64,000 nucleotides of DNA, taken from Aureitalea sp. L0-47 (GTDB lineage: Bacteria; Bacteroidota; Bacteroidia; Flavobacteriales; Flavobacteriaceae). Made by a program: the position numbers and the translations under genes. Shown here piece after piece: positions 1 through 64,000 of this stretch. The stretch lies in contig NZ_JAFMTQ010000002.1 in assembly GCF_026126405.1 (NCBI RefSeq), positions 62,001 through 126,000 on the forward strand, given 5' to 3'. The notes under the pieces were generated by a model that worked only from the letters and a program-made list of their open reading frames with translations, was not told the origin of the DNA and ran no database searches. Each line of letters opens with the position of its first letter. Within the stretch, counting starts at the first letter, position 1.

Positions 1-452
1 ATACTGAAAAAGTAGTACGAACATCCGATATTCCTGTGCTCGTAATAAAGAACGTACATGAGGATTTTATCATCAAAGACTTCGTGTTCGCAACCGATTT
101 CTCCGAAGAATGTCGTAAACCCTTTATGGAAGCCCAAAAATTCGCTAAAGCTGTGGATGCACACATGCATCTGCTGCTTATCAATACACCGAGCGGATTT
201 AAAACAACAGCCGAAGCCCGTGAGCTCATGGAGAATTTCGTTCGCGGAACCGCTGCGGAAAACTATTCCCTGAATATTTACAACGACACTACCGTTGAAA
301 AGGGTATTTTAAATTTCGCTAAGGATATTCAGGCGCAACTTGTCGGTATGAGCACACATGGCCGGAAAGGTCTTTCTCATTTCTTCAATGGCAGTATCAG
401 CGAGGATATGGTGAATCATGCCAACATGCCAGTGATCACATTTAAGATCTGA
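1..452 (+). CDS. universal stress protein, C-terminal part (5' end outside window)
   Basis: The frame is open from base 3 through the left edge, so this is the tail of a longer gene. The visible 150 residues begin with a TSDIPVLVIK stretch, the usual end of a first Usp domain, followed by a second alpha/beta domain starting at FVFATDFSE. Near the end, THGRKGLSHFFNGS resembles the nucleotide-binding loop of UspA-like proteins. The layout suggests the tandem two-domain Usp common in flavobacteria, a cytoplasmic stress-related protein; the ligand is not known. Its stop codon shares one base with the ATG of the next gene, so the two are probably cotranscribed. Confidence 0.85.
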   Translation, partial: TEKVVRTSDIPVLVIKNVHEDFIIKDFVFATDFSEECRKPFMEAQKFAKAVDAHMHLLLINTPSGFKTTAEARELMENFVRGTAAENYSLNIYNDTTVEKGILNFAKDIQAQLVGMSTHGRKGLSHFFNGSISEDMVNHANMPVITFKI

Positions 453-1054
453 TGAAACTCCCTATTGTTATCATGGGATTTCTTTTCTTGATTAATTGCG
501 GAACTCCTGCACCCAAGTCTGAAAATGAAGACATTATTAAAAAGGATACGGTGACGCAAAAGCTTCCGCCCGTTGAAGAGATCACACTCCCCAAAATTCC
601 TGAAAATGCTGTAGCCGCGAACTATAGATCCGGCTCACCTCCTTTTTACGGATATGTAGAAGACGTGAACTTTGTAAAGGCTACTACTACCATTAATTTT
701 CAAGACAATCTCGCACCTGTGCTTGTTATTGAGGAAAGCTATGGGGCACAAATTGATTATTTGAGATTCCCTGAATTCAGAAGTGATCTGTTACTTGTTA
801 CTTCAGTAATCAAGGATCCAAATTTCAATAAGTATTATTTGTATGAATTCCGCGGAGATTCCTGGAAGGAAATAGTAAATGGCTGGGCCATCCACAAAGA
901 CAACCAGCCCGACACCCTGCAACCTATTTCTGTAAGCGTACGAAAACCAAATCACATGCATCGTTATTATTCGGTTTTCGACCTGGATAAAGAAAGTGAA
1001 TTAGGCTATACTTGGCGCTTACTGGAAGAGACCATCCCGATTATTAAAGAGTGA
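452..1054 (+). CDS. hypothetical lipoprotein
   Basis: A 200-residue protein with a lipoprotein signal: basic K2, a hydrophobic stretch at residues 3-15 and a likely lipobox ending at C16 (LINC). After the Cys comes an acidic/Lys-rich linker and then a mixed alpha/beta body that I cannot place in a family. It starts on the last base of the Usp stop codon (TGATGA), so translation is probably coupled. It is probably membrane-anchored; function unknown. Confidence 0.75.
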   Translation: MKLPIVIMGFLFLINCGTPAPKSENEDIIKKDTVTQKLPPVEEITLPKIPENAVAANYRSGSPPFYGYVEDVNFVKATTTINFQDNLAPVLVIEESYGAQIDYLRFPEFRSDLLLVTSVIKDPNFNKYYLYEFRGDSWKEIVNGWAIHKDNQPDTLQPISVSVRKPNHMHRYYSVFDLDKESELGYTWRLLEETIPIIKE

Positions 1055-1125
1055 TGACCGTCTCAAATTCAGGTAAACGAACATTTTATTATTTAAACTT
1101 ATCTTCGGCAAAAATTTAAACCCAA

Positions 1126-2031
1126 ATGAAAAAAACAACAATTCTACTGTTATTCGTACTTGCCAGCACTTCACTGTTTGCACAATCCATAAAATACACC
1201 TTTAAGGTCGGAGAGAAGATCAACGTTGAACAAATCGCTAACATACAGGTGGACCAGGATCTCATGGGAATGAAAATGGGAATGACTACTATAATTTCCA
1301 ATTCACTTATCATGGAGGTTGAATCGGTCGAGAATGAGGTTGCGAAAATAAAGTCATGGTATAAAGACGTATCTATGGATTTTAATATCGGTATGGGAGA
1401 AGGATCTTCTCAGGAACTCCATGTAACTTCTGAGGAAGCTCCTTCCGAAGAGGGATTAATGGAAGCTCATTATCTTGTGAAGAGTATGGTAGATGAACCA
1501 TTTTTCATCCACCTAAAAAGTAACGGCACTATTGTTAAGATTGACGGAATAGATGTACTGGAAGCAAAGATGAGAGCGGCTGTAACCGATGAAGCAATAC
1601 TGAAAGATCTCGGAAAAGATTTTAGCCAGGAGAAGCTTCGCGCAGATTTTGCCCGATTTTTCGTTCCCTACCCTTCAAAAGAGATCAAACAAGGAGATAG
1701 CTGGACATCGCTCATTACCATCCCAGATCTTCAACTTATTGATGGCGAACAAACCTGGAAAGTTGATAACATTGACAGCCAGAATAATACTGTCGAGGTG
1801 ATCGCCAACGTAAAGGGTATAAAACTTGACAAAAAAGAGAACGAGGTAGAAATGAATCTCGGCGGTGATATGAATACCATGTACACGATAGACGCCAAAA
1901 CGGCCTGGCCAAGTCTCATCACAATGAAATCGGATATGGATGGATCTGCCACGATGAATCAGGATGGTGAAGAATACACATGGCCCGTGGAAATGAAAAT
2001 GAACTCCACGATCACCATGAAAAAGATGTAA
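1126..2031 (+). CDS. secreted DUF6263-like protein
   Basis: A 301-residue protein with a clear Sec signal peptide (MKKTTILLLFVLASTSLFAQ, cut after residue 20). The mature part begins with YTFKVGEKINVEQ, which I recognise as the opening of DUF6263-type flavobacterial proteins, and is rich in Met and acidic residues. These proteins are predicted to be periplasmic or surface beta-rich proteins of unknown role. A likely -7 box (TATCTTCG) lies about 30 bp upstream, so it may have its own promoter. It converges with the next gene, with 13 bp between the stops. The family call is from memory of the pattern. Confidence 0.7.
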   Translation: MKKTTILLLFVLASTSLFAQSIKYTFKVGEKINVEQIANIQVDQDLMGMKMGMTTIISNSLIMEVESVENEVAKIKSWYKDVSMDFNIGMGEGSSQELHVTSEEAPSEEGLMEAHYLVKSMVDEPFFIHLKSNGTIVKIDGIDVLEAKMRAAVTDEAILKDLGKDFSQEKLRADFARFFVPYPSKEIKQGDSWTSLITIPDLQLIDGEQTWKVDNIDSQNNTVEVIANVKGIKLDKKENEVEMNLGGDMNTMYTIDAKTAWPSLITMKSDMDGSATMNQDGEEYTWPVEMKMNSTITMKKM

Positions 2032-2044
2032 TTTATTCTTTCCT

Positions 2045-3256
2045 TCAATTAAGTTCTAGTAATGTGATCTCGGGCCTCATCCCAATTCTACCCGGAAATC
2101 CCATCCAACCCAAACCGCGGTTTACATATAGGTATTGGGATTCATTGCTATAGAGTCCCGCCCAGTGCTTGTATTTAAATTTGGCCGGACTCCAGTGCCT
2201 GTTCCTGTATCGGAACCCAGCTTGTAATCCATGTGTATGGCCGGAGAGGGTTAGGTCTATATCGGTATTGTAAACCACTTCTTCAGACCAGTGAGTGGGA
2301 TCATGAGACATGAGTATTTTGAAATCAGCACCATTAGCTCCACTCAGTGCCTTGGACAGGTCTCCGTACTGCCGAAATGGTGGTTTCCCCCAATTCTCAA
2401 CACCAACTATCGCCAGGCTATTCTGTTCCTCAGTTTGCAGGCAGGATTCATTCCGAAGTAATATAAACCCTGTGTCTTCGTAGAATTTCTGAATGAGAGA
2501 GAAATTTTCCGCTTTTTCTTCAGGGGTCACCCACTCACTGTAATCACCGTAATCGTGGTTTCCAAGTACCGCGTATTTTCCTTTCTTCGCATCCAGTTTA
2601 CTGAAAGCTTCCTGCCATCCGTCCAGCTCCCAGGCATAATTATTCACGAGGTCACCCGTAAACAATATGTAGTCCGGTTTCAGCTGGTTTATCTTTTCGA
2701 TCGCCCTGTCTAAAATATGATACCTCCGATTAAAACTTCCGAGGTGAAGATCTGAAATGTGCACAATGCGCAGTCCTTTAAAGGCCTGTGGTAAGTTTTC
2801 AAATTTAATCTGCTGCTTTACTGTTCGGAAGCGATATACGGAAACAAAAATTGCATAAAGAATGACCATAAAAGGAATCACCCCTGAAATGAGGCCAAGA
2901 ATCGGCACAACAAAGACCGAAACACCTTCAGAAAAAACAAAATGCAGGGTATACAAAATGGAAATAACCAATACAAAGATCACCTTGGGTGCAAAAGAAG
3001 AAACGGTAAGCCCGTAAAGAGAAGTTACCAGGCGATTACGTCTTTCTGCGCTAATACTATCGAGCCTTAGTTTTAATACAAGTATCGCACTGATAAGTCC
3101 AAAGGTAAAGAACCAAAACAGCACATCAACAAGCGTCTGAAGTGTTGGGGATAGATGTAATTCCGTGATTCTGCTGAGCCAGTAATAACTAAGTAAATCA
3201 ACCAGCAGAATCGCCAGGCAGAGCAGCACGATCGTAAATAACGAATACCTTCTCAT
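2045..3256 (-). CDS. membrane-anchored metallophosphoesterase
   Basis: 403 residues: about four N-terminal transmembrane segments (residues 5-155), then a calcineurin-like phosphoesterase domain. The metal-binding motifs appear in order: HISDLHLG, GDLVNN, LGNHDYGD, SHDPTHW and SGHTHG. This matches YkuE/YaeI-type enzymes, of which YaeI acts on UDP-diacylglucosamine-type lipids; the substrate here is not known. It is the last gene of a minus-strand operon, 11 bp after a CDP-alcohol phosphatidyltransferase gene, so a phospholipid-related role is a reasonable inference. A paralogue lies at 21389-22621 with the same motifs and the same YGDY(S/A)xW loop. Confidence 0.88.
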   Translation of the reverse strand: MRRYSLFTIVLLCLAILLVDLLSYYWLSRITELHLSPTLQTLVDVLFWFFTFGLISAILVLKLRLDSISAERRNRLVTSLYGLTVSSFAPKVIFVLVISILYTLHFVFSEGVSVFVVPILGLISGVIPFMVILYAIFVSVYRFRTVKQQIKFENLPQAFKGLRIVHISDLHLGSFNRRYHILDRAIEKINQLKPDYILFTGDLVNNYAWELDGWQEAFSKLDAKKGKYAVLGNHDYGDYSEWVTPEEKAENFSLIQKFYEDTGFILLRNESCLQTEEQNSLAIVGVENWGKPPFRQYGDLSKALSGANGADFKILMSHDPTHWSEEVVYNTDIDLTLSGHTHGLQAGFRYRNRHWSPAKFKYKHWAGLYSNESQYLYVNRGLGWMGFPGRIGMRPEITLLELN

Positions 3257-3267
3257 AGTTCATTCAA

Positions 3268-3867
3268 TTAGTTCCTTCTACTACTTCTTCGTTCCTTTTT
3301 TCTTTTCTGAATGGCCCAGTAAATACCTTTTACGTCTTTCGTCCATTCATCGTGCATAAAAATTAGTGCGATCTCCTCTAAAGTTTCCAGAACACCGATT
3401 ACGAGTACTGTATAGAACAACCATAACATAGGGGTAAAGAAGAGCGCAGTTAAGATGAAAAACGCCTGTACGATGGCCGATAATTTCGCAAAATAGGTGT
3501 GAAAAGCCGTGGTTTTGCCATACTTGATAAAGGCGATGAGCATTTGCAGAAAATAGGGTATGAAGACGATGAGCAGCAGCTGTATTTTATGACTCATGAA
3601 CTCAGTCTCAAATACAAAGAGCCCCACGATCCCAAGGATAAAAGTGATCTGGTCGCCCATGGAATCCAGCTGTGAACCCCTGGCGCTGGAGATTTTCAGG
3701 GATCGTGCCAGATAGCCGTCGATGGCATCTGTACTAAAGCTCAATAACAACATCCATGAGAAAGCCACCCTCATTTCAAGGATGAGCAGAACAATTAACA
3801 CCGGAGCTGCCGCGATCCTGTAAAAGGAAAACCAATCCGCTATGTTGTAATTTTTAAAAGTTAGCAT
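3268..3867 (-). CDS. CDP-alcohol phosphatidyltransferase family protein
   Basis: 199 residues, strongly hydrophobic with about six membrane segments. The family signature DGx2ARx8Gx3Dx3D is complete near residues 47-69 (DGYLAR ... G..LD...D), including the aspartates that hold the divalent metal and act in catalysis. These enzymes transfer a phosphatidyl group from CDP-diacylglycerol to an alcohol such as glycerol phosphate, inositol or serine; which alcohol is used cannot be read from the sequence. It is the middle gene of a three-gene minus-strand operon with a small membrane protein upstream and a metallophosphoesterase downstream. Confidence 0.88.
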   Translation of the reverse strand: MLTFKNYNIADWFSFYRIAAAPVLIVLLILEMRVAFSWMLLLSFSTDAIDGYLARSLKISSARGSQLDSMGDQITFILGIVGLFVFETEFMSHKIQLLLIVFIPYFLQMLIAFIKYGKTTAFHTYFAKLSAIVQAFFILTALFFTPMLWLFYTVLVIGVLETLEEIALIFMHDEWTKDVKGIYWAIQKRKKERRSSRRN

Positions 3868-3904
3868 CTGTGATTCAATTTGCAGCAGCTATTTGGCGAT
3901 CTTA

Positions 3905-4291
3905 TCAATAAGGGATAATCCGGTACACCACGTTCAGGAGATAGAAACCAACGAATAAAAGGGCCAGGTACAATACCTGAACAAGCTTCATATTGATATA
4001 TTCGAGCCATCCGGCTACTACCTTCGGAATAATAAAGAGTGAAAGTCCGAGGAACAATGCCATCCAGCCCAGCAGGGTAACTACCACCCGGTAATCTGAT
4101 TCCCAAACATTGTGGGCAAGTATTGTCAGCAACCCCAATATTATAGCCAAAAACGCCGCCAATATCGTAAATTTCTGGTCTTTCAGGTCTTCGAAAATCT
4201 GCTTGACCCGTTTCGGATTAAAACTCAGGATCACAAAGAATATGATGAGGTACCACCCCCAAAATGCCGCGAGATAATTAGACACATCCAT
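3905..4291 (-). CDS. hypothetical four-helix membrane protein
   Basis: 128 residues with four predicted transmembrane helices (about residues 5-24, 40-62, 70-90 and 101-125) and a short basic loop (NPKRVKQ) after the first. I do not recognise the family. It is the first gene of the minus-strand operon that continues, after 37 bp, with the CDP-alcohol phosphatidyltransferase, so it may work with that enzyme at the inner membrane. The alternative ORF in another frame at 3861-4106 lacks such a hydrophobic pattern and is a shadow. Confidence 0.7.
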   Translation of the reverse strand: MDVSNYLAAFWGWYLIIFFVILSFNPKRVKQIFEDLKDQKFTILAAFLAIILGLLTILAHNVWESDYRVVVTLLGWMALFLGLSLFIIPKVVAGWLEYINMKLVQVLYLALLFVGFYLLNVVYRIIPY

Positions 4292-4436
4292 TTCAATGGT
4301 TTTTGGTTAATTAATAAATGTAACTCAGCAACCTCCCGGAAACTATGACATTGATCATGGCAGATCCACATACTGACCAAAGGATATGTTAACGGACTTT
4401 CAAAAGGATCGGTAATACTCTATATTTAATCTCAAT

Positions 4437-5291
4437 ATGACCCGAGACATCATCGATATAAACGACTTTACTATCCTGGTTGAAACAGCCGATTCTGAGA
4501 CGGTGACAATAGATTCCTGTTGTTTCGACGAACCGGTGATCGCAGTCGCCTTTTACGGCTCAGGGAACGTGGACCTCAAAATGAAGTACATGGATAAGGT
4601 GCGTGACTTCAATTATACCAAAGGCCTTGCGCTTTCCTTTTATGCAGATGAAAAGGTGATCTGTGAACATACGGTAGCCGCCAACAAACCCCTGGAGTGT
4701 ATAGTTGTCGCAACAGCAACGAGAAACCTCGAAAAACTTCCCAACCAGGAAGGTGAGATCTTTACTTCTATGCTGAAGGAGCTGGTGAATCCAAGCGATC
4801 ATTACGTTGAAGGGCCCAGTTTCTTTATGACTCCCGAAATGCAACAAATTGTGGATTCCGTTTTTAAAAATACTTATCACGGAAAGACCAAGATGATGTT
4901 CTTTCGCAGTCAGATGACCGCACTCTTATCTCATTTCTTCGGACAGCTAGCCGAAATGCAAACTGAGACCATCAACACCACCGAACGTGAAAAACTGGAA
5001 CTGGCGAGATCGATACTTGCAGAACGTCTGGACAACCCGCCATCCCTTTCGGAACTTTCCCGACAAATTGGTCTGAACACTTACAATCTCAAAAAGAATT
5101 TCAAGGAAATGTTCGGCCTTCCCGTATTCAAGTATCTTCAGAACCAAAGGCTCACAACTGCTCACGACCTTATTCGCTCTGAGAAGACAACAGTGCAAGA
5201 GGCGGCCTGGCAGGTAGGTTACGACAGCCTTAGTTCCTTTTCGAATGCTTTCACCAAGAAATTCGGCTACAGGCCCAGTCAGATCAAGTAG
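4437..5291 (+). CDS. AraC family transcriptional regulator
   Basis: 284 residues. Residues 1-180 form an uncharacterised sensory part; residues about 195-284 form the AraC/XylS DNA-binding domain with two helix-turn-helix units (SLSELSRQIGLNTYNLKKNF and VQEAAWQVGYDSLSSFSNAF) and the usual ending KKFGYRPSQ. Immediately after its stop codon lie two contiguous 21-bp direct repeats (5292-5333) and a -7 box (5351) in front of the DUF5367/NmrA operon. The simplest reading is that this protein activates that operon. The inducer is unknown. Confidence 0.9.
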   Translation: MTRDIIDINDFTILVETADSETVTIDSCCFDEPVIAVAFYGSGNVDLKMKYMDKVRDFNYTKGLALSFYADEKVICEHTVAANKPLECIVVATATRNLEKLPNQEGEIFTSMLKELVNPSDHYVEGPSFFMTPEMQQIVDSVFKNTYHGKTKMMFFRSQMTALLSHFFGQLAEMQTETINTTEREKLELARSILAERLDNPPSLSELSRQIGLNTYNLKKNFKEMFGLPVFKYLQNQRLTTAHDLIRSEKTTVQEAAWQVGYDSLSSFSNAFTKKFGYRPSQIK

Positions 5292-5333
5292 TACTCCTTT
5301 TCGAACAAATCATACTCCTTTCAGAATAAATCA
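5292..5333 (+). promoter_or_regulatory. tandem 21-bp direct repeats, probable AraC-type operator
   Basis: Two contiguous 21-bp repeats start at 5292 and 5313, both beginning TACTCCTTT and ending AAATCA, and match at 18 of 21 positions. They begin directly after the stop codon of the AraC gene and end 17 bp before the -7 box at 5351. Two half-sites two helical turns apart, just upstream of the core promoter, is the usual geometry for AraC-family activators. Confidence 0.65.
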
Positions 5334-5350
5334 TCACGCATAGGTCGCGA

Positions 5351-5358
5351 TAGTTTTG
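5351..5358 (+). promoter_or_regulatory. Bacteroidota-type -7 promoter box
   Basis: TAGTTTTG matches the TAnnTTTG consensus of the flavobacterial primary sigma factor and lies about 28 bp before the ATG of the DUF5367 gene at 5387. No clear TTG -33 box is present at the proper distance, which fits a promoter that depends on an activator bound to the repeats just upstream. Confidence 0.6.
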
Positions 5359-5386
5359 TCATATCAAACATTAAAAACCACTTGAT

Positions 5387-5782
5387 ATGAATTACACAAG
5401 AGCTATTCGAACGGGAGTTGCCATTTGGATGATAGGAGTTACACTTTTCACCATTGCAACATTACTCCCCATTTCAAACGATCCTGAATTGCAGGGAAAT
5501 TTAACCCTGGCAATAAGTTTTCTACCCCTGGCATGGTTTGGTTCACGCTACTATTTCAAATCCGAACCTCAAACCCAAGGGTATCAATTAGCACTCGTCC
5601 TGGCCGTCATCGCCATCGTTTTGGATGCGCTTATCACTGTCCCATTATTCTTTTTACCCCATGGTATAGGGTATGTGGATTTCTTCGGGGCGCCGGGTTT
5701 CTGGATCCTCATGGTGGAGTACACCGGAGTCGTTCTTTTGTATGACTATCTGAGACGAAGACGATCAATTAAACACGCATAA
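5387..5782 (+). CDS. DUF5367-like membrane protein
   Basis: 131 residues with four transmembrane helices (about 10-30, 38-55, 67-90 and 98-120) and a basic tail (RRRRS). The pattern resembles DUF5367, a small integral membrane family with no known function. It is the first gene of an operon; the NmrA-like gene follows after 30 bp. It is probably controlled by the upstream AraC regulator through the 21-bp repeats at 5292-5333. Confidence 0.75.
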   Translation: MNYTRAIRTGVAIWMIGVTLFTIATLLPISNDPELQGNLTLAISFLPLAWFGSRYYFKSEPQTQGYQLALVLAVIAIVLDALITVPLFFLPHGIGYVDFFGAPGFWILMVEYTGVVLLYDYLRRRRSIKHA

Positions 5783-5812
5783 ATCTATTAATAACACACA
5801 AAATTTTAAATC

Positions 5813-6661
5813 ATGAAAAAGCCAAAATTTTTAATCATCGGAGGAACAGGAAAAACAGGTAGAAAAGTTGTAAACAGCCTGCGATTGTTGAACCAGGAAG
5901 TGCGCGTAGGATCGCGGAATGCGGATATTCCCTTCAACTGGGAAAAGCCAGAAACCTTTGGCCCTGCTTTAGAAGGAATTGACAAAGTGTACATTACTTT
6001 CCAACCAGACCTGGCCGTACCCGGAGCCTTTGAAGCAGTGAGTTTACTTGTTGAAATCGCGAAAGAAAAAGGAGTGAGTAAACTGGTACTGATGTCCGGT
6101 AAAGGTGAAATTGAAGCTGAACGTTGTGAAGGTGCCGTAATCAATTCAGGACTCGATTACAGTATAGTTAGGGCCAACTGGTTTAGTCAGAATTACAGCG
6201 AGAATTTCCTGCTGGAGCCCGTACTTCAGGGGGTAGTCGCCTTACCTATGGGAGACATGAAGGTGCCTTATGTCGACACCGGAGACATCGCCGATGTAGT
6301 AGTGGAATGTCTGCTGCACGAAGAGCACAATGGTAGGATCTACCAACTAACTGGATCCGAAACTTTTACTTTTCCGCAGGTGTGTGAGCTCATTTCCGAA
6401 GCTACAGGCCGTGAAATTAAGTTTGTAGCAGTATCACTTCAGGAATATGTGGAAGTGATGAAGACCATGGACCTGCCAGAGATCTATGTTTGGTTGATAG
6501 AGTACTTGTTCAGTCATGTTCTGACGAACCCGGAGAATGAAGAGATCACAAATGATATCCAAACCATTCTGAAACGGCCTGCCAGATCGTTCCGTGAGTA
6601 TGTGAAGGAAACAGCGGAATCGGGTGTTTGGAACCAACCAGTGCTTGTCGATACGGAGTAG
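5813..6661 (+). CDS. NmrA-like NAD(P)-binding protein
   Basis: 282 residues with an N-terminal Rossmann fold: beta strand FLIIGG followed by the dinucleotide loop GGTGKTG (residues 9-15). Segments such as KLVLMSGKGE, YSIVRANWFSQN and YVDTGDIADV are typical of NmrA/atypical short-chain dehydrogenases related to NAD(P)H-dependent azoreductases and quinone oxidoreductases. The Tyr-x3-Lys catalytic pair of classical SDRs is not evident, so it may sense redox state or act on quinones or electrophiles. Together with DUF5367 and the AraC regulator it suggests a stress-inducible unit (inference). Confidence 0.82.
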   Translation: MKKPKFLIIGGTGKTGRKVVNSLRLLNQEVRVGSRNADIPFNWEKPETFGPALEGIDKVYITFQPDLAVPGAFEAVSLLVEIAKEKGVSKLVLMSGKGEIEAERCEGAVINSGLDYSIVRANWFSQNYSENFLLEPVLQGVVALPMGDMKVPYVDTGDIADVVVECLLHEEHNGRIYQLTGSETFTFPQVCELISEATGREIKFVAVSLQEYVEVMKTMDLPEIYVWLIEYLFSHVLTNPENEEITNDIQTILKRPARSFREYVKETAESGVWNQPVLVDTE

Positions 6662-6688
6662 TTTATTCAGCTAGTTCCACCTTTAAAT

Positions 6689-6728
6689 AAAGACTCTGAT
6701 TCATCTATGAATTAGGGTCTTTTTATGT
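6689..6728 (+). terminator. rho-independent terminator after the NmrA-like gene
   Basis: Arms 6689-6704 and 6707-6722 pair over about 15 bp, with two positions as G-U wobbles, and run into TTTT at 6719-6724. It closes the AraC-controlled operon. Confidence 0.65.
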
Positions 6729-6848
6729 TCTTCTACTGATCAAAATCATTGTTGGGAGTTGTATTCAATATTACATTTATATAACGTAGTAGGCATACAA
6801 CAAATTCACTATGAAACATTAAATGAGTGTTGATTAAATTCAGGAAAA

Positions 6849-7214
6849 ATGGGAGAAATAGCCACATCAAACCGACAAATAACCTTGTTCTATAATTCGG
6901 ATTCAGTGAGGGCGAAACAAACCCTTGTTTACGCTGAAACCGAAGGGTTCCCGATTCAAAAGAGAGATATGCTATCGGCTCCGCTTACAGGGACGCAGAT
7001 CGCAGAGATCGCCACTCGCCTTGACATGAAGATTGAGGACCTGGTAAACCAGGATCATCCGAAGTACACATCTCAATTCGAGCATCACGATCTATCGGAT
7101 GACGACTGGATCAAAATGATTAGACATCACCCGGAAATTATGAAGCAACCTATTGCAATTCGAGGTGATAAAACCATACTGGTGGAAACCCCAACGGACA
7201 TCATTAAAATCTAG
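6849..7214 (+). CDS. ArsC/Spx-like thioredoxin-fold protein lacking the catalytic Cys
   Basis: 121 residues with the ArsC/Spx fold: strand ITLFYN, helix, then GFPIQKRDMLSAPLTGTQIAEI, and near the end QPIAIRGDKTILVETP, matching the usual RPIV.. ArsC segment. Aligning FYNSDSVRAKQTL with the normal YHNPRCSKSRQTL puts Ser19 where the catalytic Cys should be, and there is no cysteine anywhere in the protein. It therefore cannot be an arsenate reductase by the known mechanism. It may be a binding or regulatory relative. It stands alone, between a terminator and the ferritin gene. Confidence 0.75.
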   Translation: MGEIATSNRQITLFYNSDSVRAKQTLVYAETEGFPIQKRDMLSAPLTGTQIAEIATRLDMKIEDLVNQDHPKYTSQFEHHDLSDDDWIKMIRHHPEIMKQPIAIRGDKTILVETPTDIIKI

Positions 7215-7317
7215 CTGCGAGATATAGCAACAAATGATTGAAATCCGAGATTTTTTTCCTCTATTGTTTTATAAATAAAATAATTAGGGTGAACTCGTAT
7301 TTCGCTTTATTAGTTAG

Positions 7318-7325
7318 TATTTTTG
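7318..7325 (+). promoter_or_regulatory. -7 promoter box of the ferritin gene
   Basis: TATTTTTG matches TAnnTTTG and lies 33 bp before the ferritin ATG. The -33 element is not obvious. Confidence 0.55.
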
Positions 7326-7358
7326 TACTTATAGAAATCGACATAAATATTTATAGAT

Positions 7359-7856
7359 ATGCATGCATCAATTGAAAATTTACTGAACGATCAGATAAAA
7401 GTGGAAGCAACTGCGTCCATGCATTACCTGGCGATGGCTTCCTGGGCGGATGCCGAAGGTTTCAGCGGAGTTGCTAATTTCTTCTACGCACAGTCGGAAG
7501 AAGAAAGAGAGCATATGCTGAAATTAGTGAAATTCGTGAACGAGCGTGGTGGCAAAGTCGTAGTACCGGCATTGGATCAACCTACCGATAAATTTACATC
7601 CCTCAAAGCTCTTTTTGAGAAGTTCCTCGACAGCGAAGTGTTTGTGACCAAGCAAATCAACACTATTATCGACACTTGCCTGGAACAAAAGGATTATAAC
7701 ACTAATAACTTCATGCAGTGGTATGTTACCGAGCAACTGGAAGAAGAAGCTACTGCCAGAACATTGCTGGACAAACTTAACATCATAGGAGATAACAATT
7801 CGGGCTACTATCTATTCGACCGCGATATTGAGTCCTTCATTCAACCTCAAGAATAA
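7359..7856 (+). CDS. ftnA: ferritin (non-heme iron storage protein)
   Basis: 165 residues, the usual length for bacterial ferritin FtnA. The four-helix bundle carries the ferroxidase ligands: E in IKVEATASMHY, the E..H pair in SEEEREHM, E in CLEQKD and Q in YVTEQLEEE. It oxidises Fe(II) and stores iron in a 24-mer shell in the cytoplasm. It is a single-gene unit with its own -7 box and a strong terminator. Its position just before the metal-dependent ribonucleotide reductase genes may be accidental. Confidence 0.95.
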   Translation: MHASIENLLNDQIKVEATASMHYLAMASWADAEGFSGVANFFYAQSEEEREHMLKLVKFVNERGGKVVVPALDQPTDKFTSLKALFEKFLDSEVFVTKQINTIIDTCLEQKDYNTNNFMQWYVTEQLEEEATARTLLDKLNIIGDNNSGYYLFDRDIESFIQPQE

Positions 7857-7883
7857 TACTTATGTTTCCTGCATAAGAAAAGT

Positions 7884-7916
7884 AAAAACCGGAAAATTAA
7901 CGTTTCCGGTTTTTTT
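7884..7916 (+). terminator. rho-independent terminator after ferritin
   Basis: AAAACCGGAAA and TTTCCGGTTTT pair around a short AT-rich loop and are followed by a T-run, about 28 bp after the ferritin stop. Confidence 0.8.
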
Positions 7917-8272
7917 AGGCCCTATTTACACTTTTATCTGCTCCTGATTTTTGCCTCCTTTTTGTCTCAACCGAAACGTCAATTTTCAATTTCCGACTAA
8001 CACAAAATTTTCAATTTCGTAACATCAATTTCACTTATCTGCGTTTTTCCGAAGTAAACATTTTGAAAATTTTCCGGGCAATTAACAAAAATGAGCAGAT
8101 CACTACACACAATTTTCACCCACCATTTCAATATATATAAGTGTTGATGGAAATATTATTGACGTTAAAAAATGTTAATAAGAATGTTGAGAATCCATTT
8201 TGAAGTTTTAGGAATTGTGCTTCAAAAAACACAATATTTATATATCTAATTACTCACTTTTATTTACCGGAT
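7917..8272. promoter_or_regulatory. AT-rich upstream region of nrdB, no gene seen
   Basis: About 355 bp without a credible ORF. It holds a repeated 12-mer ATTTTCAATTTC (around 7982 and 8007), three related 9-mers TGTTGATGG (8142), TGTTAATAA (8173) and TGTTGAGAA (8185), and near nrdB a possible promoter: TTG about 17 bp before TATTTATA (around 8216-8242). Such a long leader suggests regulated transcription of the reductase genes. None of the sites can be assigned to a named regulator by eye. Confidence 0.5.
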
Positions 8273-9550
8273 ATGACGAAAATTGAACATGTGATCAAGA
8301 GGGATTTTACGACCCGTGAATTCGAGCTCGAAAAGATAACCAATGCCATATTTAAGGCAATGAGCGCCGTGCAAAAAGGAACACAGGAAGATGCGCAAAA
8401 CGTTGCAATTAGTGTATATAAAGGGCTTCTGGAGAGAAAAGAGGCAGACCCGGACTACATTCCAACCATAGAAGAGATCCAGGATTTTGTGGAAACCAAA
8501 CTCATGATAGATGGATTCCATGAAGCCGCCAAGGCCTATATTCTATACCGTAATCAACAGGCCCTGAGCCGCAAATCGAATATCTTCGAAAAGCGGATCA
8601 ACCTCAAACCTTATGAGTACCCGCAACTATACGAATATGTGCCGGCTATCCGACATTCGTACTGGATCCATACCGAATTTAGTTTCACCAGCGATATCCA
8701 GGATTTCAAATCACGTCTTACAGATGTGGAACGCAGCGCCATCAAGAATACCATGCTGGCTATCTCACAGATCGAAGTAGCCGTGAAGAGCTTCTGGGGT
8801 GACCTGTACCACAAAATGCCAAAACCGGAAATCGGATCGGTGGGAGCCACTTTTGCAGAAAGCGAAGTAAGGCACCATGACGCCTATTCACACCTTCTGG
8901 AAATTCTCGGGTTGAACGATGAGTTCAAGGCACTGAAAAAGAAGCCGGTAATCATGAAACGTGTTCAGTACCTGGAAACGGCCCTTCGGAATGCCAAAAG
9001 TGAAGACCAAAAAGAATATGCCGAATCGATATTGCTGTTCTCTCTTTTTATTGAGCACGTATCTCTATTCTCTCAGTTTCTCATCATCATGGCCTTCAAC
9101 AAACATAAGAATGTTCTCAAGGGCATTTCCAATGTGGTTGAAGCGACCTCCAAGGAGGAGCAGATCCATGGTGACTTCGGAATAGATATCATCAAGATCC
9201 TACAGGACGAACACCCAGAGTGGTTTAATGCCGAATACAAGGGGATGATACAAAAGATGTGCAGCAAGGCTTACGAAGCCGAAAGTGACATCGTAGACTG
9301 GATCTTCGAAGCAGGTGAGCTGGACTTCTTACCGAAGGCAGTGGTCAACGAATTTATCAAGAACCGATTCAACGCTTCATTGGAAAGCATCGGAATTGAA
9401 AAAGTGTTTCACATTGATGAGGAACTCGTGGCACAAACCGAATGGTTCGACGACGAGATCATCGGTACCAAGCACGGCGATTTCTTTGTAAAGCGATCCA
9501 TAAACTACAGTAAAAGAACCCAAAGTATAACCGGAGACGACCTATTTTAA
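8273..9550 (+). CDS. nrdB: ribonucleotide reductase small subunit with N-terminal ATP-cone
   Basis: 425 residues, longer than a usual R2 (about 320-375) because residues 1-95 form an ATP-cone (VIKRDFTTREFELEKITNAI, then a helical domain). The ferritin-like radical domain follows, with metal ligands readable as E168, E198, H201, E261, E296 and H299; Y205 sits where E. coli Tyr122 would. R2 proteins with an ATP-cone are known from Leeuwenhoekiella blandensis NrdB, where the cone controls activity allosterically and a Mn-Mn cofactor is used (subclass Id). With nrdA it makes dNTPs from ribonucleotides. nrdA follows after only 6 bp. Confidence 0.93.
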   Translation: MTKIEHVIKRDFTTREFELEKITNAIFKAMSAVQKGTQEDAQNVAISVYKGLLERKEADPDYIPTIEEIQDFVETKLMIDGFHEAAKAYILYRNQQALSRKSNIFEKRINLKPYEYPQLYEYVPAIRHSYWIHTEFSFTSDIQDFKSRLTDVERSAIKNTMLAISQIEVAVKSFWGDLYHKMPKPEIGSVGATFAESEVRHHDAYSHLLEILGLNDEFKALKKKPVIMKRVQYLETALRNAKSEDQKEYAESILLFSLFIEHVSLFSQFLIIMAFNKHKNVLKGISNVVEATSKEEQIHGDFGIDIIKILQDEHPEWFNAEYKGMIQKMCSKAYEAESDIVDWIFEAGELDFLPKAVVNEFIKNRFNASLESIGIEKVFHIDEELVAQTEWFDDEIIGTKHGDFFVKRSINYSKRTQSITGDDLF

Positions 9551-9556
9551 AAAACT

Positions 9557-11344
9557 ATGCAAAAAGAAAACCTCACAACTAGCACAAACCAGAAAACAAC
9601 ATCCCCAAATCAGGATTTAACCACTGCCAGAAAAGAAGCACTAAAACAATATGCCCCGTTAGCCCCAGGTAAATTCGAATGGCTTAACGATAATAGTCGG
9701 AAATTTTTAGCCGGCGGATATCTCGTAGACGGAGTAAGCGCAGAAGAACGTATCATGGAAGTGGCCCAACGCGCCGAGAGAATTCTAGAGATGCCTGGAT
9801 TTGCCGACAAGTTTTATAATTATATGTCCCATGGTTTCTACTCACTTGCTTCACCGGTTTGGTCGAACTTCGGAAAAGAAAGAGGGCTTCCAATAAGCTG
9901 TTTTGGGTCGCATATCGATGATGATATGGGGAATATACTGTATACCCAGTCTGAAGTAGGAATGATGTCGAAATTAGGAGGTGGCACTTCGGGTTTCTTC
10001 GGAAAAATAAGACACAGAGGTGCTCCGGTTAAGAATAACGGAGAAGCTTCAGGTGCCGTACACATCATGCAGCTGTTCGAATCAATGGTAGATGTAGTGA
10101 GCCAGGGTTCGGTTCGAAGAGGAAGGTTCTCTCCTTACTTACCGATAGATCACGAGGATATCATGGAATTCCTCGAAATAGGAACCGAGGGGAATCCCAT
10201 TCAGCAACTAACACACGGAGTAACTGTACCTAACGACTGGATGCAGGAAATGGTGGACGGTGACGCTGATAAGAGAGCCGTATGGGCCAAAGTACTCCAA
10301 AGACGTGGAGAAATGGGATATCCTTATGTATTCTTCAGTGACAACGCCAACAATGGTGCTGCTGACGTCTACAAGGACAAGAATCACAGGATCTACGCCA
10401 GTAACCTCTGTACGGAGATCATGTTGCCGTCTAATGACGACTGGTCTTTCGTATGTGTGCTGTCCAGCATCAACCTACTTCACTACGACAAGTGGAAGGA
10501 CACCGACGCGGTTGAAACAATGATCTTCTTCCTGGATGCCGTAATCACGGAATTCCTCGAAAAACTTGAAGCCTACAGGGATTCTTCCGATAGAGAGGAT
10601 CGCCAAACCTTCCTGTTCATGGAGCGAGCGTATAATTTCGCTAAAGAGAACAGGGCACTAGGTATGGGAGTATTGGGATGGCATTCGCTGCTTCAGGCAA
10701 AAAGATTGTCTTTCAATAGTCAGGAAGCTTATAACCTCAACAGTGAGATATTTAAGGAAATCCAAGAGCGATCGCACGTGGCCTCCAAACAACTGGCTGA
10801 TAAGTTCGGCGAGCCGGAAGTATTGAAAGGTTACGGTAGAAGAAATACTACAATGAATGCCGTTGCCCCAACAACCTCATCGGCTTTCATCCTTGGGCAG
10901 GTTTCGCAGGGAATAGAACCGATCTGGTCCAACATCTATGTGAAAGACATCGCTAAGTTAAAGACCACGATCAAGAATCCATTCCTAGAAGAATTGCTAG
11001 AGGAAAAAGGTATGAATAACCCGGAGGTATGGAAAGACATTCGGAATCGTGACGGGTCTGTTCAGCACCTGGACTTCCTGACGCAAGAGGAAAAGGATGT
11101 ATTTAAAACCTACTCGGAGATCGACCAGATGGATATTATCTACCAGGCGGCTAACCGACAGAACCACATAGATCAAGGTCAATCGTTGAATATCATTGTA
11201 CACCCGGATATGCCTACCAAGGAGATCAATAAGATACACGTTACGGCATGGAAATTAGGTCTGAAATCACTGTACTATCAGCACAGTATGAATGCTGCAC
11301 AGAAGTTCAAACAGAAAAAGGAATGTACAAGTTGCGAAGGCTAA
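9557..11344 (+). CDS. nrdA: ribonucleotide reductase large subunit without ATP-cone
   Basis: 595 residues, short for a class I R1 because the N-terminal ATP-cone is absent; residues 1-25 are a Thr/Gln-rich tail. The catalytic residues can be read: C115 (PISCFG), N283/C285/E287 (NLCTE), C300 (FVCVLSS), the radical-transfer pair Y573-Y574 (SLYYQ) and the C-terminal redox pair C590/C593 (ECTSCEG). It reduces ribonucleoside diphosphates. Loss of the cone here matches its presence on NrdB, so activity control must come from the small subunit. The gene ends before a strong terminator. Confidence 0.95.
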   Translation: MQKENLTTSTNQKTTSPNQDLTTARKEALKQYAPLAPGKFEWLNDNSRKFLAGGYLVDGVSAEERIMEVAQRAERILEMPGFADKFYNYMSHGFYSLASPVWSNFGKERGLPISCFGSHIDDDMGNILYTQSEVGMMSKLGGGTSGFFGKIRHRGAPVKNNGEASGAVHIMQLFESMVDVVSQGSVRRGRFSPYLPIDHEDIMEFLEIGTEGNPIQQLTHGVTVPNDWMQEMVDGDADKRAVWAKVLQRRGEMGYPYVFFSDNANNGAADVYKDKNHRIYASNLCTEIMLPSNDDWSFVCVLSSINLLHYDKWKDTDAVETMIFFLDAVITEFLEKLEAYRDSSDREDRQTFLFMERAYNFAKENRALGMGVLGWHSLLQAKRLSFNSQEAYNLNSEIFKEIQERSHVASKQLADKFGEPEVLKGYGRRNTTMNAVAPTTSSAFILGQVSQGIEPIWSNIYVKDIAKLKTTIKNPFLEELLEEKGMNNPEVWKDIRNRDGSVQHLDFLTQEEKDVFKTYSEIDQMDIIYQAANRQNHIDQGQSLNIIVHPDMPTKEINKIHVTAWKLGLKSLYYQHSMNAAQKFKQKKECTSCEG

Positions 11345-11399
11345 CGAAAGACACTTCGCTCAATTAATCAAGTCCCAACTGTTTATTGAAGTGAAATTG

Positions 11400-11432
11400 A
11401 ATCCTCAGGTCCCCCGACCTGAGGATTTTTTT
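11400..11432. terminator. bidirectional terminator between nrdA and the AraC gene
   Basis: A perfect 12-bp stem (AATCCTCAGGTC / GACCTGAGGATT) with a CCCC loop, followed by T5. It serves nrdA on the plus strand; its right part overlaps the 3' end of the convergent AraC gene. Confidence 0.85.
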
Positions 11433-12339
11433 AATTCATATTTCTGAAGTCGTTTGGACTTAGCCCGGTCTTGTTCTTGAATAATCTACTGAAGTGTTGT
11501 GGATATCTAAATCCCAACTCATATGCAATTTCGCTGATACTTTTTTCGTGATCAAAGACCTTCTCTTTCGCCACTTCGATGAGTTTATTCTGGATGTACT
11601 CTTGCGCAGATCTTCCGGTTTCTTTCTTAATTAAATCACCGAAATAATTGGGTGACAAATGAAGCTGTTCAGCAAAGTAAGTGACGGATGGCAATCCTTG
11701 TTTATTGGGTTCTTCGGATAAGAAATATTCATTCAACAGTACATCAAACCTTTCTAAGGAGGTTGAATGAGCCACTTCTCTTGTCAGGAATTGTCGATCA
11801 TAGAATCGCACACAATAATCCAAAAGTAATTCCAAATTGGAAACAATCAAGTTTTTGGAATGTCCATCCATATTTTGCTCAAGTTCAAATTGAATCTTTT
11901 CGAGCAAGTCCAAGATAATTCTCCGCTCTTTCATGGATATGTGGAGAGCCTCATTTACTGCATAAGAAAAGAAAGAGTACGATTGGATTTTCTTTCCTAA
12001 TTTGGTGCCATGTAATAAATCGGGGTGAAACAGCAATGCATATCCCTTGGGTACATGATTCTTTTCATACACAAACCCGACTGATTGTTGGGGTGATAAA
12101 AATACCATTGTGCCTTCATCAAAATCATAGTGCTTACCGCCATATTTCATTTTACACGAATTGTGATCCTTCAAGAAGATCGCATAGCATTCAAAAGTAA
12201 ATCCGCTATAGGTCGGTGGAGATACTGAACTTGGTTCAAACTTGTCAAAATCTAAAATACCTATAAGAGGATGAAGCAATTCATAGTTACGCAACTTAAA
12301 GTACGTTGACACGGAATCTATCGTCATGAAATTCTCCAT
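11431..12339 (-). CDS. AraC family transcriptional regulator
   Basis: 302 residues. The N-terminal half is cupin-like (YDFDEGTMVFLSPQQ, then a proline-rich turn); residues about 200-302 are the AraC DNA-binding domain with two helix-turn-helix units (VTYFAEQLHLSPNYFGDLIK and ISEIAYELGFRYPQHFSRLF) and the ending GLSPNDFR. A downstream Met5 could be the real start. It is divergent from the DUF5916/hydrolase/cupin operon; the 133-bp spacer carries 21-bp phased repeats next to a -7 box, so this protein probably controls that operon and perhaps itself. The ligand is unknown. Confidence 0.9.
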   Translation of the reverse strand: MENFMTIDSVSTYFKLRNYELLHPLIGILDFDKFEPSSVSPPTYSGFTFECYAIFLKDHNSCKMKYGGKHYDFDEGTMVFLSPQQSVGFVYEKNHVPKGYALLFHPDLLHGTKLGKKIQSYSFFSYAVNEALHISMKERRIILDLLEKIQFELEQNMDGHSKNLIVSNLELLLDYCVRFYDRQFLTREVAHSTSLERFDVLLNEYFLSEEPNKQGLPSVTYFAEQLHLSPNYFGDLIKKETGRSAQEYIQNKLIEVAKEKVFDHEKSISEIAYELGFRYPQHFSRLFKNKTGLSPNDFRNMN

Positions 12340-12376
12340 AGTTCAATAATTATTCATTAAATATAAGATATTGATA

Positions 12377-12439
12377 GTCATATAATGCCATCGAACGGTC
12401 ATATCAGTAATAATGGTAGAACTATCTGTAATAATGGTA
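12377..12439 (+). promoter_or_regulatory. 21-bp phased direct repeats, probable AraC-type operator
   Basis: GTCATAT occurs at 12377 and 12398, exactly 21 bp apart. TATCAGTAATAATGGTA (12402) and TATCTGTAATAATGGTA (12423) match at 16 of 17 positions and are again 21 bp apart. The last repeat ends 23 bp before the -7 box at 12463. The region lies between the AraC gene and its divergent neighbour. Confidence 0.68.
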
Positions 12440-12462
12440 TCGTAATCTCGTATTCATACCCT

Positions 12463-12470
12463 TAATTTTG
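12463..12470 (+). promoter_or_regulatory. -7 promoter box of the DUF5916/hydrolase/cupin operon
   Basis: TAATTTTG matches TAnnTTTG. Transcription should start a few bases downstream, at or after the ATG at 12473, which argues that translation starts at the next ATG, 12494. Confidence 0.55.
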
Positions 12471-12493
12471 GAATGTCAGACAACATTACTTCT

Positions 12494-14710
12494 ATGAAAG
12501 GAGCATTCCTTTTCTTTTTAACCATCCTAACAGGGGCTGTTTTTACGTATGAGATGAAGGCCCAAGATACTCCTAAAAGTATTAGAGCAAAATTCATAAA
12601 TGAAGAAATTACATTGGATGGAGAACTCAAGGAAGACTTTTGGAAAACCACTGACAAGACAACCGATTTTTGGCAATATTTTCCTTCAGACAGTATTGTT
12701 GCAAAATATCAAACTACCGTTCAAATAGCGTATAACGAAACGACACTTTACGTTGGTATTCGTGCAGAAATTCCAAGCAATGATTTTGTGGTAACTTCTC
12801 TTAAGCGAGACTTTAGTGGAGTCCGTAATGATAACGTGAGTATCTTGTTCGATACTTTTAACGACGGTGCCAATGCGTTTGGATTTGGCATCACACCGTA
12901 TGGTGTTCGGCGGGAATTCTTAGTGTCATCGGGAGGTTCGTCCAGAGAGAACTACAATTTTAGCTGGGATGTAAAATGGCAAGGTGAAAGCAAAATTTAC
13001 GATACCTACTTTACTGCAGAGATGGCCATACCATTTACCTCATTAAAATTTGAGGAAGGAGCTACCAATTGGGGTGTAAGACCCTACAGATTCAATATCC
13101 AGTCAAATGAAACCAGTACTCTGGCCAGAGTCCCACAATCACAGTTATTGGGCACCCTGGCCTTTATGGATGAATTGGTTTTTGAAAAACCTTTGGGAAA
13201 ATCCAGAACTCCTTTTGCACTAATTCCCTATATAAATGGTCTTGCTCAAAAGGACTTTGAAAACAACCATGAAGATTCTAAGATTTCCGTCGGTGGTGAT
13301 GCGAAAATCGCAATCGGTGATGGATTGAATTTAGATTTAACCATAAACCCGGATTTTTCAAATGTTGAAGTCGATGACATTTTTACCAATTTGACAAGAT
13401 TCGAGTTGCGCCTACCGGAACGCCGTCAGTTTTTTATTGATAATGGCGACCTTTTTGGTTCATTCGGAAACTTCTTTGGCGAGGCACGTCCTTTCTTTTC
13501 AAGACGCATTGGGCTGGCTCGTGATGTTGATGATGATCTAATTCAAAATGACATCATTGCAGGAGCCCGACTGAGTGGGAAATTGAATGAGAATTGGCGG
13601 CTGGGTGTATTGAATATTCAAACCGCTGCGGACCGGGCTAACGAAATTGCTTCAAATAACAATTCAATGATAGCTTTACAAAAAAAAGTAGGGAGCCGTT
13701 CCATCATTGGCGCATTTATTGTTAATAGAGAACGCTTTAAAGAATACAGCTTTTCAGAAGGTAATGATAGATACAATCGTGTATTTGGAATAGATTACAA
13801 CCTTGCAACAGCGGACAATTCCTGGTCCGGCAGGTATTATCTTCATAAATCTATAAATCCGGATGACAAAGGAGGAAATTTCTCGGCCCAAGCCGTTACT
13901 ACTTATAATAAAAATAACTGGGTCTTTATCAATGATTGGGTGTTCGTGGACAATGACTTCAAAGCTGATTTAGGTTTCGTGCCACGAACTGATATTTTTA
14001 AAATGGGTAATTTTGCTCAGCACTTTCTATATCCGAGGAACCGGGAAGTAATCAACAGGAATAATATTCAGATTCTATTTATAAATTACTTTAGACCTAA
14101 TTTGGATTTCAAACTAACCGATTATTTATTAAGAACCACTTGGGAAACCGAATTTAAAAGCAATTCAAAAATTACAGCCAATCTTGTCAATCAATACATA
14201 TTCTTGACTGAAGAATTTGATCCAACACGTAAGGATGATGGAACACCTTTGCCGGGTAATGAAGGTTATACCTTTACCCAGGCAAGCATTGAGTTTGAAT
14301 CTAATAACACAAATTTATTTACCTATTCTTTTAACACCACCTTAGGGGAATTCTTTATCGGCAATCGCTATTCGGCAGGTGGAACTCTAAGTTACAGGTG
14401 GCAGCCGTGGGCACAATTTTCCGTAAATGTAAACTACGATGGCATCAAATTACCGGCACCCTACGAAAGTGCAGACTATTGGCTTATCACACCGAGAATG
14501 GATGTGACTTTTAGCAAAACATTGTTTTTTACAGCCCTGGCGCAATACAGTAATCAGCGTGATAATTTTGGGGTTAATGCCCGATTACAATGGCGTTTTG
14601 CCCCCTTATCAGATTTGTTCCTCGTCTACAATGACAATTACTTCACTCAAGAATTTGCTCCACGTTTTAGATCCATTAATCTAAAGGTTACGTATTGGTT
14701 AAATTTGTAG
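12494..14710 (+). CDS. DUF5916 outer-membrane-type protein with family 9 carbohydrate-binding-like N terminus
   Basis: I place the start at 12494, where MKGAFLFFLTILTG begins a signal peptide; the ATG at 12473 lies at the predicted transcription start. The mature protein begins with a CBM9-like beta-sandwich (ITLDGELKEDFWKTTDKTTDF ... LYVGIRA) and continues with DUF5916, whose segments LTINPDFSNVEVD and RRQFFIDNGDLFG are visible; the rest looks like beta-barrel strands. Such proteins are thought to sit in the outer membrane; their substrate is unknown. It is first in an operon with a hydrolase and a cupin. A second member lies at 45310-47997. Confidence 0.88.
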   Translation: MKGAFLFFLTILTGAVFTYEMKAQDTPKSIRAKFINEEITLDGELKEDFWKTTDKTTDFWQYFPSDSIVAKYQTTVQIAYNETTLYVGIRAEIPSNDFVVTSLKRDFSGVRNDNVSILFDTFNDGANAFGFGITPYGVRREFLVSSGGSSRENYNFSWDVKWQGESKIYDTYFTAEMAIPFTSLKFEEGATNWGVRPYRFNIQSNETSTLARVPQSQLLGTLAFMDELVFEKPLGKSRTPFALIPYINGLAQKDFENNHEDSKISVGGDAKIAIGDGLNLDLTINPDFSNVEVDDIFTNLTRFELRLPERRQFFIDNGDLFGSFGNFFGEARPFFSRRIGLARDVDDDLIQNDIIAGARLSGKLNENWRLGVLNIQTAADRANEIASNNNSMIALQKKVGSRSIIGAFIVNRERFKEYSFSEGNDRYNRVFGIDYNLATADNSWSGRYYLHKSINPDDKGGNFSAQAVTTYNKNNWVFINDWVFVDNDFKADLGFVPRTDIFKMGNFAQHFLYPRNREVINRNNIQILFINYFRPNLDFKLTDYLLRTTWETEFKSNSKITANLVNQYIFLTEEFDPTRKDDGTPLPGNEGYTFTQASIEFESNNTNLFTYSFNTTLGEFFIGNRYSAGGTLSYRWQPWAQFSVNVNYDGIKLPAPYESADYWLITPRMDVTFSKTLFFTALAQYSNQRDNFGVNARLQWRFAPLSDLFLVYNDNYFTQEFAPRFRSINLKVTYWLNL

Positions 14711-14712
14711 TT

Positions 14713-15834
14713 ATGATAAAGTACTTTAATTTTTACACGGGAATTTTGTGTACACTTGTATTTATTTTGAGTTGTGCCGAAAGGCAGCCGAATAGTGCGG
14801 ATCCGTCTATCAGTGATAAAGAATCCGTTCAAATTCAGGAACAAGGCACATTTGCGGTGGGAGGTTCAGTAATTGAAAGCCCCGGTACTTTTGATCCTGT
14901 GGCTCACGGTTATTTTAATCCGACCGATCAAAGTACAGAAGGACAAACCCTGCATGGGGATCATGCTACTGTTGTTTATCAAATTCCTGTTAATCCAAGA
15001 GAACTACCTCTCGTTTTCTGGCACGGCTACGGCCAATCCATGCGAACCTGGCAAACCACACCAGATGGGAGAGAAGGGTTTCAAAGTATCTTTCTGAAGA
15101 AAAAGTTCCCGGTGTATCTGCTGGACCAGCCCAGACGGGGGCTCTCGGGAAGAAGCACTGTTTCAACAACTACAAATGCCAGAACCGAAGATCAACTTTG
15201 GTTTGGAATATTCAGGTTGGGTGAAGGAAACCAGTTCTACCCGGAAGTTCAATTTTCACAGGATCCCGACGCATTGGAACAATTTTTTCGACAAATAACA
15301 CCCGACACCGGTCCCTTGAATATCCAGGTAAATATTGATGCCGTTTCAGCTCTTTTCGATAAAATCGGGGAAGGTGTACTGGTCACTCATTCACACAGCG
15401 GCGGCCAGGGTTGGATGACGGCATTAAAGAACGACAACATCAAGGCTATTGTTTCTTATGAACCAGGGAGCAATTTCGTTTTTCCGGTGGGAAAAGTGCC
15501 ACAACCCATTCCATTTGTGGGTGGGGCTTTGAAAGCTCGAGGGGTACCGATGGAAGAATTTCAGAAATTAACGAAAATCCCTATCGTCATATACTACGGG
15601 GATTATATTCCTGAAGAACCAGTGACAAGTCCTGGCAAAGAGCAATGGCGGGCAGCACTTACCATGGCCGGGCAATGGACCAAAGCCGTTAATGATGCAG
15701 GAGGAGATGTAACTTTGATCGTCCTACCAGAATTAGGGATCAAGGGCAATACGCATTTTCCTATGTCGGACCTAAACAACAAACAGATCGCGGAGTTAAT
15801 GTTTGAATGGCTAAGCGAAAAAGGACTGAACTAA
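14713..15834 (+). CDS. alpha/beta-hydrolase fold lipoprotein
   Basis: The ATG at 14713, 2 bp after the previous stop, is preferred over an in-frame TTG at 14695. The 373-residue protein has a lipoprotein signal ending in FILSC21. The hydrolase domain shows LPLVFWHGYGQS (oxyanion region), VYLLDQPRRGLSGRS, and the nucleophile elbow THSHSGGQG with S229; a likely acid lies near VTLIVLPE and the His in GNTHFPM. It should cleave an ester, lactone or similar bond on the cell surface or in the periplasm. The operon partners (DUF5916 protein, cupin) and AraC control suggest uptake and breakdown of a specific compound. Confidence 0.85.
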   Translation: MIKYFNFYTGILCTLVFILSCAERQPNSADPSISDKESVQIQEQGTFAVGGSVIESPGTFDPVAHGYFNPTDQSTEGQTLHGDHATVVYQIPVNPRELPLVFWHGYGQSMRTWQTTPDGREGFQSIFLKKKFPVYLLDQPRRGLSGRSTVSTTTNARTEDQLWFGIFRLGEGNQFYPEVQFSQDPDALEQFFRQITPDTGPLNIQVNIDAVSALFDKIGEGVLVTHSHSGGQGWMTALKNDNIKAIVSYEPGSNFVFPVGKVPQPIPFVGGALKARGVPMEEFQKLTKIPIVIYYGDYIPEEPVTSPGKEQWRAALTMAGQWTKAVNDAGGDVTLIVLPELGIKGNTHFPMSDLNNKQIAELMFEWLSEKGLN

Positions 15835-15847
15835 AAACTTAAAACAC

Positions 15848-16321
15848 ATGAAAATTCTACTTACCACTTTATTGATAGTTGTATCTGTTTTTGCGAATGC
15901 ACAAAGTTCTGAATACACTGTCTCCTCATATTTGGAGGAAGGAATTAAAGCGCCAAACACCCACTACATTGGGGAAGCGTGGTTAAATCGGTTATTATCC
16001 GCCGATGGTGACCTGGATTACAATATCACAAAAGCGACCTTCAAGGCGAATTCAACCTTAGACTGGCATAAGCACACATCGCCACAGGTATTGATCTATG
16101 TTGAAGGAGAGGGCTATTATCAGGAAAGAGGAAAAGACCCTGTAATTTTAAAAGCAGGAGATGTGATCATGTGTGAAAAAGACACTGAGCATTGGCACTC
16201 ATCCACTAAAGAAAGTGATGTGACATATCTGGCCATTTATGGTGGAGAACAACCAACGGTTTGGACAGAAGTACTTTCTCAAGAATATTATGATAGTGTG
16301 GCTGAGAGGTTGAAAGAATAG
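15848..16321 (+). CDS. secreted cupin-domain protein
   Basis: 157 residues with a Sec signal peptide (residues 1-19, ending FANAQ) and a single cupin barrel. Motif 1 is LDWHKHTSPQVLIYVEGEG, with H-x-H and a glycine-rich turn; motif 2 is AGDVIMCEKDTEHWH, giving a likely metal site. It resembles the small bacterial Mn cupins that include hydroxynitrile lyase-like enzymes and the cupin part of carboxymuconolactone-decarboxylase-type proteins. Last gene of the AraC-linked operon, 13 bp after the hydrolase. The reaction is not known. Confidence 0.85.
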   Translation: MKILLTTLLIVVSVFANAQSSEYTVSSYLEEGIKAPNTHYIGEAWLNRLLSADGDLDYNITKATFKANSTLDWHKHTSPQVLIYVEGEGYYQERGKDPVILKAGDVIMCEKDTEHWHSSTKESDVTYLAIYGGEQPTVWTEVLSQEYYDSVAERLKE

Positions 16322-16736
16322 AGATGTATCGAAAAAGTGGTGAAGGCAAATTATGATGGAGTGGGTACTATTCCGCGACTCACTTTTGAACAAAACAAAA
16401 AGCCCGGAACAATGGTTCCGACAAACACATTGGGAAACGGAAAGTTCCGTCATTTTTGTAAACTGGAAACTACAAAAATGACGGAACAACCACCCACAAT
16501 AGTGTGCCAAATGAGTCATAAGTGAAAGGTAAATCTTGATTTGGGAGAATTCTATCTAATAACTATTCACGTCTCACTATTCACCCAAAAGAAAAAGCCT
16601 GAAGCGAAAGGATCATTCTTAAATGGGGAGCGCAAAGTTTTCTTTGTTTTGTACATTGATTTAAGTTACAAAACAAAGAAAACAACCACCCACATTCACG
16701 TGGGCCAATAAAGAATAAGAATAATTAATAGAAAAT
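16322..16736. repeat. two ~145-bp structured repeat units with long perfect hairpins
   Basis: No credible gene. Unit 1 spans about 16368-16510 and unit 2 about 16562-16708, in the same orientation. Both open with ACTATTC, then CTCACT and AAAAAGCC, reach AAAG, form a hairpin, and continue AACCACCCACA to a GCCAA end. The stems are 17 bp and perfect in each: 16444-16460 with 16471-16487, and 16637-16653 with 16667-16683. The stem sequences differ completely between units, while the flanks are conserved. Unit 2 ends in GTGGGCCAA, which resembles the start of the neighbouring tRNA-Gln on the other strand. Confidence 0.7.
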
Positions 16737-16766
16737 AAAAAGCCGCTTCATTCGAAGCGGCTTTTT
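16737..16766 (-). terminator. terminator of tRNA-Gln
   Basis: Perfect 13-bp stem AAAAAGCCGCTTC / GAAGCGGCTTTTT with a 4-base loop, directly after the tRNA 3' end on the minus strand. Confidence 0.85.
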
Positions 16767-16767
16767 G

Positions 16768-16840
16768 TTGGCCCACTAGGGCTCGAACCTAGACTCTTCT
16801 GGACCAAAACCAGACGTGTTGCCAGTTACACCATGGGCCA
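16768..16840 (-). tRNA. tRNA-Gln (anticodon TTG)
   Basis: On the minus strand the 73-nt gene folds as a tRNA: acceptor arms TGGCCCA / TGGGCCA with discriminator A; anticodon stem TCTGG / CCAGA around loop TTTTGGT, so the anticodon is TTG (reads CAA, Gln); T-arm TAGGTTCGAGCCCTA. The CCA end is not encoded. It stands alone and is followed by a strong terminator and then by the two structured repeat units. Confidence 0.95.
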
Positions 16841-17090
16841 ATACCATAATGAGTGCGCAAATTTAATACAAACTTTGGTTCACACAAACAATTTTCAGCA
16901 AAAATCAGACAGACATTACGGTCTAAGACCGTTCTAAACCCCCGATTTACATTAAAGCTAAAGTTCTAGTACCATTTTCCACCCCACTTTTTGCGAAATA
17001 ATAACCCCAAAACCCACGTTAGCATATTTTTAGGAGTCCCTTTAGGCATATTATTAGTAAATTCGCCTCGACCAATAACCCAGTTTTTTT

Positions 17091-20000
17091 ATGTCCGATT
17101 TCAACTTTGTAAAATGGAACAGAATCCTAGGATGGAGCGTATTCGGAATCGCCCTCCTCACCTACTGGCTCACCGTAGAACCCACCGCCAGTTTCTGGGA
17201 TGCCGGTGAATATATCACCACGGCAAGTAATCTCGAAGTTGGACACCCTCCCGGAGCACCGCTCTACCAGATCATGGGTGCCTTTTTTTCCATCTTTGCC
17301 ATGGAGGCTACAAGCATCGCACTCACCATCAACCTGATGTCGGTCTTTGCGAGCGCGTTTACCATACTTTTTATGTTTTGGTCTCTCAGCTTACTACTCC
17401 AGAAAGTAGTATCCAAACACGAAGAAATTAGCAAAACCAGTGCAATGGCGATCCTGGGAAGCGCAGCCGTAGGTTCACTTGCCTTTGCGTTTACAGATAG
17501 TTTTTGGTTCAATGCCGTGGAGGCAGAAGTATACGCCTCTGCAGCCTGTTTCGTGGCACTAATGTTCTACGCCGGACTGCGCTGGGAGCGGGAAATGAAT
17601 ACCCCCAGGGGTGACCGTTGGGTGATCCTCATATCCTTTATTATCGGACTCTCTTTTGGAGTTCACTTCATGGGACTGCTAACGATCCCCGCTATTGGAT
17701 TCCTCTACTATTTCAAAAACACAAAAGAAGTCACCTATAAGAATTTCATCATCGCTAATGTGGTTGTGGTAGCCATACTGCTATTTATCTTCAAGCTGCT
17801 ACTTCCAATGACCATGAAGTTCTTTAGTGCTTCGGAATTATTCTTCGTGAACGATATAGGTTTACCGTTCAATTCAGGAACCATCATTGCCGGATTATTG
17901 TTTATCGCTTTGTTCTATTACGGACTCCGATACACTCGCAAAAAAGGTTATGCCAGGGTGAATACGCTCATCCTCTGCGTGCTGTTCATATTCGTTGGTT
18001 TCTCCAGCTGGTTAATGCTTCCAATTCGCGCGAATGCCGGGGTAGTGATCAACGAAAACAACCCGAACAACGCCCGCGAACTCCTGGCCTATTACAACCG
18101 GGAGCAATATCCTGAAACCCATTTATTCTACGGACCCCAATTCACGGAAACATACGCAGGACTGGATCCGGACAATCCCTATAAAGACGATAAGCCCAAG
18201 TACGAGAAAGATGAAAAAGCGGGGAAATACATCATCGTAAATAACTACAAGAATGCTAGTCAGAATACGGATGATGCCCACAAAGCCATCCTTCCTCGTA
18301 TGTGGAGCATAGAACATAAGGAAGCTTACTTGAGTTACCTCGACGGTGTAGATTTCACTATAAAACGACCCTACAGAAGCGAATCCCGACTCGTGGAGGA
18401 AGTGAATAAATTTAAACAGGCTTATGCGGAAGGCCTGGTAGATGTGGAAGATTATAATACCTTCCTAACAAACTTCAGTCCTTACCTGGATATTGAAAAA
18501 CCCTCATTCATAGACAACATGAAGTTCATGTTCTCCTACCAGTTCGGCTATATGTACTGGAGGTATTTTGCATGGAATTTCGTGGGACGGCAGAACGATG
18601 TACAGGGCAATGACGATTACCTGAACGGAAACTGGATAAGCGGTATCAAATTCATAGATGAGATGTTCCTCGGAAGCCAGGACAATCTCACTTCAGATAT
18701 GAAAAATAACAAGGCGCGAAACACTTATTATATGTTGCCCTTGTTACTGGGAATTATTGGCCTCCTGTTCCATTTCTTCAACGACCGTCGAACATTCTGG
18801 GTGCTCCTGGTGCTATTCCTCTTTACTGGTCTCGCTCTGAAAGTGTACCTCAACGAACGGCCATTCGAACCACGGGAGAGAGACTATGCCCTTGTGGGAT
18901 CTTTTTACGTATTTGCCATGTGGATAGGCTTTGGCGTGTACGCCTTGTTCGAAATTGCCAAACAATATCTGAAACCCAAAATGGCACTACCGATCGTTCT
19001 GGGAATCACTCTGATCGCTGGGCCGGTACTTCTGGCCACGGAGAACTGGGACGATCACGACAGGTCGAATCGATACACAGCTCAATCCATGGGTAAAATG
19101 TACCTGGATTCCTGTGATGAAAACGCCATCCTATTTACCATTGGAGACAACGACACCTTTGCTCTTTGGTACCAGCAAAATATCGAAGGACATCGACAGG
19201 ATGTTAGGATTGTTAACACTAGCCTTTTCCAAACAGATTGGTATATAGACGACATGAAGAAGAAAGCATGGACAAGCGATCCCATACCTTCTCAATTAAC
19301 CCACAACGACTATAAATACGGATCGAGGGATTTCCTTTTCTACCAGGAAACTCCTCAGGACACCCTGGATATAAAGAAATGGATGAACTGGGTGGCTAAC
19401 GACAGCCAGGCAACGACCATAGCCCTGGAAAGCGGCCAGATCGCCAACTCCTTCCCATCGAAAGTAATTCGGGTTCCTGTGGACAAAGAGACCGTGTTGA
19501 GAAATGGAATCGTTCCTGAAAAGGATGCCGATCTTATTGTGCCCTACATCGACATCGTTCTGAAAGGAGATATACTATACAAGAACCGAATGATGATGCT
19601 CGATATCATTGCCAATAATAACTGGGAACGCCCAATTTACTTCAGTGGCGGAAGCTTTGGTGATGACGATTATCTGTGGATGAAAGATTATCTGCAACTG
19701 GACGGATTAGTCTACAAACTGGTACCTGTGAGAACTCCTGTTGATAAACGCAACCCCTTCGATATGGGTAGGATCGACAGTGATAAGATGTACGATATCG
19801 TGATGCAGTGGGACTGGGGGAATAGTGGCAGCCCTGATATCTACCACGATACGGAGACACGCAGAAATGGTATTTCTTACCGAAGTAATCTCGCCCGCCT
19901 TGCCGAGACTCTCATCAACGAAGGAAAGAAGGAAAAAGCTGAGAACATCCTGGACCTTGCTATGGAGAAAATGCCGGTACAGTACTTCGAATATTACTCC

Positions 20001-20390
20001 CTGCTGGAACCTTTCATCTTAGGGTATTATGAATTAGACAAACCTGAAAAGGCCAGGGCGATCTTCGAAGATGTCTCGAAGAAATACCGGGAGAATTTGC
20101 TGTTCTTCAGTGGTATGAAGGTAAAACGTCAATACGCACTTGCGGATGAGATCATCAGTAATATGGAACGCTATAGAAGCATTGTGGACATTACCATTGT
20201 TTTTGATTCTGAAGAATATGGTAAAGACAATGCAACGGAGTTTAATAACCACTTAAAGCTTTTCCGTCATTTCTACGGGGAAGAAGAAGGAATCGATCTG
20301 GAATCTGAACCTGAGGGTGAAGACAGCATTGAGACCGAAGTGGATAGTGCACAAAGTGCCGACACCGCAGTTGCTGGCCTAGCCGAATAA
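17091..20390 (+). CDS. DUF2723 (GT117-like) integral membrane protein
   Basis: 1099 residues. The N terminus has the DUF2723 signature: a first membrane helix, then TVEPTASFWDAGEYITTA and GHPPGAPLYQIMGAFF, with an acidic D-x-G-E after the helix as in GT-C-type glycosyltransferases. About a dozen membrane helices occupy residues 10-640, followed by a large soluble part with TPR-like helices (KKEKAENILDLAMEKMP) and an acidic C-terminal tail. Related proteins are proposed to transfer sugars to secreted proteins or the envelope in Bacteroidota; no substrate can be read here. A polysaccharide deacetylase gene follows after 3 bp, supporting envelope glycan work. Confidence 0.9.
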   Translation: MSDFNFVKWNRILGWSVFGIALLTYWLTVEPTASFWDAGEYITTASNLEVGHPPGAPLYQIMGAFFSIFAMEATSIALTINLMSVFASAFTILFMFWSLSLLLQKVVSKHEEISKTSAMAILGSAAVGSLAFAFTDSFWFNAVEAEVYASAACFVALMFYAGLRWEREMNTPRGDRWVILISFIIGLSFGVHFMGLLTIPAIGFLYYFKNTKEVTYKNFIIANVVVVAILLFIFKLLLPMTMKFFSASELFFVNDIGLPFNSGTIIAGLLFIALFYYGLRYTRKKGYARVNTLILCVLFIFVGFSSWLMLPIRANAGVVINENNPNNARELLAYYNREQYPETHLFYGPQFTETYAGLDPDNPYKDDKPKYEKDEKAGKYIIVNNYKNASQNTDDAHKAILPRMWSIEHKEAYLSYLDGVDFTIKRPYRSESRLVEEVNKFKQAYAEGLVDVEDYNTFLTNFSPYLDIEKPSFIDNMKFMFSYQFGYMYWRYFAWNFVGRQNDVQGNDDYLNGNWISGIKFIDEMFLGSQDNLTSDMKNNKARNTYYMLPLLLGIIGLLFHFFNDRRTFWVLLVLFLFTGLALKVYLNERPFEPRERDYALVGSFYVFAMWIGFGVYALFEIAKQYLKPKMALPIVLGITLIAGPVLLATENWDDHDRSNRYTAQSMGKMYLDSCDENAILFTIGDNDTFALWYQQNIEGHRQDVRIVNTSLFQTDWYIDDMKKKAWTSDPIPSQLTHNDYKYGSRDFLFYQETPQDTLDIKKWMNWVANDSQATTIALESGQIANSFPSKVIRVPVDKETVLRNGIVPEKDADLIVPYIDIVLKGDILYKNRMMMLDIIANNNWERPIYFSGGSFGDDDYLWMKDYLQLDGLVYKLVPVRTPVDKRNPFDMGRIDSDKMYDIVMQWDWGNSGSPDIYHDTETRRNGISYRSNLARLAETLINEGKKEKAENILDLAMEKMPVQYFEYYSLLEPFILGYYELDKPEKARAIFEDVSKKYRENLLFFSGMKVKRQYALADEIISNMERYRSIVDITIVFDSEEYGKDNATEFNNHLKLFRHFYGEEEGIDLESEPEGEDSIETEVDSAQSADTAVAGLAE

Positions 20391-20393
20391 GTC

Positions 20394-21044
20394 ATGAACC
20401 CTTTCCTGGTAAAAACACCTTCCCTGGTTAAACGATTAAACCCGTCATGGGTGTGGTCGTTTCCGCAGGAAACAAATGCTGTCTATCTCACCTTCGACGA
20501 TGGCCCCATTCCTGAGGTTACCCCATGGGTACTCGATATACTGAACGAGTACAACATAAAAGCAACGTTTTTCTGTATCGGTGAGAATGTGAAAAAACAT
20601 CCCGAACTATTCCGTAGAATTATTGCTGAAGGACATTCGGTGGGGAACCATACCAATCAGCACCTCAATGGCTGGGTTACCAATACGGAAACCTATATAT
20701 CCGACGTCGAAGCTGCTTCAGAAATACTAAAACAAAACAATTCAAATAGAGAATCAACCCCTTCGTTGTTGTTCCGACCACCCTACGGAAAACTCAAACC
20801 GGTGCAATCTAAAAAGATCAAACAGAAAGGTTATTCAATCGTAATGTGGGATGTACTGAGTTTCGATTGGGATCAATCTATTTCTCCTGAAAAGTGCCTG
20901 GAAAATGTCCAGCTAAACCTAGAACCGGGTAGTATAGTAGTATTTCACGACAGCCTGAAGGCAGAAAAGAATCTGCGCTATACCCTACCTGAAACACTGG
21001 AATTTATAATAGAAAATAATTGGAATGGATTGGCGATCTCCTGA
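20394..21044 (+). CDS. polysaccharide deacetylase (NodB homology, CE4) family protein
   Basis: 216 residues with the CE4 motifs in order: TFDDGP (catalytic Asp), GNHTNQH (metal-binding H-x3-H), FRPPYGK (Arg/Pro/Tyr loop), DVLSFDWD and VFHDS (catalytic His). It should remove N- or O-acetyl groups from a carbohydrate polymer. No signal peptide is evident, so its site of action is unclear. It is coupled to the DUF2723 gene (3-bp gap) and ends 2 bp before the convergent thioredoxin-like gene. Confidence 0.92.
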   Translation: MNPFLVKTPSLVKRLNPSWVWSFPQETNAVYLTFDDGPIPEVTPWVLDILNEYNIKATFFCIGENVKKHPELFRRIIAEGHSVGNHTNQHLNGWVTNTETYISDVEAASEILKQNNSNRESTPSLLFRPPYGKLKPVQSKKIKQKGYSIVMWDVLSFDWDQSISPEKCLENVQLNLEPGSIVVFHDSLKAEKNLRYTLPETLEFIIENNWNGLAIS

Positions 21045-21046
21045 TC

Positions 21047-21343
21047 TTAAACGAACTCCTTAACCAAACCGATCAATGTATTGGCATCCTGCTCACCGCT
21101 CTGGCGCCATTTCATTTCACCGTTCTTGTAGATCATCAAAGTGGGAAGGCCTTTTACGCGAAGTGCTTCGGCCAGTTCTGAGTTTTTCTCCACATCGATT
21201 TTAATAACCTTTGCCTTATCGCCTAAAGCCGCAGCAACGTCCCGAAGAACAGCGTGCATCTCCTTGCAGGCATCGTCCCATTCAGTATAAAAATCGAGAA
21301 GGACGGGAACATTGGTCTCTATTAATTCTCCAAATTTAGACAT
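21047..21343 (-). CDS. thioredoxin-fold protein with one active-site Cys replaced
   Basis: 98 residues with a complete thioredoxin fold: VPVLLDFYTEW, helix, KVIKIDVEKN, the cis-Pro loop VKGLPTLMIYKNG and a C-terminal helix. The active site reads W22-D23-D24-A25-C26 in place of W-C-G-P-C, so only the second Cys remains. It cannot form the usual intramolecular disulfide. It may act by a one-Cys (glutathionylation-like or chaperone) mechanism or simply bind a partner. Single gene on the minus strand, converging with the deacetylase. Confidence 0.88.
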   Translation of the reverse strand: MSKFGELIETNVPVLLDFYTEWDDACKEMHAVLRDVAAALGDKAKVIKIDVEKNSELAEALRVKGLPTLMIYKNGEMKWRQSGEQDANTLIGLVKEFV

Positions 21344-21388
21344 GGCTATTGAAGTATTAGTTGATACAAATATAACATTTCCATCGAA

Positions 21389-22621
21389 TTAAGCGGTTTG
21401 CGCGCGTTTTTTCAGTTCGATGACACTAACCTCGGGCCAGATGCCAACACGGCCGGGATAGCCAATGAAACCAAAACCACGATTCACATTAATATATCGT
21501 CCCAACTCTTCGTAGATACCCGCCCAGTTCTCATACCTGTATTTCACAGGACTCCATTTTATCAAGCCCGGGATCTCGATACCAAACTGCATGCCGTGGG
21601 TATGACCACTTAATGTGAGTTGGAAGTTTCGATCATCTTTCTTCACCTGCTGTTGCCAATGAGAAGGATCATGGCTTAACAACACCTTGAAATCTTCGGT
21701 TGCAATGCCATGACATGCTTTGTCAAGGTCTCCGGCTTTCTTAAACCCTCCGGCTCCCCAGTTCTCTACTCCAACCAATTTGATGCTTTGGCCTTTCTTT
21801 TCAATCGTTCGGTTCTCGTTCAGCAACAGATCCCACCCCATTTCTTTCTGAAGGGACTTCAGATGTTCAAGATTAGCTCTTTTTTCTTCTTCGGAATTCC
21901 ATCGTGCATAGTCGCCGTAATCGTGATTTCCGAGGATGGAATACACACCGTCATTTGCCTTAAGCTTCGCGAATAGCGCCTTCCAGGGTGTCATCTCATC
22001 GGCCACATTATTTACAAGGTCGCCGGTGAAAACGATCAGGTCACTCTTCTGCTCATTTACGAGATCTATCCCATAGGCCACCTTATCTTCATTGTCGAAA
22101 CTTCCGCTGTGGACGTCGCTGATCTGTGTGATCCTGTAGCCATCAAAGGCATCAGGCAGATCGTCAAACTCAAGGGTGTAGTTAAGTACCTGGTAGTTGT
22201 ATTTTCCCCGGTACATTCCATAAAGCAACGAACTAAATGGAATGGCTGCCAATCCTAGACCTATAGCACTTATAAATTTTCTACGTGACGGAATATGGAA
22301 ATTGTCGGTAATTCCACTCACCTTGGAAACACCACCTACTGCGAGACGAACGATATCCTCAGTAAACATGATACCAACCAGCAGGAGTTTAGGTCCGAAC
22401 ACCGCCAGGAAAAGTCCGAAGGTATACATACGTAAAGGCGTCATGGTTCTGGAAGAATCCCCGGATGTTAGTTGAAATATAAATGTTACCAAAAGCAGAA
22501 CGGATATCGAAATGTACGCCACAGACAACCAGTTATTCCTGGTGATCGTTCGAAATGCCTGGTAAGCATAAATATCGATCGCTACATAAATCGCTATAAA
22601 AATGATCCATCTGATCATCAT
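21389..22621 (-). CDS. membrane-anchored metallophosphoesterase (second copy)
   Basis: 410 residues: membrane helices in the first 110 residues and another near 118-135, then a calcineurin-like domain with QISDVHSG, GDLVNN, LGNHDYGDY, SHDPSHW and SGHTHG. It is clearly related to the protein at 2045-3256 over the whole catalytic half, including the shared GVENWG segment. Expected to be a metal-dependent phosphoesterase with the active site on one face of the inner membrane; substrate unknown. It is divergent from the GH92 gene, with about 100 bp between the starts. Confidence 0.88.
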   Translation of the reverse strand: MMIRWIIFIAIYVAIDIYAYQAFRTITRNNWLSVAYISISVLLLVTFIFQLTSGDSSRTMTPLRMYTFGLFLAVFGPKLLLVGIMFTEDIVRLAVGGVSKVSGITDNFHIPSRRKFISAIGLGLAAIPFSSLLYGMYRGKYNYQVLNYTLEFDDLPDAFDGYRITQISDVHSGSFDNEDKVAYGIDLVNEQKSDLIVFTGDLVNNVADEMTPWKALFAKLKANDGVYSILGNHDYGDYARWNSEEEKRANLEHLKSLQKEMGWDLLLNENRTIEKKGQSIKLVGVENWGAGGFKKAGDLDKACHGIATEDFKVLLSHDPSHWQQQVKKDDRNFQLTLSGHTHGMQFGIEIPGLIKWSPVKYRYENWAGIYEELGRYINVNRGFGFIGYPGRVGIWPEVSVIELKKRAQTA

Positions 22622-22723
22622 TCAATTACTTTTGGGTTAAAGATAATTCCGATTGCAAAACACATCCTGCGCCTTCACTTAATTTTAACGTGAATTCGTA
22701 TCTTTTCAGTCTAATTACCACTA

Positions 22724-25651
22724 ATGAGAGTAACTTTCTGCTTTCTTCTTAGCCTTCTGTTGTGCATTAGTTGCAATAAGCATGAAAATATTACAGTAGC
22801 ACAGAAGGAAAATTCCTTAACAAGCTATGTGAACCCATTTATCGGTACCGGCGGTCATGGTCATACCTATCCCGGAGCCAGTGTACCCTTTGGAATGATG
22901 CAATTGAGTCCGGACACCCGACTGGATGGCTGGGATGGATGCAGTGGCTATCACTACAGCGACTCTTACATCTACGGATTTTCCCACACTCACCTGAGTG
23001 GAACAGGGGTAAGTGATTATGGGGATGTGCTGCTGATGCCAACTGATGAAGAAAATTTTTATAACGGTGCGGATGGTGGCAAAGGATATCGTGCACATTT
23101 CTCTCATAATAACGAAGAGGCTTCACCCGGCTACTACAAGGTACATCTGGATTCAACCGAAATCGATGTTGAATTAACCGTCGCTAAACGTTCTGGAATC
23201 CATCGCTACAAATATCCCTCTTCAGATAACCAGATATTGATGCTGGATCTGCATCATAGAGATAAGCTGCTTAGTTCCGAAATAAAAAGAATCAATGACT
23301 ATGAAATATCCGGCCACAGGCATTCAGAGGCCTGGGCCAAGGATCAAAGGTTATTCTTTTACATTAAATTCTCGCATCCGTTGGCCGAAGATCCGGGTGC
23401 TTCCGAACCATTGCCGTATCAGAAAAAGGCAGCCTTTCAATTTGTTAATCCCGATAATGATCCCGTGATCGTTAAGGTTGGAATCTCTGCTGTCGATGCA
23501 GAAGGAGCTAAAAGAAACCTGGAGGAAGAAATTGGGAACAAAACCTTTGACGAAGTAAAATCCGAAGCTGAACAGGCCTGGGAACAACAGCTTGAGAAGA
23601 TCGTTATCGAATCACCAAAAGAGGATTATAAAACGAACTTCTATACGGCTCTGTATCACAGCATGCTGGCACCTAACCTCTACCAGGATGTGGACGGACG
23701 ATATCGCGGGATGGACCTGGAGATCCACAAGACCGATGAATTTGATTATTACACGGTATTCTCACTTTGGGATACCTATAGGGCCGCTCATCCCTTGTAC
23801 ACCATCATAGAGCAGGAACGTACCAACGACTTTATCAATACCATGCTCGCCAAGTACGACGAGGGAGGGATCATCCCTATTTGGGACCTTTCGGCCAATT
23901 ATACCGGTTGCATGATAGGGTATCACGGCATCCCGGTAATTGCCGATGCCTACCTTAAAGGCATTCGGGGTTACGATGCCGAAAAAGCCCTGGAAGCTAT
24001 GATGCACAGTGCGACCCGTTACCATCTCGGGCTCCAAGCCTATCAAAAATTTGGTTTTATCCCGGTGGAAGAAGAAAGCGAGTCGGTTTCCAAGACCCTG
24101 GAATATGCCTACGACGACTGGACCATTGCCCAAATGGCACAGGCGATGAAGAAGAATGATGTGTATAAGACGTATTCTGAACGGGCTCAGTACTACAAAA
24201 ATGTCTACGATCCTCAATCCAACTTCATGCGAGGGCGTTTTCGAAATACCTGGTTCGGACCCTTCGATCCTTTTGAAGTTAACTTTAATTATACGGAAGC
24301 CAATGCATGGCAATACAGTCTGTATGCTCCGCAAGACATTAGTGGCCTGATAGAACTAATGGGTGGCAAAGATGAATTCCGAAGACACCTCAACGAGCTG
24401 TTTTCGGCCAAATCAGAAACTTCAGGTAGGGACCAGGCAGACATCACCGGGCTCATTGGTCAATACGCTCACGGGAATGAACCCAGTCATCACATGGCCT
24501 ACCTGTACAACTACGTGAATAAACCATTTATGACGCAGGAGAAGGTGCATAAGATCCTTACTGAATTGTATACGAATACACCCGACGGAATCAGTGGCAA
24601 CGAGGATTGCGGACAAATGAGCGCCTGGTATGTGTTCAGTTCCCTGGGCTTTTACCCTGTAACACCAGGTAGCAACGAATACGTTATTGGAACTCCATTG
24701 TTTCCGAAGGCTACTATCAATCTTGAATCAGGCAAAAAATTTACCGTCGTGGCGGAATTGATCTCAGAACAAAACAAATATATCAAGGCAGCTACGTTGA
24801 ATGACCAGCCTCTAAATCGAACCTATATCACTCACGATGAGATCATGGAAGGTGGTGTCCTTAGATTTGAGATGACAAGTACGCCATCGGATTGGGGAAC
24901 TAATGATGCTGCAATTCCTACTTCGGAAATCACCGAACATCTAATTACTCCGGCTCCTTTTATTTCTGAAGGTAATGTTGCCTTTAAAAATATGACTACA
25001 GTTTCACTCGATAATGCGTACGGCGACGCGAAGATCTACTACAGTTTGAACAATGAAGAATTTGAGCCCTACACCGAGCCATTTGAGATTTCCGAAGGAA
25101 CTTTGTTAAAAACCTATGCTACCAGAGATGAAGTTAGAAGCTCGGTTCTGGAAACACGATTCTATAAGATAGACCCAACTATAAGCATTTCCCTTGAAAC
25201 CGAATACGCCAACCAATACAACGCCGGCGGCAATGATGCATTGATAGACGGTATTCGAGGTTCTAAAGATTTCAGGACGGGTGCCTGGCAGGGATACCAA
25301 GATACCGACGTGATCGCTGTGATCGATCTCGGCAGTGTAAAACCATTCGATACGATTACCGTTAATTTCCTTCAGGATCAACGCAGCTGGATCTTTTTTC
25401 CAACGGAAGTGGAATGCTATGTTTCCGATAATCCAAACAGATACTATAAAAATCTCCCTCCTCAAAAGATGGATGCTGAAACACCTTCGGATGTGTCTGA
25501 AATTAAGAGTATTCAGTTTAATATGAACGGCTATAGCGCGAGATATATTAAGATAGTAGCAAAGAACCTGGGGGACCTTCCGGAATGGCATCTGGCACAT
25601 CCTTTCAATGGGAAGGCCTGGATCTTTGTAGATGAGATCGAAGTAAACTAA
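22724..25651 (+). CDS. GH92 alpha-mannosidase, lipoprotein, with C-terminal beta domains
   Basis: 975 residues. A lipoprotein signal ends in CISC17. Residues about 33-740 are a full GH92 module: YVNPFIGTGGHGHTYPGA at the start, SLWDTYRA, the catalytic-acid region GNEPSHH near residue 585 and the base region GNEDCGQMSAWY near 626. GH92 enzymes are Ca-dependent inverting exo-alpha-mannosidases, often acting on high-mannose N-glycans. The tail adds a chitobiase C-terminal-like domain (IYYSLNNEEFEPY) and a discoidin-like domain (IDGIRGSKDFRTGAWQGY). Probably surface- or periplasm-exposed. A glycosylasparaginase gene follows after 12 bp. Confidence 0.93.
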   Translation: MRVTFCFLLSLLLCISCNKHENITVAQKENSLTSYVNPFIGTGGHGHTYPGASVPFGMMQLSPDTRLDGWDGCSGYHYSDSYIYGFSHTHLSGTGVSDYGDVLLMPTDEENFYNGADGGKGYRAHFSHNNEEASPGYYKVHLDSTEIDVELTVAKRSGIHRYKYPSSDNQILMLDLHHRDKLLSSEIKRINDYEISGHRHSEAWAKDQRLFFYIKFSHPLAEDPGASEPLPYQKKAAFQFVNPDNDPVIVKVGISAVDAEGAKRNLEEEIGNKTFDEVKSEAEQAWEQQLEKIVIESPKEDYKTNFYTALYHSMLAPNLYQDVDGRYRGMDLEIHKTDEFDYYTVFSLWDTYRAAHPLYTIIEQERTNDFINTMLAKYDEGGIIPIWDLSANYTGCMIGYHGIPVIADAYLKGIRGYDAEKALEAMMHSATRYHLGLQAYQKFGFIPVEEESESVSKTLEYAYDDWTIAQMAQAMKKNDVYKTYSERAQYYKNVYDPQSNFMRGRFRNTWFGPFDPFEVNFNYTEANAWQYSLYAPQDISGLIELMGGKDEFRRHLNELFSAKSETSGRDQADITGLIGQYAHGNEPSHHMAYLYNYVNKPFMTQEKVHKILTELYTNTPDGISGNEDCGQMSAWYVFSSLGFYPVTPGSNEYVIGTPLFPKATINLESGKKFTVVAELISEQNKYIKAATLNDQPLNRTYITHDEIMEGGVLRFEMTSTPSDWGTNDAAIPTSEITEHLITPAPFISEGNVAFKNMTTVSLDNAYGDAKIYYSLNNEEFEPYTEPFEISEGTLLKTYATRDEVRSSVLETRFYKIDPTISISLETEYANQYNAGGNDALIDGIRGSKDFRTGAWQGYQDTDVIAVIDLGSVKPFDTITVNFLQDQRSWIFFPTEVECYVSDNPNRYYKNLPPQKMDAETPSDVSEIKSIQFNMNGYSARYIKIVAKNLGDLPEWHLAHPFNGKAWIFVDEIEVN

Positions 25652-25663
25652 CCAAATAAAAAT

Positions 25664-26665
25664 ATGAAACGACGAACCTTTATTCAGAATGCCTCACTTT
25701 CAGGAGTGGGACTGGTTGCCGGTGCTGCAGCGATTGGTTGTAATAACAAAACCGAATCGAATGTACCCGTTGATGCAGCAGGCAAAGAAGCTGTACTGCC
25801 AGTTGTAATTGCTACGTGGAATGTTCATGACGCTACGGCCAAAGCCTGGGAGGTGCTGGAAGAAGGAAGATCGGCTCTGGATGCTATTGAAGCGGGATGT
25901 AGAGTAGAAGAAGCAAATGCCGAAGGACAGTCGGTAGGCATAGGAGGTTTACCGGACCGCGACGGAAATGTAACGCTGGACGCCTGTATCATGGACAAGG
26001 ATGGCAATTATGGATCGGTGGTGTATCTTCAGGATATAAAGCATCCTATCTCTGTGGCTCGGAAAGTCATGGAGGACACCCCTCACGTGATGCTGGCAGG
26101 GGCCGGTGCCAGGCAATTTGCGCTGGAATCAGGTTTTGAGGCTGAGGACCTGCTCACGGAAAAGTCGCGAAAAGCCTGGGAAAAGTGGAAGGAGACTTCA
26201 GAATACAAACCTATCATCAACATAGAAAATCACGACACTATCGGTATGCTGGCCATTGATGCTAATGGAGATATCGCCGGCGGATGTACTACCAGCGGAC
26301 TCGCTTACAAAATGGCGGGCAGGGTTGGCGATTCCCCTATCATTGGTGCAGGACTGTTCGTTGATAATGAAATAGGTGGGGCCACTGCGACCGGGCTTGG
26401 AGAGGAAGTGCTTAAAACTGTTGGAAGTTTTCTCATTGTAGAGCTTATGAGACAAGGCAAGTCGCCACAGCAGGCTTGTAAAGAGGCCATTCAAAGGATT
26501 GTAGCCAAAAACGACAACATCGACAACTTCCAGATAGGTTATATCGCTGTGAATAAGAAAGGAGAGGTTGGATATTACGGTTTACAGGAAGGGTTTTGGG
26601 TCACGAAATACCAGGAAGGAAAAAACGAAAATTCAGCTTCCGATTATTACAACAAGAAATCGTAA
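25664..26665 (+). CDS. N4-(beta-N-acetylglucosaminyl)-L-asparaginase
   Basis: 333 residues, an Ntn-hydrolase. A Tat-like signal (MKRRTFIQ) leads to a lipobox-like AAIGC26, so it may be an exported lipoprotein. The autocleavage site is HDT192IGML: cleavage before T192 frees the nucleophilic Thr and gives alpha and beta chains. GRVGDSPIIGAG and GATATGLGEE line the active site. Glycosylasparaginases split the GlcNAc-Asn bond of N-glycoproteins after deglycosylation. Cotranscription with the GH92 mannosidase supports glycoprotein breakdown rather than plain asparaginase activity. Confidence 0.92.
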   Translation: MKRRTFIQNASLSGVGLVAGAAAIGCNNKTESNVPVDAAGKEAVLPVVIATWNVHDATAKAWEVLEEGRSALDAIEAGCRVEEANAEGQSVGIGGLPDRDGNVTLDACIMDKDGNYGSVVYLQDIKHPISVARKVMEDTPHVMLAGAGARQFALESGFEAEDLLTEKSRKAWEKWKETSEYKPIINIENHDTIGMLAIDANGDIAGGCTTSGLAYKMAGRVGDSPIIGAGLFVDNEIGGATATGLGEEVLKTVGSFLIVELMRQGKSPQQACKEAIQRIVAKNDNIDNFQIGYIAVNKKGEVGYYGLQEGFWVTKYQEGKNENSASDYYNKKS

Positions 26666-26769
26666 AAAATTGTAAATTTCTTCAATTCAATAGGTTAGCT
26701 TCAAGCAAGCGCTAATTCGCCCTTTATAAGATAATTCCTACAAGGAAAGGCGGGCATCATTTTTTTTCG
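26666..26769 (+). terminator. possible terminator after the glycosylasparaginase gene
   Basis: CGCCCTTT (about 26718) and AAAGGCG (about 26746) can pair, with one extra C, around a long loop and are followed by a run of eight T at 26760-26767. Weak but well placed. The rest of the spacer up to 26769 shows nothing else. Confidence 0.4.
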
Positions 26770-26865
26770 TAAATTTGCATTACATAAGTAGGTTGATACG
26801 CTTAAGCGAATCGATCAAATTTGGGGCGAAAAGCCATCACTTTGTGGTGGCTTTTCAATTTTCTA
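26770..26865 (+). ncRNA. candidate short transcript (promoter box to hairpin)
   Basis: A -7 box TAAATTTG lies at 26770-26777 with no ORF starting nearby. About 50 bp further is a perfect 13-bp hairpin, 26828-26840 with 26844-26856 (GAAAAGCCATCAC / GTGGTGGCTTTTC), followed by AATTTTCT. That would give a ~75-nt RNA, or an attenuator in the leader of the FG-GAP gene, whose ATG is 163 bp downstream. The rest of the leader (26866-27019) shows no recognisable element. Confidence 0.35.
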
Positions 26866-27019
26866 CAACACCCGATAAACCTGCTTCCAAGAATTCCCAT
26901 AATTTAAAAAATCCATGTTTTCATAGAGGTTTTTCGATGGCTTCAATTCTAACTTTGGAGTCCTTCAAATCATCAAATAAGAGCTTGCCTGCTTATCTCT
27001 GGTGCTAAAACAGCATATT

Positions 27020-28765
27020 ATGAAAACACTTTTTACTGTACTCCTGACCGTTGCTATGATAAGTACCACCTTTGGACAGGTAGGAATAGGAACCACGAGT
27101 CCGCAAGGGGCCCTGGACGTGGCCAGTACGAATATGGGGTTAGTTATGCCGAGAGTAAGCAGCTTTGAGGCGCTAACAGACGGATCGGGCGGTTCTCCGG
27201 TGGACGGTACCATGGTCTATGACCAACAACGAAGCAAAACATGTATTAAAATGGCCGGCCGATGGGTATGTACCGGTTTCGACAGTTCAGGGAGTATTGT
27301 GACTGAAGAAGAAATTCCTTTTGACACCCAGGATTGTACTTATATTAAGGCGTCTAACACTAACGCACAAACTTATTTTGGCAATTCTATTGCCATGAGT
27401 AACGACGGTAATTATCTTGTCATTGGTAGCAACTACGAACGAAGCAACGCCACAGGAATTAACGGAGACCAGACCAATATCAGTTCCTCTCAGTCCGGGG
27501 CGGTTTATGTTTTTATACGGAGTGGAAGTACCTGGAGCCAACAAGCCTATATAAAGGCCTCGAATACCGATCCACAGGATCAATTTGGAATTTCAGTGGC
27601 AATTAATTCCGATGGCTCCCGTATAGTTGTTGGGGCCTGGGGTGAGGATAGTAATGCCACTGGTGTGAACGGCGATGAAACGAATAATTCGTCCTCGTTC
27701 TCAGGTGCTGCCTATGTATTCGTAAGGTCGGGAACAACCTGGAGCCAGGAAGCTTATCTCAAAGCTTCCAATACTGATAATTTTGATGGCTTCGGAGAGA
27801 GCGTTAGTATTAATGCCGATGGATCTCGGGTAGTAGTGACCGCAAGTGGCGAAGAAAGTAATGCTACCGGTGTTAACGGTAATGAAGCCGATAATTCCGC
27901 TTCCAGTTCCGGTGCAGCCTATGTATTCGTGAGAAGTGGAAGCACCTGGTCCCAGGAAGCGTATATAAAGGCCTCCAATACAGAATTGCAGGATTCATTT
28001 GGACGCTCGGTATCATTAAGTGGCGATGCCTCTCGACTTGTCATTGGCGCTAGCCAGGAAGACAGCAACGCCACAGGGATCAACGGAAATCAGGCAGACA
28101 ATAGTGCAAATCGAGCCGGTGCAGCATACGTCTATGTTAGAAGTGGAAGCACATGGACCCAGGAGGCCTACGTAAAGGCGTCAAACACAGATGGTCAGGA
28201 CAACTTCGGGCAGGTAGTTAAACTCGATGCAGATGGAAACACTATGGTGGTGAGCAGCACCGGAGAAGATAGCAGCGCAACAGGAATCAACGGTAACGAG
28301 TCCGACAACAGTACAAGCGCTTCGGGAGCTGTATATGTCTTCACTCGTTCTGGTAGCACCTGGACACAGCAAGCCTATATAAAAGCATCCAACACGGACT
28401 TCAATGATCTTTTTGGAGTTAGCATGTCACTAACTGCCAGTGGAGATGGGTTGTTAATTGGAGCCCCTGTGGAATCGGGATATGATAGTGGTATTGGAGG
28501 GGATCAGTCGTCTAATGATGTATTCAGTTCTGGTGCTGCTTATTTATTGGAGCGCTCCGGTAGTACCTGGTCGCAATCCTTGTACATAAAAGCTTGTAAT
28601 GTTGGTCAAGGTGACAGATTTGGTTCCGGCGTTGCACTAAATGATGCGGTTACATATTTAAGTGGCTCAGCACCATATGAAGATAGCAATGCAACTGGCA
28701 TCAACGGTGATCTGTTGAGCAATAGCAGCTTTGATTCCGGCGCTGTGTACGTTTTCGAAAACTAA
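27020..28765 (+). CDS. secreted FG-GAP-like repeat protein
   Basis: Start placed at ATG 27020 (MKTLFTVLLTVAMISTTFGQ, signal peptide); an upstream GTG at 27002 only adds a non-signal tail. The mature protein begins VGIGTTSPQGALDVAS, a head module shared with the proteins at 31732 and 44424. From about 27341 to the end are seven repeats of exactly 69 residues (207 bp), with core xFGxSVxLxxDG, EDSNATGINGN and AAYVFVRSGSTWSQ. They resemble FG-GAP beta-propeller blades, and seven is the blade number of integrin-type propellers. Probably a surface or extracellular binding protein. No type IX secretion C-terminal domain is evident. Confidence 0.85.
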   Translation: MKTLFTVLLTVAMISTTFGQVGIGTTSPQGALDVASTNMGLVMPRVSSFEALTDGSGGSPVDGTMVYDQQRSKTCIKMAGRWVCTGFDSSGSIVTEEEIPFDTQDCTYIKASNTNAQTYFGNSIAMSNDGNYLVIGSNYERSNATGINGDQTNISSSQSGAVYVFIRSGSTWSQQAYIKASNTDPQDQFGISVAINSDGSRIVVGAWGEDSNATGVNGDETNNSSSFSGAAYVFVRSGTTWSQEAYLKASNTDNFDGFGESVSINADGSRVVVTASGEESNATGVNGNEADNSASSSGAAYVFVRSGSTWSQEAYIKASNTELQDSFGRSVSLSGDASRLVIGASQEDSNATGINGNQADNSANRAGAAYVYVRSGSTWTQEAYVKASNTDGQDNFGQVVKLDADGNTMVVSSTGEDSSATGINGNESDNSTSASGAVYVFTRSGSTWTQQAYIKASNTDFNDLFGVSMSLTASGDGLLIGAPVESGYDSGIGGDQSSNDVFSSGAAYLLERSGSTWSQSLYIKACNVGQGDRFGSGVALNDAVTYLSGSAPYEDSNATGINGDLLSNSSFDSGAVYVFEN

Positions 28766-28834
28766 TTAGTCTTCCTTTCCTGCTGACGTAAATTATAACA
28801 ATCGCGTAGATCGTCTACAACATTGTTTGGGGGC

Positions 28835-28868
28835 ACCCTCCTACGCCATGGCTTCGGAGGGTTTTTTA
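28835..28868 (+). terminator. terminator after the FG-GAP gene (palindromic repeat family)
   Basis: ACCCTCC and GGAGGGT pair around an inner CTACGCCATGGCTTCG and are followed by T6. The same palindrome, inverted, recurs at 35530-35559 and in reduced form at 49147-49170. Confidence 0.75.
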
Positions 28869-28924
28869 TTGCCTGAAATTATTTAGTAAATTCACCTATC
28901 CATAATTTCCCAGCGATCGCACTT

Positions 28925-30811
28925 ATGTTTAAACGAATTGTCTTCCTTCTTCTGCTCACATTCCCACTTACTCTTGCGGCACAAACATTAGACATAAAGT
29001 ATGCGGATAGCGTTCTGATATCAATTGCCAAACTAGACAAAAATTCCACGCGCAGCGAGCTTGATTCCTTCCGAAGGAAACTCAATAGGATGCCCCGGGA
29101 ATCGGTCGATCCTATTTTTCTCCATATGATTGAGAAAGCACCTTCCGATTACACAAAGATGCTGCTATTAGGAGATTTTGGTGAATTTTTGGTGTCTCGA
29201 GATGTACCCGAAAAAGCCATTGAATATCTTGAAAAAGGACTCGAATTAAGCCAAGTTCATGGCGACATAGAAGATCGAATATGGTTTCATGTAAGTCTGG
29301 CCAATGCCTATATCTTTCAAAATAGACCTGAAGAAGCCCTGGAGTATCTCAATATTGCGGAATCAATGGCCGAAGACCTCGATTTGGTTACCGCGGAAGC
29401 CAGCATCAACTATTCAAAAGGCATGGTTTATGAGTCTATCGAAGATTTTGAACAAGCTACACAACGTTACCTCGCGGCCTGGAATAGGCTAAATACCGAG
29501 GAAGATCACCCGGAACGCGGTTTCTACATGTTCGTGCTGGTAGATTATTTCAAGCGAATCGGGGATATTCCAAGACAAACTCAATTCACCGAGATCCTTA
29601 CCCAGTATTATCGTAAGCGCCAGCCGGAAACACCCTTCGATCACCTTCCAATGACGCATATCTTTGATACCTCAGCGACTCGGGAAAACATAAATCGCTA
29701 CAAAGAAGCGATCAAAGTGAGCGATAGTATGGGTGCACTAAATTCACTTTTTTACAGCGCTGTTTTCCTTTCAAATATTTACCTGAAGGAAGACAATCCC
29801 GAGCTGGCAGTTAATACGCTTGAACCGCTTCTATTAAGCCTTGATACTACAGACAGGAAGCAACAGAAAATGGTGTTGTACGATAAACTTTCAAATACCT
29901 ATGAGGTTGCCGGTGACTTTCAGAACGCACTGAAATACAAAGAGATGAGTTCGGAGCTTCGGGATACTTTGGTTTCAGAAAAAACAAAGAAAAACATAGC
30001 CGAACTAGAGGTAAAATACGACCTACAAACCACCGAACGCGAGTTGGAACAACAAGCCGCATCAAAGCGACTGTTGTACTGGATACTTGGGTCGGTATTC
30101 GTAGTGCTGGTAATAGTGATCTTCTTCCTTGTGAAAAATCGCAATAAGAACCGCAAGCTGGCCAAGCAAAAGCAACTGCTCGAGGCAACAGTAGACGAGA
30201 AAAATGTTTTACTGAAAGAAACGCATCACAGGGTAAAAAACAGTTTCCAAATCGTCTCTTCATTGCTTTACCTTCAGTCTGAAAACGTAAAGGACGAAGC
30301 TGCTCAAAGGGCTATTCAGGAGGCCCAGAATCGGGTTCGTTCTATGGTGTTGATCCATCAGAAGTTGTACAATAAAGATCAGTTAGTGGGCATAGATACC
30401 AGGGAATATTTTAACGATCTCACCGAAGAGATCTTTAGCAGTCACACGGATAATGAAAAGCCCATTGCCTTTGATCTGGATGTAGAATCCATGACCCTGG
30501 ACATAGAATCCATCACTCCTATCGGACTCATCCTGAACGAATTGATCACCAACGTTCTAAAGCACGCCTTCAATGATATCGATACAGATCGAAAGATGGA
30601 CATTTCCTTCAATAAACAAGGGGAAGAACTGGTATTGCAGGTAACTGATAACGGAAAAGGAATGCCGGATGAGGTTCGGGAGAGTTCCTTTGGAATAAAG
30701 CTCATGAAGGCCCTGGCCAAGAAGCTAAAAGCGAGCATTACTTTCGAAAATAGAGAACTGGGAGGTACTGTTGCAACTTTGAATGTGAGCCGATTTAATT
30801 TACTGTCCTAA
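28925..30811 (+). CDS. sensor histidine kinase, HisKA_2 type with TPR repeats
   Basis: 628 residues. Signal peptide (residues 1-20), then a periplasmic region of TPR-like helices (AIEYLEKGLELSQ, EALEYLNIAESMAED), one transmembrane helix near 385-405 (YWILGSVFVVLVIVIFFLV), a short coiled coil and a HisKA_2 dimerisation domain with phospho-acceptor His in LKETHHRVKNSFQ. The ATPase domain shows NELITNVLKHAF (N-box) and DNGKGMP (G1). It would sense a periplasmic or envelope signal and phosphorylate the LytTR regulator encoded 88 bp downstream. It lies between two surface-protein genes. Confidence 0.92.
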   Translation: MFKRIVFLLLLTFPLTLAAQTLDIKYADSVLISIAKLDKNSTRSELDSFRRKLNRMPRESVDPIFLHMIEKAPSDYTKMLLLGDFGEFLVSRDVPEKAIEYLEKGLELSQVHGDIEDRIWFHVSLANAYIFQNRPEEALEYLNIAESMAEDLDLVTAEASINYSKGMVYESIEDFEQATQRYLAAWNRLNTEEDHPERGFYMFVLVDYFKRIGDIPRQTQFTEILTQYYRKRQPETPFDHLPMTHIFDTSATRENINRYKEAIKVSDSMGALNSLFYSAVFLSNIYLKEDNPELAVNTLEPLLLSLDTTDRKQQKMVLYDKLSNTYEVAGDFQNALKYKEMSSELRDTLVSEKTKKNIAELEVKYDLQTTERELEQQAASKRLLYWILGSVFVVLVIVIFFLVKNRNKNRKLAKQKQLLEATVDEKNVLLKETHHRVKNSFQIVSSLLYLQSENVKDEAAQRAIQEAQNRVRSMVLIHQKLYNKDQLVGIDTREYFNDLTEEIFSSHTDNEKPIAFDLDVESMTLDIESITPIGLILNELITNVLKHAFNDIDTDRKMDISFNKQGEELVLQVTDNGKGMPDEVRESSFGIKLMKALAKKLKASITFENRELGGTVATLNVSRFNLLS

Positions 30812-30898
30812 CTCAATGTTACTAAATTTATTTATCACTTCGCTAAAAATTCTAAACCTTTAACTAGATTTAAACTAGCTTAGGTTCAATAGAAAAAT

Positions 30899-31588
30899 AT
30901 GCCTGCCTTAAAAATTTTTATCGTTGAAGATGAACCGCTAATTGCAGTCACCATAGAAACGGCTTTGCTAAAGCAAGGTTTTAGTGTTTTGGGTGATGCT
31001 GAAAACTATGAAGAGGCGATAGCGGCGGTTCAGAAAGAAAAACCGGACCTAGTGTTACTCGATATCCAACTGGAGGGCGAGAAAGATGGGGTTGAACTCG
31101 CTATGGAATTCGATAAACGGAAGATTCCTTACCTCTACCTCACTTCTCAAACCGATCCTGAAACCGTAAACCGGGTAAAGGAAACACACCCTCTTGGTTT
31201 TATTGTAAAACCTTTTACTGAAGCTGGCCTGAGGAGCCATATCGAACTCGCCTGGCATAAGTTGTCGTCAACTAAGAATGAGTTCCTGGTTATTAAATCG
31301 GAAGGTGAGACTTACAAGTTAAACCAGCAGGACATCCTATACCTGAAGGCCTTCGACAACTATTGCTACGTGGTGACCAAAGATCACTCTTACCTGGTTC
31401 CAAAAACCCTGAAATTTACTTCGGAAGGGTTGAACCCGGCACATTTTGCTAAACCGCATCGCTCCTTCGTTGTAAATCTCCGCAAAGTTTCCAAGATGAC
31501 CCTGGATTCACTGGAGATTGAAGGAGATCTTATTCCCTTGAGTGCTTCAAACAAGGAAAGCATCAAAGAGAAACTTCGCACTGCCTGA
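30899..31588 (+). CDS. LytTR-type response regulator
   Basis: 229 residues: receiver domain (residues 4-118) with acidic pocket IVEDEP, phospho-acceptor Asp in PDLVLLDIQLEG, the Thr/Ser switch LTSQ and Lys in IVKPF; then a LytTR DNA-binding domain (about 130-228) with LNQQDILYLKAFDNYCYV and PHRSFVVNLRKV. Partner of the kinase just upstream. LytTR proteins bind two short direct repeats spaced by about two helical turns; such a pair (31595-31630) lies immediately after this gene and before the 31732 surface-protein gene, the likely target. Confidence 0.92.
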   Translation: MPALKIFIVEDEPLIAVTIETALLKQGFSVLGDAENYEEAIAAVQKEKPDLVLLDIQLEGEKDGVELAMEFDKRKIPYLYLTSQTDPETVNRVKETHPLGFIVKPFTEAGLRSHIELAWHKLSSTKNEFLVIKSEGETYKLNQQDILYLKAFDNYCYVVTKDHSYLVPKTLKFTSEGLNPAHFAKPHRSFVVNLRKVSKMTLDSLEIEGDLIPLSASNKESIKEKLRTA

Positions 31589-31594
31589 TATCAT

Positions 31595-31660
31595 TCACTA
31601 AAAATATTCAGGCACTCACTAAATATTTCCGAAGTAAGCATACTTCTCCAACTATTTTTA
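31595..31660 (+). promoter_or_regulatory. 21-bp spaced direct repeats and -7 box before the large surface-protein gene
   Basis: TCACTAAAAATATTC (31595) and TCACTAAATATTTCC (31616) are 21 bp apart and match at 12 of 15 positions. A -7-like box TATTTTTA lies at 31653-31660, 22 bp after the second copy. Spacing and position fit a LytTR operator, and the LytTR gene ends 6 bp upstream. Confidence 0.5.
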
Positions 31661-31731
31661 CGCGCAGGAGCTAACCTTTTTTTGCCCTGAAATCATAGCA
31701 CCTACGGCTATGTCCTCAAAACAATTGAATT

Positions 31732-34700
31732 ATGAAAAGATATATACTGCTCGTAGCCGTATGCTTTGTCGGCTACGTAGGTCATTCACAGGTAGGGATC
31801 GGGAATACCGACCCTAAGTCCAGTTTAGATATTTCGGCCAGTAGTGCCGCAACGCCTTCCAATACAGATGGAATTTTAATTCCTCGAATCGACAACTTCC
31901 CGTCTTCCGATCCGGGGGCAGATCAGGACGGGATGCTTGTTTTTGTAACAGGAAACGGTACGCCTGCTAAAGGATTTTACTTCTGGGACAATGGAACCAT
32001 GAGCTGGGTTTTAGTAAGTGGAGCAGGAAGTAACGATTCCGACTGGTTTATCACGGGTACATCCAATCCTTCTACTGCCATAACCGACAACCTGGTCACC
32101 CAAGGAAGTGTAACGGTTGGGACGGATCTAAGTGGATTTCCAAACGCTAAATTCTTTGTGAAAAGTGATGTGACCAGTGATATTTACCCTATTCGAATTA
32201 GTCCGGAGGGGACTCCGGCCTCTTCGGCAAACGTTTATGGCTCCTATATAACAGATGCCTCATTAACTCCCTCTGCAGCCTTCAATTATCAAGCACTTTA
32301 CAATAATTTTTCAAGTGCACACGCGGGCAGTACTACGGGGCTCTATAATAATTTCAGTTCCAATGGTGGGTCAGAAACTGGTGTTTACAATCGATTCAAT
32401 AGTATTTCCGGCATGTTTGGAATACGAAACGAATTTATCGGCAGTACATCCAGCAGTGCTGGTTTTACCGGTATGGAGAACAGGTTTCTTAGTTCTACTA
32501 CTTATAACGGAATTATTTACGGATTAAACAATGTTATTCAGGCTGCAGGAAATAGCGCTCGATATGGGGTCTATAATTCGATCTCAGGGAGCGGGACAGG
32601 AGATAAGTACGGATCTTATACAACTATTCCTGCATCCGCTGGCGGACAGCATTACGGGGTTTATTCGGATGTGCAGAATGCATCTGGTTATGCGGGGTAT
32701 TTCATCGGGCGTTCTTCCTTCGGAACAGATCCTTCAACAGGCCGATACTTGTTACCCGCCGCAGATGGAACTTCGGGGCAAGTATTAACAACAAACGGCT
32801 CCGGCCAGTTAAGCTTTGCAGATCAGGTTACCGGTGCGAACTCCATTGACGAACTGAGTGACGGGAAATCTGATAGTGATGGCACTAATAATGGTTCATC
32901 CGTTTTCCTCGGAATTAATGCCGGCGCGAATGATGATAGCAGTGATAATCAAAATCTTGGTATAGGGTTTCAATCCATGTTTGCAAATACTACCGGAGCC
33001 TTCAATACGGGTCTGGGATATGGCACCTTACAATCGAATGCAACTTCTTCATATCATACGGCTATTGGCCACGAGGCCCTAAATTCTCTAAACGGAGGAT
33101 CGGGTAACGTGGCTCTCGGATATCGTTCATTATTCAATACAACCAGTGCTTCAGACAACGTTGGCCTTGGTTTGCAATCTATCTTCTCTAATACCACTGG
33201 ATTGAGCAATGTTGCATTAGGCAGTAATGCGTTGTACTCCAATACCACCGGGAATCAGAATGTTGCCCTGGGACGCGACGCTGCGTTCAACTATTCCGGT
33301 AGCGGAAGTGTATTTATAGGATACCAGGCCGGGTTCAATGAATCCAACGGGAATCGATTGTATATTGAAAATTCGAATGCCGACTCCGGTAATGCCTTGG
33401 TATATGGAGAGTTTGACAACGATTTACTTAGAATAAACGGAACCTTCCAATTAGGGGTTCCTTCGGGAACCGGATACGCTTTCCCAACCACCGACGGAAC
33501 TGCAGGACAAGTTCTGGCCACAGATGGTGCCGGATTACTAAGTTTTACAGATCCCTCAGCAGATGTAGATTGGTATGAGGTAGGTACAACCTCAGCTCCA
33601 AATGCAATTGGCGATGACATGTTCACCCAGGGGAACGTAGTGATCGGGGCTACAACGAATCCGGCAAATGTCAAATTCTATGTGGAATCTGATCCGGCTA
33701 GCACTACCACAGGTATCCGCCAAAGCATGGGTGCCGCATCATCGGGTTTATTAAGAGGTATAGATAATAACATTACGGCCAATGGAACAACCAACGTCTA
33801 CGCACTTTCCAATTCCATAGGAGGAAATAGCACGGGACTATCCATACAGGCTATTCGAAATTCATTTAGCGGTAGTGGAGGCCGTAAAACAGCAATGTAT
33901 AATTCATTTTCTTTTGGATTTGGAGGGGAAGCCCGTGGAATGCAAAACGATTTCAATAACTCCGCTATTACAAATGCTTTCGGAAGTTACAACAGCTTTA
34001 CTGATCTCAGTGCCAGTGCTAGTGGCTCCGGAGTATTCAACACAGCTTCAGGAAGCACGAACGTGGCCAATCTTTATGGAAGCAGAACCATTTTCTCTGG
34101 CGCCACGGTATCTGGGAGCGCCTACGGAGAGTATGCCGTCATCCAAACATCCGGTACAGACTACGGTGTATACGCCCAGGTCGATAATAACGCAACCGAT
34201 TATGCCGGGTACTTTATAGGGAGAGCTTCTTTTGGGAACGACTCTGCCGTTGGTCGCTATCTTATGCCTGCAGCTGATGGCGCGGCAAATCAAGTGATGG
34301 CTACAAATGGATCCGGTCAACTTGGCTTTGTTGACATCCCGTCTAATGATGGATGGTATGAAGAGGGGACCACTAATCCACCGAATGCCATTACGGATAA
34401 TATATACACCCAGGGAAGAGTAGGGATTGGCGATTCAACGCCGGATGCAGTCCTGGATATGGAGTACAATGGTACATTGGATGAAGGGTTGTCAATAAAT
34501 TATCTTCATGCAAATTCCGGGGCTACAGGTGCCGCGTTAGATATACTAGCCAGATCTGGTGATTCCGGAATAATTCGTGGCTCAAGTATTACTATTGACA
34601 ATTCCGCATCGGCTAGTGCAGCAACGGGAATATACATCTCAAACTCAGCTCAAGCTTCTGCCAATTATGGTTATGTGACACAAATGACGGGTTCCGGAAA

Positions 34701-35499
34701 TTCGAATACAGGATTATTAAGTCAGGTGAGTGGTAGCGGGAATTTCAACTATGGAATACAAGCTTTTGCCACGAACGCTACAACAAATTGGGCCGGCTTT
34801 TTTGGAGCGCCGGGAACCGCCGGAAGCGGTAATGTGTACGTACAGGACAGGTTGCGTGCCGATGGTATATTTCAATATGTGGATGGTAACCAGGCAGCGG
34901 GTAGAGTACTTGCATCTAATGCCTCAGGAGAGGCATCCTGGGCGAATCCTGCCGCTATCTTTACGGATACTGATGACCAAACGGTGGACACCTTCACTTT
35001 AGTTGGAAATAACCTTGGGATATCCCTGGAAGACGACGGACAACCGATACAAACCGTGGATCTTTCGAATGTGAACTTCAACGTATCAAACTTTGCTTTG
35101 GCAAAAATGAATATGACTACAGGACAGACGATTTCTCCACCAAACTGGACGAAATTAAATTTTAGTACTGCCGTTTTTGACCTTGGGTCTGACTTCGACA
35201 CTGGAACAGATCGCTTTGACGTTTCAGAAACGGGATATTACCGTATCACAGCCACCATAAGAAGCAGTAATACAAGCACTGCAACCAATCAATTTGGAGT
35301 TGCTGTATATGTGGATGGAACTTTGATAAAAAGTGACACTTACCATCACCAGGGTAATGGTGTTGTAACTAGGAAGGTAGAAACCATTGAATCCTTAACA
35401 GCGGGGCAATACATAGAGATTTACGCTTATGCGCAAACTGGAATTACCATCGCAAGTGACCCAACAGCAACCACTTTCGAAGTGGAGCGTATACGATAA
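31732..35499 (+). CDS. large modular surface protein with YadA-head-like repeats and C1q-like C terminus
   Basis: 1255 residues with a signal peptide (residues 1-19). The mature head VGIGNTDPKSSLDIS is shared with two other proteins in the window. Three similar modules start at about residues 103, 613 and 873 with W(F/Y)xxGTxxPxxAIxDNxxTQG. Residues about 405-545 are a run of YadA-head-like repeats (GLGYGTLQSN, AIGHEAL, VALGYRSLFN, VALGSNALYSNTTG). The last ~135 residues look like a C1q/TNF-like jelly roll (FDVSETGYYRITATIR). This suggests a trimeric extracellular fibre or adhesin. A hairpin and T-run follow. Confidence 0.82.
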   Translation: MKRYILLVAVCFVGYVGHSQVGIGNTDPKSSLDISASSAATPSNTDGILIPRIDNFPSSDPGADQDGMLVFVTGNGTPAKGFYFWDNGTMSWVLVSGAGSNDSDWFITGTSNPSTAITDNLVTQGSVTVGTDLSGFPNAKFFVKSDVTSDIYPIRISPEGTPASSANVYGSYITDASLTPSAAFNYQALYNNFSSAHAGSTTGLYNNFSSNGGSETGVYNRFNSISGMFGIRNEFIGSTSSSAGFTGMENRFLSSTTYNGIIYGLNNVIQAAGNSARYGVYNSISGSGTGDKYGSYTTIPASAGGQHYGVYSDVQNASGYAGYFIGRSSFGTDPSTGRYLLPAADGTSGQVLTTNGSGQLSFADQVTGANSIDELSDGKSDSDGTNNGSSVFLGINAGANDDSSDNQNLGIGFQSMFANTTGAFNTGLGYGTLQSNATSSYHTAIGHEALNSLNGGSGNVALGYRSLFNTTSASDNVGLGLQSIFSNTTGLSNVALGSNALYSNTTGNQNVALGRDAAFNYSGSGSVFIGYQAGFNESNGNRLYIENSNADSGNALVYGEFDNDLLRINGTFQLGVPSGTGYAFPTTDGTAGQVLATDGAGLLSFTDPSADVDWYEVGTTSAPNAIGDDMFTQGNVVIGATTNPANVKFYVESDPASTTTGIRQSMGAASSGLLRGIDNNITANGTTNVYALSNSIGGNSTGLSIQAIRNSFSGSGGRKTAMYNSFSFGFGGEARGMQNDFNNSAITNAFGSYNSFTDLSASASGSGVFNTASGSTNVANLYGSRTIFSGATVSGSAYGEYAVIQTSGTDYGVYAQVDNNATDYAGYFIGRASFGNDSAVGRYLMPAADGAANQVMATNGSGQLGFVDIPSNDGWYEEGTTNPPNAITDNIYTQGRVGIGDSTPDAVLDMEYNGTLDEGLSINYLHANSGATGAALDILARSGDSGIIRGSSITIDNSASASAATGIYISNSAQASANYGYVTQMTGSGNSNTGLLSQVSGSGNFNYGIQAFATNATTNWAGFFGAPGTAGSGNVYVQDRLRADGIFQYVDGNQAAGRVLASNASGEASWANPAAIFTDTDDQTVDTFTLVGNNLGISLEDDGQPIQTVDLSNVNFNVSNFALAKMNMTTGQTISPPNWTKLNFSTAVFDLGSDFDTGTDRFDVSETGYYRITATIRSSNTSTATNQFGVAVYVDGTLIKSDTYHHQGNGVVTRKVETIESLTAGQYIEIYAYAQTGITIASDPTATTFEVERIR

Positions 35500-35529
35500 T
35501 TGTTTTTAGTAAATTCAATTACTTTGAGG

Positions 35530-35567
35530 AACCCTCCGAAGCCTTGGCCCAGGAGGGTTATTTTTTC
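35530..35567 (+). terminator. terminator after the surface-protein gene (palindromic repeat family)
   Basis: AACCCTCC and GGAGGGTT pair around GAAGCCTTGGCCCA and are followed by ATTTTTTC. The convergent cphA gene stops 9 bp further, so it may serve both strands. Confidence 0.7.
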
Positions 35568-35575
35568 AGAAGTAA

Positions 35576-38212
35576 TTATTCCGAAAAGATCTTTTCACCA
35601 ATAGCTTCCTGGTGCTTGAACTTTTTCACCAGATCAAGCGCATCGGGGACCACATCGCTGCAACAGATGATCAGGGAATCTTTCTCGGCATTATTCACCG
35701 CAAAGGTGATCGCTTCCTTTTCCGAAGGAATAATAGTGGTTTTCTTGTTGGGATCTTTCTTCTTGATCCCTTCGTGAAGCAGGTTGATCAATTCTTCTTC
35801 GGTACGCCCTCGCAGACGCTTATCCTGCCTAATAATGATCTCATCGAACATTTCCGCGGCTATACTTCCTATTTGATTGGTGTCTTCATCGCGACGGTCT
35901 CCTACTCCTGCAATAATTCCAACTTTCTTAGGTGCATCCATGCTATCTGTTACCTGTTTTAGAGCTAACATTCCAGCGGGGTTATGCGCATAATCGAGAA
36001 GAATTTTAAAGTTCTGAAACTCGAAGAGGTTTAATCGGCCCGGAGTTTGGGAAGGCGATGGAACGAAAGATTCCAGTGCTGCTTTCATGTCCTCAATGGT
36101 AATTCCTCTCACATTGGCAGCGATAACCGCAGCCAATACGTTCTGTATCATAAAGAAAGCCTTTCCTCCGAAAGTAAGCGGTACATTTTCGGCTTTCATA
36201 ATTCGCATTTTCCACTTTCCACGGCAAAGCGTGATAAATCCATTTTCGTAAATGGCAGTGATCCCACCTTTCCGCTGTAGTGCCTGTATCCTGGGGTTAT
36301 TCTCATCGAGTGAAAACAGCGCCAGGTTACAATCAATGCTTCTCCGCATTTCATAAACCAGGTCATCGTCTGCATTCAGTATGGCGTAGCCATCGGGAAA
36401 TACCGTCTCTGGAAGAACACCCTTTACTTTCGCAAGCTGTTCGATGGTATTAATCCCCTTCAAACCGAGATGATCCGAAGCCACGTTGGTCACCACCGCC
36501 ACATCACAATGATCAAAGCCGAGTCCGGCTCTCAATAGTCCTCCACGAGCACATTCAAGAACGGCGAAGTTCACGGTTGGATCTTTCAGAACAAATTCGG
36601 TGCTGGCAGGTCCGGTACAATCCCCGGACATCAGAAGTCGGTTTTGAATATACACCCCGTCACTGGTGGTGTAACCTACACGATATCCACTCATCTTTGC
36701 CATGTGGGCAATAAGGCGGCTGGTTGTTGTCTTCCCGTTGGTTCCTGTGATGGCAACTATCGGAATTCGTCCTGTATCACCTGTAGTTGGGAATAATTTA
36801 TCTACTACGGGAGCGGCCACATTTCTGGGGAGACCTGTAGTTGGTGCCAGGTGCATTCTGAAACCGGGACCGGCATTTACTTCAAGAACGGCTCCTCCCG
36901 TTTCAGAAAGCGGTTTACTGATATCGCTGGTCATCACATCTATGCCGCAGATATCAAGATCGATGATCTTGGAAATACGTTCGGCCATTGCCACATTAGC
37001 AGGGTGCACGATATCGGTTATATCTTCGGCAGTACCTCCGGTACTAAGGTTAGCGGTATCCTTTAATATTATTCGTTCTCCTTCAGGAATGACAGAATCT
37101 TCAGTTAATCCTTCATCTTTTAAGATGGTCTTAGTAAGGTCATTGATCGTGATCATGGTAAGGACATTTTCGTGTCCGTAGCCCCTGCGTGGATCCTCGT
37201 TTACCTTGTCCACCAGTTCTCTTACCGTCGACTTTCCATCACCGATAACGTGCGCCGGGGTCCGTTTTGCGGCGGCCACCAAAACATGATTTATCACCAA
37301 CAAGCGATAATCTTCACCTGTGATGAATTTCTCAACAATAACACGTCTTGATACTTCTTTTGCAGCATGGAAAGCTACAACCGCATCCTCATAATTTTGA
37401 ATATCCACGGTAATGCCACGTCCATGATTTCCGTCTATCGGCTTTATCACTAATGGGAATCCTACGTATTCACAAGCTTCCTTTAGACTGCGTACGCGAG
37501 AAATAATATCACCCTTGGGTACTTCGACTTCCGCCCTTTCCAGAAGAAATTTGGTGTCTTCTTTATCACAGGCCAGTTCAACGCCTATGCTGCTCGTTTC
37601 CGAAGTAACCGTTGCCTGGATACGCTTTTGATTGGCTCCGTATCCTAATTGACACAATGAATACTTGTTCAATCGAATCCACGGAATATTCCTACTGGCT
37701 GCTTCTTCAACAATAGATCCAGTACTTGGCCCAAGTCGTGAAGCCTCTCTTAACTCGCGCATCTCCTGGATGTCCGGCTCAAGGTCGTAGTCTTCTCCGG
37801 CGATCAAGGCCTCACATATACTAACCGATGCCTTCGCAGCATACCTTCCTACATTTTCTTCGATATATGAAAATACAACGTTGTAAACGCCTTTTTCCCC
37901 GTAGCCTCGAGTCCTTCCAAAACCGGTATCCATTCCCGCAAGGGTCTGAATTTCAAGGGCGATATGTTCGATAACGTGACCCATCCAGGTCCCTTCTTCC
38001 ACCCGTTGAAAAAATCCGCCCGGAGTTCCTACGGAACAACGATGTTCATACATAGTAGGAAACATTGCTTCCAGCCGTTCGCGAAAGCCATCGATCTCGT
38101 TGGATGGACGGTCCTCCATCTCCTCCAGATCCAAGACCATTACTATTAATTCGTGACGTCTTATGGACCAATAATTAGGTCCGCGCATCGCATTGATTTC
38201 TCGTATTTTCAT
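35576..38212 (-). CDS. cphA: cyanophycin synthetase
   Basis: 878 residues, the normal length of CphA. N-terminal domain, then an ATP-grasp domain (about 220-470; PLVIKPIDGNHGRGITVDI near 250-265), then a Mur-ligase-like domain with the P-loop TGTNGKTTTSR near residue 487 and a C-terminal Mur domain (LLDYAHNPAGM). CphA builds multi-L-arginyl-poly-L-aspartate without a ribosome: one ATP site adds Asp to the backbone and the other adds Arg to the side chains. The divergent cyanophycinase and the isoaspartyl peptidase nearby make a full synthesis-and-recycling locus. Confidence 0.96.
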   Translation of the reverse strand: MKIREINAMRGPNYWSIRRHELIVMVLDLEEMEDRPSNEIDGFRERLEAMFPTMYEHRCSVGTPGGFFQRVEEGTWMGHVIEHIALEIQTLAGMDTGFGRTRGYGEKGVYNVVFSYIEENVGRYAAKASVSICEALIAGEDYDLEPDIQEMRELREASRLGPSTGSIVEEAASRNIPWIRLNKYSLCQLGYGANQKRIQATVTSETSSIGVELACDKEDTKFLLERAEVEVPKGDIISRVRSLKEACEYVGFPLVIKPIDGNHGRGITVDIQNYEDAVVAFHAAKEVSRRVIVEKFITGEDYRLLVINHVLVAAAKRTPAHVIGDGKSTVRELVDKVNEDPRRGYGHENVLTMITINDLTKTILKDEGLTEDSVIPEGERIILKDTANLSTGGTAEDITDIVHPANVAMAERISKIIDLDICGIDVMTSDISKPLSETGGAVLEVNAGPGFRMHLAPTTGLPRNVAAPVVDKLFPTTGDTGRIPIVAITGTNGKTTTSRLIAHMAKMSGYRVGYTTSDGVYIQNRLLMSGDCTGPASTEFVLKDPTVNFAVLECARGGLLRAGLGFDHCDVAVVTNVASDHLGLKGINTIEQLAKVKGVLPETVFPDGYAILNADDDLVYEMRRSIDCNLALFSLDENNPRIQALQRKGGITAIYENGFITLCRGKWKMRIMKAENVPLTFGGKAFFMIQNVLAAVIAANVRGITIEDMKAALESFVPSPSQTPGRLNLFEFQNFKILLDYAHNPAGMLALKQVTDSMDAPKKVGIIAGVGDRRDEDTNQIGSIAAEMFDEIIIRQDKRLRGRTEEELINLLHEGIKKKDPNKKTTIIPSEKEAITFAVNNAEKDSLIICCSDVVPDALDLVKKFKHQEAIGEKIFSE

Positions 38213-38282
38213 CTTTAGGTAGGCTGTTAATTACTTGTGTCGAAAGACATTAAATATATAATTTTTATTGGTACAAAACCCG

Positions 38283-38290
38283 TATTTTTG
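38283..38290 (+). promoter_or_regulatory. -7 promoter box of cphB
   Basis: TATTTTTG matches TAnnTTTG and lies 19 bp before the cphB ATG at 38310, in the ~100-bp divergent spacer with cphA. It also lies inside the extended ORF from 38268, which argues against that upstream start. Confidence 0.6.
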
Positions 38291-38309
38291 TGCTATCAAA
38301 TTTACTACA

Positions 38310-39167
38310 ATGAAAGCCAAAGGAACGCTTATTCCCATAGGTGGAAATGAGGACAAAGGTATTGAAACTGCCGATCATAATAAACTGGATTATATAGAAG
38401 ATGGAATATTATCCCGTGTGGTCAAGGAAAGTGGAGGGAATGACTCCTCAATAGTTGTAATTCCTACCGCTTCGAGCTATCCTGTGGAGATAGGCGAAAA
38501 CTATCTGAAGGCCTTCAATAAATTAGACTGCAGTAATGTGCAGGTCCTGGATATACGCGAACGCTCCCAATCTGAACTTTCTAAAAACCTCGGTATAATC
38601 CGAAATGCCAAATGCGTCATGTTTTCAGGAGGTAACCAGTCTAAGATCACCGGAAAGATCGCAGGAACCGAATTACATCGACTGCTTTTAAAGAAGTACA
38701 GGAAGGAAAAATTTGTGATCGCAGGTACCAGCGCAGGAGCCATGTGCATGGCGGAAGAAATGATCGCCGGGGGAAGCAGTACCGAAGCATTTTTCAAAGG
38801 CACTGTCCTCATGAGCGACGGAATGGGCTTTGTGCCTAATCTTATAATAGATTCTCACTTTATCCGTCGGGGTCGATTTGGCCGACTGGCAGAGGCAGTG
38901 GCGAGATATCCTAAATTAATTGGTGTAGGACTGGCCGAAGATACCGGCCTGGTTATCAAGGAGTGTAAAACCTTCGAGGTAATTGGTTCGGGTATGGTTA
39001 TCATTTTCGACCCTCGAAAGTTAAAACACAATAACGAGGAGATCCTGGAAGAAGGAACACCCATGTCACTGGTAAATCTTAAAACTCACGTATTGGCAAA
39101 CGGTGACCGTTTCAACCTGAAGGAGAAAAAGGTAAAAGTCCTTCCATTAGAAGCCCAGTTCGTTTAG
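38310..39167 (+). CDS. cphB: cyanophycinase
   Basis: I start at ATG 38310 (MKAKGTLIPIGGNEDKG) because a -7 box occupies 38283-38290. 285 residues, peptidase family S51. The nucleophile elbow GTSAGAM gives S141; GGNQ and SHFIRRGRFGR complete the active-site region. It cuts cyanophycin exolytically to beta-Asp-Arg dipeptides. No signal peptide is seen, so it acts on the intracellular polymer. It is divergent from cphA and its last 4 bases overlap the end of the convergent isoaspartyl peptidase gene. Confidence 0.95.
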   Translation: MKAKGTLIPIGGNEDKGIETADHNKLDYIEDGILSRVVKESGGNDSSIVVIPTASSYPVEIGENYLKAFNKLDCSNVQVLDIRERSQSELSKNLGIIRNAKCVMFSGGNQSKITGKIAGTELHRLLLKKYRKEKFVIAGTSAGAMCMAEEMIAGGSSTEAFFKGTVLMSDGMGFVPNLIIDSHFIRRGRFGRLAEAVARYPKLIGVGLAEDTGLVIKECKTFEVIGSGMVIIFDPRKLKHNNEEILEEGTPMSLVNLKTHVLANGDRFNLKEKKVKVLPLEAQFV

Positions 39168-40093
39168 GTATAGATCGCGATCTCTTTTTTTCCTGCTGAA
39201 GTTTTCATCCCACGGTACATACCCTCGGTGTTAAATGGCATTGCTATATTTCCTTCGGAATCTACCGCTATCAGTCCACCATCACCTTCAATTTGCTTTA
39301 GGCGATGATAAATTACTTCAGAAGCGGCCTTTTCGAGTGACCAACCTTTAAATTCCATCAGACATGACAGATCATAGGCTACCACAGCCCGAATGAAATA
39401 TTCACCACTTCCGGTACAACTCACCGCGCAGGTTTTGTTATTGGCATAATTCCCCGCACCTATCATTGGGCTGTCCCCCACCCGACCCCATTTCTTGTTG
39501 GTCATACCTCCGGTAGAGGTTGCAGCGGCGAGATTACCAGATGCATCACAGGCTACAGCTCCCACCGTTCCGAATTTACTGTCTTTCCTCACACTGTGAT
39601 CCAGTTGGAATTTATCACTGTCTTTGATCTCTTGCCATTGCTTGTATCGAAAATCGTCGTAGAAGAATTCGGGTGGTTCTATCTTGTAGTCGAGCATATT
39701 TGCAAACTTCATAGCCCCTTCACCGGCGAGAAACACATGTTGACTTTTATCCATCACGTCTCTTGCGAGAGAAACAGGATTTCGAATCCCCGTGACCATG
39801 GTCACCGCACCTGCTTTGAGATTGCTACCGTCCATAATGGCGGCATCCATCTCGTGGGTTCCTTCCGCAGTAAAAACACTTCCTCTTCCCGCATTGAATA
39901 GCGGGGAATCTTCCAGAACACAAACCGCTATTTCCACTGCATCCATAGCAGAACCACCCTTTTCGAGAACGGTGTAGCCCGCTTCAAGAGCGTCATTAAG
40001 GGCAGTAGTATACCGGGTTTCCAACTCTGGGGTCATCATACCTTTGATCAAGGTTCCGGCACCTCCGTGAATGGCAATGGAAAATGGTTTCAT
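39164..40093 (-). CDS. iaaA: isoaspartyl peptidase / L-asparaginase (Ntn hydrolase)
   Basis: 309 residues, plant-type asparaginase family. AIHGGAGTL at the start, then the autocleavage site FGT176VGAVACD, where T176 becomes the nucleophile, and GRVGDSPMIGAG plus SCTGSGEYFIR in the active site. No signal peptide, in contrast to its relative at 25664. Such enzymes hydrolyse beta-aspartyl dipeptides; next to cphA and cphB the expected substrate is beta-Asp-Arg, giving free Asp and Arg. The gene overlaps the cphB 3' end by 4 bases. Confidence 0.93.
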   Translation of the reverse strand: MKPFSIAIHGGAGTLIKGMMTPELETRYTTALNDALEAGYTVLEKGGSAMDAVEIAVCVLEDSPLFNAGRGSVFTAEGTHEMDAAIMDGSNLKAGAVTMVTGIRNPVSLARDVMDKSQHVFLAGEGAMKFANMLDYKIEPPEFFYDDFRYKQWQEIKDSDKFQLDHSVRKDSKFGTVGAVACDASGNLAAATSTGGMTNKKWGRVGDSPMIGAGNYANNKTCAVSCTGSGEYFIRAVVAYDLSCLMEFKGWSLEKAASEVIYHRLKQIEGDGGLIAVDSEGNIAMPFNTEGMYRGMKTSAGKKEIAIYT

Positions 40094-40256
40094 CGATAAA
40101 ATTTTACTTCGGAAAAGTACGAATTAACCAAAACTTCTCCATGAAATTTCAAGACGAAAATATATGATTTCATAGAGTTTAAAATTTGAGAATTAACGTA
40201 ACTTATGATCGCCTTAGATTTCATGACCAACTACAAATGCCAAAATATCTAACCAA

Positions 40257-40841
40257 ATGAAATCAATTTATTACACAATGAGCATGATCGCCGCGTTACT
40301 TTTATTTCAAAGTTGTGGGGAAAAAGTAGAAAACTATTCCGAATCCGAGGAAACTGCCGTTTCCGAAGAAGATCTGATCAAAAAAGGAGAATACCTGGTT
40401 GAAAATATGGGCTGCGCCCATTGTCATTCCCCAAAAAAATTAACCGAAAAAGGTCCTGTCCCAGATATGGATAAGTGGTTGATGGGCTTCCCTGCCAACG
40501 ATTCATTACCGCCAATACCTTCTGAAATGATGGGTTCTTCGCCATGGGTACTAATGCACCCGGATCTTACAGCTGCTATTGGACCCTGGGGTACCAGCTA
40601 TGCCGGCAATTTAACGCCTGATGATTCTGGAATTGGTTCATGGACTCTGGAACAATTCAAAAAAGCAATTAAACAAGGAAAGTACAAAGGCATGGACAAC
40701 AACCGGCCCATGATGCCTCCAATGCCCGTTTATTCAACTTTGAGTGATGACGATATTACCGCAATATTCACTTATTTGAAGAGCATAAAACCAATCGACA
40801 ACGTACCTCCATCCTATCGCCCGCCTTCACCAATGAACTGA
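40257..40841 (+). CDS. c-type cytochrome lipoprotein
   Basis: 194 residues. A lipoprotein signal ends in FQSC20, followed by an acidic linker. One heme-c site, C53-A-H-C56-H57, in the context VENMGCAHCHSPKKL; the distal Met could be one of those in NNRPMMPPMP. The ending LSDDDITAIFTYLKSIKPI is the typical last helix of a class I cytochrome c. It should be anchored in the periplasm and carry electrons; no oxidase or dehydrogenase gene is adjacent, so the partner is unknown. Single-gene unit. Confidence 0.9.
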   Translation: MKSIYYTMSMIAALLLFQSCGEKVENYSESEETAVSEEDLIKKGEYLVENMGCAHCHSPKKLTEKGPVPDMDKWLMGFPANDSLPPIPSEMMGSSPWVLMHPDLTAAIGPWGTSYAGNLTPDDSGIGSWTLEQFKKAIKQGKYKGMDNNRPMMPPMPVYSTLSDDDITAIFTYLKSIKPIDNVPPSYRPPSPMN

Positions 40842-40940
40842 TTGCCTTAAGTCAGGTGGCCGACAGGAGATACAGCAAGAAAGAGTATTTGAGTCTCTAT
40901 CTTTTGTGAGGTAAAATTCTTTTTTCTTACGGCTTATTTA

Positions 40941-40948
40941 TACTTTTG
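40941..40948 (+). promoter_or_regulatory. -7 promoter box of polA
   Basis: TACTTTTG matches TAnnTTTG. It overlaps the upstream start codons TTG 40946 and ATG 40949, so translation must begin at ATG 40970, leaving a leader of roughly 15 nt. Confidence 0.6.
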
Positions 40949-40969
40949 ATGGTACATCAATTCACTAAT

Positions 40970-43813
40970 ATGTCCGATCAAAAACGCCTTTTCTTAGTTG
41001 ACGCCTACGCATTGATCTTTCGCGGGTATTACGCCTTTATAAAAAATCCTCGAATCAACTCCAAAGGCCTGGACACCTCTGCCATCCTCGGGTTCACAAA
41101 CTCTTTACTCGACGTGATAAAACGGGAGCGACCCGACCACCTGGCGGTCTGTTTTGATAAAGGAGGTAGTGACGCAAGAAATGAGATGTTTACAGACTAT
41201 AAAGCGAACCGGGACGAAACTCCGGATGCCATTCGTGTTGCTGTTCCAATTATCGAGGATATTCTCAAAGCGATGAAAATACCGGTCATGGTAAAAGAAG
41301 GGTATGAAGCAGACGACATCATCGGAACCCTGGCAAAAAAAGCTGAAAAAGAAGGTTATAAAACCTTTATGGTGACTCCTGATAAAGACTTCGCCCAACT
41401 GGTTTCTGAAAACATCTTTATGTATAAGCCGGTTTTTGGTGGTGGTTACGAGACCTGGGGTATACCCGAGGTCCAGAAAAAATTTGAAGTAACAGAGCCA
41501 ACCCAGGTGATCGACTTCCTGGGAATGATGGGTGATAGCTCAGACAACATTCCCGGCTTACCGGGAGTAGGAGAGAAAACGGCCAAGAAATTCATCACGC
41601 AATTTGGTTCCATGGAAGGACTGTTGGAAAATACAGACCAGCTAAAAGGTAAGATGAAGGAAAAAGTGGAGGGTGCCAAGGAACTTGGTCTCCTGTCTAA
41701 AAAACTTGCCACTATTATGCTCGATGTCCCCGTTGAATTTGATGAGAAGGATTTCGAGATGTGTGAACCGGACATACAGGAAGTTACTAAGATCTTCGAG
41801 GAATTGGAATTCCGCAGGCTGACCGATAATTTCATTAAAACGTTCTCTTCGGAAGCTGCCACAGAGAATACACCCAAAGCAACTTCAGAAACAAAACCAG
41901 TAGAAAAAAAGGCCAGTCCCTCTAAAGCGGGAAGCGGACAATTTTCGCTATTCGGCGGCGATGGTGAACCCTCTGATGCCACAAAAGCGTACTCCAGCAG
42001 GAATACCATTGACGAAGTGCCACATTTCTATCAAACGGTACAACCGGGTATTGGCACCGAATTATTCCTTCGGAATTTGAACAGTCAAGCCAGTGTTTGC
42101 TTCGATACCGAAACTACAGGACTGAACCCGATTACCGCCGAACTTGTAGGAATCGCATTCAGCTGGGAACCTGGAAAAGGTTACTACCTGCCCTTTCCCG
42201 AAGATTTTGATGAAGCTAAAGGATTGATTGGTACCCTTACTCCTTTTTTCGAGAATGAAAACATTCAGAAGATCGGGCAGAATCTGAAATACGATATAAA
42301 GGTATTGGCAAAATACGGGGTAACCGTTAAGGGCAAGCTATTCGACACCATGCTGGCACACTACCTGATCAATCCCGATATGCGCCATAATATGGATGTA
42401 CTTTCGGAAACTTACCTGAACTATACGCCTGTTTCAATCACGGAATTGATAGGAAAGAAAGGAAAGAACCAATTATCGATGCGGGATGTTCCGCTGGAAG
42501 AGCAAACGGAATACGCTGTTGAAGATGCGGATATCACCCTACAGCTAAAAGAACATTTCGAACAGGAACTGGGCGAGGCGAATACGCAGAAATTATTTGA
42601 TGAGATCGAGATACCCCTACTTCGTGTATTGGCTGACATGGAACTGGAAGGAATTAACCTGAACAAAGAATTCCTTGCATCTCTTTCCGAAGAACTGGAC
42701 AGAGACATTAAGAGGCTGGAAAGCGAGATCTACAATGAAGCCGGTGAAGAATTCAATATAGGTTCTCCAAGGCAACTCGGTGATATATTGTTCGACAAAA
42801 TGAAGCTGGTAGACAAGCCGAAGAAAACCAAGACGGGGCAATATTCTACCGCAGAAGATGTCCTTTCCTCATTAGCCAAAGATCATAAGATAATTCGGGA
42901 TGTGTTGGAGTATCGGGGACTTGCAAAGCTGAAAAGCACATACGTAGATGCATTACCCAACCAGGTGGAGCCATCTACCGGAAGGGTTCATACGGATTAT
43001 ATGCAAACCGTGGCAGCAACCGGAAGATTGAGTAGTAATAACCCAAACCTTCAGAACATACCTATCCGAACCGAACGCGGAAGACAAGTGAGAAAAGCCT
43101 TTATTCCCCGAGATAACGATCATGTTCTACTCGCTGCTGATTACTCCCAGATCGAACTGCGAATTATTGCGGCATTGAGCCAGGAAGAGAATATGATACA
43201 AGCGTTCCGCAACGGGGAAGATATTCACGCTTCCACCGCCGCCAAGGTATTCAATGTTCCTCTTGAGGAAGTTACACGAGAGCAGCGGGGCAATGCAAAA
43301 ACGGTGAACTTCGGTATCATTTATGGTGTTTCAGCCTTCGGACTCAGCAATCAAACCGACCTTTCCAGAACTGAGGCGAAGGAACTAATAGAAACCTATT
43401 ACAAGACTTATCCCAAACTCCGTGATTATATTGACGATCAGATTCACTTTGCCAGGGAAAATGGTTATGTACAAACCGTTTTAGGACGAAGGCGATATCT
43501 CAATGGTATCAACGGAAGTAATGCAGTAGTTCGTGGTGCTGCGGAAAGAAACGCCGTAAATGCTCCTATCCAGGGAAGTGCTGCCGATATCATCAAGATT
43601 GCGATGATCAACATTCATCGAAAACTCGCGGAAGGTGATTTCCGAAGTAAAATGCTGCTACAGGTACATGATGAATTGGTCTTTGACGCATACAAACCAG
43701 AGCTCGATAAATTGAAGGAAATGATCAAGACCGAAATGGAAGGCGCCTATGAGTTGGCGGTTCCTTTGGTAGTTGATATGGGATTAGGGCAAGATTGGCT
43801 GGAAGCGCATTAA
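40970..43813 (+). CDS. polA: DNA polymerase I
   Basis: 947 residues from ATG 40970 (MSDQKRLFLVDAYALIFRG), chosen because the -7 box overlaps the earlier starts. Three domains: 5'-3' exonuclease (1-300; GYEADDIIGTLA, MMGDSSDNIPG); a Ser/Lys-rich linker; 3'-5' exonuclease (about 335-530) that appears active, with DTETTG and YAVEDAD; and polymerase (about 560-947) with motif A AADYSQIELR, motif B RGNAKTVNFGIIYG and motif C VHDELVF. It works in Okazaki fragment processing and excision repair. Confidence 0.97.
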   Translation: MSDQKRLFLVDAYALIFRGYYAFIKNPRINSKGLDTSAILGFTNSLLDVIKRERPDHLAVCFDKGGSDARNEMFTDYKANRDETPDAIRVAVPIIEDILKAMKIPVMVKEGYEADDIIGTLAKKAEKEGYKTFMVTPDKDFAQLVSENIFMYKPVFGGGYETWGIPEVQKKFEVTEPTQVIDFLGMMGDSSDNIPGLPGVGEKTAKKFITQFGSMEGLLENTDQLKGKMKEKVEGAKELGLLSKKLATIMLDVPVEFDEKDFEMCEPDIQEVTKIFEELEFRRLTDNFIKTFSSEAATENTPKATSETKPVEKKASPSKAGSGQFSLFGGDGEPSDATKAYSSRNTIDEVPHFYQTVQPGIGTELFLRNLNSQASVCFDTETTGLNPITAELVGIAFSWEPGKGYYLPFPEDFDEAKGLIGTLTPFFENENIQKIGQNLKYDIKVLAKYGVTVKGKLFDTMLAHYLINPDMRHNMDVLSETYLNYTPVSITELIGKKGKNQLSMRDVPLEEQTEYAVEDADITLQLKEHFEQELGEANTQKLFDEIEIPLLRVLADMELEGINLNKEFLASLSEELDRDIKRLESEIYNEAGEEFNIGSPRQLGDILFDKMKLVDKPKKTKTGQYSTAEDVLSSLAKDHKIIRDVLEYRGLAKLKSTYVDALPNQVEPSTGRVHTDYMQTVAATGRLSSNNPNLQNIPIRTERGRQVRKAFIPRDNDHVLLAADYSQIELRIIAALSQEENMIQAFRNGEDIHASTAAKVFNVPLEEVTREQRGNAKTVNFGIIYGVSAFGLSNQTDLSRTEAKELIETYYKTYPKLRDYIDDQIHFARENGYVQTVLGRRRYLNGINGSNAVVRGAAERNAVNAPIQGSAADIIKIAMINIHRKLAEGDFRSKMLLQVHDELVFDAYKPELDKLKEMIKTEMEGAYELAVPLVVDMGLGQDWLEAH

Positions 43814-43820
43814 TTCTTAA

Positions 43821-44333
43821 CTACTGACGAACGAATATCTGCTCTACAGCACCAAAATTGAATGATGTATTATCACCAATACTATTTCGTGATAAAGTTT
43901 CCGGGCCAATGATCACTCTGCTCGTTATTGTCGTGTCCAAGGCGGAGAAGTATTGTTCAAGTCGGTCATTATTCAATTGCCAGGTTCCTTGGAGCTCAAC
44001 AAGGTTACCACATTGAGCGGATATAACATTTCCGTTTTGATCCTGCTGAACAATAAGAGACCGTGCAATTTCCGTAAAGGTGCCATTTTCCCTCATTCTC
44101 AGAGTAATTTCGAAACACATCAGCTCAGACATGATATCATTTGTCTTCTCCCCGTCACCATTGAAATCAGCAGGATTAGAAATGAAGTAATTTTGCAATA
44201 TCCATGATGCCACAATCGAGGATGAGCCCTGTTCTTCTTCACTCGTATCATCATCACTGGAACAACTAGTAAATAGAAGTAGCACTGAAAGTAGAAGAAC
44301 ACTATAGAATAAACTAAGTTTCATAAATTTCAT
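43821..44333 (-). CDS. hypothetical lipocalin-like lipoprotein
   Basis: The longest frame opens at 44402, but the signal sequence starts at MKFMKLSLFYSVLLL (ATG 44333, or 44324), and a -7 box at 44352-44359 supports that. About 170 residues: lipobox LFTSC followed by SSDDD, the usual flavobacterial +2 acidic/serine lipoprotein head, then a small beta-rich domain with IVASWILQNYF, ELQGTWQLNNDRLEQYF, as in lipocalin-like stress proteins. Function unknown. It converges with polA, 7 bp apart. Confidence 0.72.
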   Translation of the reverse strand: MKFMKLSLFYSVLLLSVLLLFTSCSSDDDTSEEEQGSSSIVASWILQNYFISNPADFNGDGEKTNDIMSELMCFEITLRMRENGTFTEIARSLIVQQDQNGNVISAQCGNLVELQGTWQLNNDRLEQYFSALDTTITSRVIIGPETLSRNSIGDNTSFNFGAVEQIFVRQ

Positions 44334-44351
44334 TTTGATATTGGTAAAATA

Positions 44352-44382
44352 CAAAATTACCCCCATTAAAATGGGGGTAATT
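44352..44382 (-). terminator. terminator of the 44424 gene overlapping the next promoter
   Basis: A perfect 13-bp stem, 44355-44367 with 44370-44382 (AATTACCCCCATT / AATGGGGGTAATT). Read on the minus strand, the end of the hairpin and its T-rich tail contain TAATTTTG (44359-44352), a -7 box for the lipoprotein gene that follows. Confidence 0.65.
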
Positions 44383-44423
44383 CGCCTAAGCATCAATTTC
44401 AATTATAAAAAAAATCAACAAAA

Positions 44424-45155
44424 TTATTTATACGCCTCGTATATTATTACTACGCCGTCTGCGTAAGAATCGACATTTAGGGTAAATCCATCTGAATTAA
44501 AAGAAGTTAAAGCTGCGCTTGTAACACCTAGTGAGGTTCCGTTTTTATCAACATAGCGCAATCCCACACAGTGGCTGGGAGAGGCATAGCGAGAGATATC
44601 ATTGATTGAATTACCACTTCCTCCACCAAATATCACCTGTTGATCGATACTTCCGGAGTTGTCGCTTGCATATCCTTTCATGAATCCAAATACATTAGGG
44701 ATACCAGCATTATTATTTGCCACACCATTATCAGCATCTAGCGTATACGCATCCACATTTGCATATGCGGTGATTGACACACTTGAAGGTTTAAATGGAA
44801 GGCCATTGACCACCAGTGTTCCTGAACCGGTAATTATAGCCTTCCCAACATGCACTTTAGGGGAGTTATCTGCAAGCTGTATCCATTCACTTCCGTCCCA
44901 ATAAAAAAAGCCAGTCGAGGTAAGTCCGCCGGTTCCTGTATTGTAAACCAAGGTACTTTCGGCTATAGCTCCGCCTTTTGGGTTGACAATTGTAGTATTG
45001 TCTGTGGTAGACGCTAATGCGACTCTGGGAAGTAGTACACCTTGAGTTCCAGATTGAATATCCAGGGCAGCCTGTGGGTCAGTATTGCCTATTCCAACCT
45101 GGGAAAGTAGGTTAAACGAGGTGAACAAAAAAAGGGCAAAAAAAGTATTTTTCAT
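44424..45155 (-). CDS. secreted protein with VGIGNTDP head module
   Basis: Start set at ATG 45155 (MKNTFFALFLFTSFNLLSQ, signal peptide); the longer frame to 45209 adds a polar tail before the signal. About 243 residues. The mature N terminus VGIGNTDPQAALDIQSGTQG, then GFFYWDGSEWIQL, matches the heads of the proteins at 27020 and 31732. The C-terminal half is beta-rich (YASPSHCVGLRYVDKNG, GFTLNVDSYADGVVIIYEAYK) and may be a small jelly-roll or tip domain. Probably surface-exposed; function unknown. Confidence 0.75.
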   Translation of the reverse strand: MKNTFFALFLFTSFNLLSQVGIGNTDPQAALDIQSGTQGVLLPRVALASTTDNTTIVNPKGGAIAESTLVYNTGTGGLTSTGFFYWDGSEWIQLADNSPKVHVGKAIITGSGTLVVNGLPFKPSSVSITAYANVDAYTLDADNGVANNNAGIPNVFGFMKGYASDNSGSIDQQVIFGGGSGNSINDISRYASPSHCVGLRYVDKNGTSLGVTSAALTSFNSDGFTLNVDSYADGVVIIYEAYK

Positions 45156-45309
45156 CGTTAAGTGATCTACACTTGAGGACAAATGTAGGATGTGGGAATT
45201 AGACTCCAAAATAAAGTAGCTATCGGAAAATTGGTTTTCGATAGCTACACTTTATTATCGATGAAATGCACTTTTTTTAGATAAAGTGCAGTATCAGAAT
45301 TGATGAAAA

Positions 45310-47997
45310 TTAGAGCACAAAGCGATATGTCGCCTTTATAAGGAAGGTATTTTGTGGTCGCTGACTAAGAAGTTGGTTGTCGATAATAGACCCAAAATCG
45401 TTGTTCACATCTCCCAGGCCGGTTATGCCTTGTGACCATACTAAAAAGATCTCCGAGCCCGGAATGTATTCCCAACGGACTACGAGGTTTGAACGGAATT
45501 GTACAAAAGCAAAATCCGGGTTACTGAAAGTGTAATCCGTATTTCCATCCATATCCTCATCAACGGAGTAGACATCGTCCTCGAATGAGATCTGCTCGTT
45601 TTCGTACCAGGTAACGCGTTCATTAAGGTCTTCGGCTTCGGACTGGTTCGCATAATTGAAGTTCGAGAACTTTGCTTTAAATATGAAAGGTTGCCCGTAA
45701 TATTGAATGGTGAGGTTCGGGTTAATGTTATAATTGACCCTGAGTGTGGTGCTCAATGACTCATTCTCAATTTCACCCAGAATATAGCGCGGAGTTCCAT
45801 TGAAGGCCTGTTCGCTTACGTATTGCGTTTTGTTTGGGTTTACTTCGAATTCATTGATAAGGGAAAGACTTAATGAATTCAACGGTTGATAAAAGAATCG
45901 GAGCACATATCGTTCAAAAGAGAAGTTATCCTGCTGTGCCATGGAACGGACAATTCCTGCATGCATATTGAATTTCTTCCTACCGTCCATACCAGAGAAC
46001 AGGAATACAAAATTTTCATCACTGAATCGCCATCTCGGCCCTCCTCTCAAGAAGGTATTGGTAAATATCCGGGGTTTGTGTCCGAAGCCTACCTCGCTCC
46101 ACCAGTTGTTTTTCCAGTTCACATAGCCGTTGACTTCATACTGAATTCGATTGTAATTCCCTTCGAAATCGTATTGGGTAAATTGATTCACTCCTATATT
46201 GGCCTGACGATACCAACTTGTTGAGTTGTTCCATAGCCTTCGCACATTGATATACTGAGTTAACTGGTCCGCCTGTCTTAGAAATCCAATATCATTTAGT
46301 TCCAACTCCGGTGATCTGAAGTTCCCTCCTGTGTTATATCTCCATTTTCCATCATCGCTTCGTCCTCCTATTTCAAAACTACCTCCAGTTCCCGACAGTG
46401 AAGTACGCAAAGGGTCTACATCCACGTGCCCGGCGTCTACCCGCTGGAATAAGTGTGTTAACGAGGTTTGGGTTCTCTCGATAGCCTCAGGACTCCCATT
46501 TACATTACTGAAAGTGAATTTACCGGTTGCATAGTACTTTCGTTCCTTCCAGTTGTGCCTGAAATCAATTCCTCCAGTGTAAGCACTCTCCCTCAGAAAA
46601 TCGAGACGTTCTTCCATCCTTCGATTGGTTGCCGTAATTATTCCTCCGATAAACGAATTATTATCGTTGAAATCCTTTTGGGCTCTGGCTACAAGATAAT
46701 TTGTAAGCGGTTCTACTACTTCTTCTCTTGGTTCACCCAGTTCATCCAGGTTATTGAGAACTTCCCGGTCTGTATTTAGTTCGATCTCGGCAAACTCTTT
46801 ATTGGTTATACTTTCTAAAAGACCAATTGCCCATCCGTTCTTTGTTTTTCCACTGAATTTTGCTGCTCCAAGGATGGTGGTAAAATTCGGGATATCGGCA
46901 AATTCTCCCTTCGATTCATCCGCTGTGGTGAAACCCTGCGGTGTCCTTCCAATTCTCCTGGAAAAGAAGACATTATCTGCACCACCCCCTACCCGGAAGT
47001 CAAATACATTCTTATTCTCTACAAAGAAAGGTCGGCGTTCCTGGAAGAAGATCTCGAAACCATCCAGGGCCACGGCTCCCGGATCGGCATCTACTTGTCC
47101 GAAGTCGGGATTAATCGTAAGATCTAAGGTAAGGTCGTTTGTAATTCCAATCTTGGCATCCAGCCCTCCCGTTAGTCTTGAATCATTGCCATCCCGGAAT
47201 GGATTCCCCGGTTGGGCCTCGTAAGTATCGAGCTGCGCTACCGTATAGGGTTGAATTTCTAATTGCTTCTGAGGTTTGATTCCCTTTATACCTCTAAGTT
47301 CTCCGAATTCACTTACCCAACCAGGAGGGTTTGGTGGAAAAGGTTGCCATAATGATCGTTCTTCATTTCCGAAATATCGTCGTGTAGACTGAATTCCCCA
47401 TACTTGTTCTTCATCGTTGCCGAAACGAAGCTGACTCAATGGAATTCGCATTTCAGCCGTCCATCCCTCTTCGTCAATATTGGTATCTAAATACCATATA
47501 GGGTTCCAGCTGTCATCGAAATTTCCATTATTGGAGATAAACTCATCTCCTTTTACCCCAGATACCGACGCTGTAAAGGAAAAACCGGATCTGTCGTCTC
47601 CATAACTATCGATATTGATCTCTACCCAATCACCTGGGAAATCATCTCTTCTTCCCATTCGCCTTTCTATAGTTGAGGGATCTTCCTGGTAACAGCGGAA
47701 AGCCACATACAGGTTTTTATCGTCGTAGACGATTTTCATTTTAGTCTGCTCGGTGGGTTCGGTACCATTGTCCGGTTGGAATTCCACGTAGTCTGAAGTC
47801 CACTCCACCGCATCCCATGCAGTATCATCGAGCACCCCATCTATACTGATGGGTTCCAAACCAGCCACCGAAGCAGTGGTATAGACTCTTTTTTCGTAGC
47901 TAACCGGTTTGGAATCATTACTACTTTCCGATTGTGCATAAACAAATTGAATTAATAGAATAGCCAGGAACAGGCAGATCGATTGATGAATTGACAT
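45310..47997 (-). CDS. DUF5916 outer-membrane-type protein (second copy)
   Basis: 895 residues. Signal peptide (1-21), a CBM9-like domain (ISIDGVLDDTAWDAVEW ... NLYVAFRCY), then DUF5916 with LTINPDFGQVDADP, ERRPFFVENKNVF and FFSRRIGRTPQG, and a long series of alternating polar/hydrophobic strands ending in F-x-L (YRFVL), as in outer-membrane beta-barrels. It is longer and more typical than the copy at 12494-14710 and stands alone without a hydrolase. Function unknown; probable outer-membrane location. Confidence 0.88.
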   Translation of the reverse strand: MSIHQSICLFLAILLIQFVYAQSESSNDSKPVSYEKRVYTTASVAGLEPISIDGVLDDTAWDAVEWTSDYVEFQPDNGTEPTEQTKMKIVYDDKNLYVAFRCYQEDPSTIERRMGRRDDFPGDWVEINIDSYGDDRSGFSFTASVSGVKGDEFISNNGNFDDSWNPIWYLDTNIDEEGWTAEMRIPLSQLRFGNDEEQVWGIQSTRRYFGNEERSLWQPFPPNPPGWVSEFGELRGIKGIKPQKQLEIQPYTVAQLDTYEAQPGNPFRDGNDSRLTGGLDAKIGITNDLTLDLTINPDFGQVDADPGAVALDGFEIFFQERRPFFVENKNVFDFRVGGGADNVFFSRRIGRTPQGFTTADESKGEFADIPNFTTILGAAKFSGKTKNGWAIGLLESITNKEFAEIELNTDREVLNNLDELGEPREEVVEPLTNYLVARAQKDFNDNNSFIGGIITATNRRMEERLDFLRESAYTGGIDFRHNWKERKYYATGKFTFSNVNGSPEAIERTQTSLTHLFQRVDAGHVDVDPLRTSLSGTGGSFEIGGRSDDGKWRYNTGGNFRSPELELNDIGFLRQADQLTQYINVRRLWNNSTSWYRQANIGVNQFTQYDFEGNYNRIQYEVNGYVNWKNNWWSEVGFGHKPRIFTNTFLRGGPRWRFSDENFVFLFSGMDGRKKFNMHAGIVRSMAQQDNFSFERYVLRFFYQPLNSLSLSLINEFEVNPNKTQYVSEQAFNGTPRYILGEIENESLSTTLRVNYNINPNLTIQYYGQPFIFKAKFSNFNYANQSEAEDLNERVTWYENEQISFEDDVYSVDEDMDGNTDYTFSNPDFAFVQFRSNLVVRWEYIPGSEIFLVWSQGITGLGDVNNDFGSIIDNQLLSQRPQNTFLIKATYRFVL

Positions 47998-48128
47998 GCT
48001 GGTTTGGTTGTTGATTGATGAATTAAAGACTTAAGTTAAGCAGGTAAGTGACAGCTTATGTTGTTAATTAATACTTTTTTAACGTTTGACGGCCCTTCAG
48101 AAGGGATCCAAAAAAACTTTCTCCTATA

Positions 48129-48158
48129 TTGTTTTTCAAATAATTAATGGTACATTTG
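48129..48158 (+). promoter_or_regulatory. promoter of the rplM-rpsI operon
   Basis: TTG (48129-48131), 19 bp, then TACATTTG (48151-48158): the complete Bacteroidota consensus. The leader begins with GCAGCCCTTTTTTAGGGG, a small C/G hairpin, before the rplM ATG at 48214. Confidence 0.8.
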
Positions 48159-48213
48159 CAGCCCTTTTTTAGGGGAAAAAACAATGTTTTATTAACTATT
48201 GACAAAAAACGAA

Positions 48214-48669
48214 ATGGATACATTGAGTTACAAAACAGTATCGGCTAACAAGAACACCGTAAATAAAGAGTGGTTGTTGGTGGATGCGGACGGGCAAGCA
48301 TTGGGTCGTCTTGCGAGCGAAGTCGCTAAGTTACTTCGCGGAAAGCACAAGCCGAATTTCACTCCACATGTGGATTGCGGTGATAATGTAATTATTACTA
48401 ATGCGGCAAAGATCCGTCTTACAGGAAACAAATGGCAGGACAAAACCTATATCCGTCACACCGGATATCCAGGTGGACAACGCAGCTTGAACGCTAGTGA
48501 GTTGTTTGAAAAAGATCCTACCCGAATCGTAGAAAAAGCGGTAAAGGGCATGCTTCCGAAGAATAAACTGGGTGCCCAGTTATTCAGAAATCTGAAAGTG
48601 TATGCAGGAACTGAGCACGATCAGGAAGCACAAAAGCCAAAAACCATTAATCTAAACGACAAAAAGTAA
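48214..48669 (+). CDS. rplM: 50S ribosomal protein L13
   Basis: 151 residues from ATG 48214 ([15 protein letters not shown]); the TTG at 48199 is an unlikely start. L13 signatures: [36 protein letters not shown] and RHTGYPGG. It binds 23S rRNA early in large-subunit assembly. First gene of a strong promoter's transcript; rpsI starts 2 bp after its stop, the near-universal L13-S9 pair. Confidence 0.97.
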
Positions 48670-48671
48670 GA

Positions 48672-49058
48672 ATGGACACAATACACAAAATAGGAAGAAG
48701 AAAGACTGCGGTTGCACGAGTATACCTTTCCGAAGGAAAAGGAAAGATCACTGTGAACAAGCGCGACATGGATAAATATTTCACAACAGACACCCTTCGT
48801 TACAAGGTAAAGCAACCATTAGCACTTACCGACAACGAGAAGACTTTCGACATCAGTGTGAATGTCTATGGAGGTGGTATCACAGGACAGGCCGAAGCCA
48901 TCCGTTTGGCATTGTCCAGAGCAATGTGTGAAGTAAACGAAGAAAACAGGAGTGTCTTGAAGCCTGAAGGATTACTTACAAGAGACCCGAGAATGGTTGA
49001 GCGTAAGAAATTCGGACAGAAGAAAGCACGTAAGAAATTCCAGTTCTCTAAGCGTTAA
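48672..49058 (+). CDS. rpsI: 30S ribosomal protein S9
   Basis: 128 residues. It begins MDTIHKIGRRKTAVARVYL and ends KKFGQKKARKKFQFSKR; the basic C-terminal tail reaches the P-site tRNA anticodon in the ribosome. GGGITGQAEAIRLALSRAM is the conserved core. Cotranscribed with rplM. Confidence 0.97.
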   Translation: MDTIHKIGRRKTAVARVYLSEGKGKITVNKRDMDKYFTTDTLRYKVKQPLALTDNEKTFDISVNVYGGGITGQAEAIRLALSRAMCEVNEENRSVLKPEGLLTRDPRMVERKKFGQKKARKKFQFSKR

Positions 49059-49269
49059 AATTTTTCAACCCTGCCTGGCTGTTCATGCCGAATGGCCAGG
49101 TGCGGTTACAAGTTCATATTTTTATTAATAAAGCTGTTATCAACATCCTCCGAAGCTTTAGCGAAGGAGGCCCTTAATTAAAAGGGAATTGTTGAGTTAG
49201 TTTAGCATCTAAACCAATGTCGGTTTCCGAACTGGTTGCTATCTAAACAGGAACGTAAACTAAAACAAA
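49059..49269 (+). promoter_or_regulatory. rpsI-rpsB spacer with three hairpins
   Basis: 211 bp without a gene. CCTGGC/GCCAGG pair at 49074-49100; a palindrome CCTCCGAAGCTTTAGCGAAGGAGG lies at 49147-49170; CCCTT/AAGGG follow at 49171-49186. No T-run follows any of them, so they could be a leader of rpsB or read-through modulators rather than terminators. Confidence 0.4.
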
Positions 49270-50106
49270 ATGGCAAACAACAAAGAAGTTAAGGACCTCC
49301 TTGACGCCGGTGTTCACTTTGGGCACCTAACCCGAAAATGGAATCCCAACATGGCTCCCTATATCTATATGGAGCGTAACGGGATCCACATCCTGAACCT
49401 TTACAAAACTGCTGCTAAGCTTGATGAAGCTTGCGAAGCAATGCAGAAGATCGCCTCTAGCGGGCGTAAGATCCTTTTCGTAGCTACTAAGAAGCAGGCA
49501 AAAGACATTGTTGCTGAAAAAGCAGGCAATGCTAACATGCCATACATCACGGAAAGATGGCCGGGGGGAATGCTTACCAACTTCGTAACGATCAGAAAGG
49601 CCGTTAAAAAAATGGCCATGATCGATCGTATGAAACAAGATGGTACATTCAACACGCTTTCTAAGAAAGAGCGACTTGCCGTTGATCGTACCCGTGCGAA
49701 ACTTGAGAAGAACCTTGGTTCTATCAGTGATATGAGCAGATTGCCTGGTGCGCTTTTCATCGTGGATACAACGAGAGAGCACATCGCCGTGAAAGAAGCA
49801 CAGAAATTGAACATCCCGATCTTCGCTATGGTTGATACTAACAGTGATCCTCGAGATATCGATTACGTGATCCCATCGAATGACGATGCTTCTAAATCTA
49901 TCGAGAAGATAGTTTCACGAGTATCCGAAGCTGTTATTGAAGGTCTTGCCGAGCGCAAGAACAACAAGGATGCAGAGACGGCAAAAGCTGAATCTCCGAA
50001 AGCAGAGGCTCCTAAGGCTGAAGCACCAAAAGCAGAAGCTCCTAAGGCCAAAGCAGCAACTGCTGCACCGGTAGTGGAAGCCGAAGCAACAAAAGAAGAA
50101 GAATAA
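49270..50106 (+). CDS. rpsB: 30S ribosomal protein S2 with Ala/Lys/Pro-rich tail
   Basis: 278 residues. The S2 core (1-225) has LLDAGVHFGHLTRKWNPNM, GRKILFVATKKQA, ITERWPGGMLTNF and IPSNDDASKSI. Residues about 232-278 form a low-complexity tail with repeated PKAEA units and an acidic end, as seen in several Bacteroidota S2 proteins. S2 joins late in small-subunit assembly and contacts S1. Followed by tsf after 75 bp, the usual arrangement. Confidence 0.97.
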   Translation: MANNKEVKDLLDAGVHFGHLTRKWNPNMAPYIYMERNGIHILNLYKTAAKLDEACEAMQKIASSGRKILFVATKKQAKDIVAEKAGNANMPYITERWPGGMLTNFVTIRKAVKKMAMIDRMKQDGTFNTLSKKERLAVDRTRAKLEKNLGSISDMSRLPGALFIVDTTREHIAVKEAQKLNIPIFAMVDTNSDPRDIDYVIPSNDDASKSIEKIVSRVSEAVIEGLAERKNNKDAETAKAESPKAEAPKAEAPKAEAPKAKAATAAPVVEAEATKEEE

Positions 50107-50181
50107 CAATTACAAAAGCAAAAGAGTTTCACGGTAATTTCTTTAAAGAATCGATGACTCTTAAATAAAACGGAAAACACT

Positions 50182-51153
50182 ATGGAAATGGTTAAGATTA
50201 CCGCTAAAATGGTAAGCGAATTGAGACAAAAAACCGGAGCCGGAATGATGGACTGTAAAAAGGCATTAGTAGAGGCTGAAGGTGATTTCGATAAAGCAAT
50301 TGAGATCCTTAGAAAAAAGGGACAGAAGGTTGCTGAAAAAAGAGCCGATCGCGACTCCAGCGAAGGAGCTGTTATTGCTAAGGTGAACGATAGCAAGACT
50401 AAAGGTGCCATCGTTTCTCTGAATTGTGAAACAGATTTTGTGTCTAAGAACGATGACTACGTTGCAATGGCGCATCAAATGGCTGAGATAGCTCTTGGAA
50501 CTTCTACTAAGGAAGAATTCATGGCGGCCGATTTCGGAGGGATCACTGTTGAAGAGAAACTTACCGAGCAAACTGGTGTGATTGGTGAGAAGATTGAAAT
50601 CGGTGCTTACAAAACGATAGAAGCTCCTTACTTAGGATCGTACATCCACGGAAACAAGATCGCTGCTATCGTAGGGCTTTCAGCTGCTGTTGATAATGCC
50701 GAGGTATTAGCAAAAGATCTTGCTATGCAAGTTGCCTCCATGGGCGCGACTACCCTATCTTACAAAGATTTCGATGCAGATTTTATTGCTTCTGAAACAG
50801 AGGCTCGAATCGCTGTAATTGAAAAGGACAACATTGAGCTTGGCCGACTAGGAAAAACATTGAAAAATGTTCCTAAGTACATTTCAAGAGCTCAATTGAC
50901 TGATGAGGTGCTTGCACAGGCTGAGGCTGACATCAAAGCTGAATTGATCGCTGAAGGTAAGCCAGAGCAGATCCTTGATAGGATAGTACCTGGAAAACTA
51001 GAGCGGTTTATTTCAGACAACACTACCCTTGACCAGGAGCAGTGCTTGCTTGACCAGAAATTTATCAAGGACGAAAAACTTACTGTTGCCGAATATGTGC
51101 AATCATACGGTGATGTAGAAGTTGTTTCCTTCGAAAGAGTTTCTTTGTCATAA
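50182..51153 (+). CDS. tsf: translation elongation factor Ts
   Basis: 323 residues (or 321 if ATG 50188, MVKITAKMV, is used, which fits the family better). UBA-like start (VSELRQKTGAGMMDCKKALVEA), then the two core subdomains with CETDFVSKNDDYV and GSYIHGNKIAAIVGLS. It exchanges GDP for GTP on EF-Tu. Length above E. coli EF-Ts (283) is normal for Bacteroidota. A strong terminator follows. Confidence 0.97.
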   Translation: MEMVKITAKMVSELRQKTGAGMMDCKKALVEAEGDFDKAIEILRKKGQKVAEKRADRDSSEGAVIAKVNDSKTKGAIVSLNCETDFVSKNDDYVAMAHQMAEIALGTSTKEEFMAADFGGITVEEKLTEQTGVIGEKIEIGAYKTIEAPYLGSYIHGNKIAAIVGLSAAVDNAEVLAKDLAMQVASMGATTLSYKDFDADFIASETEARIAVIEKDNIELGRLGKTLKNVPKYISRAQLTDEVLAQAEADIKAELIAEGKPEQILDRIVPGKLERFISDNTTLDQEQCLLDQKFIKDEKLTVAEYVQSYGDVEVVSFERVSLS

Positions 51154-51176
51154 AGTTTTCAGATATAGAAAATAAG

Positions 51177-51208
51177 AACGCCTTTGATTTTTCAAAGGCG
51201 TTTTTGTT
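51177..51208 (+). terminator. rho-independent terminator after tsf
   Basis: AACGCCTTTGA / TCAAAGGCGTT (11 bp) with loop TTTT and a T-rich tail. Confidence 0.85.
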
Positions 51209-51230
51209 TATGGATGATTTAATTTTTAAC

Positions 51231-51238
51231 TATTTTTG
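51231..51238 (+). promoter_or_regulatory. -7 promoter box of pyrH
   Basis: TATTTTTG matches TAnnTTTG, 17 bp before the pyrH ATG and directly after the tsf terminator, so pyrH-frr start a new transcript. Confidence 0.55.
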
Positions 51239-51255
51239 TTGGAACGAAATCCACT

Positions 51256-51963
51256 ATGCAATACAAAAGAATCCTACTGAAATTATCCGGCGAAGCACTT
51301 ATGGGTAGCCAGCAATATGGAATCGACCCGCAACGACTCCAGGACTACGCAAAAGAGATAAAGCAAATTGCAGATAAAGGGGTTGAAGTTGCCATTGTAA
51401 TAGGAGGCGGGAATATATTCAGGGGATTGTCCGGGGCCAGCAAAGGTATGGACCGGGTACAGGGTGACCATATGGGCATGCTTGCAACGGTGATCAACGG
51501 TCTGGCATTGCAGGGAGCACTTGAAGACGAGGGTATGCCTACCAGGCTTCAGAGTGCTATAAAACTAAATGAAGTTGCCGAACCATTTATACGTCGGAAG
51601 GCCATCCGACACCTGGAAAAAGGTCGCGTAGTGATCTTTGGAGGTGGTACGGGAAATCCTTACTTCACCACAGATTCGGCAGCGGTACTAAGGGCAATCG
51701 AAATAGGCGCTGATGTGATCCTCAAAGGAACTCGAGTGGATGGAATCTACTCCAGCGACCCGGAAAAGGACAGTGGAGCCACGAAATTCGACAACATTAG
51801 TTTTAATGATGTCCTACGTAAAGGATTAAAAGTAATGGACACTACCGCCTTTACTTTGAGCCAGGAAAATGAACTGCCGATTATCGTTTTCGACATGAAT
51901 ACCCAGGGAAATCTTTACAAAGTAGTTTCCGGGGAAAATATAGGCACAAAAGTAAATTTGTAA
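51256..51963 (+). CDS. pyrH: UMP kinase
   Basis: 235 residues, full length for the amino-acid-kinase-type UMP kinase. [12 protein letters not shown] (phosphate loop), [27 protein letters not shown] and [15 protein letters not shown] (nucleotide pocket) are all present. It phosphorylates UMP to UDP in pyrimidine synthesis. frr follows after about 40 bp, the conserved pyrH-frr order. Confidence 0.97.
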
Positions 51964-52005
51964 CTTTGGTTTGATTTTTGGAACAAATCTTAAAAATTTT
52001 AAGTG

Positions 52006-52560
52006 ATGGACGAAGAAGTTAAATTTATAATCGATAGCACTAAAGAAGCTATGGATAATGCTATTAAGCATCTTGAGAAGAAGCTTATCAACATACGTGC
52101 TGGTAAAGCCTCTCCAGCAATGGTTTCTTCAGTAGAGGTTGAAGCTTACGGAACTCAATCTCCATTGAACCAGGTAGCTAATGTGAATACTCCTGATGCC
52201 ATGACCATTTCGATTCAACCCTGGGACAAATCCCTTATCCCGGAGATCGAAAAGGCGATCATGGTGGCAAATCTTGGATTCAATCCCTCGAACAATGGAG
52301 AAAGTGTGATCATCAATGTTCCGGTCCTTACAGAAGAACGACGGAGGGAATTGGCGAAACAAGCGAAAGCAGAAGCAGAAGACACCAAGGTAGGTGTTCG
52401 TAATGATCGCAAGGTTGCTATGAACGATATTAAGGAACTGGATGTTTCAGAAGATATGAAAAGCAACCTGGAAATCGATGTCCAGGAGATGACTGACAAT
52501 CACATCAAAAGAATTGACGAAATCTATCATGCGAAAGAAAAGGAGATCATGACCGTCTAA
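52006..52560 (+). CDS. frr: ribosome recycling factor
   Basis: 184 residues from ATG 52006; a GTG at 52003 just before it is less likely. The long three-helix bundle is recognisable from LEKKLINIRAGKASPAMV, TISIQPWDKSLIPEIEKAI and VPVLTEERRRELAKQAK, ending HIKRIDEIYHAKEKEIMTV. With EF-G it splits post-termination ribosomes. Confidence 0.97.
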   Translation: MDEEVKFIIDSTKEAMDNAIKHLEKKLINIRAGKASPAMVSSVEVEAYGTQSPLNQVANVNTPDAMTISIQPWDKSLIPEIEKAIMVANLGFNPSNNGESVIINVPVLTEERRRELAKQAKAEAEDTKVGVRNDRKVAMNDIKELDVSEDMKSNLEIDVQEMTDNHIKRIDEIYHAKEKEIMTV

Positions 52561-52589
52561 ATGATAAAACACGTTAAACATAATCTAAA

Positions 52590-52618
52590 AAAGCGGCTCT
52601 TGTGCCGCTTTCTTTATA
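52590..52618 (+). terminator. rho-independent terminator after frr
   Basis: AAAGCGGC / GCCGCTTT with a 6-base loop, followed by CTTTAT. Confidence 0.7.
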
Positions 52619-52650
52619 CTTTAATAACTTGAAATTCGTTCCTGTTATTC

Positions 52651-53919
52651 ATGCGTAAAACCTCACTTGTCCTGCTCTTATTCCTATTACCTTTTTTCCT
52701 CGAGGCCCAGGAACCTGCTGTTGAAACGCGCCCGGACACAACTTCAACGTCCAGGGAAAAAAAAGTGAGCCCATTTAAATCAGGTTTTTACCCCCTTGGC
52801 TTCTTCGATGTGGATCTTCGGTATTTCATCAAATACAATAATTACGAAGGTTTCAGACTCGGCTTCGGCGGAATTACCAATGAGCGCCTGTTCGAAAATT
52901 TAAAGATAGGCGGCTATATAGCCAGAGGATTTAAGGACAAAGATTTCAAATTCAGCATTGGTGGTAGTGTTCGTGTAAATAAAGAACACAGTACATGGAT
53001 CAATGCATACTATTACGACGACATCCGGGAAATTGGCACCATGTCCTATCTCACAGATAACAGGGTGTATTCGGTTTTCGAGCCGAGGCGTTTGAACGTG
53101 ACGCAATTTTTCAAGTACCGTACCGTCATGGGAAATGTTCAGCATGAATTTTCTCCAAAATTTCTCGGTGAATTGAGAGCGGAACATTCAAAAATAGATC
53201 AGATTGAGGACTATCAGTTTCTGGACAACAGAACCTTATACAGTGCTTATGAAACAGCCGAAGTTACCGCTTCGGTGAGAATAAGCCCGAAGACCAATTT
53301 CATCACGGTGGACGATGGTCGCATAGAATACTTCGATGGTTTTCCTAAGATAAGTGCCCAGGTAACCCAGAGTATTCCTGGCATAGCCGGTAGTGATTTC
53401 AGCTACACAAAATTCGGACTAAAACTCGACTATTACATCAAGAGAGAAGATCTCTCATCCACGAATATTTTACTCGAAGGTAACTATGCCACAGGTGACG
53501 TACCCTTAACACATCTGTTCCATGCTTATCCGAACAGTCCCACCAAAGATGAGATCCTGCAGCGGTTTTCAGTAGCAGGACGGCGCAGCTTCGAGACGAT
53601 GTATTTCGGTGAGTTCTTCTCGGACCAATTACTCACTTTACAGGTAAAGCACAGTTTGCGTCGATTTTATTTTTCCGAAAGATTCCAGCCCGAGCTAGTG
53701 TTTATAACACGCCACGCCTTTGGGGATATGTCTCGCCCGGAACGGCATGTGGGGATTCCTTTCAATACGCTCGATGAGTTGTATTCTGAATCCGGTCTGG
53801 AGCTAAACCGATTGCTTTTTGGATTTGGACTTAGCTTTGCCTATCGATACGGATTTTATCACCTTCCGGATTTCGAAGACAACATTTCCTTTAAATTCAC
53901 CTTTTATCTGAAATTATAA
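52651..53919 (+). CDS. outer-membrane beta-barrel protein, DUF5686-like
   Basis: 422 residues with a signal peptide (1-19), a short linker, then PFKSGFYPLGFFDVDLRYFIKYNNYEGFRLGFGG, which resembles the barrel part of DUF5686/carboxypeptidase-regulatory-like proteins. Alternating aromatic strands run to the C terminus (FEDNISFKFTFYLKL). The usual N-terminal carboxypeptidase-like domain of DUF5686 proteins is missing, so this is either a shorter subfamily or only the barrel. No enzyme motif; outer-membrane location is likely. Confidence 0.75.
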   Translation: MRKTSLVLLLFLLPFFLEAQEPAVETRPDTTSTSREKKVSPFKSGFYPLGFFDVDLRYFIKYNNYEGFRLGFGGITNERLFENLKIGGYIARGFKDKDFKFSIGGSVRVNKEHSTWINAYYYDDIREIGTMSYLTDNRVYSVFEPRRLNVTQFFKYRTVMGNVQHEFSPKFLGELRAEHSKIDQIEDYQFLDNRTLYSAYETAEVTASVRISPKTNFITVDDGRIEYFDGFPKISAQVTQSIPGIAGSDFSYTKFGLKLDYYIKREDLSSTNILLEGNYATGDVPLTHLFHAYPNSPTKDEILQRFSVAGRRSFETMYFGEFFSDQLLTLQVKHSLRRFYFSERFQPELVFITRHAFGDMSRPERHVGIPFNTLDELYSESGLELNRLLFGFGLSFAYRYGFYHLPDFEDNISFKFTFYLKL

Positions 53920-53952
53920 ACTCCTTAACAGCTTATGTACTGGGGTTTTTAA

Positions 53953-53960
53953 TACCTTTG
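53953..53960 (+). promoter_or_regulatory. -7 promoter box of the RND/MMPL gene
   Basis: TACCTTTG matches TAnnTTTG and lies 23 bp before the TTG start codon at 53984, which supports that unusual start. Confidence 0.5.
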
Positions 53961-53983
53961 CCCGACCGTAATCAGGGCCTGCT

Positions 53984-56377
53984 TTGGATAAACTTTTTAG
54001 TATCGGATTTTGGAGTGCCGTTGCGAGATTCATTCTTCGGAATCGCACTCTGATACTAGTGGCTATCGCCATTATTACGGTCCTACTCGCATCTCAGTGG
54101 AAACACATGCGATTTACCTACACCGAAGCTAACCTCCTTCCGGACGATCACGAAATTAATATTGAGTACAATAAATTCCTCTCCCAATTCGGAGAAGAAG
54201 GAAACCTTATTGTTATAGGCGTAAAGGATAACAGCCTGTTCACCCCTGAGAATTTCGTCGCCTGGAACAGTCTATCATCAGACCTGAGGACCGCCAATGA
54301 AGTGGATCTTACGCTTTCAATAGGCGATCTGAGACAACTTCAGAAAAAGAAAGATTCGGTAGGATTCGAACTCGTTCCATTCGTAAAGGATAGCACTTTC
54401 ACTCCGGAAAGCCTGGAAAGATACCAGTACGAACTCTTCGAGAAATTACCGTTTTACGAAGGCTTGATCTACAATAGTGGAAAGAACTCGGTGCGGACTG
54501 CGATATATCTAAAGAAAGACATCGTTAATACATCTGTACGAAAGGATTTTATAGAACGGGTACTAGTGCCCCGTATTGAAGCCTTTGAACAGAAAACCGG
54601 GATAAACGTATACACCTCGGGTATGCCTTATATCCGAACATTAAATTCTCAGAACATTATCGATGAGATAGGTATGTTCATCGGTGCGGCCTTGTTCGTT
54701 ACCTCTCTGATCTTCTTCTTTTTCTTCCGTTCCTTCAGGGCCACCTTTATTTCCATGATCACCGTGATCATCGGAGTAATGTGGGCTTTCGGCATACTCG
54801 GCCTACTCCATTACGAAATCACGGTATTGACGGCTTTGATCCCTCCACTTATCATCGTGATAGGAATTCCGAATTGCATCTTCCTGATCAACAAATATCA
54901 GCAGGAGATCAAAAATCATGGAAACCAGGCTAAGTCGTTACAGCGAGTTATAAGCAAGGTTGGAAACGCAACCCTGATGACCAATGTTACAACCGCTTCG
55001 GGTTTTGCCACCTTCATGCTTACAAACAGTCAACTTCTCAAAGAATTTGGTGCCGTGGCATCGATCAACATCATTGCAATCTTCCTTTTGAGTTTGTTCA
55101 TCATCCCCATTATGTACAGCTACATGGCGGTACCAAAATACAAACACCTGAAGCACCTCAACAAGGAGTGGATTGGGAAGTTCGTGGACTGGATGGAACG
55201 TATGGTAAAAGAACATCGAATAGCGATCTATGTTTCTGCAGTTGCGTTGCTGTGTGCCAGTATCATTGGTATCTACAACATTCATATTTCAGGTAGTATT
55301 ATAGAGGATATGCCTAAAACCAAGGAGTTTTACAGCGATATAAAATTCTATGAAAGTGAATACGATGGAATCATGCCGCTGGAAATACTGGTTGATACCA
55401 AACGGAAGAAAGGTGTTATGAAACTCGCAACTTTGAGAAGGATCGACGAGTTGCAGGATTACATTTCAGACATTCCTGAATTCTCTAAACCCATCTCCGT
55501 GGTTGAGCTTGTAAAGTACTCCAAGCAGGCCTATTACAACAACAACCCGGAGTACTATCAATTACCAAACAGCCAGGAGCGGACCTTCATTCTATCCCAT
55601 GCAAAAAGCAGCGCCGATGATGCTAACCTGCTGGCGTCCTATGTAGATTCCACGGGTCAGTTTGCGCGTATTACAACCTTTATGAAGGACGCATCTACGG
55701 AGCGTTTCGAAAGGATAGAGGAAGACCTCGAAGGAGAGATAAGTAAGATTTTTCCTGAAGATCGGTACGACGTTTCCCTAACCGGTAAAGCCCTGGTATT
55801 TCAGAAGGGAACAAAATACCTGGTGCGGAACCTTGTGGTTTCGCTTTCGCTGGCAGTTTTCCTGATCGCTTTATTCATGGCATGGATGTTCCGCAGTTTC
55901 AGGATGATACTGGTATCACTTATTCCTAACCTACTCCCCTTGTTAATTACTGCAGGTCTAATGGGATTCCTTGGGGTTCCAATAAAACCTTCAACCATTC
56001 TTGTATTTAGTGTGGCCTTCGGGATTTCGGTGGACGATACCATTCACTTCCTGGCGAAATACCGGCAGGAGCTCATTGCCAGTAACTGGAAGATCAAGAA
56101 ATCGGTTTACGCCGCCCTTCGCGAAACCGGAGTAAGTATGTTCTACACATCCATCGTGCTTTTCTTCGGATTTTCGGTCTTTACTATCTCGAGTTTCGGG
56201 GGTACGGTGGCCTTAGGAGCATTGGTGTCGGCAACACTTTTGTTCGCTATGCTTTCCAACCTACTTTTACTGCCTTCCCTGCTGTTGTCGCTGGAACGAA
56301 ACATCGCCAACAAGGAAACCCTCAGAAAACCTGCCCTGAGTATCATTCCCGAACAGGAGGATGAGCTGGAAGAGTAG
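53984..56377 (+). CDS. RND/MMPL-family exporter
   Basis: 797 residues. Two halves, each one membrane helix, a periplasmic loop (about 45-220 and 440-600) and five helices: the RND/MMPL plan, as in hopanoid/lipid exporters (HpnN-like) and SecDF relatives. GIPNCIFLINKYQQE and GISVDDTIHFLAKYRQE are the paired helix-4 motifs, with the acidic pair in VDDT likely carrying protons. It starts with TTG; no ATG occurs before the first helix, and a -7 box lies 23 bp upstream. The cargo is unknown; lipids are a guess from the family. Confidence 0.85.
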   Translation: MDKLFSIGFWSAVARFILRNRTLILVAIAIITVLLASQWKHMRFTYTEANLLPDDHEINIEYNKFLSQFGEEGNLIVIGVKDNSLFTPENFVAWNSLSSDLRTANEVDLTLSIGDLRQLQKKKDSVGFELVPFVKDSTFTPESLERYQYELFEKLPFYEGLIYNSGKNSVRTAIYLKKDIVNTSVRKDFIERVLVPRIEAFEQKTGINVYTSGMPYIRTLNSQNIIDEIGMFIGAALFVTSLIFFFFFRSFRATFISMITVIIGVMWAFGILGLLHYEITVLTALIPPLIIVIGIPNCIFLINKYQQEIKNHGNQAKSLQRVISKVGNATLMTNVTTASGFATFMLTNSQLLKEFGAVASINIIAIFLLSLFIIPIMYSYMAVPKYKHLKHLNKEWIGKFVDWMERMVKEHRIAIYVSAVALLCASIIGIYNIHISGSIIEDMPKTKEFYSDIKFYESEYDGIMPLEILVDTKRKKGVMKLATLRRIDELQDYISDIPEFSKPISVVELVKYSKQAYYNNNPEYYQLPNSQERTFILSHAKSSADDANLLASYVDSTGQFARITTFMKDASTERFERIEEDLEGEISKIFPEDRYDVSLTGKALVFQKGTKYLVRNLVVSLSLAVFLIALFMAWMFRSFRMILVSLIPNLLPLLITAGLMGFLGVPIKPSTILVFSVAFGISVDDTIHFLAKYRQELIASNWKIKKSVYAALRETGVSMFYTSIVLFFGFSVFTISSFGGTVALGALVSATLLFAMLSNLLLLPSLLLSLERNIANKETLRKPALSIIPEQEDELEE

Positions 56378-56437
56378 GCCAGATATGTTGTTCATTTTCC
56401 AACTAAGAAGTATCTTTACGCCTTCAAATTACATCGC

Positions 56438-57880
56438 ATGCGAAAATCGGAGATAAGCATCATTTTACAGAGTGAACCTTCACCATTGGAAATGACCGTG
56501 AAAGGTTGGGTACGTTCTTTCAGAAGTAACCGCTTTATAGCGTTAAATGACGGTTCAACCATTAAGAATCTTCAATGTGTTGTGGATTTTGAAAACTTTG
56601 AAGAAGAATTACTTCGGAAGGTGACTGTAGGCGCAGCCATAGCAGTTACAGGTCTGCTGATAGAAAGCCAGGGATCCGGACAGGCAGTTGAGATCCAGGC
56701 AAGCAAGATCGAGATCCTGGGAGAAGCCAACCCTGAAGAGGTAAAACTAACGATATTGAGTCCGAAACGCCACTCACTTGAAACACTGCGAGAGCAGGCT
56801 CACCTTCGTATTCGCACTAACACTTTCGGTGCGATCATGCGAACGCGCTCCAAATTGGCTTTTGCCGTTCATGAGTACTTCAGGAAGAACAACTTCCACT
56901 ATTTACATTCACCAATCATTACTGGAAGTGATGCCGAAGGCGCCGGCGAAATGTTCCGTGTTACTACTTTTGATCCCGGGAATCCTCCGAGGAATGAAGA
57001 CGGTGATGTAGATTACAAGCAGGATTTCTTCGGAAAGGAAACCAACCTAACGGTTAGTGGACAGCTGGAAGCAGAGACCTATGCAATGGGTCTGGGCAAG
57101 GTGTATACCTTTGGCCCAACATTCAGAGCTGAAAATTCAAACACTTCACGCCATCTTGCCGAGTTCTGGATGATCGAACCTGAGATGGCTTTCTTCGACC
57201 TTGCAGACAACATGGACCTGGCCGAAGATTTTATAAAATACGTGGTGCAATATGCACTTGACCATTGTGCAGAGGACCTTGAATTTCTTGAAAACAGGCT
57301 GATCCAGGAAGATAAAACCAAACCCCAGGCGGAGCGCAGTGAAATGACCCTAAGGGAAAAATTGCATTTCATTATCGACAATAACTTCAAGCGAGTTACT
57401 TACACAGAAGCTATCGAAATACTGAAACAAAGCAAGCCCAATAAGAAGAAGAAATTCAAATTCCTAATCGACGAGTGGGGAGCCGACCTTCAAAGTGAAC
57501 ATGAGCGTTACCTCGTTGAAAAACATTTCAAGTGCCCTGTGATCCTCTTCGACTATCCCGCTACAATCAAAGCGTTCTACATGCGTTTGAATGAAGATGG
57601 TAAGACGGTACGCGCTATGGATGTATTATTTCCCGGTATTGGTGAGATCGTAGGCGGTTCTCAAAGAGAGGAACGCTATGATGTGCTACAGGAAAAGATG
57701 AAAGCCATGGACATCCCGGAGGAGGAATTGTACTGGTACCTGGACCTCAGAAAATTTGGAACCTGTGTTCACAGTGGGTTCGGTCTAGGGTTCGAGCGCC
57801 TTGTTCAATTCGTGACCGGCATGGGCAACATCAGGGACGTAATTCCTTATCCAAGGACTCCTGGAAATGCGGAGTTCTAA
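56438..57880 (+). CDS. asnS: asparaginyl-tRNA synthetase
   Basis: 480 residues, class IIb. An N-terminal OB-fold anticodon-binding domain (VKGWVRSFRSNRFIALNDG), then the catalytic domain with motif 2 TFRAENSNTSRHLAEFWMIEPE and motif 3 GFGLGFERLVQF, ending VIPYPRTPGNAEF. The Asn-specific ending supports AsnRS over AspRS. A -7-like box (TATCTTTA) lies about 25 bp upstream. Single gene. Confidence 0.96.
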   Translation: MRKSEISIILQSEPSPLEMTVKGWVRSFRSNRFIALNDGSTIKNLQCVVDFENFEEELLRKVTVGAAIAVTGLLIESQGSGQAVEIQASKIEILGEANPEEVKLTILSPKRHSLETLREQAHLRIRTNTFGAIMRTRSKLAFAVHEYFRKNNFHYLHSPIITGSDAEGAGEMFRVTTFDPGNPPRNEDGDVDYKQDFFGKETNLTVSGQLEAETYAMGLGKVYTFGPTFRAENSNTSRHLAEFWMIEPEMAFFDLADNMDLAEDFIKYVVQYALDHCAEDLEFLENRLIQEDKTKPQAERSEMTLREKLHFIIDNNFKRVTYTEAIEILKQSKPNKKKKFKFLIDEWGADLQSEHERYLVEKHFKCPVILFDYPATIKAFYMRLNEDGKTVRAMDVLFPGIGEIVGGSQREERYDVLQEKMKAMDIPEEELYWYLDLRKFGTCVHSGFGLGFERLVQFVTGMGNIRDVIPYPRTPGNAEF

Positions 57881-58019
57881 TACCCTTATCGGTGAATTTA
57901 AGTGGGTTAAACCCGTAACATTTCCAGGAATAGCGAGTCTTAAAATTATACTTGAGGGAATACTAAAACTTCTTTGAGCAGACCTTTTATTTGATTTTAT
58001 ATATCGTTATATTGAATAT

Positions 58020-59483
58020 ATGTTAAAACAACAACTGAATTTAAAACTTTCACAGAAGCTGTCACCTCAGCAGATACAGCTTATGAAATTAATTCAGTTG
58101 CCTACCCAGGCCTTTGAACAGCGAATCTCCCAGGAAATGGAAGAAAATCCGGCACTTGAGGGTGGGAAGGATGAAGGCGATGAATTCGATGATGAATTTG
58201 GAGATGATACCTTCGATGATAATTATGACGACGGCACAGAGGTAATAGAAACGGATATCAACGTGGACGATTACCTAAGCGACGACGAGACTCCAAGCTA
58301 TAAACTTTCGGCGAGCAATTATTCGGCCGACGATGAGGACAAGCAAACACCTTATGCTTCCGGGACGTCTTTTAATCAGCACTTGCTGCAACAACTGAAC
58401 ACTTACCGACTGGACGAAGAAGCGGAGGAGATCGCGAAATTTCTAGTGGGAAGTGTAGACGAGAGCGGCTATATCCGAAGGAATGTGAGCGATATCGTAG
58501 ACGATCTTGCATTTACGCAGAATGTTTTCACCACTGAAGAGCGCGTTGAGGAAGTCTTAAGGGTTGTTCAGGAGCTTGATCCTGCCGGCGTTGCTGCCCG
58601 GGATCTTCAGGAGTGTTTGTTGATTCAACTTCGCCGAAGGGAAAGTAATCCCGATGTGGAACTCGCTACCCGTATCATAGACGAAGCCTTCGATCATTTC
58701 ACCAAGAAGCATTATAAGAAATTACTTCAGAAATTCGACATTTCAGAAGAACAACTCAGGGACGCCATACATGAGGTAGAAGGGCTAAACCCGAAACCGG
58801 GAGGTACATATTCCGGAAATACGCGCATGGTGGAACATGTGGTGCCTGACTTCGCCATCAGGATAGTAGAAGGTGAACTGGAACTAACTCTCAATGGCAG
58901 AAACGCTCCCGAACTCCATGTTTCCAGGGAATATTCTAATATGTTGAAAGGATACAAGGAGGCTAAAGAGAAAACCAAATCGCAAAAAGATGCGGTGCTC
59001 TTTATCAAACAAAAACTGGATGCCGCCAAGTGGTTTATCGATGCAATTAAACAACGCCAACAGACGTTATTTGTTACCATGAATGCCATTATGCATCATC
59101 AGCAGGAGTACTTCTTAAGTGGAGATGAGCGTAAACTCAAGCCCATGATTCTAAAAGACATAGCCGATAAGATCAATATGGACGTATCTACGGTATCTCG
59201 TGTTGCGAACAGTAAGTACGTTGACACGCCTTATGGCACCAAGCTAGTGAAGGAATTCTTCAGTGAATCCATGAAAAACGTACAGGGAGAGGATGTTTCT
59301 ACCAGGGAGATCAAAAAGATACTTGAGATCACCATATCGGAAGAGGATAAGCGAAAACCTCTTACCGACGACAAACTGGCCAAGATCCTGAAAGAAAAAG
59401 GATATCCTATTGCACGCCGCACTGTTGCCAAATACAGGGAACAGTTGGACCTGCCCGTTGCCCGACTTAGAAAAGAGATCTAA
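58020..59483 (+). CDS. rpoN: RNA polymerase sigma-54 factor
   Basis: 487 residues with all RpoN regions: a Gln-rich region I (QLNLKLSQKLSPQQIQLMKLIQLP), an acidic region II (EGDEFDDEFGDDTFDD), the core-binding domain, a helix-turn-helix (DIADKINMDVSTVSRVANSK) and the RpoN box ARRTVAKYRE near the end. It directs transcription from -24/-12 promoters with AAA+ activators; I saw no such promoter in this window. The next gene starts on the last base of its stop codon. Confidence 0.96.
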   Translation: MLKQQLNLKLSQKLSPQQIQLMKLIQLPTQAFEQRISQEMEENPALEGGKDEGDEFDDEFGDDTFDDNYDDGTEVIETDINVDDYLSDDETPSYKLSASNYSADDEDKQTPYASGTSFNQHLLQQLNTYRLDEEAEEIAKFLVGSVDESGYIRRNVSDIVDDLAFTQNVFTTEERVEEVLRVVQELDPAGVAARDLQECLLIQLRRRESNPDVELATRIIDEAFDHFTKKHYKKLLQKFDISEEQLRDAIHEVEGLNPKPGGTYSGNTRMVEHVVPDFAIRIVEGELELTLNGRNAPELHVSREYSNMLKGYKEAKEKTKSQKDAVLFIKQKLDAAKWFIDAIKQRQQTLFVTMNAIMHHQQEYFLSGDERKLKPMILKDIADKINMDVSTVSRVANSKYVDTPYGTKLVKEFFSESMKNVQGEDVSTREIKKILEITISEEDKRKPLTDDKLAKILKEKGYPIARRTVAKYREQLDLPVARLRKEI

Positions 59484-60088
59484 TGAATATTTTCCTCCGA
59501 ATTGGTGCTTATGTGTTTCATCCGTTGTTGATGCCACTATTCGGAACCTTCATCTATTTCGTCGTCACACCCCGCTTTGTAGAACAAGATCTGTTCCTTG
59601 CAAAGTTAACAGCTGTATGTATCATTTCGTTTCTTATTCCCCTGGTGACTTATTTCCTTCTTAAGAATTTGCATATAGTGAGTAGCATACAGCTTGAAGA
59701 TGTCAAGGAACGCAAAGTTCCTTTGATGCTCCAATGTTTACTGCTGCTCCTGATAATCAAGATGGTGTTCAACCCATACGACAGTCCGGAATTATATTAT
59801 TTCTTCGTGGCTGTATTATTCTCAGCTATTGCCGCACTTTTCCTTGTTTTCCTGAAACAAAAAATTAGTTTGCACCAAATGGCCATCGCCGGTGTAACCA
59901 TGTTTGTTATTGGATTGAGTGTTCATTTCAAAGTGAACCTGCTCGTATGGATCATACTACTTTTTGTTGCAAATGGCTGGGTGGCTTCGTCTCGTCTACA
60001 CACGAATTCTCATACCGTGCCGGAATTGGTAATGGGATTTTTTTTAGGAGTGATTCCCCAGTTGGTAATGCTGAATTTCTGGTTATAG
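59483..60088 (+). CDS. integral membrane protein, PAP2-like C terminus
   Basis: 201 residues with six membrane helices. The end ASSRLHTNSHTVPELVMGFFLG resembles the last motif of PAP2 phosphatases (SR.....H....D...G), but the earlier KxxxxxxRP and PSGH motifs are not evident, so catalytic activity is doubtful. ATG overlaps the rpoN stop by one base, giving likely translational coupling. Its 3' end overlaps the convergent PorT-like gene by 6 bases. Confidence 0.75.
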   Translation: MNIFLRIGAYVFHPLLMPLFGTFIYFVVTPRFVEQDLFLAKLTAVCIISFLIPLVTYFLLKNLHIVSSIQLEDVKERKVPLMLQCLLLLLIIKMVFNPYDSPELYYFFVAVLFSAIAALFLVFLKQKISLHQMAIAGVTMFVIGLSVHFKVNLLVWIILLFVANGWVASSRLHTNSHTVPELVMGFFLGVIPQLVMLNFWL

Positions 60089-60772
60089 GATGTAAAACAT
60101 CAGTCCTACTTTTACTGTTCTGAAATCGATGGCCTGACCTTCAGTTGTAGTAGCATTTTCGAAGAAGGGGTTAATACTGTAATAAACATAAAAGTTGAAG
60201 GTATTATATCCGAAACTAAAACTGGTCCCCAGGCGGAGTCTGTCGAACTCTGCAATATCGGTTTGATTTACAGTATTTCCCGCTTGTTTAAAGGTAGTTC
60301 GGTAGTAAAATGCATACCCCAACCTGAATCCTGCATACACTCGCCAAAATTTATAAGTTTCCGCATTAGAACTTCGCCAGCGAAATTCCAGGGGCGCTTC
60401 GGCTGTGTATGATGTTAAATAATTGGTGCTATAATCTACATCACTATCCAGAACACTGAATATTGACTGGTTATTGGTATCCTCCCCAACAAAAAGGGTT
60501 TGGCCGTATCTGTCGATGGACATCCCGGCCCCTAGAGCCACTGCAATGTTACGTCGCTCATTGATCGGCATGTCTCGTAAAAATCCAAAGTGTATTCCTC
60601 CCGACAACCCGGTGGTTGCCACATCGTCGGGAATGTCCGTAATCACATTATAGGTTATCCCTATATAGAATTGATCTTCCCGGTACTTACTGTCATATGG
60701 CTCCTGAATACTATCTTGTGCAAGAAGAACACCACCCAGAAGGAGAAATATCATGCATATTTGTCTATTCAT
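60083..60772 (-). CDS. PorT-like outer-membrane beta-barrel protein
   Basis: 230 residues from ATG 60772 (an ATG three codons earlier is also possible). Signal peptide (MNRQICMIFLLLGGVLLAQ), then an eight-strand-type barrel: FYIGITYNVITD, GGIHFGFLRDMPINERRNIAVALGAG, WRVYAGFRLGYAFYY, SFGYNTFNFYVYYSINPFF and a C-terminal aromatic strand. Similar to PorT-family proteins, one of which is needed for type IX secretion; this member's role is unproven. It lies after the ExbB/ExbD operon but is separated from it by a terminator. Confidence 0.78.
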   Translation of the reverse strand: MNRQICMIFLLLGGVLLAQDSIQEPYDSKYREDQFYIGITYNVITDIPDDVATTGLSGGIHFGFLRDMPINERRNIAVALGAGMSIDRYGQTLFVGEDTNNQSIFSVLDSDVDYSTNYLTSYTAEAPLEFRWRSSNAETYKFWRVYAGFRLGYAFYYRTTFKQAGNTVNQTDIAEFDRLRLGTSFSFGYNTFNFYVYYSINPFFENATTTEGQAIDFRTVKVGLMFYIL

Positions 60773-60818
60773 ATGGCGCATCGGTTAAAGATAATAGTAT
60801 TTCAGATTATATAAACAA

Positions 60819-60848
60819 GAACGCCCCGGCTTTATTGCCGGGGCGTTC
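60819..60848 (-). terminator. terminator of the ExbB/ExbD operon
   Basis: A perfect 12-bp stem GAACGCCCCGGC / GCCGGGGCGTTC with a 6-base loop, 20 bp after the last exbD stop on the minus strand, followed by CTTGTTTAT. Confidence 0.8.
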
Positions 60849-60868
60849 ATTAATTCGATAGAGATGAA

Positions 60869-61342
60869 TTAATTATTCAATTGATTTCCGGGGGTTGTAA
60901 TATAAATGATCTTGAGAAGATTACGCTCTCTCAAAACCTGTTTGATATCACTCACCAAACCGGTATTGGTCTCACCGTCTACTTTCAAAGCAACATATAC
61001 TTTGTCCTGTAGTTCGGGTAATAGTTTACGTCTCGCCTCTTCCAGGGCCAGCCCGATATTGTCTATACTGGTATACTTGTCACCAATTTGGATCCTACCT
61101 TCGGTACCAAAAACTTCCTGGTAACGTGAGCTGGGTTTTCCTGCGTAGATATAGACTGCACGGTCCTTCTTTAGCTTCTCAACCTGATCGGCTTTAGGCA
61201 GTTGGTTCTGAACGAGGAGATTTGTATCCCTCAATACAGTTACTACCATAAAAAAGAACAGAAGCATGAAGACAATATCCGGTAAGGATGCTGTTGAAAT
61301 CGCGGGTAACTCGCCGCCTTTTTTCTTTTTAAATTTTGACAT
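60869..61342 (-). CDS. exbD: ExbD/TolR-type biopolymer transporter subunit
   Basis: 157 residues: a basic cytoplasmic start (SKFKKKKGG), one membrane helix with the conserved proton-path Asp (LPDIVFMLLFFFMV) and a periplasmic domain. With ExbB-type channels, ExbD passes proton-motive force to TonB or other envelope machines. Second of two exbD genes in the operon, 12 bp after the first, and closest to the PorT-like gene. Confidence 0.93.
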   Translation of the reverse strand: MSKFKKKKGGELPAISTASLPDIVFMLLFFFMVVTVLRDTNLLVQNQLPKADQVEKLKKDRAVYIYAGKPSSRYQEVFGTEGRIQIGDKYTSIDNIGLALEEARRKLLPELQDKVYVALKVDGETNTGLVSDIKQVLRERNLLKIIYITTPGNQLNN

Positions 61343-61354
61343 ACCTATATGCTT

Positions 61355-61978
61355 TTATTGTCCTTTTGTCTTGGGTTCAGCTTCGGATAATTTCAGTGGG
61401 AATAATTTCTGAACAGCCTCCAATTTCTCTTTGGCTGCTTCTTCGCTCCCTTTGAAACTACCTTCGTTAATAGCCTTGTTCACTTCGGTGAATTTCCATC
61501 CGTATAACCTTTGAGATTCACGATCTCTAAGGAAGTTATACGCGGCCACAAGTTCGTTTTGAACCGCTATGTACATTTCATACGAAGTTAACCTGTCGTT
61601 CTGAACCGAAATAACCGCTTTATCAGGGTTATCCGAGGAAGACGAGCTCCTGGCTCCTTTACAATAACTGCAATACTCCGGACTTCCCGACGGTGCACCA
61701 CCATTGTCGAGAAACTCGATAGCAGCCTGTCTAAGATCTTTTAGCTCCATTAAGTTATCTTCCACTAATAATTGATCGTCCTTGTTAACGTTAACGATAA
61801 ACAAGTTCTTTTCCTTGATCAGTGGAGGAGCTTCGGTAGGAGGTTCAATAGGAGGCAACTGTCGCGCTATCCCCTTGTCTTTTTCGATGGTTGTAGTAAC
61901 CAGGAAAAAGATCAGGAGAAGGAAGGCGATATCTGCCATGGACCCTGCATTAACCTCAGGTGTTGCTCTTCTTCCCAT
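61355..61978 (-). CDS. exbD: ExbD/TolR-type biopolymer transporter subunit (long form)
   Basis: 207 residues: start MGRRATPEVNAGSMADIAFLL with the conserved Asp in the single membrane helix, then a longer periplasmic domain than its partner. An insert with CSYCKGARSSSSSDN (two cysteines spaced CxxC) is unusual and could hold a disulfide or metal. Its ATG overlaps the stop of the upstream gene by one base. It probably pairs with the ExbB-type protein at 62404. Confidence 0.92.
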   Translation of the reverse strand: MGRRATPEVNAGSMADIAFLLLIFFLVTTTIEKDKGIARQLPPIEPPTEAPPLIKEKNLFIVNVNKDDQLLVEDNLMELKDLRQAAIEFLDNGGAPSGSPEYCSYCKGARSSSSSDNPDKAVISVQNDRLTSYEMYIAVQNELVAAYNFLRDRESQRLYGWKFTEVNKAINEGSFKGSEEAAKEKLEAVQKLFPLKLSEAEPKTKGQ

Positions 61979-62382
61979 TATTTCATCATTGCTTTTTTAA
62001 TTCCGCTGTATATCATCGATCCTATTGCCACTATGGCTAAAATATAGAACGTGTGTAACCCTGTTCCTACCCATTTGGAACCGCTCTCCGATAACATCTC
62101 ACCGTCTCTCATTTCAGTTTCTACACCTTCAGAAAGAACGTATCCGATGATCACCACGAGTATAAACGCTCCGAGGGACATTAGAGTTTTCTTCAAATTT
62201 CCGGAGAAAGTCTCCTTCAGTACATACACCAACACAATAAATATGGTAAGTGCTAATGTTATGTATGCTACGTATAGTTGTAAATTCAATCCGTTATCGC
62301 TGAACAGCTCCATGAGAAGCGAAACGATACCTACTACGGCCAGAATTAATACAACTATTCTTAATACTTTATGTAAACCCAT
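61978..62382 (-). CDS. small membrane protein of the ExbB/ExbD operon
   Basis: 134 residues with four predicted helices (about 5-25, 33-55, 62-82 and 105-128) and a polar loop before the last. I do not recognise a named family. It lies between the exbB-like and exbD genes, 21 bp after the former and overlapping the latter by one base, so it is probably made with the complex and may be an accessory part of it. Confidence 0.75.
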   Translation of the reverse strand: MGLHKVLRIVVLILAVVGIVSLLMELFSDNGLNLQLYVAYITLALTIFIVLVYVLKETFSGNLKKTLMSLGAFILVVIIGYVLSEGVETEMRDGEMLSESGSKWVGTGLHTFYILAIVAIGSMIYSGIKKAMMK

Positions 62383-62403
62383 TCTTTTTCGGTTTTGGAT
62401 TAA

Positions 62404-63207
62404 TTACTTCTTGTTCTTGTAGTCTACAAGCATGTCGATCAAAGTAATTGACGCGTCTTCCATGCTGTTAACGATACTATCGATCTTAGCGATAATATAG
62501 TTGTAGAAGATCTGAAGGATAATCGCAACAATTAGTCCGAATACCGTAGTAAGAAGTGCTACCTTAATACCTCCTGCCACAAGAGAAGGGTTCATATCTC
62601 CCGCTGCTTCGATCTTATCGAATGCAAGAATCATACCGATTACCGTACCCATGAAACCAAGCATAGGTGCAAGTGCGATGAACAGGGATATCCAGGATAC
62701 GTTTTTCTCAAGCTGTCCCATTTGAACACCTCCGTAACCGATAACCGCTTTTTCAGCAGCTTCGATACTCTCATCGGCTCTGTCGAGACCTTGATAGTAT
62801 ATAGAAGCAACAGGACCTTTAGTATTTCGGCAAATCTCTTTGGCTGCTTCAACACCACCACTGTTCAGGGCATCTTCAACGCTCTGGGCTAATTTATTTG
62901 TGTTGGTAGTAGAAAGGTTTAAGAAGATAATTCTCTCTATGGCAATTGCTAGACCAAGGATTAAACACAATAGAACGATTCCCATAAAGCCAGGGCCTCC
63001 TTCGATAAAACGTTGTTTCAGGGCTTGATGCCACCCTTGAGGCTCCTCGGCTGATCCGCCATCCTCGTCTTGTATGATTGTTACAGTAGCTGAAGTCACC
63101 AACGTTTGAACGTTTGTCGGCATTGTTTGAACAGCTGTTGCGTTTGCGTTGAATGTTCCCGCTAAACAGAGTGCGGCAATCGCCATAATAGAAAATAATT
63201 TTTTCAT
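62404..63207 (-). CDS. exbB: MotA/TolQ/ExbB proton channel protein
   Basis: 267 residues. An extra N-terminal signal-like helix (MKKLFSIMAIAALCLAGTF) and a periplasmic linker precede the three channel helices; the first is GFMGIVLLCLILGLAIAIERI, and the last two carry APMLGFMGTVIGMILAFDKI and KVALLTTVFGLIVAIILQIFY with the conserved Thr residues. This long form is usual in Bacteroidota. It makes the proton-conducting core of the Exb complex. First gene of a minus-strand operon. Confidence 0.94.
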   Translation of the reverse strand: MKKLFSIMAIAALCLAGTFNANATAVQTMPTNVQTLVTSATVTIIQDEDGGSAEEPQGWHQALKQRFIEGGPGFMGIVLLCLILGLAIAIERIIFLNLSTTNTNKLAQSVEDALNSGGVEAAKEICRNTKGPVASIYYQGLDRADESIEAAEKAVIGYGGVQMGQLEKNVSWISLFIALAPMLGFMGTVIGMILAFDKIEAAGDMNPSLVAGGIKVALLTTVFGLIVAIILQIFYNYIIAKIDSIVNSMEDASITLIDMLVDYKNKK

Positions 63208-63616
63208 TGCTATCGACTTAAAGTTTGTTTTTAGTTAATGGTTAAAGATATAAAAATAATTAGTTAATGTGCAATTATTCTGAGAATGTGAGAAGCATAC
63301 TCACAATTCTTTGATGAAATAACATTTTAATCGGATAAAATGCTTCGGAATAGCCTAAAATCAACCATTCACGAAATTTGAAACAGCTTCAGTCCACGAT
63401 CGAAATGACTGAAGTGAGCCCTGGTATATAACCAATTCTACACCCAGTGTTTTCTGCGATTCCACCACATCCGATAATTGTCAAAACCCTTCTCTGGTTT
63501 TTAGTTCTATCGCCTTTCGAGACATATCTTAGTAAGGGCGGTTGGCATAACAAGAAGCACAAAGCTGAATTTCTACACCACTCAATTCCCTTCAGTTATA
63601 CTGACAATGAACGTAG
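63208..63616. other. no gene seen; promoter side of exbB
   Basis: About 400 bp. Near 63240 the minus strand shows a possible promoter for the Exb operon (TATCTTTA with a TTG about 20 bp upstream). CTTCAGT / ACTGAAG can pair around 63387-63414. The small ORF 63447-63752 runs through the tandem repeat and has no protein-like pattern. Confidence 0.4.
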
Positions 63617-63850
63617 ATGCTCCTCAATCCCACACTTTATTCAACGTCATGGGATTAACTCGCCCGCCTCGCGGCCTACCTTCGTCGCAAAATTCTTTTG
63701 CTCCTCGGTAATGCTCCTCAATCCAACACTTTATTCAACGTCATGGGATTAACTCACCCGCCTCGCGGCCTACCTTCGTCGCAAAATTCTTTTGCTCCTC
63801 GGTAATGCTCCTCAATCCAACACTTTATTCAACGTCATGGGATTAACTCG
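63617..63850. repeat. 94-bp tandem repeat, about 2.5 copies
   Basis: Units start at 63617, 63711 and 63805, each beginning ATGCTCCTCAATCC, with only one or two differences between copies. The third is cut off after GGGATTAACTCG. Each unit holds GCAAAA-TTC-TTTTGC, a small hairpin. The array is bracketed by a 24-bp sequence (ATACTGRCAATGAACGTAGATGCT) at 63598 and 63876. Confidence 0.9.
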
Positions 63851-63975
63851 CTTCGCTCGTTGATCCCAAAAGGCAATACTGGCAATGAACGTAGATGCTG
63901 CGCATCTTAAAGTTACTCGTTCAAAAATTTGCTCAAGCAAGCTTGGACAAATTTTTTCGCTCGTAACTTCATTCG
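63851..63975. other. spacer between tandem repeat and tRNA-Ser, imperfect inverted repeat
   Basis: Contains the right copy of the 24-bp bracket (63876-63899) and an imperfect hairpin around 63911-63966 (GTTAC...CAAAAATTTG / CAAATTTTTT...GTAAC), possibly the tRNA terminator. No ORF. Confidence 0.4.
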
Positions 63976-64000
63976 CAGAGAGGAAGGGATTCGAACCCTC
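63976..64000 (-). tRNA. tRNA-Ser, 3' end only (rest outside window)
   Basis: On the minus strand: T-arm GAGGGTTCGAATCCCTT, acceptor 3' strand CCTCTCT and discriminator G at 63976. The G discriminator and the arm sequence point to serine; the anticodon is beyond the edge. Confidence 0.7.

Follow-up and report, generated by a model that had tools for sequence, protein, structure and literature searches.

Paired hairpins behind a tRNA-Gln gene of Aureitalea sp. L0-47 are probably copies of a short palindromic element that inserts at gene ends

What are the two hairpins that lie behind the tRNA-Gln gene of Aureitalea sp. L0-47? A preliminary description of this DNA pointed out two perfect 17-bp inverted repeats adjoining tRNA-Gln, and the coordinates bear this out, placing the stems at 16444-16460/16471-16487 and 16637-16653/16667-16683 of the window (the whole 64,000-nucleotide stretch that was analysed). 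Both are followed by AACAACCACCCACA, and among perfect inverted repeats with loops of 3-20 these two rank first in the window by length; the maximum arm in 20 dinucleotide shuffles was 13. From sequence comparison, we propose that the two units are probably copies of a short (~90 nt), non-coding palindromic mobile element that inserts at gene ends and spares the gene; that they are a mobile DNA element of some kind appears highly probable. The usual layout of such units, read on the gene strand, is P-[S]-P′-GGTGG-TT-[hairpin B, typically 17 bp]-TTTCCGTT-[S copy]; here S denotes the 3′ end of the gene with its stop codon, P is the gene sequence immediately before S, and P′ tends to reverse-complement P around a G-rich core. 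The corresponding parts of the window are as follows.

16421-16515, minus strand: conserved core of unit 1, distal to the tRNA (R1 and R2 model matches, E 8.8e-22 and 6.8e-16)
16444-16487, no strand assigned: hairpin B of unit 1, perfect 17-bp stem with a 10-nt loop
16490-16494, minus strand: GGTGG tag of unit 1 (CCACC on the plus strand), two bases off the stem
16436-16443, minus strand: TTTCCGTT flank of unit 1 (AACGGAAA on the plus strand), conserved in the alignment
16502-16510, minus strand: putative arm P′ of unit 1, decayed (GTGTGCCAA on the plus strand), assigned from unit 2 and relatives
16389-16420, no strand assigned: terminator-like relic behind unit 1 (AACAAAACAAAAAGCCCGGAACAATGGTTCCG), of the AAAAAGCC repeat family D1
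16614-16713, minus strand: conserved core of unit 2, next to the tRNA (R1 and R2 matches, E 2.6e-19 and 4.1e-16)
16637-16683, no strand assigned: hairpin B of unit 2, perfect 17-bp stem with a 13-nt loop
16686-16690, minus strand: GGTGG tag of unit 2
16629-16636, minus strand: TTTGCGCT flank of unit 2 (AGCGCAAA on the plus strand)
16700-16708, minus strand: arm P′ of unit 2 (TTGGCCCAC on the tRNA strand), complementing the tRNA-Gln 3′ end GTGGGCCAA (92% over 13 nt)
16587-16606, no strand assigned: terminator-like relic behind unit 2, repeat family D1, matching the tRNA terminator over 13 nt (GGCTTTTTATTTT, score 22)
16734-16769, minus strand: tRNA-Gln terminator, an inverted repeat
16767-16840, minus strand: tRNA-Gln(TTG), the gene followed by the units (Rfam tRNA, 62.2 bits)

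Comparison with relatives alters the outline of the units. The stems, at first regarded as unrelated in sequence, are identical at 11 of 17 positions, and once relatives are added they follow a rule of a constant foot (GTT), seven variable bases and a constant apex (TTTTGTA). The motif of Flavobacterium-type promoters is TAnnTTTG; TTTTGTA was considered as such a promoter and dropped, since there is no fixed TAnnTTTG. The distances from ACTATTC, the unit start as first drawn, to the stem, given earlier as 76 and 75 bp, are 77 and 75 bp. ACTATTC, which starts in the window at 16367 and 16562 and again at 16576, had been taken as a component of the unit; by eye it is absent from units at other loci, and stretches like 16550-16586 match other places independently. 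We now also place AAAAAGCC outside the element, as a terminator relic, because the tRNA-Gln terminator contains it too. The left flank as first drawn is a terminator relic and an ACTATTC-rich spacer that are not common to units elsewhere, and the parts of the window common to relatives are about 16421-16515 and 16614-16713. By eye, the relic of unit 1 resembles the tRNA-Gln terminator of a relative (L013); only 13 nt of it align to the window's own terminator. As had been noted, GTGGGCCAATA at the end of unit 2 resembles the start of tRNA-Gln, but in the light of other loci we read it as the reverse complement of the gene 3′ end; both readings fit at tRNA-Gln because the two ends of the tRNA pair in the acceptor stem. 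In the predicted fold, P′ of unit 2 also pairs with GTGGG at 16689-16693 on the tRNA strand, forming hairpin A.

The suggestion that structure is constrained while the stem sequence is free is supported by compensatory changes in 24 sequences. Across the 17 stem pairs, 92.1% of 406 cells are paired, as against at most 52.1% after a one-column slide, although the sequences were picked with stem-holding models, which biases the paired share upward, and the double changes at the free pairs weigh more. Changes on both sides occur at 13 of the 17 pairs and fill 80 cells; shuffling gave 22.5 on average and reached 80 in 0 of 500 runs. CCAC, the opposite strand of the tag, is invariant in 24/24 aligned units. 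The stem is perfect over 17 bp in both window units and has one or two mismatches in many units elsewhere, the loops of 63 non-redundant hairpins measure 6-17 nt, and the units fold strongly (z about −4.5 to −6.5). The finder behind these hairpins, and behind the counts of arrays, gene positions, duplicates and complementarity given below, accepts only copies with GGNGG, a CGT-like tail and no more than two mismatches, and consequently misses decayed ones. At L161, L163, L166, L207 and other loci of genus g225 the loop often reads ...TGCGAAGC or ...TGCGTAGC and is partly conserved.

A covariance-model search had been suggested at the outset, along with the caveat that the reading would fall if further copies or compensatory stem changes were lacking; both were looked for and both were found, the copies lying in other genomes of the family. 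Model R1 was built from 5 sequences and model R2 from 24, and strict filters were applied in the family and class searches alike. Among 397 genomes of the family, R1 had matches in 18 at E≤0.01 and in 14, spanning 12 genera, at E≤2e-5; R2 matched 26 of the 397 at E≤0.02, several of them weakly or across the stem alone. In a class sample of 295 genomes, which includes matchless family members, the strict filters left the Aureitalea sp. L0-47 genome as the sole match. Two exact patterns of the unit gave 0 matches each in viral contigs, and the plasmids searched gave no match; two records of one Vibrio phage matched over 54 bp at E 0.01, which we take as chance. As found so far, the element appears confined to one bacterial family. 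The open-licence literature yielded no description of it, which argues weakly for novelty.

Within its own genome, a strict pattern finds exactly the two window units (reversed control, 0), and weaker matches (C33 at E 0.0013 and 0.0056; C65 and C33 at E>0.3), one of them inside an ORF, are taken as chance. Beside tRNA-Gln in the seven genomes of the genus there is one unit in G003 (L007), two in G001 (L009), broken pieces in G005 (L008) and a diverged hairpin in G002 (L013), and no such unit was seen at the tRNA-Gln of G004 and G006. Two further loci, L026 and L027, have matches equal to those of L009 and L007 and were omitted from the counts of arrays, gene positions and duplicates. Weak R1/R2 matches in the genus (L113, L067, L059, L129) look coding by eye and are likewise ascribed to chance. 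Upstream of the intact tRNA-Gln, L007 (~1290-1420) and L008 (~1930-2065) contain a decayed second tRNA-Gln with inserted short palindromes. Among the 18 genomes of genus g225, eight have matches at E≤0.01 (57, 37, 24, 14, 11, 8, 5 and 4) and ten have none, five of the latter being single-contig and 99% complete. These are model matches, and because a few places are counted once per strand, the true number of units is slightly smaller. The g225 genomes richest in matches (G725, G712, G723, G722) are also the largest, at 4.8-5.5 Mb compared with 2.6-4.3 Mb for the other 14.

The position of the units behind gene ends was absent from the preliminary description. A same-strand ORF of at least 100 codons has its stop within 300 nt before the array in 41 of 49 cases (median 32), compared with 13 of 49 in the mirror case, and one unit lies inside an ORF. 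Among the eight arrays lacking such an ORF, those of L007, L009, L084 and L085 follow tRNA-Gln, that of L079 follows tRNA-Leu, that of L194 lies 365 nt behind an ORF, and the two of L078 follow a stretch that matched no Rfam family. A stretch at L122 that resembles the end of a 5S rRNA gene received no confirmation from Rfam. GGTGGTT, TTTCCGTT and the foot and apex of the hairpin recur behind unrelated genes and across genera. Furthermore, equivalent gene types, named here from our reading of the sequence, are struck at one point in different genera: response regulators (L082, L180), HLDHHL proteins (L080, L116, L161) and glycine-rich GGASGGW proteins (L083, L115, L170, L206).

A direct copy of the gene 3′ end follows the array in 37 of 49 cases, as against 52 of 2352 in a control that includes orthologous gene pairs. 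It usually starts 11-28 nt past the stem, is about 30-160 bp long and is 73-100% identical, in a survey that omits the window or contig-end loci L026, L027, L171 and L201-L204. In the other 12 cases (L007, L009, L030, L078, L084, L085, L162, L169, L172, L195, L199, L206) the duplicate is absent or scores under the threshold; these include all the tRNA-Gln arrays that were tested, five in number (L007, L009, L030, L084, L085). In the window, only the 13-nt terminator repeat was found, its score of 22 lying below the duplicate threshold of 44, while the stretches behind units 1 and 2 resemble each other with a score of 43. The duplicate belongs to the element family, and it is not demonstrable at the window's tRNA-Gln; for this reason we slightly lowered our confidence that it is produced by the insertion process, which we still consider likely. 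Sites with and without the element can be compared at two paralogous genes. Neither unit nor duplicate is present in G711, G726, G727 and G234 (both genes), nor at the sole paralogue found in G713, G714 and G716, whereas both paralogues are occupied in G725, G712 and G723 (one in G712 is broken) and the sole one found in G719.

These data bear on the proposal that the units are folded regulatory RNAs in 3′ untranslated regions, which would account for their same-strand position behind genes, the compensatory stem changes and the strong folding. However, the 39 mismatches among 1033 pairs of the 63 hairpins (11 G-T, 6 A-C and 22 others, with a finder that tolerates two) show no clear wobble excess, Rfam found only the tRNA at gathering level in the window (15800-17200) and six loci, and neither 0-57 copies within one genus nor duplication of gene ends is expected of such an RNA. 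Of the readings first offered, a mobile element or recombination substrate is favoured by the copy numbers in g225, the empty sites and the 37 duplicates, and we regard a folded RNA as very improbable.

The mobile-element reading gains a further component from the arm P′. By eye, most P sequences contain a core rich in G (TGGGG, GGTG), roughly 10-18 nt upstream of the duplicate. At 27 loci picked by script (alignment score of at least 44, duplicate 8-40 nt from the stem), the P′ region is complementary to P with a score of 5.85 versus 4.25 (0 of 1000 permutations). With L082, L114, L116 and L080 added by hand, at least two of them chosen after the complementarity had been seen, the 31 loci give 6.77 versus 5.04 (0 of 5000 permutations); several of these loci are one gene across sister genomes. 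Clear complementarity (score of at least 8) is found at only 8 of the 31 loci, compared with 1.7% of controls, and similarity in direct orientation is also somewhat raised (5.94), with windows that extend six bases into S. In the 27-locus test, the direct comparison of P with X did not pass, stretch n resembled neither P, loop nor stem, and a signal of similarity between S and X was ascribed to a short S extending into X. At L205, the complementarity of P and P′ spans 19 bases with a single mismatch and stops at the edge of the duplicate.

Arrays add information on how copies accumulate. Over the seven free stem bases, at least six agree in 15 of 23 adjacent unit pairs, at most three in 7, and four in 1. 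We read the near-identical pairs as probable array growth and the differing pairs as probable separate insertions. In the window's pair 1 of 7 free bases agrees and 6 differ, and the two copies would most simply be two separate insertions behind tRNA-Gln. Two other repeats were noted: about nine head-to-tail copies of a ~44-bp repeat (AACTTTCCGTCCCCCATTTTTCCAACTGTGGTGGTTGGGTTTCAG) at L084:4640-5050, continuing from the right flank of a tRNA-Gln unit, and an array of the seven-base unit CCGATAA at L081:4635-4760, past the second gene-end copy. Replication slippage at hairpins together with local tandem duplication, which calls for no dedicated enzyme, would produce the agreement within those 15 of 23 pairs; it also fits the resemblance of P′ to a fold-back copy of P and the breaks seen by eye inside hairpins of L008. 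Slippage is nevertheless hard to reconcile with motifs (GGTGGTT, TTTCCGTT, foot and apex) that are conserved behind unrelated genes of different genera, and with the 10 of 18 g225 genomes that have no units, and we consider it very improbable.

If the units are mobile, the closest published relatives to consider are REP sequences. The units could be REP-type repeats moved by a REP-associated Y1 (HUH) transposase of an atypical Bacteroidetes kind that has been lost from some genomes. According to PMC6006769, REPs have GTAG or GTGG 0-2 nt 5′ of the structure, a fully paired basal stem of 7-20 nt, either a loop of 2-5 nt or a bulge bearing a second stem, either three or more G/C among stem bases 1-4 or a stem G+C of at least 50%, and a copy near tnpA-REP; a Bacteroidetes subclass is described there whose flanking structures are atypical and occur repeatedly in the genome. 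The element agrees with two of these five rules and departs from three. GGTGG-TT-stem occurs in both window units, so that GTGG stands two bases from a perfect 17-bp basal stem, an agreement that is not independent among the units collected, as the finder requires GGNGG. In contrast, 0/63 hairpins have a loop of 5 nt or less, 1/63 has three G/C among stem bases 1-4 and 0/63 have a stem that is at least half G+C. Nor does the enzyme accompany the copies: PF01797 (Y1_Tnp) is found in 4/18 g225 genomes, with none in G725 and G712 and five in G724, which has no units, and no perfect tagged hairpin lies near the Y1 genes of L221, L222, L223 and L225. By eye, G234 encodes a RAYT-like protein, and the Y1 protein of G723 resembles IS200 TnpA. 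As short extragenic palindromes with GTGG two bases 5′ of the stem, variable copy numbers and clusters, the units resemble the GTAG/GTGG REPs of PMC6006769 and PMC3733652, but they differ in their 6-17 nt loop, AT-rich stem with a free middle, duplicated gene end and target-complementary arm, and in the Y1 protein undetected in G725 and G712. Together, these observations make an origin as REPs of this kind unlikely.

A second group of REPs, tagged CGTC, is palindromic, also occurs in Bacteroidetes and is said to have no dedicated transposase (PMC3733652). The present units share the palindromic form and the occurrence in Bacteroidetes; they have another tag and tail, and gene-end duplication is not mentioned in the available part of that source. 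CGTC does stand beside a second palindrome family encountered in this work, with a constant apex, TCCRCTGGA, and a free outer stem. Its loci are L255 near 2571 (G004), L008 near 1454 (reverse), L037 near 1363 (reverse), L034, L049, L102 and L125; in both L255 and L008, CGTC precedes the palindrome. The family member at the tRNA-Gln of G004 contains GGGCTCGAACC, which reverse-complements the T-arm of the tRNA (GGTTCGAGCCC), and a copy of the tRNA 3′ end, CTAGTGGGCCAAC, follows it.

Other known systems match in part. IS200/IS605 elements have single-stranded hairpin ends, a fixed four-base guide and a transposase gene, and make no target duplication; the units are like their ends in the hairpin and in a short target-recognising guide, putative here, and unlike them in that the arm is longer and specific to the locus, and the duplicate is long. 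MITEs are short, non-coding and dispersed, as are the units, and have terminal inverted repeats and a short target duplication of fixed length, whereas the outer ends GGTGGTT and TTTCCGTT are not mutual inverted repeats and the duplicates vary between ~30 and 160 bp. In integron attC sites and islands, structure is conserved over sequence and the gene end is restored, and the outer boxes of attC read RYYYAAC ... GTTRRRY. A site of a tyrosine recombinase, like attC or the islands that restore a gene 3′ end, would explain the same two properties here, where inserted DNA restores the gene end, as well as the arrays. However, the outer motif of the units has the order GTT ... AAC on both strands, the reverse of attC, the units are only ~90 nt, no integrase was noticed with them, and at loci with a close duplicate no cargo gene lies between unit and duplicate; we find this origin quite unlikely. 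Finally, the long, variable duplicates and a primer-like complement might recall the relic of a retroelement inserted by target-primed reverse transcription, yet RVT_1 was detected in 7/21 genomes tested and in none of G725, G712, G000, G001 and G003, and this is extremely improbable. Neither Y1_Tnp (4/18 genomes) nor RVT_1 follows copy number, and both were undetected in G725 and G712, the two genomes richest in matches.

For a mobile element inserting at gene ends, we infer the following movement. A trans-acting enzyme would recognise folded single-stranded DNA, P′ would pair with the P of the target as a guide, and the element would be joined behind P along with a copy of S. The gene stays intact because the first S is complete, and the site is reusable because P-S survives, which would explain the arrays. 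A single-stranded DNA hairpin as the substrate is the version we mildly favour, and that P′ is a guide, not a by-product, we hold tentatively, at just under even weight. The units may even represent a new class, a gene-less element of ~90 nt with a hairpin recognised by shape more than sequence, a target-complementary arm renewed at each target and a copied gene end, which is possible though rather doubtful.

If that proposal is true, the renewed arm would be a self-programming guide, and the second palindrome family would show the same logic at the same tRNA-Gln in a sister genome. The movement of most short palindromic repeats is poorly known; here the tag, free stem, complementary arm, duplicate and empty sites can be read by comparison, which makes a mechanism testable. 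An arm that acts as a guide and is renewed with each insertion would constitute a programmable insertion system of natural origin that leaves the entered gene intact, and would explain the remodelling of the stretches behind genes and tRNAs in these bacteria.
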